Source: Bacteroidales bacterium
Lineage (GTDB): Bacteria > Bacteroidota > Bacteroidia > Bacteroidales > P3
DNA length: 43,733 nucleotides
Assembly: GCA_017429685.1 (NCBI GenBank)
Contig: JAFROL010000028.1
Span: forward strand, 1 to 43,733
Direction: 5' to 3'
Shown here: piece by piece, positions 1 through 43,733 of the stretch
Position numbering within the stretch: the first letter of the stretch is position 1
Layout: each line of letters begins with the position of its first letter
The notes under the pieces: model-generated
Seen by the model: only the letters and a program-made list of their open reading frames with translations
What the model was told of the DNA's origin: nothing
The model's database searches: none
Translations under genes and position numbers: made by a program

Positions 1-45
1 CTCTTTGTCAAATAATCCAATGCCTTGATTATTACGGTATTTCAT
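1..45 (-). CDS. Transposase, N-terminal fragment (runs off the window)
   Basis: The minus-strand ORF starts at an ATG at 45-43 and is open to the window edge, reading MKYRNNQGIGLFDKE. The pattern of a short polar start followed by GLFDKE is what I expect at the N-terminus of Bacteroidota IS5-family DDE transposases. Only 15 residues are visible, so no catalytic residue can be checked. A TAnnTTTG promoter box lies 28 nt upstream. The identity rests on these few residues plus the truncated neighbouring gene. Confidence 0.45.
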   Translation of the reverse strand, partial: MKYRNNQGIGLFDKE

Positions 46-72
46 AGATGCTGTATTTTTCTGTTAATACTG

Positions 73-80
73 CAAAAATA
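73..80 (-). promoter_or_regulatory. Bacteroidota -7 box of the IS transposase
   Basis: TATTTTTG on the minus strand matches the TAnnTTTG -7 consensus and lies 28 nt upstream of the transposase ATG at 45. No convincing -33 element was assigned. Confidence 0.5.
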
Positions 81-118
81 CGAAAAAATATTGATATAAC
101 AAAATGAAATTTAGCTAT

Positions 119-706
119 TTAATTTATAGAACTCCCCTTAAGTCTTATCATTGCTATAATGCCGACACAAATTCCTATGATAAATGCATCGGTATGATTG
201 TACAATGGAAAAGTTGCATTTGTATTCTGTTTCCATCTTATTAGATACAGATAAATAGGAATACTAATGAATGAAAGGCTCCATTCTTCACATAAATTTC
301 CGCGAACGTAAAAAGCAAGAAGAAAGATAAGCCCCATTATGGTAATAACAATGGAAACAACTTGATTCTCAACTAAAATATGTGTGCTTTTATACCATAT
401 CAGCAATGTGAAGAACAAGGCTATGCATTGTATTGCCATCAGTCCCCAATTATAGTTTAATCCTTTTCCACAAGCTTGTATAAACCATAGAATAGGACCT
501 TTGTGATCAAATAAATCTATAAACGGAGTGCCACCCTGAAGAAGACAGATGCCCATTTCCTGAAAAATACCGCTGTCACCGTTGAACCAAAATGGATGAT
601 GTTCGTAAAGTGGCGATGTCGTACTGGAAAAGAGGAATACAAATAGAAATGCTGCTATAAAAAGTATTCCGTATATGACCCAAGATGGAATTATATTGTT
701 TTTCAT
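119..706 (-). pseudogene. GT-C type membrane glycosyltransferase, 3' truncated
   Basis: A polytopic membrane protein starts at the ATG at 706-704, which overlaps the stop of the upstream gene as ATGA; longer readings need a TTG start. Residues about 8-28 form a first membrane helix. A periplasmic loop follows with FNGDSGIFQEMG and DHKGPILWF, typical of Bacteroidota GT-C (GT39/GT83-like) glycosyltransferases that use a lipid-linked sugar donor. Several more helices follow. Such proteins usually have about 450-550 residues, but this one stops after 195, with the last roughly seven codons apparently read from the adjoining IS end (host sequence probably resumes at 138). It has probably lost function. 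Confidence 0.65.
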
Positions 707-1521
707 TTTTTGCGTTTGGACTCTTTGTGTGATAGTATTCTGTCCAACCATTGTGTAAAGGTTATAGACTTGTCCATTATCCAACGGGTAGATTTGCGAT
801 GACGCGAGAAATGGTAGTTTTTCTCGTATTTAGCAAGGTCTATTTTGATTTGTTGTGGTACATATTTGTCGAATGCTGCTGTACGTTCAATGTGATGCTT
901 GCTATCTGCAGCAGAACTGCGCCCTTTGTTGTCGTAGTAAACAATGAATTGATTTATATGCTTGAAAGTTGCGCCATTGAACAGTAGTTTAAGATTCATT
1001 GCCCAATCGGAAACAATGGAAAAGGATTCGTCGTATAGATTGTTGTCAAAGAGGCTTCGTTTGTAAAAAGTGGCTTGATGACAGATGTTGTTGTACGGGA
1101 AGAATAGAAATCCTAATTCGTCAGGGTATGTGTATGGATTCAGATTGTTGTTATTAACCTGGATGTTATCGCCATAATAAATATCATATTTTCCATCAAT
1201 GATATTTAAAACTCTTTCCAAAGTCGTGTTTTCGAACAGCCAGTCTCCGCTGTTTAGAAATTGTACGTAATCGCCGTGAGCATATTGAAGTCCTTTGTTA
1301 AGTGCATTGTAGATTCCTTTGTCTGGTTCGCTACACCAATAAGCAAAGTGTTTCTGTTTTTCCCCTAACAATTCTTTGCTGCCGTCGGTACTACCTCCAT
1401 CAATAACAATCCATTCATAGTCTTCAAAGGATTGTGACAAAACACTATCAATAGTCTTTTGAAGACCCAATAGATTGTTATAGTTGATTGTAATTATGGA
1501 AAGACTTTTTCTACGTTCCAT
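703..1521 (-). CDS. Glycosyltransferase family 2
   Basis: A 272-residue GT-A glycosyltransferase, probably cytoplasmic, adding one sugar during surface polysaccharide repeat assembly. The N-terminal nucleotide-sugar fold is clear: IITINYNN at about 9-16, the DGGSTDGS donor-binding turn at 41-48, and FLNSGD at about 88-93 where other GT2 enzymes have a DXD motif. That form is typical of the WcaE-like branch. It starts at ATG 1521, six nt after the preceding GT2 gene, and its stop overlaps the start of the GT-C gene, so translation is probably coupled. Donor and acceptor cannot be predicted. Confidence 0.9.
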   Translation of the reverse strand: MERRKSLSIITINYNNLLGLQKTIDSVLSQSFEDYEWIVIDGGSTDGSKELLGEKQKHFAYWCSEPDKGIYNALNKGLQYAHGDYVQFLNSGDWLFENTTLERVLNIIDGKYDIYYGDNIQVNNNNLNPYTYPDELGFLFFPYNNICHQATFYKRSLFDNNLYDESFSIVSDWAMNLKLLFNGATFKHINQFIVYYDNKGRSSAADSKHHIERTAAFDKYVPQQIKIDLAKYEKNYHFSRHRKSTRWIMDKSITFTQWLDRILSHKESKRKK

Positions 1522-1527
1522 AGTGGA

Positions 1528-2433
1528 TTACAATTCTGATTGTTTTACAAGTCGATACGGCTCATTGTTAAATGGTATAATCTTCCGTTTGACATTTACA
1601 AAATCCACACACCTCAACACATAACCGAATAATTTTATAAAAGCACCGTCTTTGCTATGTTTTAATAACCAGTGGTTCAACCAATGATGGTAAAGGTGCA
1701 AGGGTAAAAAATACTGCCAACAGAAGCGCATTGTGTAATCGTACCAAGCTTCGCGAAGCGATATGGCAAACGAATGATTTGAGTGTGAAATACTGTTTCC
1801 ATATATACGCCATTGAACCAATGGTTCGTCAACTATCCCTATGCGCATTCCGCTTGTTGTATAACGTATGGCAATTGGCCAGTCTTCTATCATAGGATAT
1901 TTTTCTTCAAAACCACCTGTTTCAACCAGATGGTTTCGCTCGATGAATATTGTAGGCCCGTTTATACAATATAGGTACTTAAGCATACTTCTGGCCTGCT
2001 TCCAAGCAGTATCATCCGGTATACGTGTGCTGTATAAAGCTATCTTGCCTGTTTCGTTTTGAAGATGTTTTGTGATGCAGGTGTAAAGAAAGATGTTAGG
2101 CTTTATATTGGCTACAAAACGTTCAATACAATTGTCTTCTAAAATATCGTCACCAGCTATGTATTTTATCCATTCTCCCTTAGTTTGTTGCAATGCATAG
2201 TTGTAATTATGGCATATTCCTCCGTTGGAAGGTGTTTGTACCACTTTCGCATCCTTAAATATGGTTTTATTTTTATTAACCCAACTATTGCATATCGATA
2301 TTGTATCGTCTGAAGAACAGTCGTCGCTGACTATCAATTCTATTTCTTTGTATGTCTGCCGCTTGACGCTTTCCAATGTCTGCATTACATATTGGGCAGA
2401 ATTGTATGTGATTACTATAACAGAGACAAGCAT
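1528..2433 (-). CDS. Glycosyltransferase family 2
   Basis: A 301-residue GT2 enzyme. VSVIVITYNS opens the Rossmann-like fold, SDDCSSDDT at about 36-44 is the nucleotide-binding turn, and GDD at about 94-96 supplies the metal-binding acidic residues. The C-terminal part carries hydrophobic and aromatic stretches but no clear membrane anchor. It lies seven nt downstream of the GT9-like gene and six nt upstream of the next GT2 gene, so it sits within one transcription unit. Base composition is distinctly AT-rich compared with the housekeeping genes in this window. Sugar specificity is unknown. Confidence 0.9.
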   Translation of the reverse strand: MLVSVIVITYNSAQYVMQTLESVKRQTYKEIELIVSDDCSSDDTISICNSWVNKNKTIFKDAKVVQTPSNGGICHNYNYALQQTKGEWIKYIAGDDILEDNCIERFVANIKPNIFLYTCITKHLQNETGKIALYSTRIPDDTAWKQARSMLKYLYCINGPTIFIERNHLVETGGFEEKYPMIEDWPIAIRYTTSGMRIGIVDEPLVQWRIYGNSISHSNHSFAISLREAWYDYTMRFCWQYFLPLHLYHHWLNHWLLKHSKDGAFIKLFGYVLRCVDFVNVKRKIIPFNNEPYRLVKQSEL

Positions 2434-2440
2434 ATTTTAG

Positions 2441-3502
2441 TCATTTGTATATTCGTCGGATGGCATCTGAAATTCTATCGCTTTCTATATCTTTTAATCC
2501 AACTGAATTGTTAAAAACGTATTTATTCAGTTCATTGCATTCGTATGCCTGTTGCAACTCTTTGTTAAATAGTATTATTTGATTTGGCGCATCCAACTTG
2601 ACGGACTCGTATTCGTTAGCACTCATTACAACACACTGTTTCTTAAGTTGAATGGCAAGATGGTATATAAATGTGTTTACCGAGACCACATATCTACAAT
2701 TGTTGACAATGGTTGGGTATTCTATCAAAGGATATGAATAGCCATCAATGATTTGCGAGGAAGAAATGATTATATTATGTTCCGAGAGATTGTTGATTAG
2801 TCGTTTATATTCGCCATTAAAAAAGATATTAAAACCTTGTGATAGGATAACACGCACTATTGTAATTGTTTGTTCATCGGTTAACCTGCCTTGGGTGTTC
2901 CCTTTTTCTGCCAATACAACATATGGGGCGTCAAGTGCAGACGCTCTACTTAAATCTTCAACAGGTAGTAATGGAGGTCTATGGCAAAAATTTTCTTTCA
3001 ATGGAAACCATTTATTTATCACTTTGTTGTTGGCTACCTCATAGTACTCCTTTGTTTTCTTGCATCCTTTGCCAGAATAATACCCCTTTGCCTTCACCAA
3101 TCCATACAAATGTCTTTCCCGGAAATTAACGAAAACATCCGCGTGAAATAATTTAAAAAAGAGGGCTTCAATTATCAATGGATTGTCGGGCGACTCGAAT
3201 GCACGGTATATGTCGAAATGGTCTCTATTTGAATCAGCATCCATTTCATAAACAAAAGGTTCCCACTGCACCATACCTATCACGATGATTCTGCATTTCT
3301 GAGGGTTGTAATACTCGCGAATGGGTTTATAATAACTTCTGATCCATAGATAGTCACCTAATCCACCGCTTTCAGCAGTAAGAACAATTATTTTTTCCCC
3401 TAACAGATTCCACCACCATATGTGACAGATATCAGATAAAAACCTCCTAATATAATGTGGATGTTTTTTCTGGTACTTTCTGAATGCAGAGAAACTTGGC
3501 AT
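2441..3502 (-). CDS. GT9-like (heptosyltransferase-type) glycosyltransferase
   Basis: A 353-residue protein. After a basic N-terminus it shows ESGGLGDYLWIRSYY at about 44-58, which resembles the G-GD motif opening the N-terminal domain of GT9 ADP-heptose:LPS heptosyltransferases. Toward the C-terminus, a block around VVLAEKGNTQGR and a later segment ending in VNTFIYHLAIQLKKQCVV resembles the GT9 region that checks the donor (usually D-G--H-A--L). It is in series with other glycosyltransferase genes, eight nt after the GT4 gene. The family call is by motif only; a different GT-B enzyme is possible. Confidence 0.55.
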   Translation of the reverse strand: MPSFSAFRKYQKKHPHYIRRFLSDICHIWWWNLLGEKIIVLTAESGGLGDYLWIRSYYKPIREYYNPQKCRIIVIGMVQWEPFVYEMDADSNRDHFDIYRAFESPDNPLIIEALFFKLFHADVFVNFRERHLYGLVKAKGYYSGKGCKKTKEYYEVANNKVINKWFPLKENFCHRPPLLPVEDLSRASALDAPYVVLAEKGNTQGRLTDEQTITIVRVILSQGFNIFFNGEYKRLINNLSEHNIIISSSQIIDGYSYPLIEYPTIVNNCRYVVSVNTFIYHLAIQLKKQCVVMSANEYESVKLDAPNQIILFNKELQQAYECNELNKYVFNNSVGLKDIESDRISDAIRRIYK

Positions 3503-3510
3503 ATATGTGG

Positions 3511-4749
3511 TTATATTATCCTTTTGTATAGGTCGATCAATTCCTCAACGTGTTCAACAATGCTTCGCACTTTGGTTTTGGATGAAATTGGATTGTTGAT
3601 GTATTTCTCTATAGCTCGTACCATTGCGTTAACATCATTCGGATTCACCAATATTCCTTCATTATTATTTATCTGCATTTCTGCTCCGCCGCATTTGGTT
3701 GCAATAACATATTTGTTCTGTTGAAGAGCTTCTGCAATATCAAGACCAAAGGCTTCAAGACAGATTGTTGGGTGGATAAGGCATTGGTATTCTTTTATGT
3801 AATCAGTCATCTGATCATATGGCATTTTCCCGAGCCAAACAATCCGAGAGTCTTTGCTGTATCTCCTTTTCAGTCGGTTTTGATAACTCAGTTCGGACTT
3901 ATTGGCAGCACCGCCAATTAAATGCAATTCAATATTTGGATTATCAATAGACGAAAAGGCTTTTAAAAGGATGTGAATTCCTTTAATACAATTGATACGA
4001 CCGACGTAGTAAAACTTAATAGTTGATGTATTATGTTTTATGAATGATGTATGATGTACAGGTATGCCGTGGGGAATGACAGTGACTTTGTCTTGTGGGC
4101 ATCCGTTGCGTTCAAGGGCCTCTGCAATGGCGTTTGATGGTGCAATGAAGTGGGTTGCGGTGGCGGCGAGTTCTTTCCAATCGTTGAGTTTTTGGGTTAC
4201 GATCTGTCCGGTTCGACCGATAGGGGTAAGGAATGGGACTGAGGGCAGTTTTTCAAGGCGTTCCCCTATGCGATAGTAATGCTTCTGGCTATATTTTTTT
4301 AACAATGGATACCAAAATAATCCGGTTGGGGTGTTTCGCAAGTAGCATTTTAGACAGTGACTATATTCGGCCGGAATGCTGCATATTTCATCGTTTGTGT
4401 TGAGTAATGCACCTGCTGGGCATACCAATCCACCGTGATGAGCTGTTACAATGCAAGGTATATCAAGTTCTTTGCAGATTTTTGCCGACACTAGTTTCTC
4501 ACCGTGGGCGTGGACGATATCTGGCTGTATTTTTTTTAAAGCGTCAAGAAAAGATGTTTCATTGTTTACAATGTGTACTTGAATGCCGTTGTAATCTATG
4601 ATGGAAAGCTGTAGGTTGGCGTTGAATGAAATAACTGTAGTGGATATTTCAGAATGACGAGCAAGTTCGTCCACTATGTTGCGGACATAGACCTGCCCTC
4701 CACCATAGTCGGAGAAGAAATCACTGGAAGCCACAATACAGACATTCAT
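3511..4749 (-). CDS. Glycosyltransferase family 4
   Basis: A 412-residue GT-B glycosyltransferase. The N-terminal domain starts MNVCIVASSDFFSDYGGGQVYVRNI with the usual glycine-rich loop and contains VHAHGEKL and VTAHHGG segments typical of GT4 acceptor domains. The C-terminal domain has FYYVGRINCIKGIHILLKAF and the E-x7-E motif in EAFGLDIAEAL, which binds the nucleotide-sugar donor. It begins about 110 nt after the GT32 gene, across a structured intergenic region, so it may have its own promoter. By eye the middle of the gene (about 4060-4270) is richer in GC than both flanks, a hint of mosaic origin. Confidence 0.9.
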   Translation of the reverse strand: MNVCIVASSDFFSDYGGGQVYVRNIVDELARHSEISTTVISFNANLQLSIIDYNGIQVHIVNNETSFLDALKKIQPDIVHAHGEKLVSAKICKELDIPCIVTAHHGGLVCPAGALLNTNDEICSIPAEYSHCLKCYLRNTPTGLFWYPLLKKYSQKHYYRIGERLEKLPSVPFLTPIGRTGQIVTQKLNDWKELAATATHFIAPSNAIAEALERNGCPQDKVTVIPHGIPVHHTSFIKHNTSTIKFYYVGRINCIKGIHILLKAFSSIDNPNIELHLIGGAANKSELSYQNRLKRRYSKDSRIVWLGKMPYDQMTDYIKEYQCLIHPTICLEAFGLDIAEALQQNKYVIATKCGGAEMQINNNEGILVNPNDVNAMVRAIEKYINNPISSKTKVRSIVEHVEELIDLYKRII

Positions 4750-4784
4750 AACCTTTTATTCTTTAACTCGAATTGTTTTTCTTT

Positions 4785-4856
4785 TGAACACAAATATTAC
4801 GAATTACACTAATAATAATTAGTTTGAATTTGTTTGGTGTGAGAGATTTGTGTTCA
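4785..4856. repeat. Inverted repeat between glycosyltransferase genes
   Basis: Eleven-base perfect arms TGAACACAAAT (4785-4795) and ATTTGTGTTCA (4846-4856) enclose 50 nt. Inside are further complementary pairs, ACAC/GTGT and ACTAAT/ATTAGT, so the whole segment could fold into one stem. It fills the gap between the GT32 gene (stop at 4860) and the GT4 gene (start 4749). It may act as a partial terminator, an RNA-stability element or a small mobile repeat. Confidence 0.6.
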
Positions 4857-4859
4857 TTA

Positions 4860-5570
4860 TTAGTCACGTGTTCCTCTGATGCGTTCAAGCCAGTGATAGA
4901 ACCCCATCAGTCCGTTGCGTTGACAGAAATAATATAACCTGCTTTTTTCGGGGTAGTCAAGCCAAGAGGCTTGACACCAATGGATGGCACTTTGTTTGTA
5001 AAAACTGTATTTGTCGTGAATATGGTCCAATGGGTATACAGTGACTCCGTTTGATAAGTTGTACAGTTTGTTTTCTGATGTGTATCCGTATTTCGTTAGT
5101 AATTGTGCAAGAGTAATACAAATAGTTTGCTGCTGATTGGGACTATAGTGAATAGAATTATAGTAATCTAATGCCTCTTTTAAAAAAGGATGACCTTTTT
5201 CTGATCCCATAATGGCACATTCTAGATCGTAGTAGACCTTATCATCAATTATGTAGGGCTCGGTACCAGTAAAAAAAGTATTGTTTAAAAAAGAATCAAA
5301 TGATTTTAAAACTTCCACATCAGAATCCAGATATATTCCTCCTTCGGTGTATAATGCATAAAGACGAATATAGTCTGCCGCAAATGCATATTTCTTTGCG
5401 GCCATTGCTTCTTTGACAAAAGGAATACTGTTAAAGTCAAAACTATCACCGTCCCATAGTCTAAGTTTATATTCGGGTAGAAGACGCTGCCAACTACGCA
5501 AACATCGTTTTACTAAATCTGGATAAGGATCACTGCTGAACCAGCAATAGTGGATGGTCTTGGGTATCAT
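4860..5570 (-). CDS. GT32-type glycosyltransferase (DXD sugar-binding), copy B
   Basis: A 236-residue protein beginning MIPKTIHYCWF, the standard opening of bacterial capsular GT32 (Gly_transf_sug) enzymes. The adenine/uridine-pocket segment AFAADYIRLYALYTEGGIYLD leads to the DXD motif as DSD at about 82-84, which coordinates metal and donor. Its ATG overlaps the stop of copy A as ATGA. The two proteins share the same layout, including IHYCW/LHYVW, ADYIRLYAL/SDYIRLWAL and a C-terminal FYHWLERI/LYHWIET, so they are tandem paralogs that probably add different sugars or linkages. Confidence 0.9.
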   Translation of the reverse strand: MIPKTIHYCWFSSDPYPDLVKRCLRSWQRLLPEYKLRLWDGDSFDFNSIPFVKEAMAAKKYAFAADYIRLYALYTEGGIYLDSDVEVLKSFDSFLNNTFFTGTEPYIIDDKVYYDLECAIMGSEKGHPFLKEALDYYNSIHYSPNQQQTICITLAQLLTKYGYTSENKLYNLSNGVTVYPLDHIHDKYSFYKQSAIHWCQASWLDYPEKSRLYYFCQRNGLMGFYHWLERIRGTRD

Positions 5571-6307
5571 TTCCTTTTTGTTTCAATCCAATGATAGAGT
5601 CTCATCAAATTAAGATTCCAGCATAACTTGTAGAATATACCTCTTGGTTTTGGCTGGAACCAAGACATTTCACCCCAGTGAAATGTATAAGCATCTGGGT
5701 TGACATTCGGGGCAAGTCGGTCGGCAAAAACAGATGATGGGAAAACAACAATGCCTTCTTTCAGTTCCTGTTTTTCGTCTTCAACAATGAAGCCGTATTG
5801 TTGCAATACTTCTGACATTGTGTAGTTTGTAACCTTGGTGTCGATACTACCGTCAGGTCTTATTAATGTTGAGGCTGCAATTTTGTCCATACAGTCACTA
5901 AGATACGGATGTCCGGCTTCGGAACCAATTATACCCATCGAAAGATTGGTTACAACATTCTTCTTTTTTTTGTTAATATCGACGGAAAAGACTTGTGTCC
6001 CGATAAAAAGTCTGTGATCAAGAAAAGAATCAAGTGGTTTTAGTACCTCGGTATCAGTGTCAAGGTATATTCCTCCATATTTATATAGGGCCCAGAGGCG
6101 AATATAGTCGGACGCGAAAGCCCATTTCTTTGCATTATAGGCTATTTGAACAAAAGTGGGAGCTTCGCTTATGTTGTATGTCTCTTCATTCCAAAGCATT
6201 ACTTTATAGTCTGGTAAAATCTTTTCCCAGCTTTCGAAGCATCGTTTTATTGTATCGGACTGTTCTCCTTTTCCGAGCCAAACGTAATGGAGAATTTTTG
6301 GTATCAT
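5567..6307 (-). CDS. GT32-type glycosyltransferase (DXD sugar-binding), copy A
   Basis: A 246-residue GT32-family enzyme. MIPKILHYVWLG opens the protein, WAFASDYIRLWALYKYGGIY precedes the DXD motif (DTD at about 83-85), and HWGEMSW near 210-220 matches the conserved C-terminal H-W of the family. It starts at ATG 6307, one nt after the stop of the upstream GT2 gene, and overlaps copy B by four bases, indicating co-transcription and translational coupling. Composition is AT-rich. Donor unknown. Confidence 0.9.
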   Translation of the reverse strand: MIPKILHYVWLGKGEQSDTIKRCFESWEKILPDYKVMLWNEETYNISEAPTFVQIAYNAKKWAFASDYIRLWALYKYGGIYLDTDTEVLKPLDSFLDHRLFIGTQVFSVDINKKKKNVVTNLSMGIIGSEAGHPYLSDCMDKIAASTLIRPDGSIDTKVTNYTMSEVLQQYGFIVEDEKQELKEGIVVFPSSVFADRLAPNVNPDAYTFHWGEMSWFQPKPRGIFYKLCWNLNLMRLYHWIETKRK

Positions 6308-6308
6308 A

Positions 6309-7301
6309 TTATCGCAGTTTCAGTATGTTAATTCCTGTCCATCGCCATAAGCGGATGAACGCTATGCCGTGTTTGCGCTGACGGGCACAGTGGTGGTAGA
6401 TGTCTTTGTCGAAGGATTTTAGCCATCGGTCATATTGTCGAAGGTCTTCGGCCACACCTGGGGTCTTGCCGGCATAGATTGGGGATAGCATCAGATGGTA
6501 GGTTCTTACAGCGGTACCGTACACTGTTTCGTGAATGAATTGTCTTAAGGCGGGGTGCAGGGTTTGTGGCACCGTGTGGAAGAAATCTGTTATCCTTTGG
6601 CTCATTGCCGCATAGTCTTTGTAGTGCTTGGCGTAGCCGGCGGTGCTGGTGCTCTGCTCGTCGCTGCCACGGAAATAAACGGTGACGTTCAGCTGCAAGA
6701 CGCAGATGGTCTTTACATAGGGCAGGGGGTAGAGGTTGTATTCGATGTCGCCATAGTAGCGGTCGCCAACCCGGAGGCTGCAGTCGCGTAGCATCTGTGT
6801 GCGATAGGTTATGGCGTGGATGGGGAAGTCCCAAGCCGAAGGATGTTTTTCCCAGAATTCATTAAGAGACATCGGATTGTCGTATATCTCTCTATGGTAG
6901 GAATGACGAATGTATTTGTCTTCTGCCTTGAAGTATTCAGTATAATCTGTAGCGATATAGTCGATGTCGTGTTCCTTGAGGAAGGCGATATAAGTGGGCA
7001 GATTCTCGGTGCTGACCCAGTCGTCGGCATCCACTTCCTTTATATACTTGCCTTGCGCTTCGCGTATGCCGCGGTTGATTGCTGTTCCCCAGCCTCCGTT
7101 AGGTTTGTCGATGACACGTATTGTATTTCGATACTTATTCTCGTATTCTTGCAGCAGATTCAACGTGCTGTCCTTTGAGCCGTCGTTGACAAGCAATATC
7201 TCAATGTCGTCCAAAATATCGTCCAAAAGCATCGATTCGATGCATTTGCCGACACAATTTTCGACATTGTAGCAGGGTACAAGAAAGGTAAGGGTTTTCA
7301 T
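6309..7301 (-). CDS. Glycosyltransferase family 2
   Basis: A 330-residue GT2 enzyme with a classic A-fold: LTFLVPCYNVE at 4-14, LLVNDGSKDST at about 36-46, KPNGGWGTAINRGI at about 66-79, and VDADDW at about 90-95 carrying the DXD metal-binding residues. It resembles the stand-alone galactosyl- or glucosyl-type GT2 proteins common in Bacteroidales capsule loci. Base composition becomes noticeably richer in GC from about 6400 rightward than in the genes to its left, so a junction between segments of different origin may lie near its 3' end. It begins 20 nt after the YdcF-like gene. Confidence 0.92.
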   Translation of the reverse strand: MKTLTFLVPCYNVENCVGKCIESMLLDDILDDIEILLVNDGSKDSTLNLLQEYENKYRNTIRVIDKPNGGWGTAINRGIREAQGKYIKEVDADDWVSTENLPTYIAFLKEHDIDYIATDYTEYFKAEDKYIRHSYHREIYDNPMSLNEFWEKHPSAWDFPIHAITYRTQMLRDCSLRVGDRYYGDIEYNLYPLPYVKTICVLQLNVTVYFRGSDEQSTSTAGYAKHYKDYAAMSQRITDFFHTVPQTLHPALRQFIHETVYGTAVRTYHLMLSPIYAGKTPGVAEDLRQYDRWLKSFDKDIYHHCARQRKHGIAFIRLWRWTGINILKLR

Positions 7302-7321
7302 ATTTTAATGTAAGATATTGG

Positions 7322-8089
7322 TTAGAAGCCTGCGATTTTGTAAACGACACCGCCAACCCATTCGTTGATGAGCTCTTTCCAATCGGTCAGAGGTTTCCAT
7401 TGGGGAATGAACTGGTAGGCTTTGGGATGAGGTTTGGCGTAAATGTTTGTTGCATAGCCGTCCAGTGTCCAGCCTTCTGCTTCGAAACAGTCAAGGCTAC
7501 GCTTCAGATGTGTGGCAGAGGTTACAAGCAGGCATTGTTCTTGATTAAAGCCGAGAGAGTCGAGAATCGCAATGCTGTTGGTGGCATTCTCGCGGGTGTT
7601 GCGGGCGTAATATTCAAAAATGACATCATCGTCGTGGATGCCAAAGTCGCTGAGGTAGGTCTTGAAACTCTCGGATGTGCCGTTCCCGTCGTGGGATTTG
7701 GATATCGTTGCGTCGCCGGTTATCATAATTTTCTCTGCCACTCCGCTTTCATACAGCCTTATGGCTTCCCAAAGTCTTGAGCCGCGGTCGTCGATAAACA
7801 CAGGTTGCATCGTTGCTGTGTCGAAGCTGTCGCTGAAACCGCCCATCACGATGGCGACATTATAGTATTTCTTCGGCAGCTTCTGGTGGCTGTATTGGCG
7901 CGTTGTCATATACTGTGCCCATTGCAACAGTGGCTTGTCGCTGAAAACAAGCAGTATGACTATGGCACCGATGAACAGGTTTCTGCGCCACTTCTTGTCT
8001 TTTATGAAAAAAGCCAGGATGAGAAGCAGCAGAATCCACGTCAGCGGAAGGAGAAATACTTTTAAGATTTTAGAGACAACAAAAAACAA
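7322..8089 (-). CDS. YdcF/SanA-like DUF218 membrane protein
   Basis: A 255-residue protein with two N-terminal membrane helices (about 5-27 and 36-53) followed by a DUF218 domain. Visible landmarks are NVAIVMGGF, SRLWEAIRLYESGVAEKIMITGDAT, ARNTRENATNSIAIL and LLVTSATHLKRSLDCFEAEG. The family includes ElyC and SanA, linked to envelope and undecaprenyl-lipid metabolism, so a role in lipid-carrier or envelope homeostasis beside a polysaccharide locus is plausible but inferred. No ATG is available upstream before an in-frame stop, so the start is probably the TTG at 8089-8087, within the GTTAA-rich repeat region. Confidence 0.85.
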   Translation of the reverse strand: MFFVVSKILKVFLLPLTWILLLLILAFFIKDKKWRRNLFIGAIVILLVFSDKPLLQWAQYMTTRQYSHQKLPKKYYNVAIVMGGFSDSFDTATMQPVFIDDRGSRLWEAIRLYESGVAEKIMITGDATISKSHDGNGTSESFKTYLSDFGIHDDDVIFEYYARNTRENATNSIAILDSLGFNQEQCLLVTSATHLKRSLDCFEAEGWTLDGYATNIYAKPHPKAYQFIPQWKPLTDWKELINEWVGGVVYKIAGF

Positions 8090-8090
8090 T

Positions 8091-8196
8091 TTTGTAAAGG
8101 TTAAGGTTTAATGTTTAACGGTTAAAGACTTTTGGGGTCAGATAAAGGTTAAAGATTATAGTTTAAAGGTTAAAGAGATTTTAGAAAGGATAAAGT
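8091..8196. repeat. GTTAA-rich degenerate repeat tract
   Basis: An AT-rich stretch made of many variants of GGTTAAAG/GTTTAA. It includes TTTAACGGTTAAAGA at 8113-8127, which recurs inverted at 8603-8617 on the far side of the four-helix-bundle gene. It also includes TTAAGGTTTAATGTTTAA at 8101-8118, which recurs exactly at 29702-29719. It separates the four-helix-bundle gene from the YdcF-like gene. Confidence 0.7.
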
Positions 8197-8574
8197 TTAA
8201 AGGTTTTTATTATCTTCTATTTGTTTTTGTAAAGAATTACGTAGACCTGATAGCATTTTGGCCACTTCAGTGAATTTTGGACGTAAAGAATCAAATTGCT
8301 CTGTTGTTATATAGTTCAAATCGCAAGCGGTTTGCAGCTCGCAGAATACCTCAGTCATTGAACCAAATGCAATTTCAATAAAATGGATTTTTTCACGTAT
8401 TGACTGACGTCCGCTTCCTTCGGCCAAGTTTGCCGTAATAGAAACCGCTGCTCGTCTCACTTGGTCACATAATGCGTAACGTTCCTCTTTTGGAAAGGTG
8501 TTTTGAATTATGTAAATATCTTTAACAAGACTTCTGGAAGATTGATATACTCTTAAATTCTCAAAACTAAACAT
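8197..8574 (-). CDS. Four-helix-bundle protein (S23 / TIGR02436 family)
   Basis: A 125-residue helical protein beginning MFSFENLRVYQSSRSLVKDIY, with the family signatures FPKEERYALCDQVRRAAVSI and NLAEGSGRQS at about 28-60 and a helical C-terminus. The family takes its name from proteins found in 23S rRNA intervening sequences; a relative (Avd) serves diversity-generating retroelements. Here there is no rRNA, reverse transcriptase or template repeat. The gene sits inside a glycosyltransferase series, flanked by GTTAA-rich repeats. It starts at ATG 8574 and ends inside the repeat zone. A role in polysaccharide synthesis is not implied. Confidence 0.9.
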   Translation of the reverse strand: MFSFENLRVYQSSRSLVKDIYIIQNTFPKEERYALCDQVRRAAVSITANLAEGSGRQSIREKIHFIEIAFGSMTEVFCELQTACDLNYITTEQFDSLRPKFTEVAKMLSGLRNSLQKQIEDNKNL

Positions 8575-8602
8575 ATGTAGATAATTTAAGCAGCGATCAT
8601 AA

Positions 8603-8617
8603 TCTTTAACCGTTAAA
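8603..8617. repeat. Inverted copy of the cassette-flanking repeat
   Basis: TCTTTAACCGTTAAA is the exact reverse complement of TTTAACGGTTAAAGA at 8113-8127, so the pair brackets the four-helix-bundle gene in inverted orientation. The core is itself nearly palindromic. Confidence 0.7.
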
Positions 8618-8619
8618 CT

Positions 8620-9546
8620 TTATTTCCGATGAAATAAACTCTTCACGAAATCGTATCCGAGGTTGTGGAGGCGCATAAAGTATCCTATTTTGCTGATGAT
8701 GCCAAGGTCGTGGTGTTTCTTGAATGCGCGAACGAGGACTTCATTGGCCTGTACATTGGGATCGATGACGGTCGTGTTGCCGCGAAGCTCGACATTGTGT
8801 CGTTCGTCGTGCCAGCCTACGTGGCTTTGCGAACTCTTCAATCCTATGTTTTGTACTTTGGACTGTGTCGGATTGACGGTCCATTTGCTCTGTTTCGATG
8901 CGGCATATGCCCAGCGGACGGCCCACGACTCGATACGCTCGCGTCGCTCCATTTCAAGAGTACGGAACAAGTCGTTTCCGCCGCGGTTGAAATCGTCACG
9001 CAACGATTTTTTCCGTGCCAGACTACTAAAGTCGCTGACTTCCCAATCCACTGTCTCCCAGCGGTCGCGCCAAGTGGCCCATCCCCAACATTGTGCACGG
9101 GGTACAAGGAAAACACCGTTGCTTTTGTCGTTTTCCAATTCTTTCAGTTGGGGAGTATAGCCGGAAATGCTCCAGATATCGCTACGGTCTCTGTATGTTT
9201 TTAGAGCTGCGTTCATAAAGGACAGAAAGTCGGGAGAAACGACGAGGTCGTCTTCCAAGACGATAACATCTTCATTCTCTTGCAATACTTTCGTCACTCC
9301 GTCGATGACCGAATTGGCCATACCTTTGTTCATTCGGGCAGGGAATGGATGTGTCTTTTTGAACCCTTGCAGGTTATGGAACAGTTCGCGTACTTTTTCA
9401 ACGTCTTTGGCTTCGTTGTCGTTTCGGGCTTCGTCCATAAAGACATACAGTTCGCTTTCTTTGCATTCGGGGCAGGCCAGAAGCGATTCGAGCATCAGTT
9501 TGGTTGTGTTGTATCTTTTGTATACAAAAATGCAGATTGGGGACAT
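8620..9546 (-). CDS. GNT-I/GT13-like glycosyltransferase
   Basis: A 308-residue protein opening SPICIFVYKRYNTTKLMLESL, with HPFPARMNKGMANSVIDGV at about 66-84, IVLEDDLVVSPDFL at about 95-108 (the EDD metal site) and PRAQCWGWATWRDRW at about 150-164. This arrangement is seen in bacterial proteins related to N-acetylglucosaminyltransferase I (GT13) and common in Bacteroidota polysaccharide loci. Donor and acceptor are unknown. It starts at ATG 9546, 129 nt after the GT2 gene, with a near-consensus box (TATCTTTA) about 15-20 nt upstream, so it may have its own weak promoter. Confidence 0.8.
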   Translation of the reverse strand: MSPICIFVYKRYNTTKLMLESLLACPECKESELYVFMDEARNDNEAKDVEKVRELFHNLQGFKKTHPFPARMNKGMANSVIDGVTKVLQENEDVIVLEDDLVVSPDFLSFMNAALKTYRDRSDIWSISGYTPQLKELENDKSNGVFLVPRAQCWGWATWRDRWETVDWEVSDFSSLARKKSLRDDFNRGGNDLFRTLEMERRERIESWAVRWAYAASKQSKWTVNPTQSKVQNIGLKSSQSHVGWHDERHNVELRGNTTVIDPNVQANEVLVRAFKKHHDLGIISKIGYFMRLHNLGYDFVKSLFHRK

Positions 9547-9675
9547 TAGTGGGAAATTTAGTAAAGATATAAAGTTTTTTGACGTTTTTGCAGGTTTAAA
9601 GGCTTTTTGTCTGTACGTTTAGTCCTGAACAGGTTTCGAACGGCAATTCGGTCACGTACGGACAATCATTTGAAA

Positions 9676-10596
9676 TCAATGGTTAAAGATTGTCATTATT
9701 TTCATTCGCAGGGTGTAGGGTATATATGACAGTATCATATAATAGACAGTCTTTTTGTTTTTGTGCCATCGGCGCGATATGCGTATCTCTTTGCGGCATT
9801 GGGCGGCATAGCCCGAAAGCCGCAAATAGATCGATGCTCGCATCTTGTGCCAGTGTGCTATATATTGCTTCAGGCCGGCTAATTGCGGATTGCTTTGGTG
9901 AATCTGCTCCAAGGTCTTGCCGACGATATCAACATCGGAAGGTATTCGCTTTGGCTTGTCCATAGCCGAGGATTCACCGGTGTAGAAGATGCTCTGCGGC
10001 GTGCGGCAATAGGCAATACCGTTGTTGGCGGCAAGCCGAGCCCAGGTGAGGAGGTCTTCGCCTTGGTGGATGCCTTGCGGAAAGCCGCCGATGGCTTGTA
10101 TGGCCTCTTTCTTGACCATCACGCTGATCGAGCAGAACGGAGGATCGGAGAGTGCTGCAACTTCAAAATAATTGTCCATCTTGAAATCATTGGATTTTGG
10201 ACAGCCGTAAAGACGAATGTCCTGAATCTCACCCCTACGGTTGCAGCGCCGATAGGCTGTGGCACAAACGGCGCAGTCGGGATATTTTTCGTGCAGACCT
10301 GATACAGTCTCCAGGAAAGTGGGATACCATTCGTCGTCGGCATCCAAAAAAGCAATCCATTCGGAACGGGCCTCGCTTATGCCGCGGTTGCGCGCCATAG
10401 AAACGCCCTGGTTGTCCTGTTCCACCAGGCGAACCCTTGGGTCGTCGATGCTTCGCACAATATTCTCTCCTCCGTCGCTCGAGCCGTTGTTGACGACAAT
10501 CAGCTCGAAGTCAGATACAGTCTGATTCAGTACCGATCGTACGGCACGTTCAATGGTGGAGGCCTTGTTGTATAATGGAATTACTACAGAGAGCAT
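9676..10596 (-). CDS. Glycosyltransferase family 2
   Basis: A 306-residue GT2 enzyme. MLSVVIPLYNKASTIERAV opens the fold, VVNNGSSDGGENIV at about 34-47 binds the nucleotide, DNQGVSMARNRGI at about 61-73 and LDADDEW at about 84-90 give the DXD site. The later segment HQGEDLLTWARLA matches the conserved ED catalytic-base region of this GT2 branch. It lies 26 nt downstream of the Wzy/WaaL-like gene. The C-terminal 50 residues are basic and may contact the membrane. Sugar specificity cannot be told. Confidence 0.92.
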   Translation of the reverse strand: MLSVVIPLYNKASTIERAVRSVLNQTVSDFELIVVNNGSSDGGENIVRSIDDPRVRLVEQDNQGVSMARNRGISEARSEWIAFLDADDEWYPTFLETVSGLHEKYPDCAVCATAYRRCNRRGEIQDIRLYGCPKSNDFKMDNYFEVAALSDPPFCSISVMVKKEAIQAIGGFPQGIHQGEDLLTWARLAANNGIAYCRTPQSIFYTGESSAMDKPKRIPSDVDIVGKTLEQIHQSNPQLAGLKQYIAHWHKMRASIYLRLSGYAAQCRKEIRISRRWHKNKKTVYYMILSYIPYTLRMKIMTIFNH

Positions 10597-10622
10597 TTGC
10601 GGGGTATAAGATATGTGTGTCG

Positions 10623-11975
10623 CTAAAAGTTGAGACCGCGTTCGGAGTACTGGTAGGTCGGTTTCTCGACTTTAGACAGCATTCCGAGCATTACTCCATA
10701 TAGTGCAAACGGATAGCCTGTCGACGCCATAGTGTATGTCACAACATTCTCGCTATACATTGCTGCGAAGCAGCCGGCAGTGCCACCTGCAGCAATCATT
10801 GCACAGCACTTGATATAATCGGGAATATAATTTCGTATGCAGATCAGGAAACAATGTACAACGACAACTATTCCAACGATAATGTACAGCCAAAAGCCGA
10901 TAAGCCCCGTGTCGCATCGCATCTGTACAAAGTCGCCGTGGGTCTGCTTGACACCTGCAGGGTTGTCATACAGGAATTTCTGGCAACTGCCAATGCCGCT
11001 ACCTCTAAGTTCGTGGCCTTTGTAGAATTGTGATTCGAGCATTTCCCATACCGCTTCGCGTCCGTTGTTGCGTATATCGTCCTCGGCGATGTTACCTTCG
11101 CGAAGGTCCTGGATAGTCAGTTCGTTGTCGGTGTCTTTCCAGAACATCTTGTCGTGGAAGGCGGGCACATAGAATATGATGGCCAGTCCTACACCTAAGA
11201 CAACAGCAATATAGGGCAGTGATATCCATTTATGTTTAAAAAACATAAAAACAGCCAAGCCGACAAAAGACGCAAGCAGTCCGCTGCGGTGAACCATCAA
11301 AATGCAGGGCAACACAAACAGAATGCCCAAAATAAGGTCTTTCTTGTCTTTGCCGTAGAAATAATAGAGGGCAAAAGAAATCAGAGATATGGTGACGTAG
11401 TTGAGATTCAGTGCGGAAGAATACCAGAAGGTGCCGCTAAAGATCCTGGCAATAAACGGGACATATCCAAGCAGTGCACTTATTATCGCCACACGCCTGG
11501 CCCAGACACAGCAGGAGAGGAATGTCTGCTCGTCCCTTATCAGTGCCGATGCTGTAATCATTATTATTAATGGATACAGATATTTTAATATATATCGGAT
11601 GCCGTATTCGACGGAGCTGCAGTATGTCAAGGAGTAAACCAGCCATAGTATATAGATAAGGTACATCACGGTTCCGGCACCCCACTTGGGCTTTTCGACA
11701 CAAACAAAGAGCGATATCAGCATTGCCACTTCGAGCAGCAGCAAGCGTATGGCCTGCAGGTTGAAACCGCCCCCCGAACCTTGGCCGCCAGCAGATGATG
11801 ACAATGCCAATGTGCCTGTGGCAAAGAGCAGAATGAAGAACATCTCGGTCCCCTCGATGAGCAGATATCTGCTGCTGTTCAGAGGGTCTTTGATGCGGGC
11901 GCTGTAACGGAACATATAGATGAAGAAGTATCCGTTAAGCACCAGAAAAATAATAAGGTTGATTATTCCGCTCAC
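10623..11975 (-). CDS. Wzy/WaaL-type O-antigen polymerase or ligase
   Basis: A 450-residue polytopic inner-membrane protein with about 10-12 hydrophobic helices and a large hydrophilic loop at about 270-345. The loop ends in KQTHGDFVQMRCDTGLIGFW, the H-x-D/N...E/D-x-G-x-x-G signature of O-antigen ligase and polymerase proteins. It would either polymerise lipid-linked repeat units or ligate chains to an acceptor in the periplasm; Wzy is the more likely role in a locus with Wza and Wzc. The start is the GTG at 11975, which overlaps the upstream stop as GTGA, implying translational coupling to the GT4 gene. Confidence 0.75.
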   Translation of the reverse strand: MSGIINLIIFLVLNGYFFIYMFRYSARIKDPLNSSRYLLIEGTEMFFILLFATGTLALSSSAGGQGSGGGFNLQAIRLLLLEVAMLISLFVCVEKPKWGAGTVMYLIYILWLVYSLTYCSSVEYGIRYILKYLYPLIIMITASALIRDEQTFLSCCVWARRVAIISALLGYVPFIARIFSGTFWYSSALNLNYVTISLISFALYYFYGKDKKDLILGILFVLPCILMVHRSGLLASFVGLAVFMFFKHKWISLPYIAVVLGVGLAIIFYVPAFHDKMFWKDTDNELTIQDLREGNIAEDDIRNNGREAVWEMLESQFYKGHELRGSGIGSCQKFLYDNPAGVKQTHGDFVQMRCDTGLIGFWLYIIVGIVVVVHCFLICIRNYIPDYIKCCAMIAAGGTAGCFAAMYSENVVTYTMASTGYPFALYGVMLGMLSKVEKPTYQYSERGLNF

Positions 11976-13108
11976 TTTGTTTCGCTTGTCAGTTTAGAAT
12001 ACAGTGTAAGGATTGAAGTCTTGTAGTTGTCGAATGAGAATTGCTTGGCTTTTTGCAAGGCGTTGGCGCTGAGTGTCTGCAGCCGCTGGATGTCGTCCAG
12101 CAGGGCTATGGTTTTTGCTGCCATATCGTCGGCGTCGCCCTTGCGGAACAGGATTCCGTCGTTACCGTCGTCGATTATTTCGCACAAGCCTCCAGTAGCC
12201 GATGCTACAACAGCTCGCCCCTGTGCCATAGCCTCTATGGCCGAGAGGCCAAAGCCTTCGCTGCGTGACGGCATCCACACCAGCGACATCCGGCTATAGT
12301 ATTCGTGCAGTTTGCGGTGTTCTGCTGTTCCGACCCATTCGGTTTTTTCCGGTCCAATGCCTAATTCGGCCTGTTGACGCTCCATCGCTGTGCGTTCTTT
12401 GCCGTCGCCGACTATCAGCAGGCGGCATTCGGGGTGTTTTTCAAGCACTTTGGCAAAGGCTGGCATCACAAGGTCTACCCCCTTGATGGGCACCAGACGT
12501 GCCACGATGCCGATAACGGAATGTGGCAGCTCGCCTACGTTATCAGCCGGCGTAAAATCGGGAGCAAGGCAGTTGTGGATTGTGAAATGGTTGTGTTTGC
12601 GTAGTTTAGTGTCGTTGTTGAACAACTGGCTATTGCCAAAAAAGCTTCGCTCGGCAGCTTCTGTGACGCAGGTGAAAGCCGTGACGCAATGGCGCTGCAG
12701 GAAATGTATCAGTCGCAGGTTGCGGTAGATGTCGGCATCGGTATGCAGCGTGGCGACAATCGTTCTGACGCCAAGGCGCTGTAGCACGGTTACAGGTATC
12801 GCTCCGGGAGCCATATATTGGATATGGGCTATTTTGGGACGATATTCTTCCACAACGCGCTTCAGTCCGGTTTTCAAAAAACGGTACACGTTGCGTATGC
12901 CCGTTGGGCGTTTGCCATAGGCCGAAAGGCAGACAACGCGCGAGCCGGCTTTTTCAAACGTCTGTACCATCGGATAGTCATATTCGAAATAGCATACCGT
13001 TACACAATGGTAGCCTCCCTCGGTCAGCGCTTCCACCAGCCGAAGGGTCTGCATCTCGGTGCCACCGGTCTTGAGACAGGGTATTCCGATAAGTACTGAT
13101 TGGTTCAT
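11972..13108 (-). CDS. Glycosyltransferase family 4
   Basis: A 378-residue GT-B enzyme. MNQSVLIGIPCLKTGGTEMQ carries the GGTE/GGAE donor-site loop of GT4, IAHIQYMAPGAIP and VATLHTD belong to the N-domain, and GIVARLVPIKGVDLVMPAFAKV begins the C-domain. EGFGLSAIEAMAQGRAVVAS contains the E-x7-E motif. Its ATG overlaps the stop of the upstream GT4 gene as ATGA, and its stop overlaps the GTG of the Wzy-like gene. The genes 14205-10623 therefore form one tightly coupled unit. It probably adds a retaining-linkage sugar to the lipid-linked repeat. Confidence 0.93.
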   Translation of the reverse strand: MNQSVLIGIPCLKTGGTEMQTLRLVEALTEGGYHCVTVCYFEYDYPMVQTFEKAGSRVVCLSAYGKRPTGIRNVYRFLKTGLKRVVEEYRPKIAHIQYMAPGAIPVTVLQRLGVRTIVATLHTDADIYRNLRLIHFLQRHCVTAFTCVTEAAERSFFGNSQLFNNDTKLRKHNHFTIHNCLAPDFTPADNVGELPHSVIGIVARLVPIKGVDLVMPAFAKVLEKHPECRLLIVGDGKERTAMERQQAELGIGPEKTEWVGTAEHRKLHEYYSRMSLVWMPSRSEGFGLSAIEAMAQGRAVVASATGGLCEIIDDGNDGILFRKGDADDMAAKTIALLDDIQRLQTLSANALQKAKQFSFDNYKTSILTLYSKLTSETK

Positions 13109-14205
13109 ATTTCAAGACAACGTTTGTAAATGTCGATAGTCTGCTCGGCGCAGCGCTGCCACGAGAACTTGGATGCCTGCTCGATGCAGCGTTGCGACAG
13201 CTCGCTTTTCTTGAGCTCGCCTTGCTCAAAGCGTTCCATATACAGGCGCATCGCGTCGATGTCGTCGGGGTCGACATAGAAAGCTGCGTCTCCTCCAACT
13301 TCGGGCAGCGAGCTGTTGCGGCAGGTCACCACAGGCGTGCCGCAGGCCATCGACTCAAGGACCGGAAGTCCAAAGCCTTCGTAGCGCGAAGGGAAGAACA
13401 GGGCGGTGGCTTCGTTGTAGAGCACGCTGAGCCGCTCGTCGTCGACATCGGTGGTTATATATATATGGTTGCGCAAATGGCTCTGGTTGCAGTATTCGAG
13501 AACTGCATCGGGCGTGTTGGGCCAGACCAGCACCAATTCGTGCATAGGCTTTTGCTTGAGCAGTGTTTCGTAGGCCTTTACGACGGCCATAGTGTTCTTC
13601 CTGCCTGTGCTGCACGACACGCAGAGGAAGTAGGGATAGCCGGTCTTTTTGCCTTTGTTGGGATGGAAAAGGTCCTTGCGATAGCCCCAAGGACAAACAA
13701 ACACCTTGTCTTCGGCGACATCCATATACTTGACAATGTCGCGTTTGGACGATTCGGAGCAGGTGATGATGGCGCGGCAGCGGCGTGCCAGGGTGGGGTA
13801 GGTACGCTGTGCGTATTCGTAGTCGTAAACCTCGTCGGGCTGTGCAAAAAACAGTGCGTCGTGGATGGTTACAACAGTCTTTTCGGGTCGGCGTACCCAC
13901 TCGAAGTTGTGCGGGATGTGCAGCAGGTCGTAGCCTGTGGCCAATTCGCGCAGATGGGTCATACCTATGAGCCTGTTAACCGTCGGTTTGTGAGGCAGGT
14001 ACAGATGTCGGCTGGCGAAGTGGAGTCCGATTTGTTTGCCGCTTATGCCTTTGGTATTCTGCGAATAAAGCATTATCTCGAAGGGCAGGTTTTCGGTCCT
14101 GTCGAATTCTTCGACCAGCTCTTTCGTGGTGCGGCCGATGCCCGAGATCCAGTTGCGGCTGTAGAGGGGCATTACCGAATTGACGTCTATCGCTACTCGT
14201 TTCAT
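13105..14205 (-). CDS. Glycosyltransferase family 4
   Basis: A 366-residue GT-B enzyme related to WbdA/MtfB-like mannosyltransferases in layout. VNSVMPLYSRNWISGIGRTTKEL opens the N-domain, LLHIPHNFEW and TVVTIHDALFF are typical of this branch, and ITCSESSKRDIVKYM precedes the C-domain. FPSRYEGFGLPVLESMACG contains the E-x7-E donor-binding motif, and NSSLPEVGGDAAFYVDPDD is a well-conserved tail motif. It starts at ATG 14205, 168 nt downstream of the next GT4 gene; that gap contains a large palindrome. Confidence 0.93.
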   Translation of the reverse strand: MKRVAIDVNSVMPLYSRNWISGIGRTTKELVEEFDRTENLPFEIMLYSQNTKGISGKQIGLHFASRHLYLPHKPTVNRLIGMTHLRELATGYDLLHIPHNFEWVRRPEKTVVTIHDALFFAQPDEVYDYEYAQRTYPTLARRCRAIITCSESSKRDIVKYMDVAEDKVFVCPWGYRKDLFHPNKGKKTGYPYFLCVSCSTGRKNTMAVVKAYETLLKQKPMHELVLVWPNTPDAVLEYCNQSHLRNHIYITTDVDDERLSVLYNEATALFFPSRYEGFGLPVLESMACGTPVVTCRNSSLPEVGGDAAFYVDPDDIDAMRLYMERFEQGELKKSELSQRCIEQASKFSWQRCAEQTIDIYKRCLEI

Positions 14206-14287
14206 TGGTTTAGAGTGTGTTGGCTTTGTCTTGGAGTCGTGTTGTTTTGTCTGTGGCTGCTCCGCCTTTTTCAGGAGCTTTCGGAGG

Positions 14288-14338
14288 CAGTTCTTATATC
14301 GTTCTTATATTCGCGATATAAGAACGATATAAGAACTG
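14288..14338. repeat. Perfect 23-bp-arm palindrome, copy 1
   Basis: Arms at 14288-14310 and 14316-14338 are exact reverse complements around a 5-nt loop (TCGCG). Each arm contains two tandem units of GTTCTTATATC or its complement. A second copy lies at 36198-36250. Both lie 3' of a gene (here about 35 nt after the GT4 gene ending at 14374) and in the same orientation relative to it, and the similarity continues into CTGCC(T/C)CGAA and a GGCGG-GC stretch. The hairpin lacks a U-tract, so it is better described as a REP-like or MITE-like intergenic repeat than a simple terminator. Confidence 0.85.
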
Positions 14339-14373
14339 AATGAAAACGGTATGCCAAAATATGGAGCCGGTGG

Positions 14374-15597
14374 TTACCGGAGCGCACTTGTGTGTCGGGT
14401 GTTGTCCTGACGATTGCGGGCAGAATTGCAGGTGTCGGCAATTTGCATCAGGGTGTCGTTCCATTTTCTGGTTACTGTTTCTTTGGTGAAGCGCGCCTGG
14501 CAGTTTTGCCGGGCCTGATGGCCGAGGCGCGATGCCAGGGCGGTGTCGTTCCATAGGCGTACCACCTTGTCTTCCAGGTCGTCGGTGTCGAGAGGGCGAA
14601 ACAGCAGTCCTGTCATTTCGCCGCTGTGGCCGTCCCGCATCAGGTCGGGGAAGGCGCCGTGGTCGGGAGCTATGCAGCAGCGGCTGTGCGACGAGGCTTC
14701 GAGCAGCGCAAGCGGAAAGCCTTCGTAGCAGCGGCTTGCTATGACGATGAAGCGTGCCTGGGTGTAGAAGGCAGCCAGCTGCTCTTGTCCGAGCTGGCCG
14801 CAAAGTGTGACGTTCGGCAGCGTCGTGGCTTTTTCTTCTTCGCGCAGTGTCCCTGCAAAGCGGAATTCGATTTCGGGATGCCGCCGTGCCACTTCCATCA
14901 GCAGGTCGAATCCCTTTTCGTAGCTCAGCCGGCCGGCATAGCCTACAAAACCCTGTTGCGGGAACGGCTTGTCGGTCGGTTCCGGTAGTTCAATATAATT
15001 GGGGATAACCGAAATCCTGTCTTTGTCGAATCCCGCGGCAATAAGCTTGGCGCGCTGGAACTCTGTCAGGCAGCAGTAGTGGTCCACGTTGTCGAGATAG
15101 GCGCGGCTGAGTCGTGCAGTCGTGTTGCGCAGTGCATAGCCGATGGAGCGGAAGAGGCTTTGTTCGCAGTTGTGCAGGATGCAGCCTGTTTCGTTGCCGC
15201 GTTCAAGGCAGGTCTCGCACGGGTGTCCGTTGCGCAGGAAGAGTCCTGTCGGACAGATGAGCCGATAGTTGTGGACGGTCATAACGACCGGCACACCGTT
15301 TTTTTTGCATAGCGGCAAAACGGCTGGCGAGATGAAGGGGTAGAGGTTGTGGATGTGGACAATGTCGGGTCTGAAATCCGCGAGGCATCGCCTCATTGTC
15401 CGTCGCCCACGGATGCTGTAGATTCCGGCAAAAAAGCCGCGTATTTTTCCGAATACGCTGTCGCGCGCCCCTTCGGACGTGAGCCTTAGTGTGGCGACGT
15501 CGTGTCCGGCAGCCTTGTAGTCGGCAATCTGCCGGTCGACGACAGCCTCTTCGCCGCTGTAGCGGCCGTAGTCGTTATGTGCTATGAGAATCCGCAT
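14374..15597 (-). CDS. Glycosyltransferase family 4
   Basis: A 407-residue GT-B enzyme. MRILIAHNDYGRYSGEEAVVDRQI is the opening of the branch with a GGEE-type loop, DIVHIHNLYPFISPAVLP and VVMTVHNYRLICPTGLFL are characteristic, and a Cys-rich segment (PCETCLERGNETGCILHNCEQS) follows at about 128-150, also seen in other GT4 proteins. RCYEGFPLALLEASSHS carries the E-x7-E motif. It begins four nt after the stop of the downstream-facing OmpA-family gene, so it is read from the same transcript. The gene is GC-rich compared with the glycosyltransferases near the left edge. Confidence 0.92.
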   Translation of the reverse strand: MRILIAHNDYGRYSGEEAVVDRQIADYKAAGHDVATLRLTSEGARDSVFGKIRGFFAGIYSIRGRRTMRRCLADFRPDIVHIHNLYPFISPAVLPLCKKNGVPVVMTVHNYRLICPTGLFLRNGHPCETCLERGNETGCILHNCEQSLFRSIGYALRNTTARLSRAYLDNVDHYCCLTEFQRAKLIAAGFDKDRISVIPNYIELPEPTDKPFPQQGFVGYAGRLSYEKGFDLLMEVARRHPEIEFRFAGTLREEEKATTLPNVTLCGQLGQEQLAAFYTQARFIVIASRCYEGFPLALLEASSHSRCCIAPDHGAFPDLMRDGHSGEMTGLLFRPLDTDDLEDKVVRLWNDTALASRLGHQARQNCQARFTKETVTRKWNDTLMQIADTCNSARNRQDNTRHTSALR

Positions 15598-15601
15598 CGG
15601 G

Positions 15602-17155
15602 TTAGAATTCCACGACGTTGCCGCCTGCCTTGCGCTGGGCTTTCATCTTCTCGAAGGCGTCGCGAACCACAGGATGGTCCATAATGATCACCGTTGTACG
15701 GTTCAGGATGAAAGGATCGTAGTCGAGTATGCCGCCGAGGTATTCGCAGCGCAGCTGGCTTTCGGGGATTCCGTATTCTATGATCAGACGATTCTTGACG
15801 ATGTCGGCACGGTTGTGGCTGAGGAAGTTGTTGCGCTTGACGGTACCCGTCTTCGAGTCGGCCGAACCGTAGAGGATGAACTTGCGGTCGGGGTAGGCTT
15901 TCATAATGCGTGCCATTTTGGCGATCTTCATTTCCTCTTGAGGACGGATGTCCCATTTGTCGAGGTCGAAGAAGACCATCTCGTAGGGCAGCAGGCGTTT
16001 CATCAGTATCGAGTCGAGCGATTCGTCGTCGCCCGAGATGGGCTTGACGAGTTTCGAGTGGGTTGTGTCGTAGTAGGTGTAGAGCGAATCGTAGGTGTTG
16101 ATGTGTACGATGTCGTCGATTGTGTCGTAGTATACAAGTGTAATGGTGTCGATGACCTGAATGACGTCGACGTCTTCAACCTGTACGAATGCCACATATT
16201 TGGGCAGATCTTTGGTGTTGTAGGGCAGGATGCCTTTTTCGACATAGTATTTTCTTCGTGCATTTTCGCTGCGGAAGTTGAAGTCGTAGGTAAGGCCGGC
16301 CATAACTGTGAAGTCCATATCGGGACCCCATTTTTCGACTCCGGGAATCCTTTCGCGGTCGAAGTCGCCTTCCAATATTGAAATTCTTGCGTCGGCGTGA
16401 ATGTTCAGATGTTTTGTAAGCTGGTATTTGGCGATATAGCCGATGTGCCCTTCGTTGGCGAAGTTGGTGTTTTTGAATCCTTTGAAGTCGTCTGACGTTG
16501 AATAGCCGATGAAGTTGGAGAACTTTTGGGGATGGTCTTCGGACAGTCCGATGCGGATGCAATAGCCAGCATAGAGGATGTGGTTAAGCTTGCGGTTCAG
16601 GTTCACGCGGTCGTAGCGTTTCAGGTAGGTAAGGTTGAGCATAATGTCGGCGTTGAGGCTGAAGTAGCGCCAGTCCTGGAGAAAAATGTTCTCGTTGTTG
16701 TTCACCGTCCAGTAGTATCCGCCAAGGGCGCCTTTGATCTCGTCGCTGCCGGAAATGATGGTCGAGGTCGACAGACCTTCGCACCGGCCGTAGTCCTTGG
16801 TAAGCTGCGACCTGTTCTGCAGGTAGCTGCCCTTGCTGATGAATCCGTGCGATGCGGCATATCCGAAACCTCCGCGCAGTCCAACCATAGGGAATATCCA
16901 GCGTCCCATATGCACCTCGCCGATTCCGGCAATGCGGTCTTTCAGGGCTCCTTTGGTGTCTTCGAAGCCGCTGTAGATGTGTCCGCCACCCTGGATGTCG
17001 AACATCCAGTTGTCCAGCAGGTGCGAGCGGATCCAACCCACGCCGTGCTCGCCACGGTTGCTTAATGTGTCGACCGACGTCGAACGGCTTTCGACTTGTG
17101 CTGTTGCTGAGAGTGTTGTAAAAAGCAATGCAACTATAAATAATGTCCTTTTCAT
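15602..17155 (-). CDS. OmpA-family outer-membrane protein, copy 2
   Basis: A 517-residue protein from ATG 17155, with a signal peptide ending near TLSATAQ at residue 20. Residues about 35-300 predict an outer-membrane beta-barrel with many alternating aromatic strands and GVGWIRSHLLDNWMFDIQGG. The C-terminal 130 residues form an OmpA-like peptidoglycan-binding domain: VFFDLDKWDIRP, LYGSADSKTG (the Asp that binds diaminopimelate) and LSHNRADIVKN (the Arg). It follows a paralog by 51 nt. The pair could anchor the polysaccharide export machinery to peptidoglycan or shape the outer membrane around it; that is inference from position. Confidence 0.85.
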   Translation of the reverse strand: MKRTLFIVALLFTTLSATAQVESRSTSVDTLSNRGEHGVGWIRSHLLDNWMFDIQGGGHIYSGFEDTKGALKDRIAGIGEVHMGRWIFPMVGLRGGFGYAASHGFISKGSYLQNRSQLTKDYGRCEGLSTSTIISGSDEIKGALGGYYWTVNNNENIFLQDWRYFSLNADIMLNLTYLKRYDRVNLNRKLNHILYAGYCIRIGLSEDHPQKFSNFIGYSTSDDFKGFKNTNFANEGHIGYIAKYQLTKHLNIHADARISILEGDFDRERIPGVEKWGPDMDFTVMAGLTYDFNFRSENARRKYYVEKGILPYNTKDLPKYVAFVQVEDVDVIQVIDTITLVYYDTIDDIVHINTYDSLYTYYDTTHSKLVKPISGDDESLDSILMKRLLPYEMVFFDLDKWDIRPQEEMKIAKMARIMKAYPDRKFILYGSADSKTGTVKRNNFLSHNRADIVKNRLIIEYGIPESQLRCEYLGGILDYDPFILNRTTVIIMDHPVVRDAFEKMKAQRKAGGNVVEF

Positions 17156-17206
17156 CTTATGCAATTGAGTTTATTCAGTTAAGATAAGTTTGTCAGTGTT
17201 TTTGGG

Positions 17207-18706
17207 TCAGAATTCGACTTCGCCGCCGCCGGCACGTCCGGTCTGTTTCATCTCGTTGAAGGCTTTCTGCACCGTCGGATGGTCCATAATGATTACGGTG
17301 CAGCGGTTCAGGTAGAAGGGCTTGTAGTCGAGGATACCGCCAAGGTATTCGCGGCGCAGCTGGCTTTCAGGAATGTTGTATTCGTTGACGAGAATGTTGT
17401 AGACGACGTCGGCGCGGTTGTGGCTCAGGAAGATGTTCCTTTTGACGGTACCAGTCTTCGAGTCGGCCGAGCCTGTGAGGATGAACTTCTCGTTGGGGTA
17501 GGCTTTCATTATGCGTGCCATCTTGTCGATTTTCATAACCTCGCTGGGCAGGATGTCCCATTTGTCGAGTTCGAAGAAGACCATTTCGTAAGGCAGCAGT
17601 TGGTTGAGGAGTATTGAGTCGAGCGGCATTCCGTCGACCAGGTTTTTGCGACGGTTCTTGTCGGCCTCAATCGAGTCGCGCAGATCCTGAATCTTTTTGG
17701 CCATTTCGGGGGTGGGGGTGTTGACTTGGTCGTATTTGAGCAGGGTGTCGATAAGGCTCAGCGTATGGGTCTCTTCCATCTTGACGTATGTGAAATGGCT
17801 CACCATAGAGATCACGGTGTCGTGGCTGCGTTCCTTGCGGACGAACTCGTTGCGCTCCTCTTCGGTGCGGACGTGGAATTTGTAGGTCACGCCGACTTGG
17901 AAGTTCAGAATCGGGTCAAGTCCGAATCCGGCAGATTCCACTCCCGAAACCCATTCCCTGTCGAACAGGCGTTCCATCATCGACAGGCGTGTGTCGAGCA
18001 GGAAGCTGATGTTTGGGTTGAGGTTGTATTTGAGGATGTAGCCCAAGTGGGCTTCGGTGCGGTGGTTCTTGTAGTCGGTCTCTGATTTTCCAAACTTGGT
18101 GTGTGCTCCCATATAAACAATGTTGTTCCATCTTTTGTAGGGGTTGTATAGTCTGGCGCCTCTGAAGATGGCAAGATCCAGAAACAGGTCAGCACCGAGG
18201 TAGTAGTATCTCCACTTCTGAATCAGCAAGTCGTCGTTGTAGTTGTAGAAGTAGCCACCCAGCTCGTTTCCTGTCACGGGGTCGGTGCCGCATATTCCGT
18301 TTCCTCCGGAAATGACGTAACTGTTATAGTTGTCTTTAGTCAGGAATCCGTGGGCGTAGCCAAGTCCGAAACCGGCACGGAAACCGAACATCGGGAAGAT
18401 GCGTCGTCCGAACTGGAATTCGGCGTTGCCGGTCAGGCGGTCAAAAAACGCACCCTCGCGGTCGTCGGTGCCATAGTAGAGCTGTCCGCCGCCTTGGAAT
18501 TCAAGAAACCAGTCGTCGAAAAAGTGGGCTCTGATCCAACCCACACCTTTGCTGCCATTGACAACGGCGGTGTCGTCGGAGTGGTAGGCCCTTCCAATAG
18601 CAACATATTTTCTCTTGTTGGGGTCGAGGTCTTGACCCATCGCAAACTGACAGCCGAAAAACACAAGAAGCGCTGTCAATACAAAAAGTCTGTTCAAGTA
18701 TTTCAT
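17207..18706 (-). CDS. OmpA-family outer-membrane protein, copy 1
   Basis: A 499-residue paralog of the next gene. It has a signal peptide of about 25 residues ending FAMGQ, a predicted beta-barrel with KGVGWIRAHFFDDWFLEFQGGGQLYYG, a linker rich in charged residues around 340-370, and an OmpA domain with VFFELDKWDILP, LTGSADSKTG and LSHNRADVVYN. The last roughly 130 residues are much more alike between the two copies than the barrels, so the domain is under stronger constraint. It lies 178 nt downstream of the Wzc-like gene, beyond a stem-loop. Confidence 0.85.
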   Translation of the reverse strand: MKYLNRLFVLTALLVFFGCQFAMGQDLDPNKRKYVAIGRAYHSDDTAVVNGSKGVGWIRAHFFDDWFLEFQGGGQLYYGTDDREGAFFDRLTGNAEFQFGRRIFPMFGFRAGFGLGYAHGFLTKDNYNSYVISGGNGICGTDPVTGNELGGYFYNYNDDLLIQKWRYYYLGADLFLDLAIFRGARLYNPYKRWNNIVYMGAHTKFGKSETDYKNHRTEAHLGYILKYNLNPNISFLLDTRLSMMERLFDREWVSGVESAGFGLDPILNFQVGVTYKFHVRTEEERNEFVRKERSHDTVISMVSHFTYVKMEETHTLSLIDTLLKYDQVNTPTPEMAKKIQDLRDSIEADKNRRKNLVDGMPLDSILLNQLLPYEMVFFELDKWDILPSEVMKIDKMARIMKAYPNEKFILTGSADSKTGTVKRNIFLSHNRADVVYNILVNEYNIPESQLRREYLGGILDYKPFYLNRCTVIIMDHPTVQKAFNEMKQTGRAGGGEVEF

Positions 18707-18794
18707 TGTAGTTTTAAATTGTTTCGTATTGAAGTGATTACTAAAAAGTTTGTCGTAGAAGTAGACTCACGTGGAGTTGTGTCTGTTGTTTTGT

Positions 18795-18846
18795 CGCCCT
18801 GTATGTTTTTTGCTTTATTTCCAAAAACATATCCTTCCGCAGGGCG
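18795..18846. promoter_or_regulatory. Intercistronic stem-loop after the Wzc-like gene
   Basis: CGCCCTG (18795-18801) pairs with CAGGGCG (18840-18846), and TATGTTTTT (18802-18810) pairs with AAAAACATA (18823-18831), leaving an 8-nt bulge and a 12-nt loop. It lies between the Wzc-like stop and the first OmpA-family start. It could be a partial terminator or an RNA-processing/stability element that sets different expression for the kinase and the abundant OmpA proteins. Confidence 0.55.
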
Positions 18847-18884
18847 TTGTTGGATATTGCCACAAGTCGGTTGTTGGCTTATCG

Positions 18885-21257
18885 TCAGCTTTCGCTTTCG
18901 CTATCGTCCTCGCCATAACCGTATCCGTAGCCATAGCCGTATCCGTAGCCATAGCCGTAGCCATAGCCGTATCCGTAGCCGTAACCACCATAGCCGTAGC
19001 TGTGTTTACGAATCTTGTAGTTGTTGAGGATGATGCTCATATTCTTCAGTTTGCCAGTTTGATAGAACTCTTCGAGTTCCATCAGGATGCGGCGGTCGGA
19101 GGTCTTTTCCTTGATGACAAAGAACGTGGCATCGACAACGCGGTTGACTATCGTTGCGTCGGCAACGATGTCGATAGGCACACTGTCGATGATTATTATC
19201 TCGTAATTCTTGCGAGCCCATTCGATCAACTTGTCGAAACGCTTGCTCATCAGCAGCTCGGCGGGGTTGGGGGGTATCGGTCCGTTGTGGATTACGTTGA
19301 GGTCGGGGTATATGCTGTCTTTCTCCACCAGGTCTTCCATCGAGTCTTCCTGTGCCGAGAGGTAAGTGGTAAGGCCTCGTTTGTATTTCTCCTTGGTGCC
19401 GTGCCACGATTCGCGTTTGCGGATATCGGTATTGACGAGCAGCACTTTTTCGCCGGCATAGGCGAAGGAGAGGGCTATGTTGTATGCCACAAGGCTTTTT
19501 CCGTCGCCCGACATTGTGGATGTCAGCATCAGGACACGGCCTCCGTTCACCTCGCCATTCATAAACTGAATGTTGTTTCGCAGTATTCGGAATGTCTCGT
19601 TGAAACGGTCTTTGCCGCTTTTGGTGATTATCTTGCTTCCGCCGCCTTCCATCATAGGAATGATGCCTGCCACGGGAATTGAGCAGTAGGCCTCGACATC
19701 CTTTTTGCTGCGGATGCGCACGTCGAGCCATTTGATCAGCATTATGATGCCGATGGGCAGCAGCAGGGCGATGATGAAGGCTATCGTGTAGGTACGCGAA
19801 GGCACTGGCGACACTTTCCAGCCGGCGGCATAGTCGATGACGCGGGTGTCGGCATCGGTGATGGTCATCTTGAGGGCATTTTCCTCGCGCTTGTTGAGCA
19901 GATAGAGATAGAGCTGTTCTTTGATGGACTGCTGGCGTGTGAACGACTGCATCTCGCGGCGCTGTGTGGGTACCATATTGATTGCAGAACTGGTGCGAAT
20001 CTCTTGGTTGCGATATTCGCGAATGCGGATCTGCAGAGACTGGATGTAGTTTTCGATTGAACGGAGAATGGTGGAGCGCATTGTTTCCATTTGCGACTCG
20101 CGCTCGGCAACCAAAGGACTGGAACTGCTGGAGTTGGCCAAAAGCACTTGGCGTTCGCGGACGCGCTTGTTGTATTCGTCGATAAGCGAGTTGACACTTC
20201 CATCGTTGAGCGAAATGTTAGGCAGGATGGTGTATGGAGCAGCCTCGCGCACCTTGTTTTGCAAATCGCGGGCGATACGTGCTGCCACCTCGTCCTCGAC
20301 AAGGGTCTGCGAATACTGGCTTTTGCTGTTGATATTCGTGCCCATCTGCGTGTTCATATCGCTGATGTTGTTCTCGCGCATATATTGTTCGAGGTCGCCT
20401 TCGACATCGGAGAGTTCGACACTGATCACCTTGATACGTTCATCAATGAAACGTGCTGTGTTTTCGGCCACACGGTTCTTGTATTCGACGGTATGGCGGT
20501 TGTACGACTCGATCCACAGGTTGATGATGTCGATGCCGCGCTTGAGGTTGATGTCGCTCATTGACAGGCGGATGTTGCCGGCATCCTCGTCGACAATGGC
20601 TGCATTCATCCGGCCCATATAATAGGCAGTGGCTTCGTTGAGCGGACGATAACGGAGCTGCATCTCTTCGTTGTTGATATGGGCAAAGCCTTCGCGGCGC
20701 TCGATCACTATCACGCCTTTGGGTGTGATGAGCGTGTCGCCGTATTTGCCTTCCCACGTCATCGATGTCTTGCCTTTCTCGGATTCTACCGAGGTCAGCG
20801 TGAAGTTGTCGGCACGGCATTCGATATTGAAGGTGCAGGCAGGATAGCTGTTTTCGACAAAATGGGCCACGATTGGCGACTTGTCATACATATCTTCGTC
20901 CAGGAAGAGGTGCGGCTTGATGTATGTCACAGTCAGGTTAAGGTCTTTGATGACATCCTGAATCACCTGGTGCGACTTGAAGAAATGGATTTCCTTCTCG
21001 GCGCTGCTTGGTGTGCGGAAAGCCTTCATAACGTCTTGACTGACCTGCGTGGAAGGCGAGTTGATCTGCATCGTGGCGGCAATCTGGTAGGTGTCGGGAC
21101 TCATCTTCAGATAGAGCCAGGCCACAACCATACATATCAGCAGCGATACCAGTATCCAGTACCACGCCGACATAAACAGCTCGATTATGTTATGGATGAT
21201 GAAGCGGTTGGTGTTTTTTCTTACCGTCGTATTTTCTACTTTGGCTTGATCAATCAT
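18885..21257 (-). CDS. Wzc-like chain-length regulator and bacterial tyrosine kinase
   Basis: A 790-residue inner-membrane protein. Residues about 20-125 form a Wzz chain-length domain with the first membrane helix (about 30-50). A long periplasmic coiled region follows, then a second helix at about 490-512. The cytoplasmic BY-kinase domain has Walker A in TSTMSGDGKSLVAYN (about 578-592), Walker A' in LLVNTDIRKRE and Walker B in IIIIDSVPIDI (about 687-697). The C-terminus is a tyrosine cluster, normally the autophosphorylation site, here made of 14 tyrosines alternating with glycine before an acidic EDDSESES end. It works with Wza to control polymer length and export. Confidence 0.93.
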   Translation of the reverse strand: MIDQAKVENTTVRKNTNRFIIHNIIELFMSAWYWILVSLLICMVVAWLYLKMSPDTYQIAATMQINSPSTQVSQDVMKAFRTPSSAEKEIHFFKSHQVIQDVIKDLNLTVTYIKPHLFLDEDMYDKSPIVAHFVENSYPACTFNIECRADNFTLTSVESEKGKTSMTWEGKYGDTLITPKGVIVIERREGFAHINNEEMQLRYRPLNEATAYYMGRMNAAIVDEDAGNIRLSMSDINLKRGIDIINLWIESYNRHTVEYKNRVAENTARFIDERIKVISVELSDVEGDLEQYMRENNISDMNTQMGTNINSKSQYSQTLVEDEVAARIARDLQNKVREAAPYTILPNISLNDGSVNSLIDEYNKRVRERQVLLANSSSSSPLVAERESQMETMRSTILRSIENYIQSLQIRIREYRNQEIRTSSAINMVPTQRREMQSFTRQQSIKEQLYLYLLNKREENALKMTITDADTRVIDYAAGWKVSPVPSRTYTIAFIIALLLPIGIIMLIKWLDVRIRSKKDVEAYCSIPVAGIIPMMEGGGSKIITKSGKDRFNETFRILRNNIQFMNGEVNGGRVLMLTSTMSGDGKSLVAYNIALSFAYAGEKVLLVNTDIRKRESWHGTKEKYKRGLTTYLSAQEDSMEDLVEKDSIYPDLNVIHNGPIPPNPAELLMSKRFDKLIEWARKNYEIIIIDSVPIDIVADATIVNRVVDATFFVIKEKTSDRRILMELEEFYQTGKLKNMSIILNNYKIRKHSYGYGGYGYGYGYGYGYGYGYGYGYGYGYGEDDSESES
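18912..18998. repeat. In-frame simple repeat encoding the Tyr-Gly tail
   Basis: Twenty-nine codons alternate Gly and Tyr, built from hexamer units such as GCCATA/GCCGTA/TCCGTA on the plus strand, with an 18-nt higher-order pattern. Copy-number change by slippage in multiples of six bases would change the number of tyrosines without breaking the frame. Confidence 0.9.
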
Positions 21258-21320
21258 TTTTGAGGCTTAATGGTTATGAGGTGTAAAAATATTTTTTCTT
21301 CCCAATAAATCAGTTGCAAG

Positions 21321-22124
21321 TTATTGCTGTTTTTTGCTGAAAAGGGTTATCAGCAGAGTGACTGCGCTGACGGCTGTGGTGACAACCGACAGGCGGCTCC
21401 ACCAGAAGTCGAATATCTTGTTGCTGTTGCGTATGGATGTCTGTGACGGCCACACGTATATGACGTCGTTCTGCTGCAGGTAGTAATATGGTGAAAAGAA
21501 GATGTCCTTCGACAGGAGACTTACATAGTCGGAACTGAGAACGCCGTCGACTTCGCGCATAATGAGTATTTTGTCTCTCCTGATGCCATTACCGCCACCA
21601 CCATTGTTGCTCTGCAGCAGGTTGGCTTTTGCCACGAGGTCGAAGATGGTAGCCCTGCCGTCTTCGAATTCGTAGATGCCTGTAGCACCTTCACCGATCA
21701 CCGTCACTTTGAAGTTGGTGATTTTCACGCTCACCGTGGCACCATAGGCCAAGCCGGCGTCGGCGATTTTCTGGCTTAACATCTGTTCCGCTTCCGAACA
21801 GGTGAGACCTTCCACTTTAACAGTGTCGAGTAGTGGGAAATTGATATATCCGTCGCCATTGACACTATAGGTTGTCAGTGATTCGCCACCTTCGACAGAG
21901 TTGATTTTGTTGTTGAACATTTCTGCAAGCATTGGCAACTTGTGTGTTACCACGATACGCAGGTCGTCGCCGCGTTTGATATGCAACTCCTGCATCTGTT
22001 GCATTTTGTAATAGGTGTCAACGTCGAGATCGTTGAGCAGTACGTATTCTTGTACCGTTCCACAACTTGTTGCGAACAATGATAAAAGAACAATAAAACC
22101 GAATCGTTTGATTATTTTATTCAT
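21321..22124 (-). CDS. Wza-like polysaccharide export lipoprotein
   Basis: A 267-residue protein with a lipoprotein signal ending LFATSC (Cys21), then a polysaccharide-export (PES) domain starting near IKRGDDLRIVVTHKLP at about 50-65 and a soluble ligand-binding beta-grasp (SLBB) region around VTVIGEGATGIYEFEDGRATIF at about 138-160. A C-terminal hydrophobic helix (about 243-262) could cross the outer membrane, as in Wza. It lies 63 nt upstream of the Wzc-like gene, the usual Wza-Wzc pairing, and would form the outer-membrane export channel. Confidence 0.92.
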   Translation of the reverse strand: MNKIIKRFGFIVLLSLFATSCGTVQEYVLLNDLDVDTYYKMQQMQELHIKRGDDLRIVVTHKLPMLAEMFNNKINSVEGGESLTTYSVNGDGYINFPLLDTVKVEGLTCSEAEQMLSQKIADAGLAYGATVSVKITNFKVTVIGEGATGIYEFEDGRATIFDLVAKANLLQSNNGGGGNGIRRDKILIMREVDGVLSSDYVSLLSKDIFFSPYYYLQQNDVIYVWPSQTSIRNSNKIFDFWWSRLSVVTTAVSAVTLLITLFSKKQQ

Positions 22125-22199
22125 AAAATTTTAATTTTCAATTGGTAATTAGTGATTAATGAAATTATTGGTTTATTTGCCAGTATTTGAATTGGGTTT

Positions 22200-22985
22200 T
22201 CAATTTTCGTTTTTCAATTCTCTTCGGTGTCTCCATACCCATTTCAGGTATCGAGGTGTTGACACGAAGTTGCGTTCCCACATTCTGCGAGGCTCTTTAA
22301 TCAGCCGGAAGAGCCATTCCATTTTCATACTTACGGCCCATTGCGGAGCGCGTTTGACTGTTCCGGCGTAAAACTCGAACACGGCGCCTATGGATGCTAT
22401 TACCTGTGGCTTTGTCAGCTCTTTTCGGTGGCGGGCAACCCATTTTTCCTGTTTGGGCGCTGTCATCGAAACAAACAGAACGTCGGGACAGAAGGTGTTT
22501 ATGTCGTCTATTATGGTGCGGCTTTCGTCTTGTGAAAGCTCGTCGCAGAAAGAAGGTGACCAGCAGCGCATCTCGATGTTTGGGTATTCTTGGTGCAGAC
22601 GTTTCTCTATCAGTTTCAATACCTCAGGGCTGCTTCCCATATAGTACACCTTGCCGGCAGAGTGTTCCTCGCCGTCTGAATTGCTTTTGTTCAGCTTTTG
22701 CAGCAGATAGCTGTGAAGGTCGTCGCCGGCAATCTTTTTGATTCTCTTGCCGCCATATAGCCGTAATGCCATACAGATGCCTTCACCGTCGGGCAGCAAA
22801 ACGTCGCTTTGCTCCAGCGCGGTCCTGAACGCCTCGTCGTCGAGCGCTTTGACAAATGAGTGGGGGTTAAGGCAGTTCACCACTGTCGTAGAACCGTTCA
22901 GACATACATTGTCTAACGTTTCGGCCAGTTTGTAATTGAAAAAAGGATGCAAAATGAACTGTGTTAAATGAGGTTTATCTGGCAT
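22200..22985 (-). CDS. WecG/TagA/CpsF family glycosyltransferase (GT26)
   Basis: A 261-residue GT26 enzyme. Landmarks are VVNCLNPHSFVKA at about 35-47, VLLPDGEGICMALRLYG at about 62-78, IAGDDLHSYLL, a middle KVYYMGSSPEVLK, then FVSMTAPKQEKWVARHR at about 170-186 and GAVFEFYAGTVKRAPQW at about 200-216. The family transfers N-acetylmannosamine-type sugars to lipid-linked GlcNAc or GlcNAc-like primers, so it may add the second sugar of the repeat unit. It is the first gene of the leftward polysaccharide locus. Its start at 22985 faces the AT-rich divergent region. Confidence 0.92.
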   Translation of the reverse strand: MPDKPHLTQFILHPFFNYKLAETLDNVCLNGSTTVVNCLNPHSFVKALDDEAFRTALEQSDVLLPDGEGICMALRLYGGKRIKKIAGDDLHSYLLQKLNKSNSDGEEHSAGKVYYMGSSPEVLKLIEKRLHQEYPNIEMRCWSPSFCDELSQDESRTIIDDINTFCPDVLFVSMTAPKQEKWVARHRKELTKPQVIASIGAVFEFYAGTVKRAPQWAVSMKMEWLFRLIKEPRRMWERNFVSTPRYLKWVWRHRRELKNEN

Positions 22986-23335
22986 TTCGGCACACTTCCG
23001 TCTTGGTCAGTCCCATTAGAGGCTGTACCTATCCGTCACGCTTTGGTGTCGGACTTTTTTAGGTTTTTTGTGTCAAATACCGCTTTTCTCCTTTATTTTA
23101 CTGCTTTTATTATATAGATATATAATTTAATTTCATTTCAAATAGCAGTGTATGACAGAGTTATACGGGAATGCCTTTATTTTTTTTAATTCACAAAAAT
23201 AATGTTTTTTTTTGAATTGACAAAAAAAATCTATAGCAATAACAAAAAAATATTTAGAGGCTTTGCAGACAATAAAACACTGTGATTTCCGTTTAGGATT
23301 TCAATTTCAACTAATGTGACGAAAAAACAGAGAAA
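22986..23335. other. AT-rich divergent intergenic region, 350 bp
   Basis: The region separates the leftward polysaccharide locus from the rightward cvpA-dus pair, so promoters for both are expected. From about 23060 to 23335 it is very AT-rich with poly-A and poly-T runs. I find no exact TAnnTTTG box at a good distance on either strand; GGCTTTG at about 23259-23265 is only a partial match on the plus strand. No ORF or strong inverted repeat was seen. Confidence 0.6.
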
Positions 23336-23848
23336 ATGAATTTTTTAGACTTGATTATAGCAATCCCTTTGGGCTATCTGATTTTTAAAGGATATAAGCG
23401 TGGCCTTATTTTTGAGCTTGCTGCACTCCTGTCGGTTATACTTGGCAGCGCTCTTGCAGTGAGGCTTGCAAATTGGTTTTCTTCGCTGATTGGTCTCGAT
23501 GGCTCTAATGCTTATTTGATATCCTTCTTTGTTATTTTCCTGATTGTTATTGTATTGTCGCTGTCTATTGCCAAGTTGGTTGAAAGGTTTGTCAAACTGA
23601 TGCACGTTGGCATAGTCAATAATCTGGCAGGTGCACTTTTGGGGCTTCTCAAGGGCCTTTGCATAGTTGGAGTGTTACTTTATTATATTGCAGTTATTGA
23701 CTTGAAAGAAAGTGTATTGACACGCGAGGCGAAACAGTCTTCAATGTTGTATCGTCCTGTCGAACGCTCGGGCCAGCGCATAGCAGGCCAAATGACATCA
23801 TATGTCAATCAGCGTAAGCAGCTGCACGAGCAGCAGGAAAATGGTTGA
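23336..23848 (+). CDS. cvpA: CvpA family membrane protein
   Basis: A 170-residue inner-membrane protein with four hydrophobic helices (about 5-22, 28-48, 60-83, 100-122) and the family features FLDLIIAIPLGYLIFKGYKRGLI and NLAGALLGLLKGLCIVGVLL. CvpA proteins are linked in other bacteria to colicin V production and bile-salt or envelope-stress tolerance; the exact role is not known. The polar C-terminus ends in a glutamine-rich stretch. The next gene starts at or just after its stop, so the two are co-transcribed. Confidence 0.9.
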   Translation: MNFLDLIIAIPLGYLIFKGYKRGLIFELAALLSVILGSALAVRLANWFSSLIGLDGSNAYLISFFVIFLIVIVLSLSIAKLVERFVKLMHVGIVNNLAGALLGLLKGLCIVGVLLYYIAVIDLKESVLTREAKQSSMLYRPVERSGQRIAGQMTSYVNQRKQLHEQQENG

Positions 23849-23865
23849 ACACTAAATCGTTATCT

Positions 23866-24825
23866 ATGCTCATTCTGGCACCGATGCAAGGACTTACCGA
23901 ACTATTGTTCCGCAGGGTTTTCCACCGCTGTTACCCTGGTGCTTTCGACTATGCCGTAAGTCCGTTCCTGTCCATAACACACGGCAATTTGCGCGATGCG
24001 GGGAAAAAGGTAGAGGATGTCTTGCCGGAATTCAATAGTGACAGCATTCCTGTGGTGCCGCAGTTGCTGGGGCACGAAGCTGATGGTTTTGTTGACTTGG
24101 CAAATCGTCTGAATGATTTGGGCTACAGTGAGTTGAATTGGAATATGGGTTGTCCTATGCGCCGGGTTGCAGCCAAACATCGTGGGTCGGGCATACTGCC
24201 ATATCCTGATGAGGTTCGCGGAATCCTTGACAGTGTCGTTCCGCGGCTGAAAGCGACTCTTTCTGTGAAGGTTAGACTGGGATATTTGTCTCCGGACGAA
24301 ATTGATGCCATCATTCCGATTCTAAATGATTATCCATTGTCGTCGGTAACGGTGCATCCTCGTACAGGCAAACAGATGTATTCGGGACAGGTTAATCTCG
24401 ATAAATTTGCTGAAATCCTGCCGGAAATCAAACATAAGGTTATATATAACGGGGATGTCTGTTCGGTTTACGATTACCGGAAAATCAGATTGAAATTTCC
24501 ACAAGTCAAGGATGTTATGATAGGTCGTGGAGCACTATACAACCCTTTGCTGCCCACAATGATACGTGCTGAGATGCCGGAGGATTTTGCTTCAGAAGGG
24601 CCTCACAAGATATCCGATTCGCTTTCGTCGCAGACTTTTATCAATGCTCTAATTAACGATATCCTTGAGCTTGATATTTCCAATCAAGCTAAAATCAGAA
24701 AGATAAAGGAATATTGGTGCCTTTTGTCGAAATCGATTCCCGGCACGGAAGAGAATAAGCGAAAAGTGCTTCACGCAAGCGATTTGGATGCAATTTTACG
24801 CCTTATTAGCGAAATGACAAAGTAA
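23866..24825 (+). CDS. tRNA-dihydrouridine synthase
   Basis: An FMN-dependent enzyme that reduces uridines in the tRNA D-loop. The TIM barrel opens MLILAPMQGLTELLFRRVF, VPQLLGHEADGF follows, and NMGCPMRRVAAKHRGSGIL carries the catalytic Cys. SVKVRLGY, VHPRTGKQMYSG (His, Arg), VIYNGDV and VMIGRGALYNP are the FMN/phosphate-binding segments. I place the start at ATG 23866 because the family normally begins directly with the LAPM motif; a TTG at 23845 overlapping the cvpA stop would add seven residues. The last 55 bp overlap the 3' end of the PAP2 gene on the opposite strand. Which Dus subfamily it belongs to is uncertain. Confidence 0.9.
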   Translation: MLILAPMQGLTELLFRRVFHRCYPGAFDYAVSPFLSITHGNLRDAGKKVEDVLPEFNSDSIPVVPQLLGHEADGFVDLANRLNDLGYSELNWNMGCPMRRVAAKHRGSGILPYPDEVRGILDSVVPRLKATLSVKVRLGYLSPDEIDAIIPILNDYPLSSVTVHPRTGKQMYSGQVNLDKFAEILPEIKHKVIYNGDVCSVYDYRKIRLKFPQVKDVMIGRGALYNPLLPTMIRAEMPEDFASEGPHKISDSLSSQTFINALINDILELDISNQAKIRKIKEYWCLLSKSIPGTEENKRKVLHASDLDAILRLISEMTK

Positions 24826-25388
24826 ACCAACGCACCGACGCCCAGTCCCAGAAATGCTCCGCATATTATATCGCCGGGATAGTGTTTGCCGAGGTAGGCG
24901 CGACTGTATCCTGTTACGGTTGCCCACGCAAAAAGCAGGTAGGGCAAAGCCTTACTGCGGTATGTGCTTTCCGCGCCCTGTTCGCCGCTTCCCGTATTCC
25001 GTTTCCCGCCATACAAAAGGCTGAAAAACATCGCTACAGCGAAAGCATTTGCTGCGTGAGAAGAGACAAAGCCATAATGCCCTCCTTTGCTGGTATGGAA
25101 CATTCTGACACCATCCAGTTCATAGCAGGGACGCAGGCGTTGAACGCCGTCTTTTATGGCATCGGTGCTTATTTTGTCCGCCAGCAGGATACAGACTCCA
25201 ATCCCGGCCAAAACCCATAGCCAGCTGCGTCTGTCGTGACGAATGGTGGTGAAGTAATATGCCAAAACTATGACAATGAGCCAACTCCACGATTGGCTGA
25301 AGACCCACATCGTCCAGTCAAGCCAGTCGGTGTGGTGGCTGTTGACCCACCAGAAAACAGATTTGTCAATCTCGATTATCCGTTCCAT
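24771..25388 (-). CDS. PAP2-family membrane phosphatase
   Basis: A 205-residue inner-membrane protein with about five helices and the three acid-phosphatase motifs: KDGVQRLRP (K-x6-RP) at about 79-87, SSHAANAF at about 109-116 (S-SH in place of PSGH), and [12 protein letters not shown] at about 157-168 (SR-x5-H-x3-D). It probably dephosphorylates undecaprenyl pyrophosphate or another lipid phosphate at the periplasmic face. Its ATG lies inside the 3' end of obg (23-bp overlap), so it is translated from the obg transcript. It is convergent with the dus gene and overlaps it by 55 bp. Confidence 0.9.
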
Positions 25389-26370
25389 TCAATTTGGCGA
25401 AAATCAAGTCTTTAAGTTCTTTGATGTTGTATCCCGACACAGCGCTGATCATTATTGTCGGCAGTGTCCGTGGCAGGGTGCGCTTCATCTGCTTTATCAT
25501 ATCCTCGTCGAGCATATCGCATTTTGTCACTGCCAGAATGCGTTCTTTGTCAAGCAGTTCAGGATTGTATTTTTTCAGTTCTTTCAGCAGGATATTATAT
25601 TCTTTTTTGATGTCCATACTTTCGCACGACACCATAAACAAAAGGATGGAATTGCGCTCGATGTGACGCAAAAAACGAAGCCCCAAGCCTTTGCCTTCCG
25701 ATGCACCTTCAATGATTCCTGGTATGTCGGCTATGCAGAACGACTGGTCTTCGTGGTATTTTACAATGCCGAGATTTGGTGTCAGCGTTGTAAACGGATA
25801 GTCTGCTATTTCTGGTTTTGCTGCCGAAACGACAGAGAGGAATGTCGATTTGCCGGCATTGGGGAATCCTACAAGTCCCACGTCGGCAAGTACTTTCAGC
25901 TCTATGATGACCCATCTTTCTTCGGCGGGCTCACCAGGCTGTGCATAGCGGGGTGTCTGGTTGGTTGGCGACTTGAAGTGGTCGTTACCCCAGCCACCGC
26001 GGCCTCCTTTGGCGATTATCGCAGTCTGCCCATCCTCGGTTATTTCGCACAGCTGTTCGCCTGTCTCGGCGTCGCGGCACACGCAGCCAAGAGGCACGTC
26101 GAGTATCTGGTCTTCTCCTTCGCGTCCGGTGCAAAGGTTCTGACCTCCGTTTTGGCCGTTTTCGGCAAAGACGTGTTTGGTGTACTTCAAGTGGAGCAAC
26201 GTCCAGCGATTGGTATTGCCGCGCAAAATCACGTGTCCGCCACGGCCGCCGTCGCCGCCGTCGGGACCGGCTTTTGCGTTGTATTTCACGCGCAGCAGGT
26301 GCGCAGAACCGGCACCGCCCTTGCCCGAGCGGACAAATATCTTCACGTAGTCGACGAAATTAGAGGTCAT
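25366..26370 (-). CDS. obg: GTPase Obg (CgtA)
   Basis: A 334-residue ribosome-associated GTPase. The glycine-rich Obg fold covers about 1-158 ([28 protein letters not shown]). The G domain follows with G1 GFPNAGKST, the switch segment [12 protein letters not shown]3 DIPG, G4 TKCD and G5 SAVSG. The start is the ATG at 26370 ([13 protein letters not shown]), not the longer reading. It ends right after the G domain, so it lacks the C-terminal OCT extension found in many Obg proteins. It helps 50S assembly and responds to the cell's nucleotide state. It follows adk after a hairpin and precedes the PAP2 gene. Confidence 0.95.
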
Positions 26371-26387
26371 TGTGATATTGTTTGTAT

Positions 26388-26438
26388 GAACAATTTGTTC
26401 TGTTTGGAACGGCACAGACCGCCAAGCCTGTGCCGTTC
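26388..26438. promoter_or_regulatory. Hairpin and palindrome between adk and obg
   Basis: GAACGGCACAG (26407-26417) and CTGTGCCGTTC (26428-26438) form a perfect 11-bp stem with a 10-nt loop. Nearby, GAACAATTTGTTC (26388-26400) is a palindrome just upstream of the obg start. The stem lies 3' of adk but has no U-tract, so attenuation, RNA processing or protein binding are all possible. Confidence 0.6.
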
Positions 26439-26457
26439 AAGATGTAGTAAACTCGGA

Positions 26458-27024
26458 TTATTTGAGTTTCTCGATTTCGGCGATGATGTTGGCCGAAATA
26501 TCTTTAATGTCACCGAATCCGTTGACCTTGACGTGCAATCCTTTGCTTTCATAATAAGCGGCAACGGGGAGGGTCTTGGCCTCGTATTCTTTCAGGCGGT
26601 TTTTGATGGTTTCTTCGTTGTCGTCGCTGCGGCCGGAAACTTTTGCGCGTTCCAGCATACGGCGTATCAGTTCTTCGCGAGGCACGTCGAGGCTGACCAT
26701 ACAGGTCAGTTTGCGTCCGTGTTTGGCAAGCAGTTTGTCAAGCACTTCGGCTTGTGCCACATTGCGCGGAAAGCCGTCGAAAAGAATACCTTGCGTGTCT
26801 TTGGCAATGGCGTTGTCGATCATCTCTACAACGATATCGTCGCTGACAAGGCTTCCCGAATCCATAATACCTTTGATGCGTTTGCCAAGTTCGGTCTGTT
26901 CGGCGATTTCTTTGCGTAGCAGGTCGCCCGTCGAAATATGGTTGAGTTTGTAACGCTCAACCAGCAGGTCGCTCTGTGTGCCTTTTCCGGCTCCGGGAGC
27001 TCCAAACAAAACTATGTTAAGCAT
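26458..27024 (-). CDS. adk: Adenylate kinase
   Basis: A 188-residue enzyme converting AMP and ATP to two ADP in the cytosol. The P-loop GAPGAGKGTQ is at about 8-17, the AMP-binding segment HISTGDLLR at about 29-37, GILFDGFPRN at about 79-88, and the catalytic Arg in ERAKVSGRSDD at about 125-135. The LID is the short form without the zinc-finger insert, which agrees with the length. It starts at ATG 27024 and lies between the FKBP lipoprotein and obg genes. Confidence 0.97.
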   Translation of the reverse strand: MLNIVLFGAPGAGKGTQSDLLVERYKLNHISTGDLLRKEIAEQTELGKRIKGIMDSGSLVSDDIVVEMIDNAIAKDTQGILFDGFPRNVAQAEVLDKLLAKHGRKLTCMVSLDVPREELIRRMLERAKVSGRSDDNEETIKNRLKEYEAKTLPVAAYYESKGLHVKVNGFGDIKDISANIIAEIEKLK

Positions 27025-27045
27025 TTTTTTGATTATTTTACGAAC

Positions 27046-27942
27046 TTACTTTACGGAAACAATTTCGAGGTCGAAAATCAGTGAACTGTTGGCGGGAATT
27101 GAGCCGACAGGCTGAGGACCATAGCCCAGCGACGACGGGATGATGAGGGTCAGCTTGCTGCCTGCAGGCTGGTTTATGATACCCTTCTCCCATCCGCGGA
27201 TGAGCGACTGCTCACCGACACGGTAGCTAAGAGGCTCGTAGGGACGGCGGTCGTCGTAGAGGCCGTTCTCCTTGGCAACGCTTTCAAGGCTGGTGTCGAA
27301 CACTTTGCCGTCGAGCAGACGTCCGGTGTAGTTGATGGCCACCTGGCGGCCGATTTCAACCTTCTGGCCGTTGCCTTTCTTGTTGACAATGATATAGAGG
27401 CCCTCTTCGTCGGGAGTGGCCTTAATCTTGTTGTCGGCAACATATTGAGCCAAAGCCTCTTTCTCGGCAGCCAGAGCCTGCTGCATATTCTCTCTGAAGT
27501 TGGCCTGTTCCTGCTCCATCTCCTCGCGGGTGATGATGTCGGTGAGGTTGATTTCATAGACCAGTTTCATCCCGGTTCCTGCCTTGTAGTATTCGGGGAA
27601 GCGGAAGCCGTATTTTGCCACAGAGTCGGCTTCGACCTCGAAGATGGCCTTGTCGCCGGTGTGCATCAGCAGCAGTCCTTCGGGCAGGTCGCCGGGGAAG
27701 ACAGCCTCGTTGGCCATAAGTATACGGTCGGGAGTGTCAACGCGGCCCAAAACGGAGTCGTTGAGTCTCAACACGCAGGTGCCGACAAGCACATCGTTCA
27801 GCTGAACTTGCTGACCGTCTTTGTTGGTCTCTAAAAATTTATACCTCAAGCCGCCTTCGGTGGTCTTGAATCCGTCGCCGCAGGATGCCAGCATTGTGGC
27901 TCCGAGGATAAGAGCGGCGAAAAGTCTAAAACTTTTTTTCAT
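27046..27942 (-). CDS. FKBP-type peptidyl-prolyl isomerase lipoprotein
   Basis: A 298-residue protein starting at ATG 27942 (MKKSFRLF), with a lipobox ATMLASC and lipidated Cys21; a longer reading begins upstream without support. An N-terminal region of about 100 residues resembles a divergent FKBP fold (VQLNDVLVG, FEVEADSVAKYGF). A helical linker rich in Gln, Glu and Ala follows (about 135-165), and a canonical C-terminal FKBP domain has VAINYTGRLLDGKVFDTS, PLSYRVGEQSLIRGWEKGI and LIIPSSLGYGPQPVGSIP. It probably folds envelope proteins at the outer membrane. Its gene follows a second FKBP gene. Confidence 0.92.
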   Translation of the reverse strand: MKKSFRLFAALILGATMLASCGDGFKTTEGGLRYKFLETNKDGQQVQLNDVLVGTCVLRLNDSVLGRVDTPDRILMANEAVFPGDLPEGLLLMHTGDKAIFEVEADSVAKYGFRFPEYYKAGTGMKLVYEINLTDIITREEMEQEQANFRENMQQALAAEKEALAQYVADNKIKATPDEEGLYIIVNKKGNGQKVEIGRQVAINYTGRLLDGKVFDTSLESVAKENGLYDDRRPYEPLSYRVGEQSLIRGWEKGIINQPAGSKLTLIIPSSLGYGPQPVGSIPANSSLIFDLEIVSVK

Positions 27943-28003
27943 TTCGTTTAGTTGTTTTATTTTTATTGTTTTATTTATGTTTTTTTGAATTTTTACTTTA
28001 ATC

Positions 28004-28510
28004 TCATTTGACAGCCACATCGATGACCAGGATTGCCGATTGGGGAATCTTGTCCCCGTCACCGCCTATGCCGTATGCCAGGTTCGACGGCAGAATGACT
28101 TTGGCACGGCTTCCGTGATGCAGTTGCATAACGGCTTGGTCCAGTCCTATCATATATTGTCGACGGCCGGCAACATATGTGTCTTCTATGTCGCTGTATA
28201 TCGTTTTGCCGTTGATGGCCTCAACATTGTAGGTCAACGTCACGCTGTCTTCAAAATCTATTTTTGCACCATTGCCTTTCTGGTATTCCCACACGCGGGC
28301 TCCTTCGTCCAGTCGTTTCATATTCTTCCATCCGCGACGGGCAATGTATTCGTCTATAGCTGTTTCTTCCGACTGTGCAATGGTCCTGTTGGCGTTGATA
28401 AGGTTTTCTTTGATGTCGCGGCTGGGTGCCGACGGACGTCCTACCATCGGTGGGTCGCTGTGGCACGAGGCCAATATGGTGCAGGCTATGACAAGAAGTG
28501 TGCGTCTCAT
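28004..28510 (-). CDS. FKBP-type peptidyl-prolyl isomerase lipoprotein, GldI-like
   Basis: A 168-residue protein with a short lipoprotein signal ending ILASC (Cys16). The FKBP domain (about 70-168) shows VTLTYNVEAINGKTIYSD, QYMIGLDQAVMQLHHGSRAKVILPSNLAYG and PQSAILVIDVAVK. Size and layout resemble the gliding-associated lipoprotein GldI, but no gliding genes are visible, so a general envelope foldase role is safer. Its ATG overlaps the nrnA stop as ATGA. It lies 61 nt upstream of the larger FKBP gene. Confidence 0.88.
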   Translation of the reverse strand: MRRTLLVIACTILASCHSDPPMVGRPSAPSRDIKENLINANRTIAQSEETAIDEYIARRGWKNMKRLDEGARVWEYQKGNGAKIDFEDSVTLTYNVEAINGKTIYSDIEDTYVAGRRQYMIGLDQAVMQLHHGSRAKVILPSNLAYGIGGDGDKIPQSAILVIDVAVK

Positions 28511-29568
28511 TTCGATTCGGTGTTTTTCAAGTGGTTGGACAGTTCGCGCAGCATATTATCCTCAAGCACCTTCAATGTTGTCTCAAAGTCGTAAGGCGAT
28601 GTGGCACCACTGGCTTTGGTGTGGCCGCCGCCGCCGAAATATTTGTGTGCGAAAACGTTGACGTCAAAATCGCCCTTGGCTCGGAACGACAGGCGCACAC
28701 GGCCGTCGGTCTCCTTGACCATTGCGCCGACGGTCATCGGCTGCATCATAAGGGTATAGTTGACAAGGCCTTCGAGGTCGTTGGATGTGCCGCCGAATTG
28801 AGCTAGGTCTTCGGCGTTAATGTAGATGTAGGCGAAACCGACCTCGGGGAATATCTTTAGTCGCTGGCTCAGCAGGAAGCCGAGAATGTGCATCTTGTTG
28901 ATGCTGTAGTTGTTGAAAGTGCGGTTGTGCACATCGGCGGCACCTATGGGGTGTCGCAGCAGGGCGGCGGCAGCCTCGTAGAGCGACGGGTCCTCGTTGG
29001 CGTAGGCAAAGCAGCCGGTGTCGGTGTTGATGCCGTGGAACAGGCAGCGGGCTGTGGGCAGCGCTATCGAGCTGTCGCCAATCATCTGTACAAAAAGCCA
29101 GTACAACAGCTCGCAGGTCGACGAGAGGTCAGGAATGCTCACAACGGCATTGAACATTTCGCTGTCGGGGTTGTGATGGTGGTCGACGAGCAACTTTACG
29201 GCTTTGCTGTCGCGCAGTGCACCGTCCAAGGGCAGTATGCGCGAGGCGTTGTTGAAGTCTACGCCAAGTATCAGGTCGGCTTCGGCCATCAGGCGCTGGC
29301 AACGTTCCAGGTCACTTTCGGCATCGACAATGGTCTCCGAACTTGGCAGATACAGCATATCGTCAGGACAGCGATTGGGCAGAACAACGTTGATTACGGG
29401 CATTGTCTGCCCTGCAAAAAATGCCGTCCTCAACCAATTGTATGTGGCCAAAGCCGAACCCACGGCGTCGCCATCGGGGTTCATATGCGATACAATTGCA
29501 ATGTTTTGCGCCTTGCCAAGGGTCTTGGAAAAGCGTTCAACCAATTCGTTGTCAAGTATTAACGGCAT
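28507..29568 (-). CDS. nrnA: DHH-family phosphoesterase (NrnA-type)
   Basis: A 353-residue cytosolic enzyme with a DHH domain (IVSHMNPDGDAVGSAL at about 25-40, ILGVDFNNASRI at about 95-106, LLVDHHHNPDSEMF at about 130-143) and a C-terminal DHHA1 domain ending GGGGHTKASGAT at about 315-326. NrnA proteins degrade short oligoribonucleotides and dephosphorylate 3'-phosphoadenosine 5'-phosphate. It starts at ATG 29568, with a good -7 box (TATCTTTG) about 25 nt upstream, and heads a leftward unit including both FKBP genes. Confidence 0.93.
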   Translation of the reverse strand: MPLILDNELVERFSKTLGKAQNIAIVSHMNPDGDAVGSALATYNWLRTAFFAGQTMPVINVVLPNRCPDDMLYLPSSETIVDAESDLERCQRLMAEADLILGVDFNNASRILPLDGALRDSKAVKLLVDHHHNPDSEMFNAVVSIPDLSSTCELLYWLFVQMIGDSSIALPTARCLFHGINTDTGCFAYANEDPSLYEAAAALLRHPIGAADVHNRTFNNYSINKMHILGFLLSQRLKIFPEVGFAYIYINAEDLAQFGGTSNDLEGLVNYTLMMQPMTVGAMVKETDGRVRLSFRAKGDFDVNVFAHKYFGGGGHTKASGATSPYDFETTLKVLEDNMLRELSNHLKNTESK

Positions 29569-29592
29569 ATCTTATATCTGTTGTACAAACAA

Positions 29593-29600
29593 CAAAGATA
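29593..29600 (-). promoter_or_regulatory. -7 box of the nrnA operon
   Basis: TATCTTTG on the minus strand fits TAnnTTTG exactly and lies about 25 nt before the nrnA ATG, at a sensible distance for a short leader. Confidence 0.6.
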
Positions 29601-29694
29601 CGCATATTTTTTTATATATGTTCGCGTGTTGAAAAATTAATGTAAAAATGTCTACCCGCGTTGGCCCGATAAAGTGAAGTTTAATGGAAAAAGG

Positions 29695-29738
29695 GTAATG
29701 ATTAAGGTTTAATGTTTAAAGATTAAAATGTTAAAGCT
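29695..29738. repeat. GTTAA-rich repeat tract
   Basis: The tract contains TTAAGGTTTAATGTTTAA at 29702-29719, identical over 18 bases to 8101-8118 next to the four-helix-bundle gene. The rest is made of similar ATTAAAG/GTTAAAG units. Confidence 0.65.
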
Positions 29739-29759
29739 TTTTTACTTTTAGCTTTCGAA

Positions 29760-29866
29760 AGTCAAGCAAACAAATAGCATCGTGCTACGCAGGCGCCTCG
29801 CCTGCGACAAAGGACCTCAGGCGAGGCGCCTGCGTACCAACCAAAAGCTTTTATTTGTATTTGACT
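29760..29866. repeat. MITE-like inverted repeat with a 19-bp perfect GC-rich stem
   Basis: The inner arms, 29786-29804 and 29818-29836, are perfect 19-base complements of a CAGGCGCCTCGCCTG-type sequence around a 13-nt loop. Outside them the complementarity resumes: ACAAATA (29770-29776) with TATTTGT (29852-29858), and AGTCAA (29760-29765) with TTGACT (29861-29866). It lies ten nt beyond the TPR gene stop and could end transcription, but the terminal inverted repeats suggest a small non-autonomous element. Confidence 0.75.
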
Positions 29867-29876
29867 GTCGTCGTTG

Positions 29877-31031
29877 CTACCACGCCATACCGCGCGATAC
29901 CATCCAGGCTTGGGCCTCTTTGTTGCCGAGTTTGGCGGCTTTCTTATAGCTGGCGGTCTCGCGGCTGCTGTTGCCCTGCTTGGCATAAAGCTTGGCGATG
30001 AGGCAGTAGGTCTCGTGGTCGCGGTCGTTGATGGCCACGGCTTTCTGGTAGCTGCGCAGGGCTTTTACATAGTCGCCCTTGTCGGTGTAGACCTGGCCTA
30101 AGCATTTGTACGAATCAACGCTTTTTGGGTTGATGCGTGCGGCTTTCTGGTGGTAGGCGATGGCCTCGTCGTAGTTGCCCTTCAGACCATATACGGCTCC
30201 GAGGCGGTTGTAAGCCGGAAGGTATGTGCTGTCGATGCCGATGATGGTTTCGAAGCACTGGATGGCTTTCTTGTCGTCGCCGCGCTGTGTGTAGGCGATG
30301 CCGAGATAGTAGTAAAGTTTTATCGACTTGTTGTCGCGCTGCAGGCCTTTGCGCAGGTGTGTGATGGCTGTCTCGTAGTTGTTTTTCTGGGTGTACATCA
30401 CGCCAAGGTTGTAGTAGGCGTCGACGTTGTCGGGGTCGTTGGCAAGCGTCTTGCGGAACTGCGCGAGGGCATCGTTGTCGTTGCCGCGGTTATAGTAGAT
30501 GACGCCCAGTGTGTTGGTGGCTCGCGGCAGTTTTGGATCTATCTCCAAGGCTTTCTTGGCCCAATTGAGTGCGTTGGTAAAATTCTTCTTGTGGTTGTAA
30601 ATCAAAGCCATACTGCAATAGGCGGAAGCGCTTGTGGGGTCAAGCTCGATGGCACGTTCGGCGAGGCTCAGCAGCTCGTCGACGCCGTTGAAGTGTCCGC
30701 TGCGCGAGCCGTCGAAGTCGCCATTCTCTATATAGCAGTAAATCAGATGTTCGTAGGCCTCGGCAAGGTTTTCGTCGAGGGTGATGGCCTGACGCAGCGA
30801 TGTCGCCGCCTCGTCGTAGTGGCTGCGGCGTTCCTGCAGCTTGCCAAGCAGCAGCAGCGGGACTGCATTTTCGGGCTCATCGACGACGGCTTGCTGGTAG
30901 TAGGTCAGGGCGCGGTCGGTCAGACCGAGTTTCTCGGCATTCTGGCCTTTTTCGATGTTGCTGTTCTGGCAAAAAGCAGAACAATAAACCGATAATAACA
31001 AAATAATTAAAAAAGTGGTTTTTATCTTCAT
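29877..31031 (-). CDS. Secreted tetratricopeptide-repeat protein
   Basis: A 384-385-residue protein with a signal peptide (hydrophobic core about 7-18, ending near SAFCQ) and about nine to ten consecutive TPR units from residue 25 to the end. Examples are ALTYYQQAVVDEPENAVPLL, LAQFRKTLANDPDNVDAYYN and AIAYHQKAARINPKSVDSYK. Two adjacent ATGs at 31034 and 31031 are both possible starts. It is 17 nt downstream of recG. TPR arrays are protein-binding scaffolds; the partner is not evident. It is exported to the periplasm or membrane. Confidence 0.88.
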   Translation of the reverse strand: MKIKTTFLIILLLSVYCSAFCQNSNIEKGQNAEKLGLTDRALTYYQQAVVDEPENAVPLLLLGKLQERRSHYDEAATSLRQAITLDENLAEAYEHLIYCYIENGDFDGSRSGHFNGVDELLSLAERAIELDPTSASAYCSMALIYNHKKNFTNALNWAKKALEIDPKLPRATNTLGVIYYNRGNDNDALAQFRKTLANDPDNVDAYYNLGVMYTQKNNYETAITHLRKGLQRDNKSIKLYYYLGIAYTQRGDDKKAIQCFETIIGIDSTYLPAYNRLGAVYGLKGNYDEAIAYHQKAARINPKSVDSYKCLGQVYTDKGDYVKALRSYQKAVAINDRDHETYCLIAKLYAKQGNSSRETASYKKAAKLGNKEAQAWMVSRGMAW

Positions 31032-31051
31032 CATATTTCAACTTTCAATTC

Positions 31052-33145
31052 TCAACTAATCTTCCCCCACGCCAGTGCGCGTTTGTTTTTCTGCAGGTAG
31101 AGGCGCAGACAGGCATTGTCGGCCGACTGCAGTTGGGGGTCTTTCTCAAGGATTTCCTGAACTGTTTCGCGTGCGGCGCGGACTATCGGCTCGTCGCTGA
31201 CGATGTCGGCCAGCTTCAGTTGCAGTATGCCGCTCTGTTGCAGGCCTTGCAGGTCGCCAGGGCCACGCAGCCGCAGGTCGGCCTCGGCGATGCGGAATCC
31301 GTCGTTCGAGTCGACCATTATCTTTATTCGTTCGCGTGCGGTGTTCGACAGCTTGTCGCCGGTCATCAGTATGCAGTACGACTGCTCAGCACCTCGGCCC
31401 ACACGGCCGCGCAGCTGGTGCAGCTGCGACAGGCCGAACCGTTCGGCATTCTCGATTATCATCACCGACGCGTTGGGCACGTCGACGCCCACCTCGATGA
31501 CTGTGGTGCTGACCATTATCTGCGTCTCGCCGCGCTTGAAACGGCCCATCTCGTAGTCTTTTGCCTCGCTGTCCATACGTCCGTGGACGATGCTGATCTG
31601 GTATTGCGGCAGCGGAAATTCGCGCACGATACTTTCATATCCGTCCATAAGGTCCTTGAGGTCCATCGTTTCCGACTCCTCGATGAGGGGGTAGACTATG
31701 TATACCTGTCGGCCTTTGGCAATCTCGTTGCGGATAAATCCGAAGACTTTAAGGCGCTGGTGGTCAGTGCTGTGAATTGTTTTCACGGCCTTACGTCCCG
31801 GAGGCAGTTCGTCGATTATGGAGCATTCAAGGTCGCCATAGAGGGTCATTGCCAGCGTGCGCGGTATCGGTGTGGCGGTCATCACCAGCACGTGTGGCGG
31901 CTGTGCGCTTTTGGTCCACAGTTTGCTGCGCTGCTCGACGCCGAAACGGTGCTGCTCGTCGATGACGACGAAGCCCAGGTTCTTGAATGTCACATCTTTC
32001 TCTATTACGGCGTGGGTGCCGATAAGTATGTCGATTTCGCCTTCGGTCAGGCGCTGTTTAATCTTCTTTTTTGCCGACGGCTTCAGGGCTCCGGTCAACA
32101 GTTCGACGTTGATGCCAAGGCCGTCGAGCATTTTGCTGATGTTGTTATAGTGCTGGTTGGCAAGTATTTCGGTGGGTGCCATCAGGCAGGCTTGGCAGCC
32201 GTTGTCGATGGCTATGAGCATTGTCAGCAGCGCCACCAGCGTCTTGCCGCTGCCCACGTCGCCTTGCAGCAGGCGGTTCATCTGGTGTCCGCTCTTCATA
32301 TCGGCGCGGATTTCCTTGACCACGCGTTTCTGGGCACCCGTCAGCTCGAAGGTGAGCCGCTCGTTGTAGAAACGGTTGAAATGTTCGCCGACAACGGAAA
32401 ACATATACCCGTTGGTGTGCATCTGGCGTTCGTGCCGGGCGTACTGATAGTCAAGTTGAAGGAAGAACAGCTCTTCGAATTTCATTCGCTGTATCGAGAG
32501 CGTGATGTCGTGCGGTCGGGTGGGGTAGTGGATCACCTCGATGGCGTTGGCGCGGCTTGGCAGCTTGTATTTCTCGATTACGTAGTAGGGGAGCGTCTCT
32601 GGTATGCGTCCGGCGGCGGAGCGAAGCAGCAGTTCTGTCAGCTTGGCGATGCCCTTGGTGTTCAACCCCTTGGATTTCAGCTTCTCGGTCGAGGAGTAGA
32701 TGGGGATGTACTTTATGTTCGATGCGCCTTCGTGGTCGGCGCGTTCCAGGTCGGGATGGGCTATGTTGATGTGGCCGTTGAAGACTGTCGGCTTGCCCAT
32801 AACGACATATTCGGTGTCGGGCTTGAGCGATTCGCGTATCCATTTGATGCCCTGAAACCAAACCAGTTCAATCTGTCCGGTGGCATCGCGCAGCTGTGCC
32901 GACAGGCGCGTCGACTTGCCGCTGCCCACGGTGTGCATATCGAATATTGTTCCGCGCAGCACCACGTAAGGCTCGTCGATGTTTATGTCGCGGATTGAGG
33001 ATGTCTGCGAACGGTCGACATAACGAAACGGGAAGTATTCCAGCAGGTCGCCGTAGGTGTAGATGTCCAGTTCGCGCTGCAGCAGCTGGGCGCGTGTGGG
33101 GCCTACGCCTTTGAGGAATTCTATCGGTGTGTCGACGAAAAGCAC
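31052..33145 (-). CDS. recG: ATP-dependent DNA helicase RecG
   Basis: A 697-residue helicase that regresses and remodels stalled forks and recombination intermediates. The N-terminal wedge/OB domain starts FLKGVGPTRAQLLQREL and includes YVVLRGTIFDMHT. The helicase core has Walker A GDVGSGKTLVALL at about 295-307, the DEQH box in VIDEQHRFGVEQR at about 395-407, and motif VI in QLRGRVGRGAEQSYCIL. The C-terminal DLRLRGPGDLQGLQQSG is a RecG hallmark. The start appears to be GTG 33145, since no ATG fits. It follows coaD across a repeat-rich gap of 119 nt. Confidence 0.96.
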   Translation of the reverse strand: MLFVDTPIEFLKGVGPTRAQLLQRELDIYTYGDLLEYFPFRYVDRSQTSSIRDINIDEPYVVLRGTIFDMHTVGSGKSTRLSAQLRDATGQIELVWFQGIKWIRESLKPDTEYVVMGKPTVFNGHINIAHPDLERADHEGASNIKYIPIYSSTEKLKSKGLNTKGIAKLTELLLRSAAGRIPETLPYYVIEKYKLPSRANAIEVIHYPTRPHDITLSIQRMKFEELFFLQLDYQYARHERQMHTNGYMFSVVGEHFNRFYNERLTFELTGAQKRVVKEIRADMKSGHQMNRLLQGDVGSGKTLVALLTMLIAIDNGCQACLMAPTEILANQHYNNISKMLDGLGINVELLTGALKPSAKKKIKQRLTEGEIDILIGTHAVIEKDVTFKNLGFVVIDEQHRFGVEQRSKLWTKSAQPPHVLVMTATPIPRTLAMTLYGDLECSIIDELPPGRKAVKTIHSTDHQRLKVFGFIRNEIAKGRQVYIVYPLIEESETMDLKDLMDGYESIVREFPLPQYQISIVHGRMDSEAKDYEMGRFKRGETQIMVSTTVIEVGVDVPNASVMIIENAERFGLSQLHQLRGRVGRGAEQSYCILMTGDKLSNTARERIKIMVDSNDGFRIAEADLRLRGPGDLQGLQQSGILQLKLADIVSDEPIVRAARETVQEILEKDPQLQSADNACLRLYLQKNKRALAWGKIS

Positions 33146-33153
33146 TTTTGGAG

Positions 33154-33205
33154 AATTTGTTAATTCGTTAATTTGTGAATTTGTTAATTCGTTAACTCGT
33201 TAATA
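33154..33205. repeat. Direct repeats of GTTAA-type between coaD and recG
   Basis: AATTTGTTAATTCGTTAA occurs exactly at 33154-33171 and 33178-33195 (24-nt period), followed by a partial third unit (CTCGTTAATAA). It resembles the GTTAA-rich tracts near 8100 and 29700 in composition. Confidence 0.75.
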
Positions 33206-33230
33206 ATATGAATATACAAAATGTATTGTC

Positions 33231-33260
33231 CCTTAACTTCCCTTAACTTCCCTTTAACTC
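33231..33260. repeat. Three 10-bp tandem units upstream of recG
   Basis: CCTTAACTTC is repeated twice and followed by a variant CCTTTAACTC, immediately 3' of coaD. Confidence 0.7.
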
Positions 33261-33264
33261 CCAA

Positions 33265-33708
33265 CTATGCCAAGTATTTGTTTATGTCTTTGCCGAAGGC
33301 TGCCAGTTCGCGGACCATCGTCGAGCTGATGACGGCAGTGGCAGGGTCGGCGAATAACAGGACGGTCTCGATGTCGGGGGCCACGAGGCGGTTAATGTCG
33401 GCAATCTTCTGCTCGTAGGCAAAATCGGCAGCATCGCGCACGCCGCGCATAATGAACTGGGCTCCCGTTTGGTGGCACAGGTCGGTGGTGAGGCACGAAT
33501 AGGTGGTCACTTCGACTTGCGGCAAAGCGGCAACGGCGCGACGTATGCGCTCAACGCGCTCGTCGACAGGCAGGAAGTTTTTCTTTTCGGTGTTCACACC
33601 CACCGCAATGATGATGCGGTCGAAAAGAGTCAGACCCTTTCGCAGCAAAGCCAGATGACCGACGGTCATCGGGTCGAACGAACCAGGGAAAAGAGCTGTT
33701 TTTGACAT
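33265..33708 (-). CDS. coaD: Phosphopantetheine adenylyltransferase
   Basis: A 147-residue enzyme for the fourth step of coenzyme A synthesis, joining ATP and 4'-phosphopantetheine to dephospho-CoA. It has ALFPGSFDPMTVGHLALL (the HxGH-type nucleotidyltransferase site) at about 5-22, IIAVGVNTEKK, FIMRGVRDAADFAYE at about 84-98, and the ISSTMVRELA signature (SSTxxR) at about 127-136. It starts at ATG 33708, two nt after the stop of the PorT-like gene, so the two are co-transcribed. Confidence 0.97.
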   Translation of the reverse strand: MSKTALFPGSFDPMTVGHLALLRKGLTLFDRIIIAVGVNTEKKNFLPVDERVERIRRAVAALPQVEVTTYSCLTTDLCHQTGAQFIMRGVRDAADFAYEQKIADINRLVAPDIETVLLFADPATAVISSTMVRELAAFGKDINKYLA

Positions 33709-33710
33709 TG

Positions 33711-34436
33711 TTATCTTCGTTTTTTCTTTGTTTGCCTATGATGGTTTTTGTCGCCGTTGTCGCCGAAAACATAAAGAAGGCGCATCGACAGCGACGAATT
33801 GAATACGTTGTTCTGCCAGCTGGTGATTTCGCGGTCGCCTTCGTAGTGCAGTCCCGTGAAGTGCCAGTCGCGTTTTACGGGCATCAGCGACATCTGGTAG
33901 CGGAAATTCAGCGTCAGGCCGCGCCAGATGGGGAAGCGCACGTCGATAGCGGCCGACAGGTCGTTTTTGAGGAACGACATATTCGACGTGTCGGGCTCGA
34001 AATATCCGGGCTGGAACAGGATTAGACCGTGGGGCTGCTGCACCAGGCGCCCGTACGTCAAGCCCAGTCCGAACGTCATTCCGCCGTAGGGGTCGGTGAA
34101 ATGGACCGTCAGCGGGATGTCCACATAGTTGAGCGTGAACCCGAAAAGGCTGTATGGGTCTTTGGAGTTGTTGTAGGCACCGCGCTGCGAGAAGTCGGCC
34201 TCCATCGACAGCTGCCAGCGCTGGTTGGAAGTCAGGTCGACGACGGCGCCCACGCCGGCTGTGAAGCCCCATTTGCGGAAGCCGCGCAGCTCGTCGCCGC
34301 GCATCTGCGATGCCGTGGCGCCAAGCGCGGGGTAGGCGCGAATCACCTGGCTGCTTTGTCGGCGCTGGGCATTGGCGTTGCCGCTGCATAACAGCAGCAG
34401 AGCAAAAAGTATGAAAGATGTTTTTTTAAGTTTCAT
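33711..34436 (-). CDS. PorT-like outer-membrane beta-barrel protein
   Basis: A 241-residue protein from ATG 34436 (MKLKKT), with a signal peptide of about 22 residues ending SGNANAQ and an eight-strand-like beta-barrel. Alternating strands include KWGFTAGVGAVVDLT, RWQLSMEADFSQRGAY, FTLNYVDIPLTVHF and LTLNFRYQMSL. The layout matches the PorT/OMP_b-brl_2 family common in Bacteroidota. The C-terminus is strongly basic (KKKRR), which is unusual for a barrel end. It is divergent from dnaB and upstream of coaD. Substrate or partner is unknown. Confidence 0.75.
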   Translation of the reverse strand: MKLKKTSFILFALLLLCSGNANAQRRQSSQVIRAYPALGATASQMRGDELRGFRKWGFTAGVGAVVDLTSNQRWQLSMEADFSQRGAYNNSKDPYSLFGFTLNYVDIPLTVHFTDPYGGMTFGLGLTYGRLVQQPHGLILFQPGYFEPDTSNMSFLKNDLSAAIDVRFPIWRGLTLNFRYQMSLMPVKRDWHFTGLHYEGDREITSWQNNVFNSSLSMRLLYVFGDNGDKNHHRQTKKKRR

Positions 34437-34574
34437 AAACAATAAATATTGATAGTCGGCAATTGGTTCGAAAGCATTGTTGTTTAGTCAAAAAAGATAT
34501 GTTGTCGCCTTATAGAACGCGATTGTTGAAAAAAAATTGTAGCAAAAACCACTTCTTGTTCAAAAAAAATGCTG

Positions 34575-34582
34575 TAATTTTG
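34575..34582 (+). promoter_or_regulatory. -7 box of dnaB, four nt from the start codon
   Basis: TAATTTTG fits TAnnTTTG exactly and ends four bases before the dnaB ATG at 34587. A TTG at 34556-34558 could serve as the -33 element. With the usual spacing, transcription would start at or within a base or two of the ATG, giving a leaderless or near-leaderless mRNA. Confidence 0.6.
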
Positions 34583-34586
34583 CATT

Positions 34587-36131
34587 ATGGAAACAACACA
34601 GCGAAATAGCACAAAGAGAAAAGAAAGAATCAGTTACGAGCAGGCGTTCTCGCTCAACGGCAAGACGCCTCCCCAGGCTGTCGAACTCGAGGAGGCCGTC
34701 CTCGGCGCTCTGATGCTCGACCAGAACGCCCTCAACAACACCATCCAGATGCTCCGCACGGAATACTTCTACCGTCCTGAGCACCAGCTGATTTTCAAAG
34801 CCATCCTGACCCTCTTCGAACAGTCGCGCCCCGTCGACCTGCTCACCGTCTCGCAGCAGCTGATGAAGGACGGCCAGTTCGAGGCCGTCGGTGGCGGTAT
34901 GTACCTCTCGCAGCTTGTCAACCGTGTTGTTTCGGCAGCGCATATCGAGTACCATTCGCGCATCATTTCCGAAAAATACATTCAGCGCGAAATAATACGC
35001 GTCTGCACCGAGACGCTTACCAAGGCCTACGACGAGACAACCGATGTGCTCGACCTGCTCGACGAGACCGAGCGTACGCTGATGGACATCGACGAGAAGA
35101 ACTTCCACACCGAATACCACAATATGCAGGACGTCCTGCACACGGCCTTCGAGCAAATCGAGGCGGCGCAGCAGAGCGACAGCTCGTACAGCGGCGTCCC
35201 GACGGGTTTTGTCGACCTCGACCGTATGACGGCGGGATTCCAGCCCGGCACACTCATCATCCTGGCCGCACGTCCCGCAATGGGCAAGACCGCCTTTGCC
35301 CTCACGATGGCCCGCAACATTGCCATCGATATGAAGAAACCCATCGCCTTCTTCTCGCTCGAAATGACTGCCGTCGAGCTTGTTATGCGCCTCATCAGCA
35401 GCGAGTCGGGCATCTCGGGCGACCGCCTCAAGAAAGGCGAAAAGCTGCCCGAGGTCGAAAAGACACAGCTCTATGCCAAGTCGCAGGTGCTCACCGAGGC
35501 ACCGATCTATATCGACGACACACCGCAGCTCTCCATCTTCGAACTGCGCGCCAAGTGCCGCCGCCTCAAGCAGCAGCACAACATCCAGATGGTCTTCATC
35601 GACTACCTGCAGCTGATGCAGGCCGGCGGCGAACAGTCGCGCAACGGCAACCGCGAACAGGAAATCAGCCTTATCTCGCGCCAGCTCAAGGCGTTGTCCA
35701 AAGAGCTCAGCGTCCCCGTCATCGCACTCTCGCAGCTGTCGCGTGCCGTCGAGACCCGTGGCGGCACCAAGAAGCCGCAGCTCAGCGACCTGCGCGAATC
35801 GGGCGCCATCGAGCAGGACGCCGACATCGTGATGTTCATCTATCGTCCTGAATACTACCATATTTACGAAGACGACAACGGGTCGACGCTGGGTATGGCC
35901 GACATCATCATCGCCAAGCACCGTAGCGGCGAGACCGGCGAGGTGCGCCTACGTTTCGTTTCGCAATACGCCAAGTTCGAAAACCGCGAAAGCGAGGGCA
36001 GCTACGATATGATGTCGGGATTGCAGCCCAACACGGCCTTCGACGGCGGCGGCGCCGTAATCCTCGACTCGAAGATGAACCGCGACATCGACAGTCAGTC
36101 CAACGAAGAAAACCAGGAAATGTTCGAATAG
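34587..36131 (+). CDS. dnaB: Replicative DNA helicase DnaB
   Basis: A 514-residue hexameric helicase that unwinds DNA ahead of the replisome. The N-terminal domain (about 25-130) begins PPQAVELEEAVLGALMLD, a linker follows, then the RecA-like C-domain with Walker A in AARPAMGKTAFAL at about 229-241, the Walker B region MVFIDYLQLM at about 335-344, VIALSQLSRAVETRGG and LRESGAIEQDADIVMFIYR (arginine-finger and sensor region) at about 398-416. No intein is present. The C-terminus is an acidic tail of about 45 residues. A likely promoter lies directly before the ATG and a terminator-like hairpin follows the stop. Confidence 0.97.
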   Translation: METTQRNSTKRKERISYEQAFSLNGKTPPQAVELEEAVLGALMLDQNALNNTIQMLRTEYFYRPEHQLIFKAILTLFEQSRPVDLLTVSQQLMKDGQFEAVGGGMYLSQLVNRVVSAAHIEYHSRIISEKYIQREIIRVCTETLTKAYDETTDVLDLLDETERTLMDIDEKNFHTEYHNMQDVLHTAFEQIEAAQQSDSSYSGVPTGFVDLDRMTAGFQPGTLIILAARPAMGKTAFALTMARNIAIDMKKPIAFFSLEMTAVELVMRLISSESGISGDRLKKGEKLPEVEKTQLYAKSQVLTEAPIYIDDTPQLSIFELRAKCRRLKQQHNIQMVFIDYLQLMQAGGEQSRNGNREQEISLISRQLKALSKELSVPVIALSQLSRAVETRGGTKKPQLSDLRESGAIEQDADIVMFIYRPEYYHIYEDDNGSTLGMADIIIAKHRSGETGEVRLRFVSQYAKFENRESEGSYDMMSGLQPNTAFDGGGAVILDSKMNRDIDSQSNEENQEMFE

Positions 36132-36160
36132 TGGCAAGGCCCCTTCCGGCCCGCCCAGCA

Positions 36161-36182
36161 CCGCCACCAGGCGGCCCTTTTT
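36161..36182 (+). terminator. Probable terminator of dnaB
   Basis: CCGCC (36161-36165) and GGCGG (36170-36174) make a short GC stem with a 4-nt loop, followed by CCC and a T-run at 36178-36182. It lies 30 nt after the dnaB stop. The stem is short, so termination may be partial. Confidence 0.5.
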
Positions 36183-36197
36183 GCATTCCGTTCCTAT

Positions 36198-36250
36198 GCA
36201 GTTCTTATATCGTTCTTATATCGCGAATATAAGAACGATATAAGAACTGC
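36198..36250. repeat. Perfect 24-bp-arm palindrome, copy 2
   Basis: Arms at 36198-36221 and 36227-36250 are exact reverse complements around the loop CGCGA. The element is the same as that at 14288-14338 read on the opposite strand, so both copies have the same orientation relative to the gene they follow. Each arm holds two tandem GTTCTTATATC units. Confidence 0.85.
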
Positions 36251-36262
36251 CTTCGAACGATA

Positions 36263-36332
36263 GGCCAAAAGGCGGTGCCGCTCCCTCGCGGGAGAAGCCC
36301 TTGCGGCAACGGCTTGGCAAGGCTTTTGGGCC
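36263..36332. repeat. Structured segment following palindrome copy 2
   Basis: GGCCAAAAG (36263-36271) pairs imperfectly with CTTTTGGGCC (36323-36332). Inside, GCCGC (36277-36281) pairs with GCGGC (36303-36307), and CTCCC (36281-36285) pairs with GGGAG (36290-36294). The stretch AAAAGGCGG-GC also appears after palindrome copy 1, so this may be the variable half of the same repeat family. Confidence 0.4.
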
Positions 36333-36383
36333 TTCAGTGTCGACAAGACGGAATTTTTATTTTGCCCAATTCACAAAAATGTG

Positions 36384-36391
36384 TAAATTTG
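36384..36391 (+). promoter_or_regulatory. Promoter of the deoxyhypusine-synthase-family gene
   Basis: TAAATTTG matches the -7 consensus, and TTTG at 36361-36364 lies 19 nt upstream as the -33 element, the expected Bacteroidota spacing. The predicted leader is about 80 nt. Confidence 0.65.
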
Positions 36392-36476
36392 CAAATGCGT
36401 TGCTTTGTGCAACACAATGTTATTTTTTTGAAATTCAGTATATAATAATATTAATTCATTATAAAGACAACAAAAA

Positions 36477-37514
36477 ATGGAAAAGAAGGACCTTCTGAAA
36501 GAAACCGTTCAACACATCGACATCAAAAAGTATGACTCGACCGAACTGATTGATGCTATGCGCCGTATGTCGTTCACCAGCCGCGACACCGCCCGTGCCG
36601 CAGACATACTGATGAAAATGTGCGCCGAAAAAGGCTGCACCAACATCCTCACTATCGCCGGCTCGACGTCGGCTGCCGGATGTATGCAGGTGTATGTCGA
36701 TATGGTCCGCAACAAGATGGTCGACGTCGTCGTCTCGACGGGTGCGTCGATTATCGATATGGACCTGTTCGAAGCCCTTGGTTTCAAGCACTATATCGGC
36801 ACCAAAGAGAATGTCATCCCCGACACCAAACTGCGCGAACTTTATATCGACCGCATCTATGACACCTTTATCGACGAAGAGGAACTGCAGGCTTGCGACA
36901 ATGCCACCTACGAGCTGGCCAATATGCTCGAGGCCCGTCCCTACAGCTCGCGCGAGTTCATCTACGAGCTTGGCAAGTGGCTCCACAACGGTCGCGCCGT
37001 CAAGAAGGACAGCCTGATCCAGACCTGCTACGAGTGCGGCGTGCCTATCTTCTGCCCCGCATTCTCCGACTGCTCGGCCGGTTTCGGCATCGGCAAGCAC
37101 CAGTGGATGCGCGCCCAAGAGGGCAAGCCCTATCTGAGCATCGACTCGGTGTGCGACTTTATCGAGCTGACCAAGATCAAGATGGCGGCCCCCGAAACAG
37201 GCCTCTTTATGGTCGGCGGCGGCACGCCCAAAAACTTCGCCCAGGACACTGTCGTCTGCGCCGAAATCCTTGGCCACGAGGTGCCTATGCACAAATATGC
37301 CATCCAGATCACCGTTGCCGACGTGCGCGACGGCGCCTGCTCGTCGTCGACACTGCTCGAGGCCGGCAGCTGGGGCAAGGTCAGCGAAGAGCTGCAGCAG
37401 ATGGTCTATGCCGAAGGCACGACGGTCATCCCGCTCATCGCTTCGTATGTCTACCACAACGGCCCCTGGCGCGAACGCGAGTACAAGAACTGGCAGAAAA
37501 TTTTTGAAAAATAA
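36477..37514 (+). CDS. Deoxyhypusine-synthase-family protein
   Basis: A 345-residue protein of the DHS fold. It has NILTIAGSTSAAG and VVVSTGASIIDMDLFEALGF (NAD-binding segments, about 55-105), VPIFCPAFSDCSAGFG at about 188-203, VGGGTPKNFAQ at about 242-252, and SWGKVSEELQQM, where Lys301 corresponds to the catalytic lysine in the SWGKI motif of eukaryotic DHS. Bacteria have no eIF5A, so the natural reaction is probably transfer of the aminobutyl group of spermidine to a small amine (homospermidine-synthase-like) or another acceptor. That is inference. It precedes the cysteine desulfidase gene by 113 nt. Confidence 0.88.
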   Translation: MEKKDLLKETVQHIDIKKYDSTELIDAMRRMSFTSRDTARAADILMKMCAEKGCTNILTIAGSTSAAGCMQVYVDMVRNKMVDVVVSTGASIIDMDLFEALGFKHYIGTKENVIPDTKLRELYIDRIYDTFIDEEELQACDNATYELANMLEARPYSSREFIYELGKWLHNGRAVKKDSLIQTCYECGVPIFCPAFSDCSAGFGIGKHQWMRAQEGKPYLSIDSVCDFIELTKIKMAAPETGLFMVGGGTPKNFAQDTVVCAEILGHEVPMHKYAIQITVADVRDGACSSSTLLEAGSWGKVSEELQQMVYAEGTTVIPLIASYVYHNGPWREREYKNWQKIFEK

Positions 37515-37527
37515 AGACTTATATGTG

Positions 37528-37618
37528 TAGTGAATTGTGACCTGCGACACGACCGCGCTCGTATCACGGGTTGCAGGTCACAGGTCACAATCCACTAATC
37601 TCAATTCACAATTCACTA
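37528..37618 (+). promoter_or_regulatory. Alternative hairpins in the leader of the cysteine desulfidase gene
   Basis: TAGTGAATTGTGA (37528-37540) is exactly complementary to TCACAATTCACTA (37606-37618), nine nt before the ATG at 37628. TGTGACCTGC (37536-37545) is exactly complementary to GCAGGTCACA (37573-37582). The two left arms overlap at 37536-37540, so the stems compete. The outer stem would lie over the translation-initiation region. Whether this regulates cyuA or is a repeat remnant is not known. Confidence 0.45.
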
Positions 37619-37627
37619 TCCACCAAT

Positions 37628-38905
37628 ATGGACGATTGTATCCGTCAGAATATCCGCGACTTGATTCAGCGCGAGGTGGTTGTGGCAACGGGATGCACCG
37701 AACCCGGCGCCGTCGCACTGGCTGTCGCCAAGGCACGCGAAACGCTGGGCACGATGCCCGACCGCACACAGCTGCTGTTGAGCAAGAATGTTTTTAAAAA
37801 CGCAATGGGTGTCGGCATCCCCGGCACGGGAATGATTGGTCTGCCCATCGCCGTGGCCATAGCGCTGACGTCGGGCGATTCAAGACGCCAGCTCGAAGTG
37901 TTGACGGTGCCTGCCGAAGATGTGGAGAAAGCCAAAGCCTGGCTGGCCAACAACGGCGACCGTATAAGCATTGGCCTCAAGGATCGCTGCGAGGACAAGC
38001 TCTACATCGAGTGCATTTGCTCGAAAGGCGACGACACGGCTACGGCTGTCATCTCGAAGCGACACACCAATTTCGTATACGTGGCCCGCAACGGCAAGGT
38101 TTTTGTCGACAACGAGAGCGCTGCCGGTGCCGATTCCGAATGCTGCACAGACCCTTGCCTGACGGAGCGCATCGTCTATGACTATGCCACCACAGCACCC
38201 ATAGAAGAACTGACGTTCATACGCGAAACGGTCGAGCTGAACAGCGCCGCCGCCAACGAGGGCCTGAAAGGCTACGGTCTCAACACGGGACGCATCCTGA
38301 TGGAAAATGCCGATGGCGACATTGTCCACACCGTCATTGCACGCACCGTGGCGGCGTCGGACGCCCGTATGGACGGCTGCACGCTGCCGGTCTACAGCAA
38401 CAGCGGTAGCGGCAACCAGGGCATTGCCTGCACTTTGCCTGTCTACGAATATGGCCGTGCCAAGGGCTCGAGCGAGGAACAGGTGACGAGGGCTTTGATA
38501 CTCAGTCATCTGACCTCGATCTATATCAAGCGTGGCATTGGACGCCTGTCGGCTTTGTGCGGCATCGTCAATGCTTCGATAGGCGTTTCGTCGGGCATCA
38601 CTTACCTGCACGGCGGCACCTACGACCAGATATGCTATGCCATAAAGAATATGATCAACACCCTGGCGGGAATGGTTTGCGACGGTGCCAAGCCGTCGTG
38701 CGCCCTTAAGATGTCGACGGGCCTCTACAGCGCCTTTGTCAGCGCCGAGCTGGCGCTGCACGACAAGGTTGTCGACGCTTGCGACGGCCTGTCGGAGAGG
38801 AATATAGACTATTCGATCCGCAACCTGGGCCGACTTGGCAAAGAGGGTATGGACCAGACCGACGACGTGGTGCTCGACATAATGACGCACAAACATAATG
38901 CCTGA
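37628..38905 (+). CDS. cyuA: L-cysteine desulfidase / UPF0597 (CyuA/YhaM) family
   Basis: A 425-residue protein related to the alpha subunit of iron-sulfur L-serine dehydratase. Cysteines that can hold the cluster are in VVATGCTEPGAVALA at about 18-32, NQGIACTLPVYEYG at about 262-275 and CDGAKPSCALKMSTG at about 352-366. The family includes E. coli CyuA, which breaks down L-cysteine to pyruvate, ammonia and sulfide. A GSGNQG motif before the middle cysteine is also typical. The start is ATG 37628 (MDDCIRQ); upstream readings run through the structured leader and lack support. Sequence alone does not separate cysteine from serine as substrate. Confidence 0.85.
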   Translation: MDDCIRQNIRDLIQREVVVATGCTEPGAVALAVAKARETLGTMPDRTQLLLSKNVFKNAMGVGIPGTGMIGLPIAVAIALTSGDSRRQLEVLTVPAEDVEKAKAWLANNGDRISIGLKDRCEDKLYIECICSKGDDTATAVISKRHTNFVYVARNGKVFVDNESAAGADSECCTDPCLTERIVYDYATTAPIEELTFIRETVELNSAAANEGLKGYGLNTGRILMENADGDIVHTVIARTVAASDARMDGCTLPVYSNSGSGNQGIACTLPVYEYGRAKGSSEEQVTRALILSHLTSIYIKRGIGRLSALCGIVNASIGVSSGITYLHGGTYDQICYAIKNMINTLAGMVCDGAKPSCALKMSTGLYSAFVSAELALHDKVVDACDGLSERNIDYSIRNLGRLGKEGMDQTDDVVLDIMTHKHNA

Positions 38906-38995
38906 ACAGCGGGCGTATGGCGGAAGGAAGCGTCCCGGACGGCTGTATGTTGAAAAAAAAATGTCCTATTGATGTGCTATATGAAAAAAAAACAG

Positions 38996-39003
38996 TAATT
39001 TTG
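38996..39003 (+). promoter_or_regulatory. -7 box of the PUR-family gene
   Basis: TAATTTTG matches TAnnTTTG and lies 27 nt before the ATG at 39031, in an AT-rich stretch following cyuA. Confidence 0.6.
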
Positions 39004-39030
39004 CCAATTCAAAATTTAAATAACAAAGAT

Positions 39031-39372
39031 ATGGATTATAACAGTAACAGAACGAAAGAAGAGTTGTATTCACAGTCCATTAGTGCAGGTAAGCGCAAAT
39101 ATTTTTTTGATGTGAAAGAGACACGCGGTGGTGACAAATTCATCGTTATCGCCGAGAGCCGCAAACTTTTTGACAACAACACCGGCAATTTCTATTTCGA
39201 GAAGAATAAAATGTTCCTTTACAAGGAAGATTTTGAAAAGTTTCAGAAGGGTCTGGCCAATGCCATCAGTTTCATAGAGACGGGTGTTGTCCCCGAGGAT
39301 GACACAGCTAGCGCCGAAACTCCCGCTGCCGAAGCTCCTGTCGACGACATTGAGGACATCTTCAAAATCTGA
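39031..39372 (+). CDS. PUR-alpha-like nucleic-acid-binding protein (DUF3276)
   Basis: A 113-residue protein from ATG 39031; a longer reading would run through the promoter box and is not credible. One PUR repeat covers about 10-85: ELYSQSISAGKRKYFFDVKET, GDKFIVIAESRK, NFYFEKNKMFLYKEDFEKF. A short acidic, Ala/Pro-rich tail ends in DDIEDIFKI. DUF3276 proteins are near-universal in Bacteroidota and bind single-stranded DNA or RNA like PUR-alpha; their cellular role is not established. It is expressed from its own promoter between cyuA and parA. Confidence 0.92.
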   Translation: MDYNSNRTKEELYSQSISAGKRKYFFDVKETRGGDKFIVIAESRKLFDNNTGNFYFEKNKMFLYKEDFEKFQKGLANAISFIETGVVPEDDTASAETPAAEAPVDDIEDIFKI

Positions 39373-39524
39373 ACGCTGCAGTCTTTGCGGCCGACAGCCT
39401 TCTGAATGTTGAAAAGAGGCGAAACGTGGTGCGGATTAGCTGCTGGCTGATTTCTAAAGCTTTTCTTTGACCGTTTCCCTTTTGACATTAACCTTTACTT
39501 TAAAAACAACGACCATCCATAATT

Positions 39525-40313
39525 ATGGGTAAAATAATTTCGATAGCTAACCAAAAAGGGGGCGTGGGCAAAACAACCACGGCAACCAATCTTTCTGCCT
39601 CGTTGGCGGTGCTGGAGTACAAGGTGCTGCTGATCGATGCCGACCCACAGGCCAACGCCACGTCGGGTCTTGGCGTCAACCCCGAGGAGGTGGAGCAAAG
39701 TGCTTACGAGTGTTTCCTTGGCCAAGCTGCGGCCAAGGACTGCATTGTGGAGACTGAAACCCCTAACTTGTACTTGCTGCCTACCCGTATCGACCTGGTG
39801 GGCGCCGAGATTGACCTGGTGAACGAGAAACAGCGTGAATTCTACATCTCCAAGGCTTTGGCCCCTATTCGCGACGACTATGATTTCATCATCATCGACT
39901 GCTCGCCGTCGCTGGGTCTCATCACCATCAACGCACTGACGGCTTCCGATTCTGTCATAATCCCGATACAGAGCGAATACTTTGCCCTCGAAGGCCTTGG
40001 CAAGCTGCTCAACACTGTCCGTATCGTCCAGACCCGCCTCAACCCGAAGCTATCGATTGAGGGCCTGTTGATTACGATGTACGACTCGCGTCTGCGTCTG
40101 GCACGCCAGGTGGTGGAGGATGTACGAGGCCACTTCAAGCAGATGGTCTTCGACACGCTTATCTATCGCAACACCAAGCTGGCCGAGGCTCCGAGCTATG
40201 GCCGTTCGATCATTATGCACGACGCTACCTGCTCGGGTGCCATCAACTATTTGAATCTGGCCAATGAAATCCTGCGCCGCAACGGAATGGACAAGGCAAA
40301 GAAAAGCAAGTGA
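39525..40313 (+). CDS. parA: Chromosome-partitioning ATPase ParA (Soj)
   Basis: A 262-residue Walker-type ATPase. The deviant Walker A KGGVGKTTTATNL is at about 11-23 with the signature lysine, LLIDADPQANATSGLG (Walker A') at about 37-52, and FIIIDCSPSLGLITINAL (Walker B) at about 121-138. It lacks the N-terminal DNA-binding domain of plasmid ParA proteins, as expected for a chromosomal Soj. It acts on the nucleoid with ParB to segregate origins. The gene lies 21 nt upstream of parB. No exact -7 box was found in the 152 nt before it. Confidence 0.96.
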   Translation: MGKIISIANQKGGVGKTTTATNLSASLAVLEYKVLLIDADPQANATSGLGVNPEEVEQSAYECFLGQAAAKDCIVETETPNLYLLPTRIDLVGAEIDLVNEKQREFYISKALAPIRDDYDFIIIDCSPSLGLITINALTASDSVIIPIQSEYFALEGLGKLLNTVRIVQTRLNPKLSIEGLLITMYDSRLRLARQVVEDVRGHFKQMVFDTLIYRNTKLAEAPSYGRSIIMHDATCSGAINYLNLANEILRRNGMDKAKKSK

Positions 40314-40333
40314 GAATTGAAAGTTAGATTGTT

Positions 40334-41218
40334 ATGACTACAAAGAAAAAAACTACAGGACTGGGACGCGGTTTGGGCTCTATTCTGCCCGACGTCGATA
40401 TCGACGCCGCTATGGGCAAGAGCAACTTGACTACGGCCATCACAACAATACCTCTCGACAGTATCGAGGCCAACCCCTTCCAGCCTCGCAAGGAGTTCGA
40501 CCAGGAAGCCCTCGACGAACTGGCCCAGTCCATACGCCAGCAGGGGGTCATCACGCCCATCACGGTGCGCCAGATGCCTGACGGCAAATATCAGCTTATT
40601 GCTGGCGAACGCCGTCTGCGCGCCTCGCAAATTGCTGGACTGAAGGAGATTCCGGCCTATATCCGCATCGCCACCGACACGCAGATGATGGAGATGGCCC
40701 TGGTGGAGAACATCCAGCGCGAGAACCTCAACGCGATGGAAATCGCTTTCTCCTACAATGCTCTTATCGAAGAGTGCCAGCTGACGCACGAGCAGCTGAG
40801 CGAGAAGGTGGGCAAAAACCGTTCGACCATAACCAACTACCTGCGCCTGCTGAACCTGCCGTCCGAAACGCAGCTGGCTCTCAGCACCGACCAGATCAGT
40901 ATGGCTCACGCCCGTTGCCTGGTCAACATCGAGGACACCGACACGCACCTGGCCCTGCTGCACGACATCATCAACAAGCAGCTGTCGGTGCGTCAGACCG
41001 AGCAACTGGTAAAGGAAATGGCCAAACCCAAGCCTGCCGTGGTTGCACGCCGCAAGGACGACCTGCCCGAAACGCACGCCGCTTCGCGCTCGGCGCTGAA
41101 GCAGTATCTGCAGTCGGAGGTCGACATCAAGCGCAGCCGTCGCGGCAAGGGCACGCTGACCATCCATTTCAACAGCGACAAGGATTTCGAACGCATTATC
41201 AAACTGATTGAAAAGTGA
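40334..41218 (+). CDS. parB: Chromosome-partitioning protein ParB (Spo0J)
   Basis: A 294-residue CTP-dependent DNA clamp. The N-terminal KKKTTGLGRGLGSIL is the ParA-interacting stretch. The CTP-binding ParB/Srx domain has ANPFQPRKEFDQEALDELA and LIAGERRLRASQ (the C-box GERRxR, about 93-104). The helix-turn-helix follows (LSEKVGKNRSTITNYLRLL, about 155-173), then a basic C-terminal dimerisation part. No parS-like sequence was seen in the window. Its last codons overlap a possible TTG start of the next gene. Confidence 0.96.
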   Translation: MTTKKKTTGLGRGLGSILPDVDIDAAMGKSNLTTAITTIPLDSIEANPFQPRKEFDQEALDELAQSIRQQGVITPITVRQMPDGKYQLIAGERRLRASQIAGLKEIPAYIRIATDTQMMEMALVENIQRENLNAMEIAFSYNALIEECQLTHEQLSEKVGKNRSTITNYLRLLNLPSETQLALSTDQISMAHARCLVNIEDTDTHLALLHDIINKQLSVRQTEQLVKEMAKPKPAVVARRKDDLPETHAASRSALKQYLQSEVDIKRSRRGKGTLTIHFNSDKDFERIIKLIEK

Positions 41219-41879
41219 GACGCTTTTTGTGATTGGCGTGTATACATATAAGAATAATATAAAAAGAGTGGGGTCGTTGTGCCTTGCTCTTTTTTGTGTG
41301 TTGTTTTGCGGTGCCGCTGTGGCTCAGAACGACACGGCCCTTGTTGCGCGGCAGGGCAGGACAGAGGGCACGGTGCACACCGTCGCCGTCGAAAAGCCGC
41401 ATAGCGCCAAGAAGGCGCTGATACTGTCGGCCGTGCTGCCTGGCGCCGGCCAGGTCTACAACGGACAGGCGTGGAAGATACCCATCGTATATGCCGGTCT
41501 TGGTGGCGTGGCCTACTACACCTACAGCAACTACACGCAGATGAGGCTCTACAAAGATGAGTATCTCTACCGCGTCAACAACAATGGTGCGACGCTGCAT
41601 CCCGACGATGTGGACATTTCGGGTGCGCCAACGTCGAACATCTACAACCTCTACGAGGACTATAACAAAACGTTCCAGCTGTCGGTCATCATCGCCGCTG
41701 CCGTTTATGGCCTCAACCTGCTCGACGCCTACGTCTTCGGCCATCTCTACGACTTCCAGATCACCGACGACCTTACGCTGAACATAGCTCCCGAACTGCT
41801 GCCTTACAACAAAATCGGCGGCACCTTCGGCACCGGCCTCGGCTTTGCCCCAGCAGCAGGCATACGGCTAAGGTTCTGA
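41208..41879 (+). CDS. DUF5683 membrane protein
   Basis: A protein of about 210-223 residues with a signal peptide or first helix (VGSLCLALFCVLFCGAAVAQ), then a conserved region with SAKKALILSAVLPGAGQVYNGQAWKIPIVYAGLGGVAYY and two further helices. It ends in a beta-like segment LNIAPELLPYNK...GIRLRF. No ATG fits; either the TTG at 41208 overlapping the parB stop or the GTG at 41238 is the start. DUF5683 genes commonly follow parB in Bacteroidota. Their function is unknown; an envelope role is likely from the signal peptide. Confidence 0.85.
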   Translation: MKSETLFVIGVYTYKNNIKRVGSLCLALFCVLFCGAAVAQNDTALVARQGRTEGTVHTVAVEKPHSAKKALILSAVLPGAGQVYNGQAWKIPIVYAGLGGVAYYTYSNYTQMRLYKDEYLYRVNNNGATLHPDDVDISGAPTSNIYNLYEDYNKTFQLSVIIAAAVYGLNLLDAYVFGHLYDFQITDDLTLNIAPELLPYNKIGGTFGTGLGFAPAAGIRLRF

Positions 41880-41894
41880 TTTGATTCTCAACGC

Positions 41895-42146
41895 TCAAGA
41901 TACGGCAACACCACGTTCGTATAACGCCTCTGGTGCAAACCCAATTTCGTTGTGCCAGTCTACGGTGAACGGATCTAACGTGAAGCTTCGGAAATAATCT
42001 ATGTTTTGAAGCTTGCGGCAGATTCCACTTTGCATCATAGGCGTAAAGTCGACCATTTTGACAGCGCCATCGTTGAAAGTCAGTTTCAAAATATGGTCGC
42101 GTACATATTCGGCGGCTGTCACGCATAAAATCATATAGTTTTCCAT
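41895..42146 (-). CDS. DUF2442 domain protein
   Basis: An 83-residue protein whose core matches the small DUF2442 fold: VRDHILKLTFNDGAVKMVDFTPMM, then FRSFTLDPFTVDWHNEIGFAPEALY. It begins at ATG 42146, six nt after the stop of the DUF4160 gene, so the pair is co-transcribed. DUF2442 and DUF4160 genes are often neighbours; a toxin-antitoxin-like role has been suggested for such small pairs, but nothing in this sequence proves it. Confidence 0.88.
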   Translation of the reverse strand: MENYMILCVTAAEYVRDHILKLTFNDGAVKMVDFTPMMQSGICRKLQNIDYFRSFTLDPFTVDWHNEIGFAPEALYERGVAVS

Positions 42147-42152
42147 AATAAA

Positions 42153-42410
42153 TCAATCAAGAGGTTCAATACTAAACGGTGCTTTTTGATTTTGAAGGTT
42201 ATCCCAGTTTTGAAGAAGCTCATCCTTGTGCAAGTCAAGCCATTCATATACCATAGACAAAACCCTACGGGGAAGAGAGCCTTTGACAAGACCGTCTTTT
42301 ATGAAAATGATGGCCTTATAATTATTGTACCACACGTGGAAATGAGGCGGATTGTGGTCATCAATATACATATAAATTATGATACCATAAAACTTGCTTA
42401 TCTCGGGCAT
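42153..42410 (-). CDS. DUF4160 domain protein
   Basis: An 85-residue protein from ATG 42410 (MPEISKFYG); the longer reading would pass through the promoter. It shows the DUF4160 signature PEISKFYGIIIYMYIDDHNPPHFHVWY, with the conserved D-H-x-PPHFH segment whose histidines could bind metal, then IFIKDGLVKGSLPRRVLSMVYEWLDLHKDELLQNW. It is the first gene of a two-gene unit with DUF2442. A consensus promoter lies about 20 nt upstream. Function unknown. Confidence 0.9.
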   Translation of the reverse strand: MPEISKFYGIIIYMYIDDHNPPHFHVWYNNYKAIIFIKDGLVKGSLPRRVLSMVYEWLDLHKDELLQNWDNLQNQKAPFSIEPLD

Positions 42411-42429
42411 AGTCAGTCTTAATTTTTTG

Positions 42430-42437
42430 CAAAAGTA
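42430..42437 (-). promoter_or_regulatory. -7 box of the DUF4160-DUF2442 pair
   Basis: TACTTTTG on the minus strand fits TAnnTTTG and lies 19 nt before the DUF4160 ATG at 42410. Confidence 0.6.
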
Positions 42438-42551
42438 CAAAATATTTTTGAATCGTAAAAAATGAATGTTCAATTTTTAGATTATCAATGTTTTTTTGAT
42501 AAAATAACATTTAGTACGAATAATTTATTTTACCATTTTGTCATTTTTTGC

Positions 42552-42559
42552 TATTTTTG
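42552..42559 (+). promoter_or_regulatory. Rightward -7 box upstream of the structured region
   Basis: TATTTTTG matches TAnnTTTG and points toward the 42675-42822 structure, about 390 nt before the next ORF. It would give either a stand-alone RNA or an unusually long leader. Confidence 0.5.
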
Positions 42560-42674
42560 CAAAGTCATTCATCGAAAAGCTCTCGGTTGATTTTTGTTTT
42601 TAACAAATGATTCTGTGAGAATTAGATAGTGACAGAACATAATAGACAAGACGTTGAACGGCGTTTTATCTGCG

Positions 42675-42822
42675 GTCGCTGAAACTCGCAATTTCTTTAT
42701 CCACCGCACGGTAAGGCAAAGTCAACGTCCACATTTGCTACAAATTATATGTTGTAAGCTTATAGCGTGGGCGTTTGACGTTGCTTATCTTCGGTGGATG
42801 GGCAATGCGAGGCCTCAGCGAC
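42675..42822 (+). ncRNA. Candidate structured RNA (or MITE): 148-nt nested stem
   Basis: Successive complementary pairs nest around one apex: GTCGCTGA (42675-42682) with TCAGCGAC (42815-42822); CTCGCA (42685-42690) with TGCGAG (42806-42811); ATCCACCG (42699-42706) with CGGTGGAT (42792-42799); AGTCAACGTC (42720-42729) with GACGTTGCT (42777-42785, one bulge); CCAC (42729-42732) with GTGG (42767-42770); GCTACAA (42737-42743) with TTGTAAGC (42752-42759, one bulge). Internal loops are asymmetric, which fits an evolved RNA better than a simple terminator. I do not recognise a known RNA family. Strand is assigned from the upstream rightward promoter box. A non-autonomous mobile element is the main alternative. 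Confidence 0.5.
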
Positions 42823-42947
42823 GGGATAGGCAAAGTTGAATCCCGCGCTTCTTTCTATTTTGTTTTTGAATTATCGGATATTATTGTGGCACTTCGGGAA
42901 TCGTGTCAAACAAACAGTTGTGCCCGACACGAATAAGGGTTTTATGT

Positions 42948-43625
42948 ATGGTAAATGCAAGACACTTCCTATTGATGCTATTAATGTTTCCGTTATTCTT
43001 GTCGGCGCAGGAAATCCGCTTGGCAGAAAAACTCACAATGCAAATGCCGGAAGGCATTACTCCGATTGAGAATTCGTATCAATTCAGTAAATCTCGCGGT
43101 TATTGTGACAATTATATATATACAGTATACATAATACCTTTAGAAACTGAAATGCCCGACGGCAATAAAGGCGCTATTGCTGATCGCTACAAAAATCTAA
43201 AAACGATGGATACTATATTTGTTAATAAGAAAACAACGCAACTCTTGGAAACTCAAACCGAAAACTTCTATCAGTGGACCAAAGATTATGTAAAAAAGAA
43301 ATATGAAACTACAGACAGTTCCAAATGGAAATATGTATACACTTTTGCATCGCATACGAATACGGAGATTGTGTTGGTTGTGGTAGAAACCACGCACGAT
43401 GATAATTACGCAACTATTGATTCAATACTTTCTACATTCGAATACAAACCAGGTTTTTGGGGTAAGTTTGGCCACGGTTGGCAGTGTGCAGAATTATGGT
43501 GGTTTTTATTAATAGTAATACTCATTTTTTCGGGATTTATTGTTTTTGTAGATCATAATGGAACAATATGGCCTTTTATTTATATTATTTGTTCATTGCT
43601 GTCCACTAAAAATTTATACCGATAA
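42948..43625 (+). CDS. Unrecognised secreted or membrane protein
   Basis: A 225-residue protein from ATG 42948 (MVNARHFLL), with a signal peptide ending near LFLSAQ at about residue 21. The exported part (about 22-175) is alpha/beta with IPLETEMPDG, a lysine-rich stretch around 60-110 and KWKYVYTFASHTNTEIVLVVVET. A strong membrane helix follows at about 184-206 (LWWFLLIVILIFSGFIVFV), then a second hydrophobic segment near the C-terminus. I do not recognise a family. The AT-rich composition and lack of neighbours of known function suggest an accessory gene. Confidence 0.75.
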   Translation: MVNARHFLLMLLMFPLFLSAQEIRLAEKLTMQMPEGITPIENSYQFSKSRGYCDNYIYTVYIIPLETEMPDGNKGAIADRYKNLKTMDTIFVNKKTTQLLETQTENFYQWTKDYVKKKYETTDSSKWKYVYTFASHTNTEIVLVVVETTHDDNYATIDSILSTFEYKPGFWGKFGHGWQCAELWWFLLIVILIFSGFIVFVDHNGTIWPFIYIICSLLSTKNLYR

Positions 43626-43733
43626 TTCTTAGTTGAACTATATCAACCATTTGTGATGACTTTTACAGTAAACGGATTTGAAATCGCCATTTTGATGCAT
43701 GTTTGTTTTCAATTGCATAAATAATTGATTCAC

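Follow-up and report, generated by a model that had tools for sequence, protein, structure and literature searches.

The DNA window analysed here, the whole 43,733-nt stretch from a Bacteroidales bacterium, carries a member of a new class of cis-regulatory RNA, and this classification is well supported. The conserved element comprises 223 nt (42638-42860; plus strand, as for all features described below) and was matched by two covariance models with 208.9 bits (R1) and 166.8 bits (R2). Judged from its sequence, the element probably acts in cis, as a leader RNA forming a multi-strand transcription attenuator of the gene behind it. The family, which in Bacteroides-like bacteria lies between a promoter and often a gene for a surface or secreted protein, seems to decide whether each downstream gene is read.

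A previous sequence-only reading of this DNA had described nested inverted arms over 148 nt in a GC-richer island of an AT-rich gap, with a rightward -7 box upstream and no credible ORF in the region, and all of these features were recovered. The hairpin (42675-42822) folds with -67.4 kcal/mol, against a shuffled mean of -37.2 (sd 3.6, z -8.4), and none of 200 shuffles was as good; the fold of the reverse strand gave a z of -7.3. Its GC content is 48.0% versus 37.6% for the 474-bp gap (42474-42947), and no ORF of at least 100 aa overlaps it. The -7 promoter box, TATTTTTG, was read in the sequence at 42552-42559, and its position suggests a transcription start near 42565. A TTTG usually lies at the -33 spacing, and none was seen there by eye upstream of this box. 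The hairpin had also been judged unlike tmRNA, 6S RNA and riboswitch families, in agreement with the searches performed here. Rfam 15 gave no match over the whole window, none at E up to 10 in 42420-42960 (6S and 6S-flavo included) and none for the homologous locus L155. In 15 homologous loci there were five sub-threshold matches at E up to 1, none of them on the element, so that gathering and relaxed thresholds alike gave nothing there; the tRNA/tmRNA search returned none. The functional unit is larger than the hairpin, as the model match extends over 42638-42860, with the promoter box before it and a partner loop behind it (42888-42907).

The proposed search of Bacteroidales genomes, with a covariance model, revealed diverged homologues. 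In the DNA search of the same genome, the other copies were 87%, then 73% identical, and the rest were weaker. Within the genus, at least 37 of 58 other genomes had matches, and among 40 genomes of other families, with few candidates scored per genome, no genome had one. A pattern scan of named genomes yielded at least 116 stretches. The 80 matches listed are from uncultured Bacteroidales, Bacteroidia and Bacteroidetes, bacterium F082 and Candidatus Limimorpha caballi, many of them from rumen or hindgut. The same exact genus pattern submitted against viral contigs and two elements submitted by blastn against plasmids had no match; these searches were narrow, and mobile carriers are possible.

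The covariance model R1 comprises 31 elements, and the alignment A1 holds 31 of 34 loci, without L005 (the same place as L004), L026 (no recognisable 5' end) and L010 (insertion). L010 lies at a contig end, and its element carries insertions, relative to the others, ahead of P6 and in the loop of H0. R1 matched 45 of 59 genus genomes, own included, and at least 49 of 295 Bacteroidales genomes, own included; in the match counts for the genus, as distinct from these genome counts, one place was in a few cases counted again on the reverse strand. The second model, R2, comprises 34 diverse loci (29 of 40 diverse loci plus five from the genus), the omitted ones being mainly loci with a long apical loop. 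It matched 16 of 41 genomes in a Bacteroidales sample (15 of 40 if the own genome is set aside), 5 of 40 sampled genomes of the class Bacteroidia (own, one other Bacteroidales and three others) and, at shallow depth, at least 36 of 395 genomes. In a draw from the phylum, at least 11 of 296 genomes had a match, all within the class; every genome of listed kinship in this draw belonged to the class, so that the draw speaks for the class. The counts 37/58, 49/295, 36/395 and 11/296 are lower bounds, with nearly every genome scored for at most five to seven candidates.

In the window's own genome, R2 found 13 distinct places, 12 of which were checked by eye (the weakest, C18, excepted). A deeper R2 search of 10 genomes picked for having matches found 31 distinct places in one genome, 13 in a family relative and 1-8 in the others. 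When the 70- and 85-locus sets were searched, each locus was matched once and nothing else was matched at E up to 1e-5. The elements fall into two size classes, one of about 220-310 nt, to which the window's element belongs, and one of about 160-200 nt. By eye, both share the hairpin H0, P2, the complementary loops L1 and L2, P4, and P6 with a GCGTGGGC-like 3' strand, as well as the arm t2 (TCCCACGC-like) and usually a T-run. Of 125 homologous elements, 103 have a TAnnTTTG box no more than 110 nt upstream, compared with 101 of 2006 random windows.

Covariation supports the RNA. The sequence-only reading had expected compensatory stem changes of an RNA, and in the alignment A3 (34 elements) both sides changed in 42 of 51 pairs, with 95.1% of cells pairing and a score of 0.661, against 0.240 for shuffled and at most 0.127 for slid alignments. 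The alignment A6 (85 elements) had compensatory changes in 47 of 51 pairs and 91.3% of cells pairing, and scored 0.680, whereas shuffled alignments scored 0.188 and slid ones at most 0.103. Among 3859 cells, G.U occurs 484 times and A.C 108 times. This excess identifies the RNA of the plus strand as the functional form, since neither a DNA palindrome nor the opposite strand would yield such a G.U bias.

Since A3 and A6 were both fitted to the model, we performed an alignment-free own-versus-swapped test, in which the duplex energy of a segment with its own partner was compared with that obtained with the partners of other elements (2000 permutations, relatedness ignored). The segments were excised by model alignment from 82 of 85 A6 rows (up to 200 nt, short) and 43 of 70 A5 rows (over 200 nt, long); z values are given below as short/long.

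The element begins with the hairpin H0 (AAGACG..CGTTTT, 42648-42667), which has compensatory changes in all four modelled pairs in both A3 and A6 and whose 3' side overlaps segment a. Segment a (strand 1, 42664-42675) pairs with segment b (strand 2, 42704-42727), and b may pair with either a or c (a-b, z -12.3/-10.2; b-c, -12.2/-7.3). Segment c (strand 3, 42777-42794) may pair with b or with segment d (strand 4, 42820-42835; c-d, -12.7/-6.7). The element also has the helices P2 (42674-42682 with 42815-42822; z -41/-24) and P4 (42700-42706 with 42792-42798; -36/-24). The H1 region (42681-42695) exposes the loop L1, CTCGCA (42685-42690), which is complementary to the loop L2, TGCGAG (42806-42811), of the H2 region (42800-42816), and this loop-loop complementarity is own-specific (-25/-11). 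The local stems are weak in part (H1, -5.5/-6.3; H2, -6.6/-1.4). The P6 5' strand, P6a (42725-42738), pairs with P6b, GCGTGGGCG (42765-42773), with a z of -8.9/-4.8; in A6, 97.3% of the P6 cells are paired and both sides changed in four of six pairs.

Strand 5 is the GC-rich arm t2, GAATCCCGCGC (42838-42848), for which there are three possible partners: t1 (mainly in long forms), P6b, and a loop past the U-tract. The arm t1 (CGGGAT, 42822-42827) is the start of d and would form the 5' arm of a local terminator (t1-t2, z -3.8/-7.3), whereas P6b with t2 forms the helix P7 (-11.1/-5.2), in which t2 rivals P6a. At one P7 column pair, chosen after the scan, T stands opposite in 8/8 A rows, with 71 GC, 8 AU, 4 GU and 1 GA. 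The U-rich tract read directly after t2 (42849-42867) resembles an intrinsic terminator, at which we infer termination; T-runs follow t2 by eye in the homologues listed. Past this tract lies strand 6, the m2 hairpin (42888-42907), whose loop CGGGAATC (42895-42902) is complementary to t2. The downstream gene (42948-43625) encodes 225 aa from its ATG (in the ORF list it starts from the GTG at 42903), has a signal-like N-terminus by our own signal rule and had no Pfam match at E 1e-4.

For a-b, b-c, c-d, P6 and P7, none of 2000 permutations reached the observed value in either size class, and an earlier run with 40 elements agreed, with one mildly positive control (P2a-Bout, 61 of 2000). The null controls a-c (-0.3/2.1), b-d (0.3/1.3), P6a-t2 (-0.4/-0.6) and P2a-P4b (2.1/0.8) behaved as such; the control H1a-H2b (-6.4/-1.7) is unclean, its bases being shared with P2. 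The outer rod helix a-d was weak (-2.0/-2.3; 260 of 2000 in the 40-element run). Complementarity merely passed along the chain would favour a-d too, and a-d is weak. Given this weak result in the own-versus-swapped test, a-d, the outer helix given by RNAalifold, was dropped as a candidate antiterminator.

Several covarying helices are mutually exclusive, namely a-b versus b-c, b-c versus c-d, P6 versus P7, and the alternative partners of t2, as is characteristic of an attenuator. Likewise characteristic is a GC-rich helix leading into a U-tract ahead of the gene, and this is present too: t2 precedes a T-run by eye, and t1-t2 and P7 both covary. The local t1-t2 hairpin was considered as the only terminator and rejected; the mean t1-t2 duplex is -4.1 in short and -11.5 in long forms, and the short forms mostly lack t1 by eye, which led to the recognition of P7. 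In the window, the predicted duplex energies are -12.2 for a-b, -15.4 for b-c, -16.2 for c-d, -5.8 for a-d, -11.9 for P6, -12.7 for P7, -10.2 for d-t2 and -9.8 for t2-m2.

The contact between t2 and m2 was own-specific in the genus set (8.09 own versus 6.63 swapped, 0 of 1000 permutations, n=121) and in the diverse set (7.26 versus 6.23, 0 of 1000, n=40). In the final sets, z was 6.8 (n=82) and 7.8 (n=43), and the reversed-t2 control gave 0.1 and 1.5. Within single genomes, the observed value was reached by 0 of 5000 permutations (23 of 31 copies) and 1 of 5000 (13 of 13 copies), and within the window's genome by 64 of 5000 (11 of 13 copies). The window's own t2-m2 duplex has one mismatch between runs of five and three pairs, and m2 is absent or unconvincing in various leaders, for example in front of the genus's BspA-type LRR genes. 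A further conserved leader motif, TTGYRCCCGACACGRAYAAGGG-like, stands just ahead of the start codon in several members of the genus, namely in the window (42911-42941) and at L011, L012, L014, L018, L024 and L155. In the window, the GACACG of this motif could pair with the 3' side of the m2 hairpin, to which it is complementary, and so add a step of translation control.

The genes behind the elements include LRR surface proteins, lipoproteins, proteases and some defence-like genes. By a crude signal-peptide rule of our own, 126 of 206 downstream ORFs had a signal-like N-terminus, versus 126 of 607 background ORFs from the same loci (odds ratio 6.0, Fisher p 7e-26, relatedness ignored), distributed as 38 of 75 in the short, 24 of 42 in the long and 64 of 89 in the genus set. 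The 206 ORFs were obtained from 249 entries (some loci twice; 241 with an ORF) thinned by protein-start similarity, and 144 of them were submitted to Pfam and PADLOC. The best 25 of 120 Pfam families included LRR_5 (10), BACON (3), BACON_2 (3), Trypsin_2 (2), response regulator (2) and many singles. Among the best 25 of 105 PADLOC families were ZorA2, a type IIG enzyme, a type II methyltransferase, LmuA (2) and PD-T4-6. To judge from the sequences, the defence-like PADLOC matches (ZorA, restriction, methyltransferase) may belong to loci such as L265, L235 and L245.

Some further genes deserve mention. At L020, L021, L025, L031, L038 and L080, in several genomes, the element is immediately followed by a peptide family, small proteins that carry a Y.TPMVEVL.ARVERGF-like motif. 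Short Cys-rich proteins with a SRRDFFKKAAKSALP-like N-terminus, possibly modified or exported peptides, lie behind L008, L079 and L086. At L030, the element abuts the apparent inside of a BspA-type LRR gene and no ORF with a start codon follows, as if recombination had swapped leaders.

The sequence-only reading had offered a new structured RNA, a long leader regulating the gene at 42948, or a MITE. The covariation, the upstream box and the own-specific pairing with the downstream leader support both of the first two, which prove to be one and the same thing. A MITE or another mobile inverted repeat would account for scattered, near-palindromic elements in many copies, such as the 13 places in the own genome and the 31 in another Bacteroidales genome. 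However, the paired changes are compensatory, G.U is preferred over A.C, the element is flanked by a promoter box and a gene, and the narrow viral-contig and plasmid searches were empty. Identity between copies is also low, and together with the covariation this divergence rules the MITE out for practical purposes. A DNA-level recombination site acting as a folded single strand, like the attC of integrons, would fit a structure conserved above sequence and the variety of genes behind the elements. Such a site is very unlikely, given the G.U bias, the promoter box upstream and the T-run after the element; moreover, attC sites lie behind cassettes in arrays, whereas the elements seen here sit upstream of genes.

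The remaining two alternatives accept a functional RNA. Independent small RNAs that act in trans, each transcribed from its own promoter to its own terminator and close to genes only incidentally, would likewise show the box found in 103 of 125 elements, a terminator-like end and a stable fold, but they would hardly pair specifically with their own downstream leader, even among paralogues of one genome, or be followed so often by signal-like genes; we consider them very unlikely. The same cis switch might instead act after transcription, with t2-m2 controlling translation start or mRNA decay and the U-tract serving as a linker or pause. This reading draws on the conservation of t2-m2 pairing despite the position of m2 past the U-tract, which means that m2 can act only in read-through RNA, and on the long rod being by far the more stable fold. 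It is nevertheless unlikely, as the listed homologues mostly keep a T-run directly after the GC-rich arm and both t1-t2 and P7 covary.

Fold energies bear on how the attenuator might switch. Without t2, the rod has a mean of -56.7 (short) and -89.1 kcal/mol (long), compared with -41.8 and -57.3 for two separate domains, so that the rod is ahead by about 15 (short) to 32 kcal/mol (long) on average; only nested helices were counted and the stretches compared are not identical. The two-domain form was lower than the rod in 0 of 82 short and 0 of 43 long elements. Consequently, the two-domain form must be a co-transcriptional or stabilised state, and switching would be kinetic or helped.

In the proposed attenuator, the 5' domain (a-b) would form first. 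If a-b persisted, c would pair with d and t2 would take P6b, and the resulting P7, a GC-rich helix at the U-tract, would stop transcription (OFF). If b took c, the long rod would form and bury P6b, transcription would go on (ON), and t2 would be parked on m2 in the mRNA. A ligand, a protein or a transcription-rate signal acting on the 5' domain would presumably set the choice. The sign of the switch is our presumption too: t1-t2 also fits the rod in long forms, the window's kind, so that the rod may itself terminate and the sign could reverse, and since short forms mostly lack t1 by eye, the sign may differ between subtypes. More tentatively, and at slightly less than even odds, the family could be a six-strand kinetic switch of Bacteroidia, with 2:3 and 5:6 paired in the ON state and 1:2, 3:4 and the P6b-t2 terminator in the OFF state. 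It would sense a global signal and control how strongly much of the accessory gene pool for surface, secreted and defence functions is expressed, each copy being insulated from its paralogues by its own t2-loop pairing.

Several known systems resemble this family. The trp-type attenuators use the alternative pairings 1:2, 2:3 and 3:4, and likewise have successive exclusive strands that feed a terminator-like helix before a U-tract. Unlike them, the family has a sixth strand past the U-tract, complementary loops and a rod of great length. No conserved short leader ORF of the T-box or trp type was seen by eye among the homologues listed. Terminator-type riboswitches share the structured leader, with strands common to the upstream fold and the terminator-like helix, whereas the family, with as many as 31 matches in one genome, stands before a large variety of unrelated genes, many of them for surface or secreted proteins. 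In Rfam 15 the element had no match to a known riboswitch class or to the 6S and 6S-flavo models. 6S RNA is hairpin-shaped, and 6S RNA including 6S-flavo is likewise a long interrupted hairpin in Bacteroidetes; unlike 6S, the family is multi-copy, lies before genes, has alternative terminator-like pairing and had no Rfam match at E up to 10. The 6S-flavo family is RF01685 (PMC2864571). Among the candidate RNAs of the human microbiome, two named ones (132 and 80 bp) are palindromes that come mostly or entirely from Bacteroidetes and are predicted to include terminators (PMC8040213); they are shorter than the family and are set apart here by their description, with partial overlap possible. Structured 5' elements that are conserved, and independent RNAs, both lacking Rfam matches, have also been reported (PMC9723704) and were compared by description. 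The parts of these three papers and of PMC7366714 that were consulted contain no description of the family, although an earlier unlabelled listing is possible.

The family is thus apparently unnamed. The leader attenuator as a device is known; to our knowledge, the family, its many copies and the strand past the U-tract are new. We know of few cis-regulatory RNAs for surface proteins of Bacteroidia, and a class with up to 31 matches per genome would be a hidden control layer in rumen and gut bacteria. Its strands and alternative helices are now mapped well enough for direct testing.
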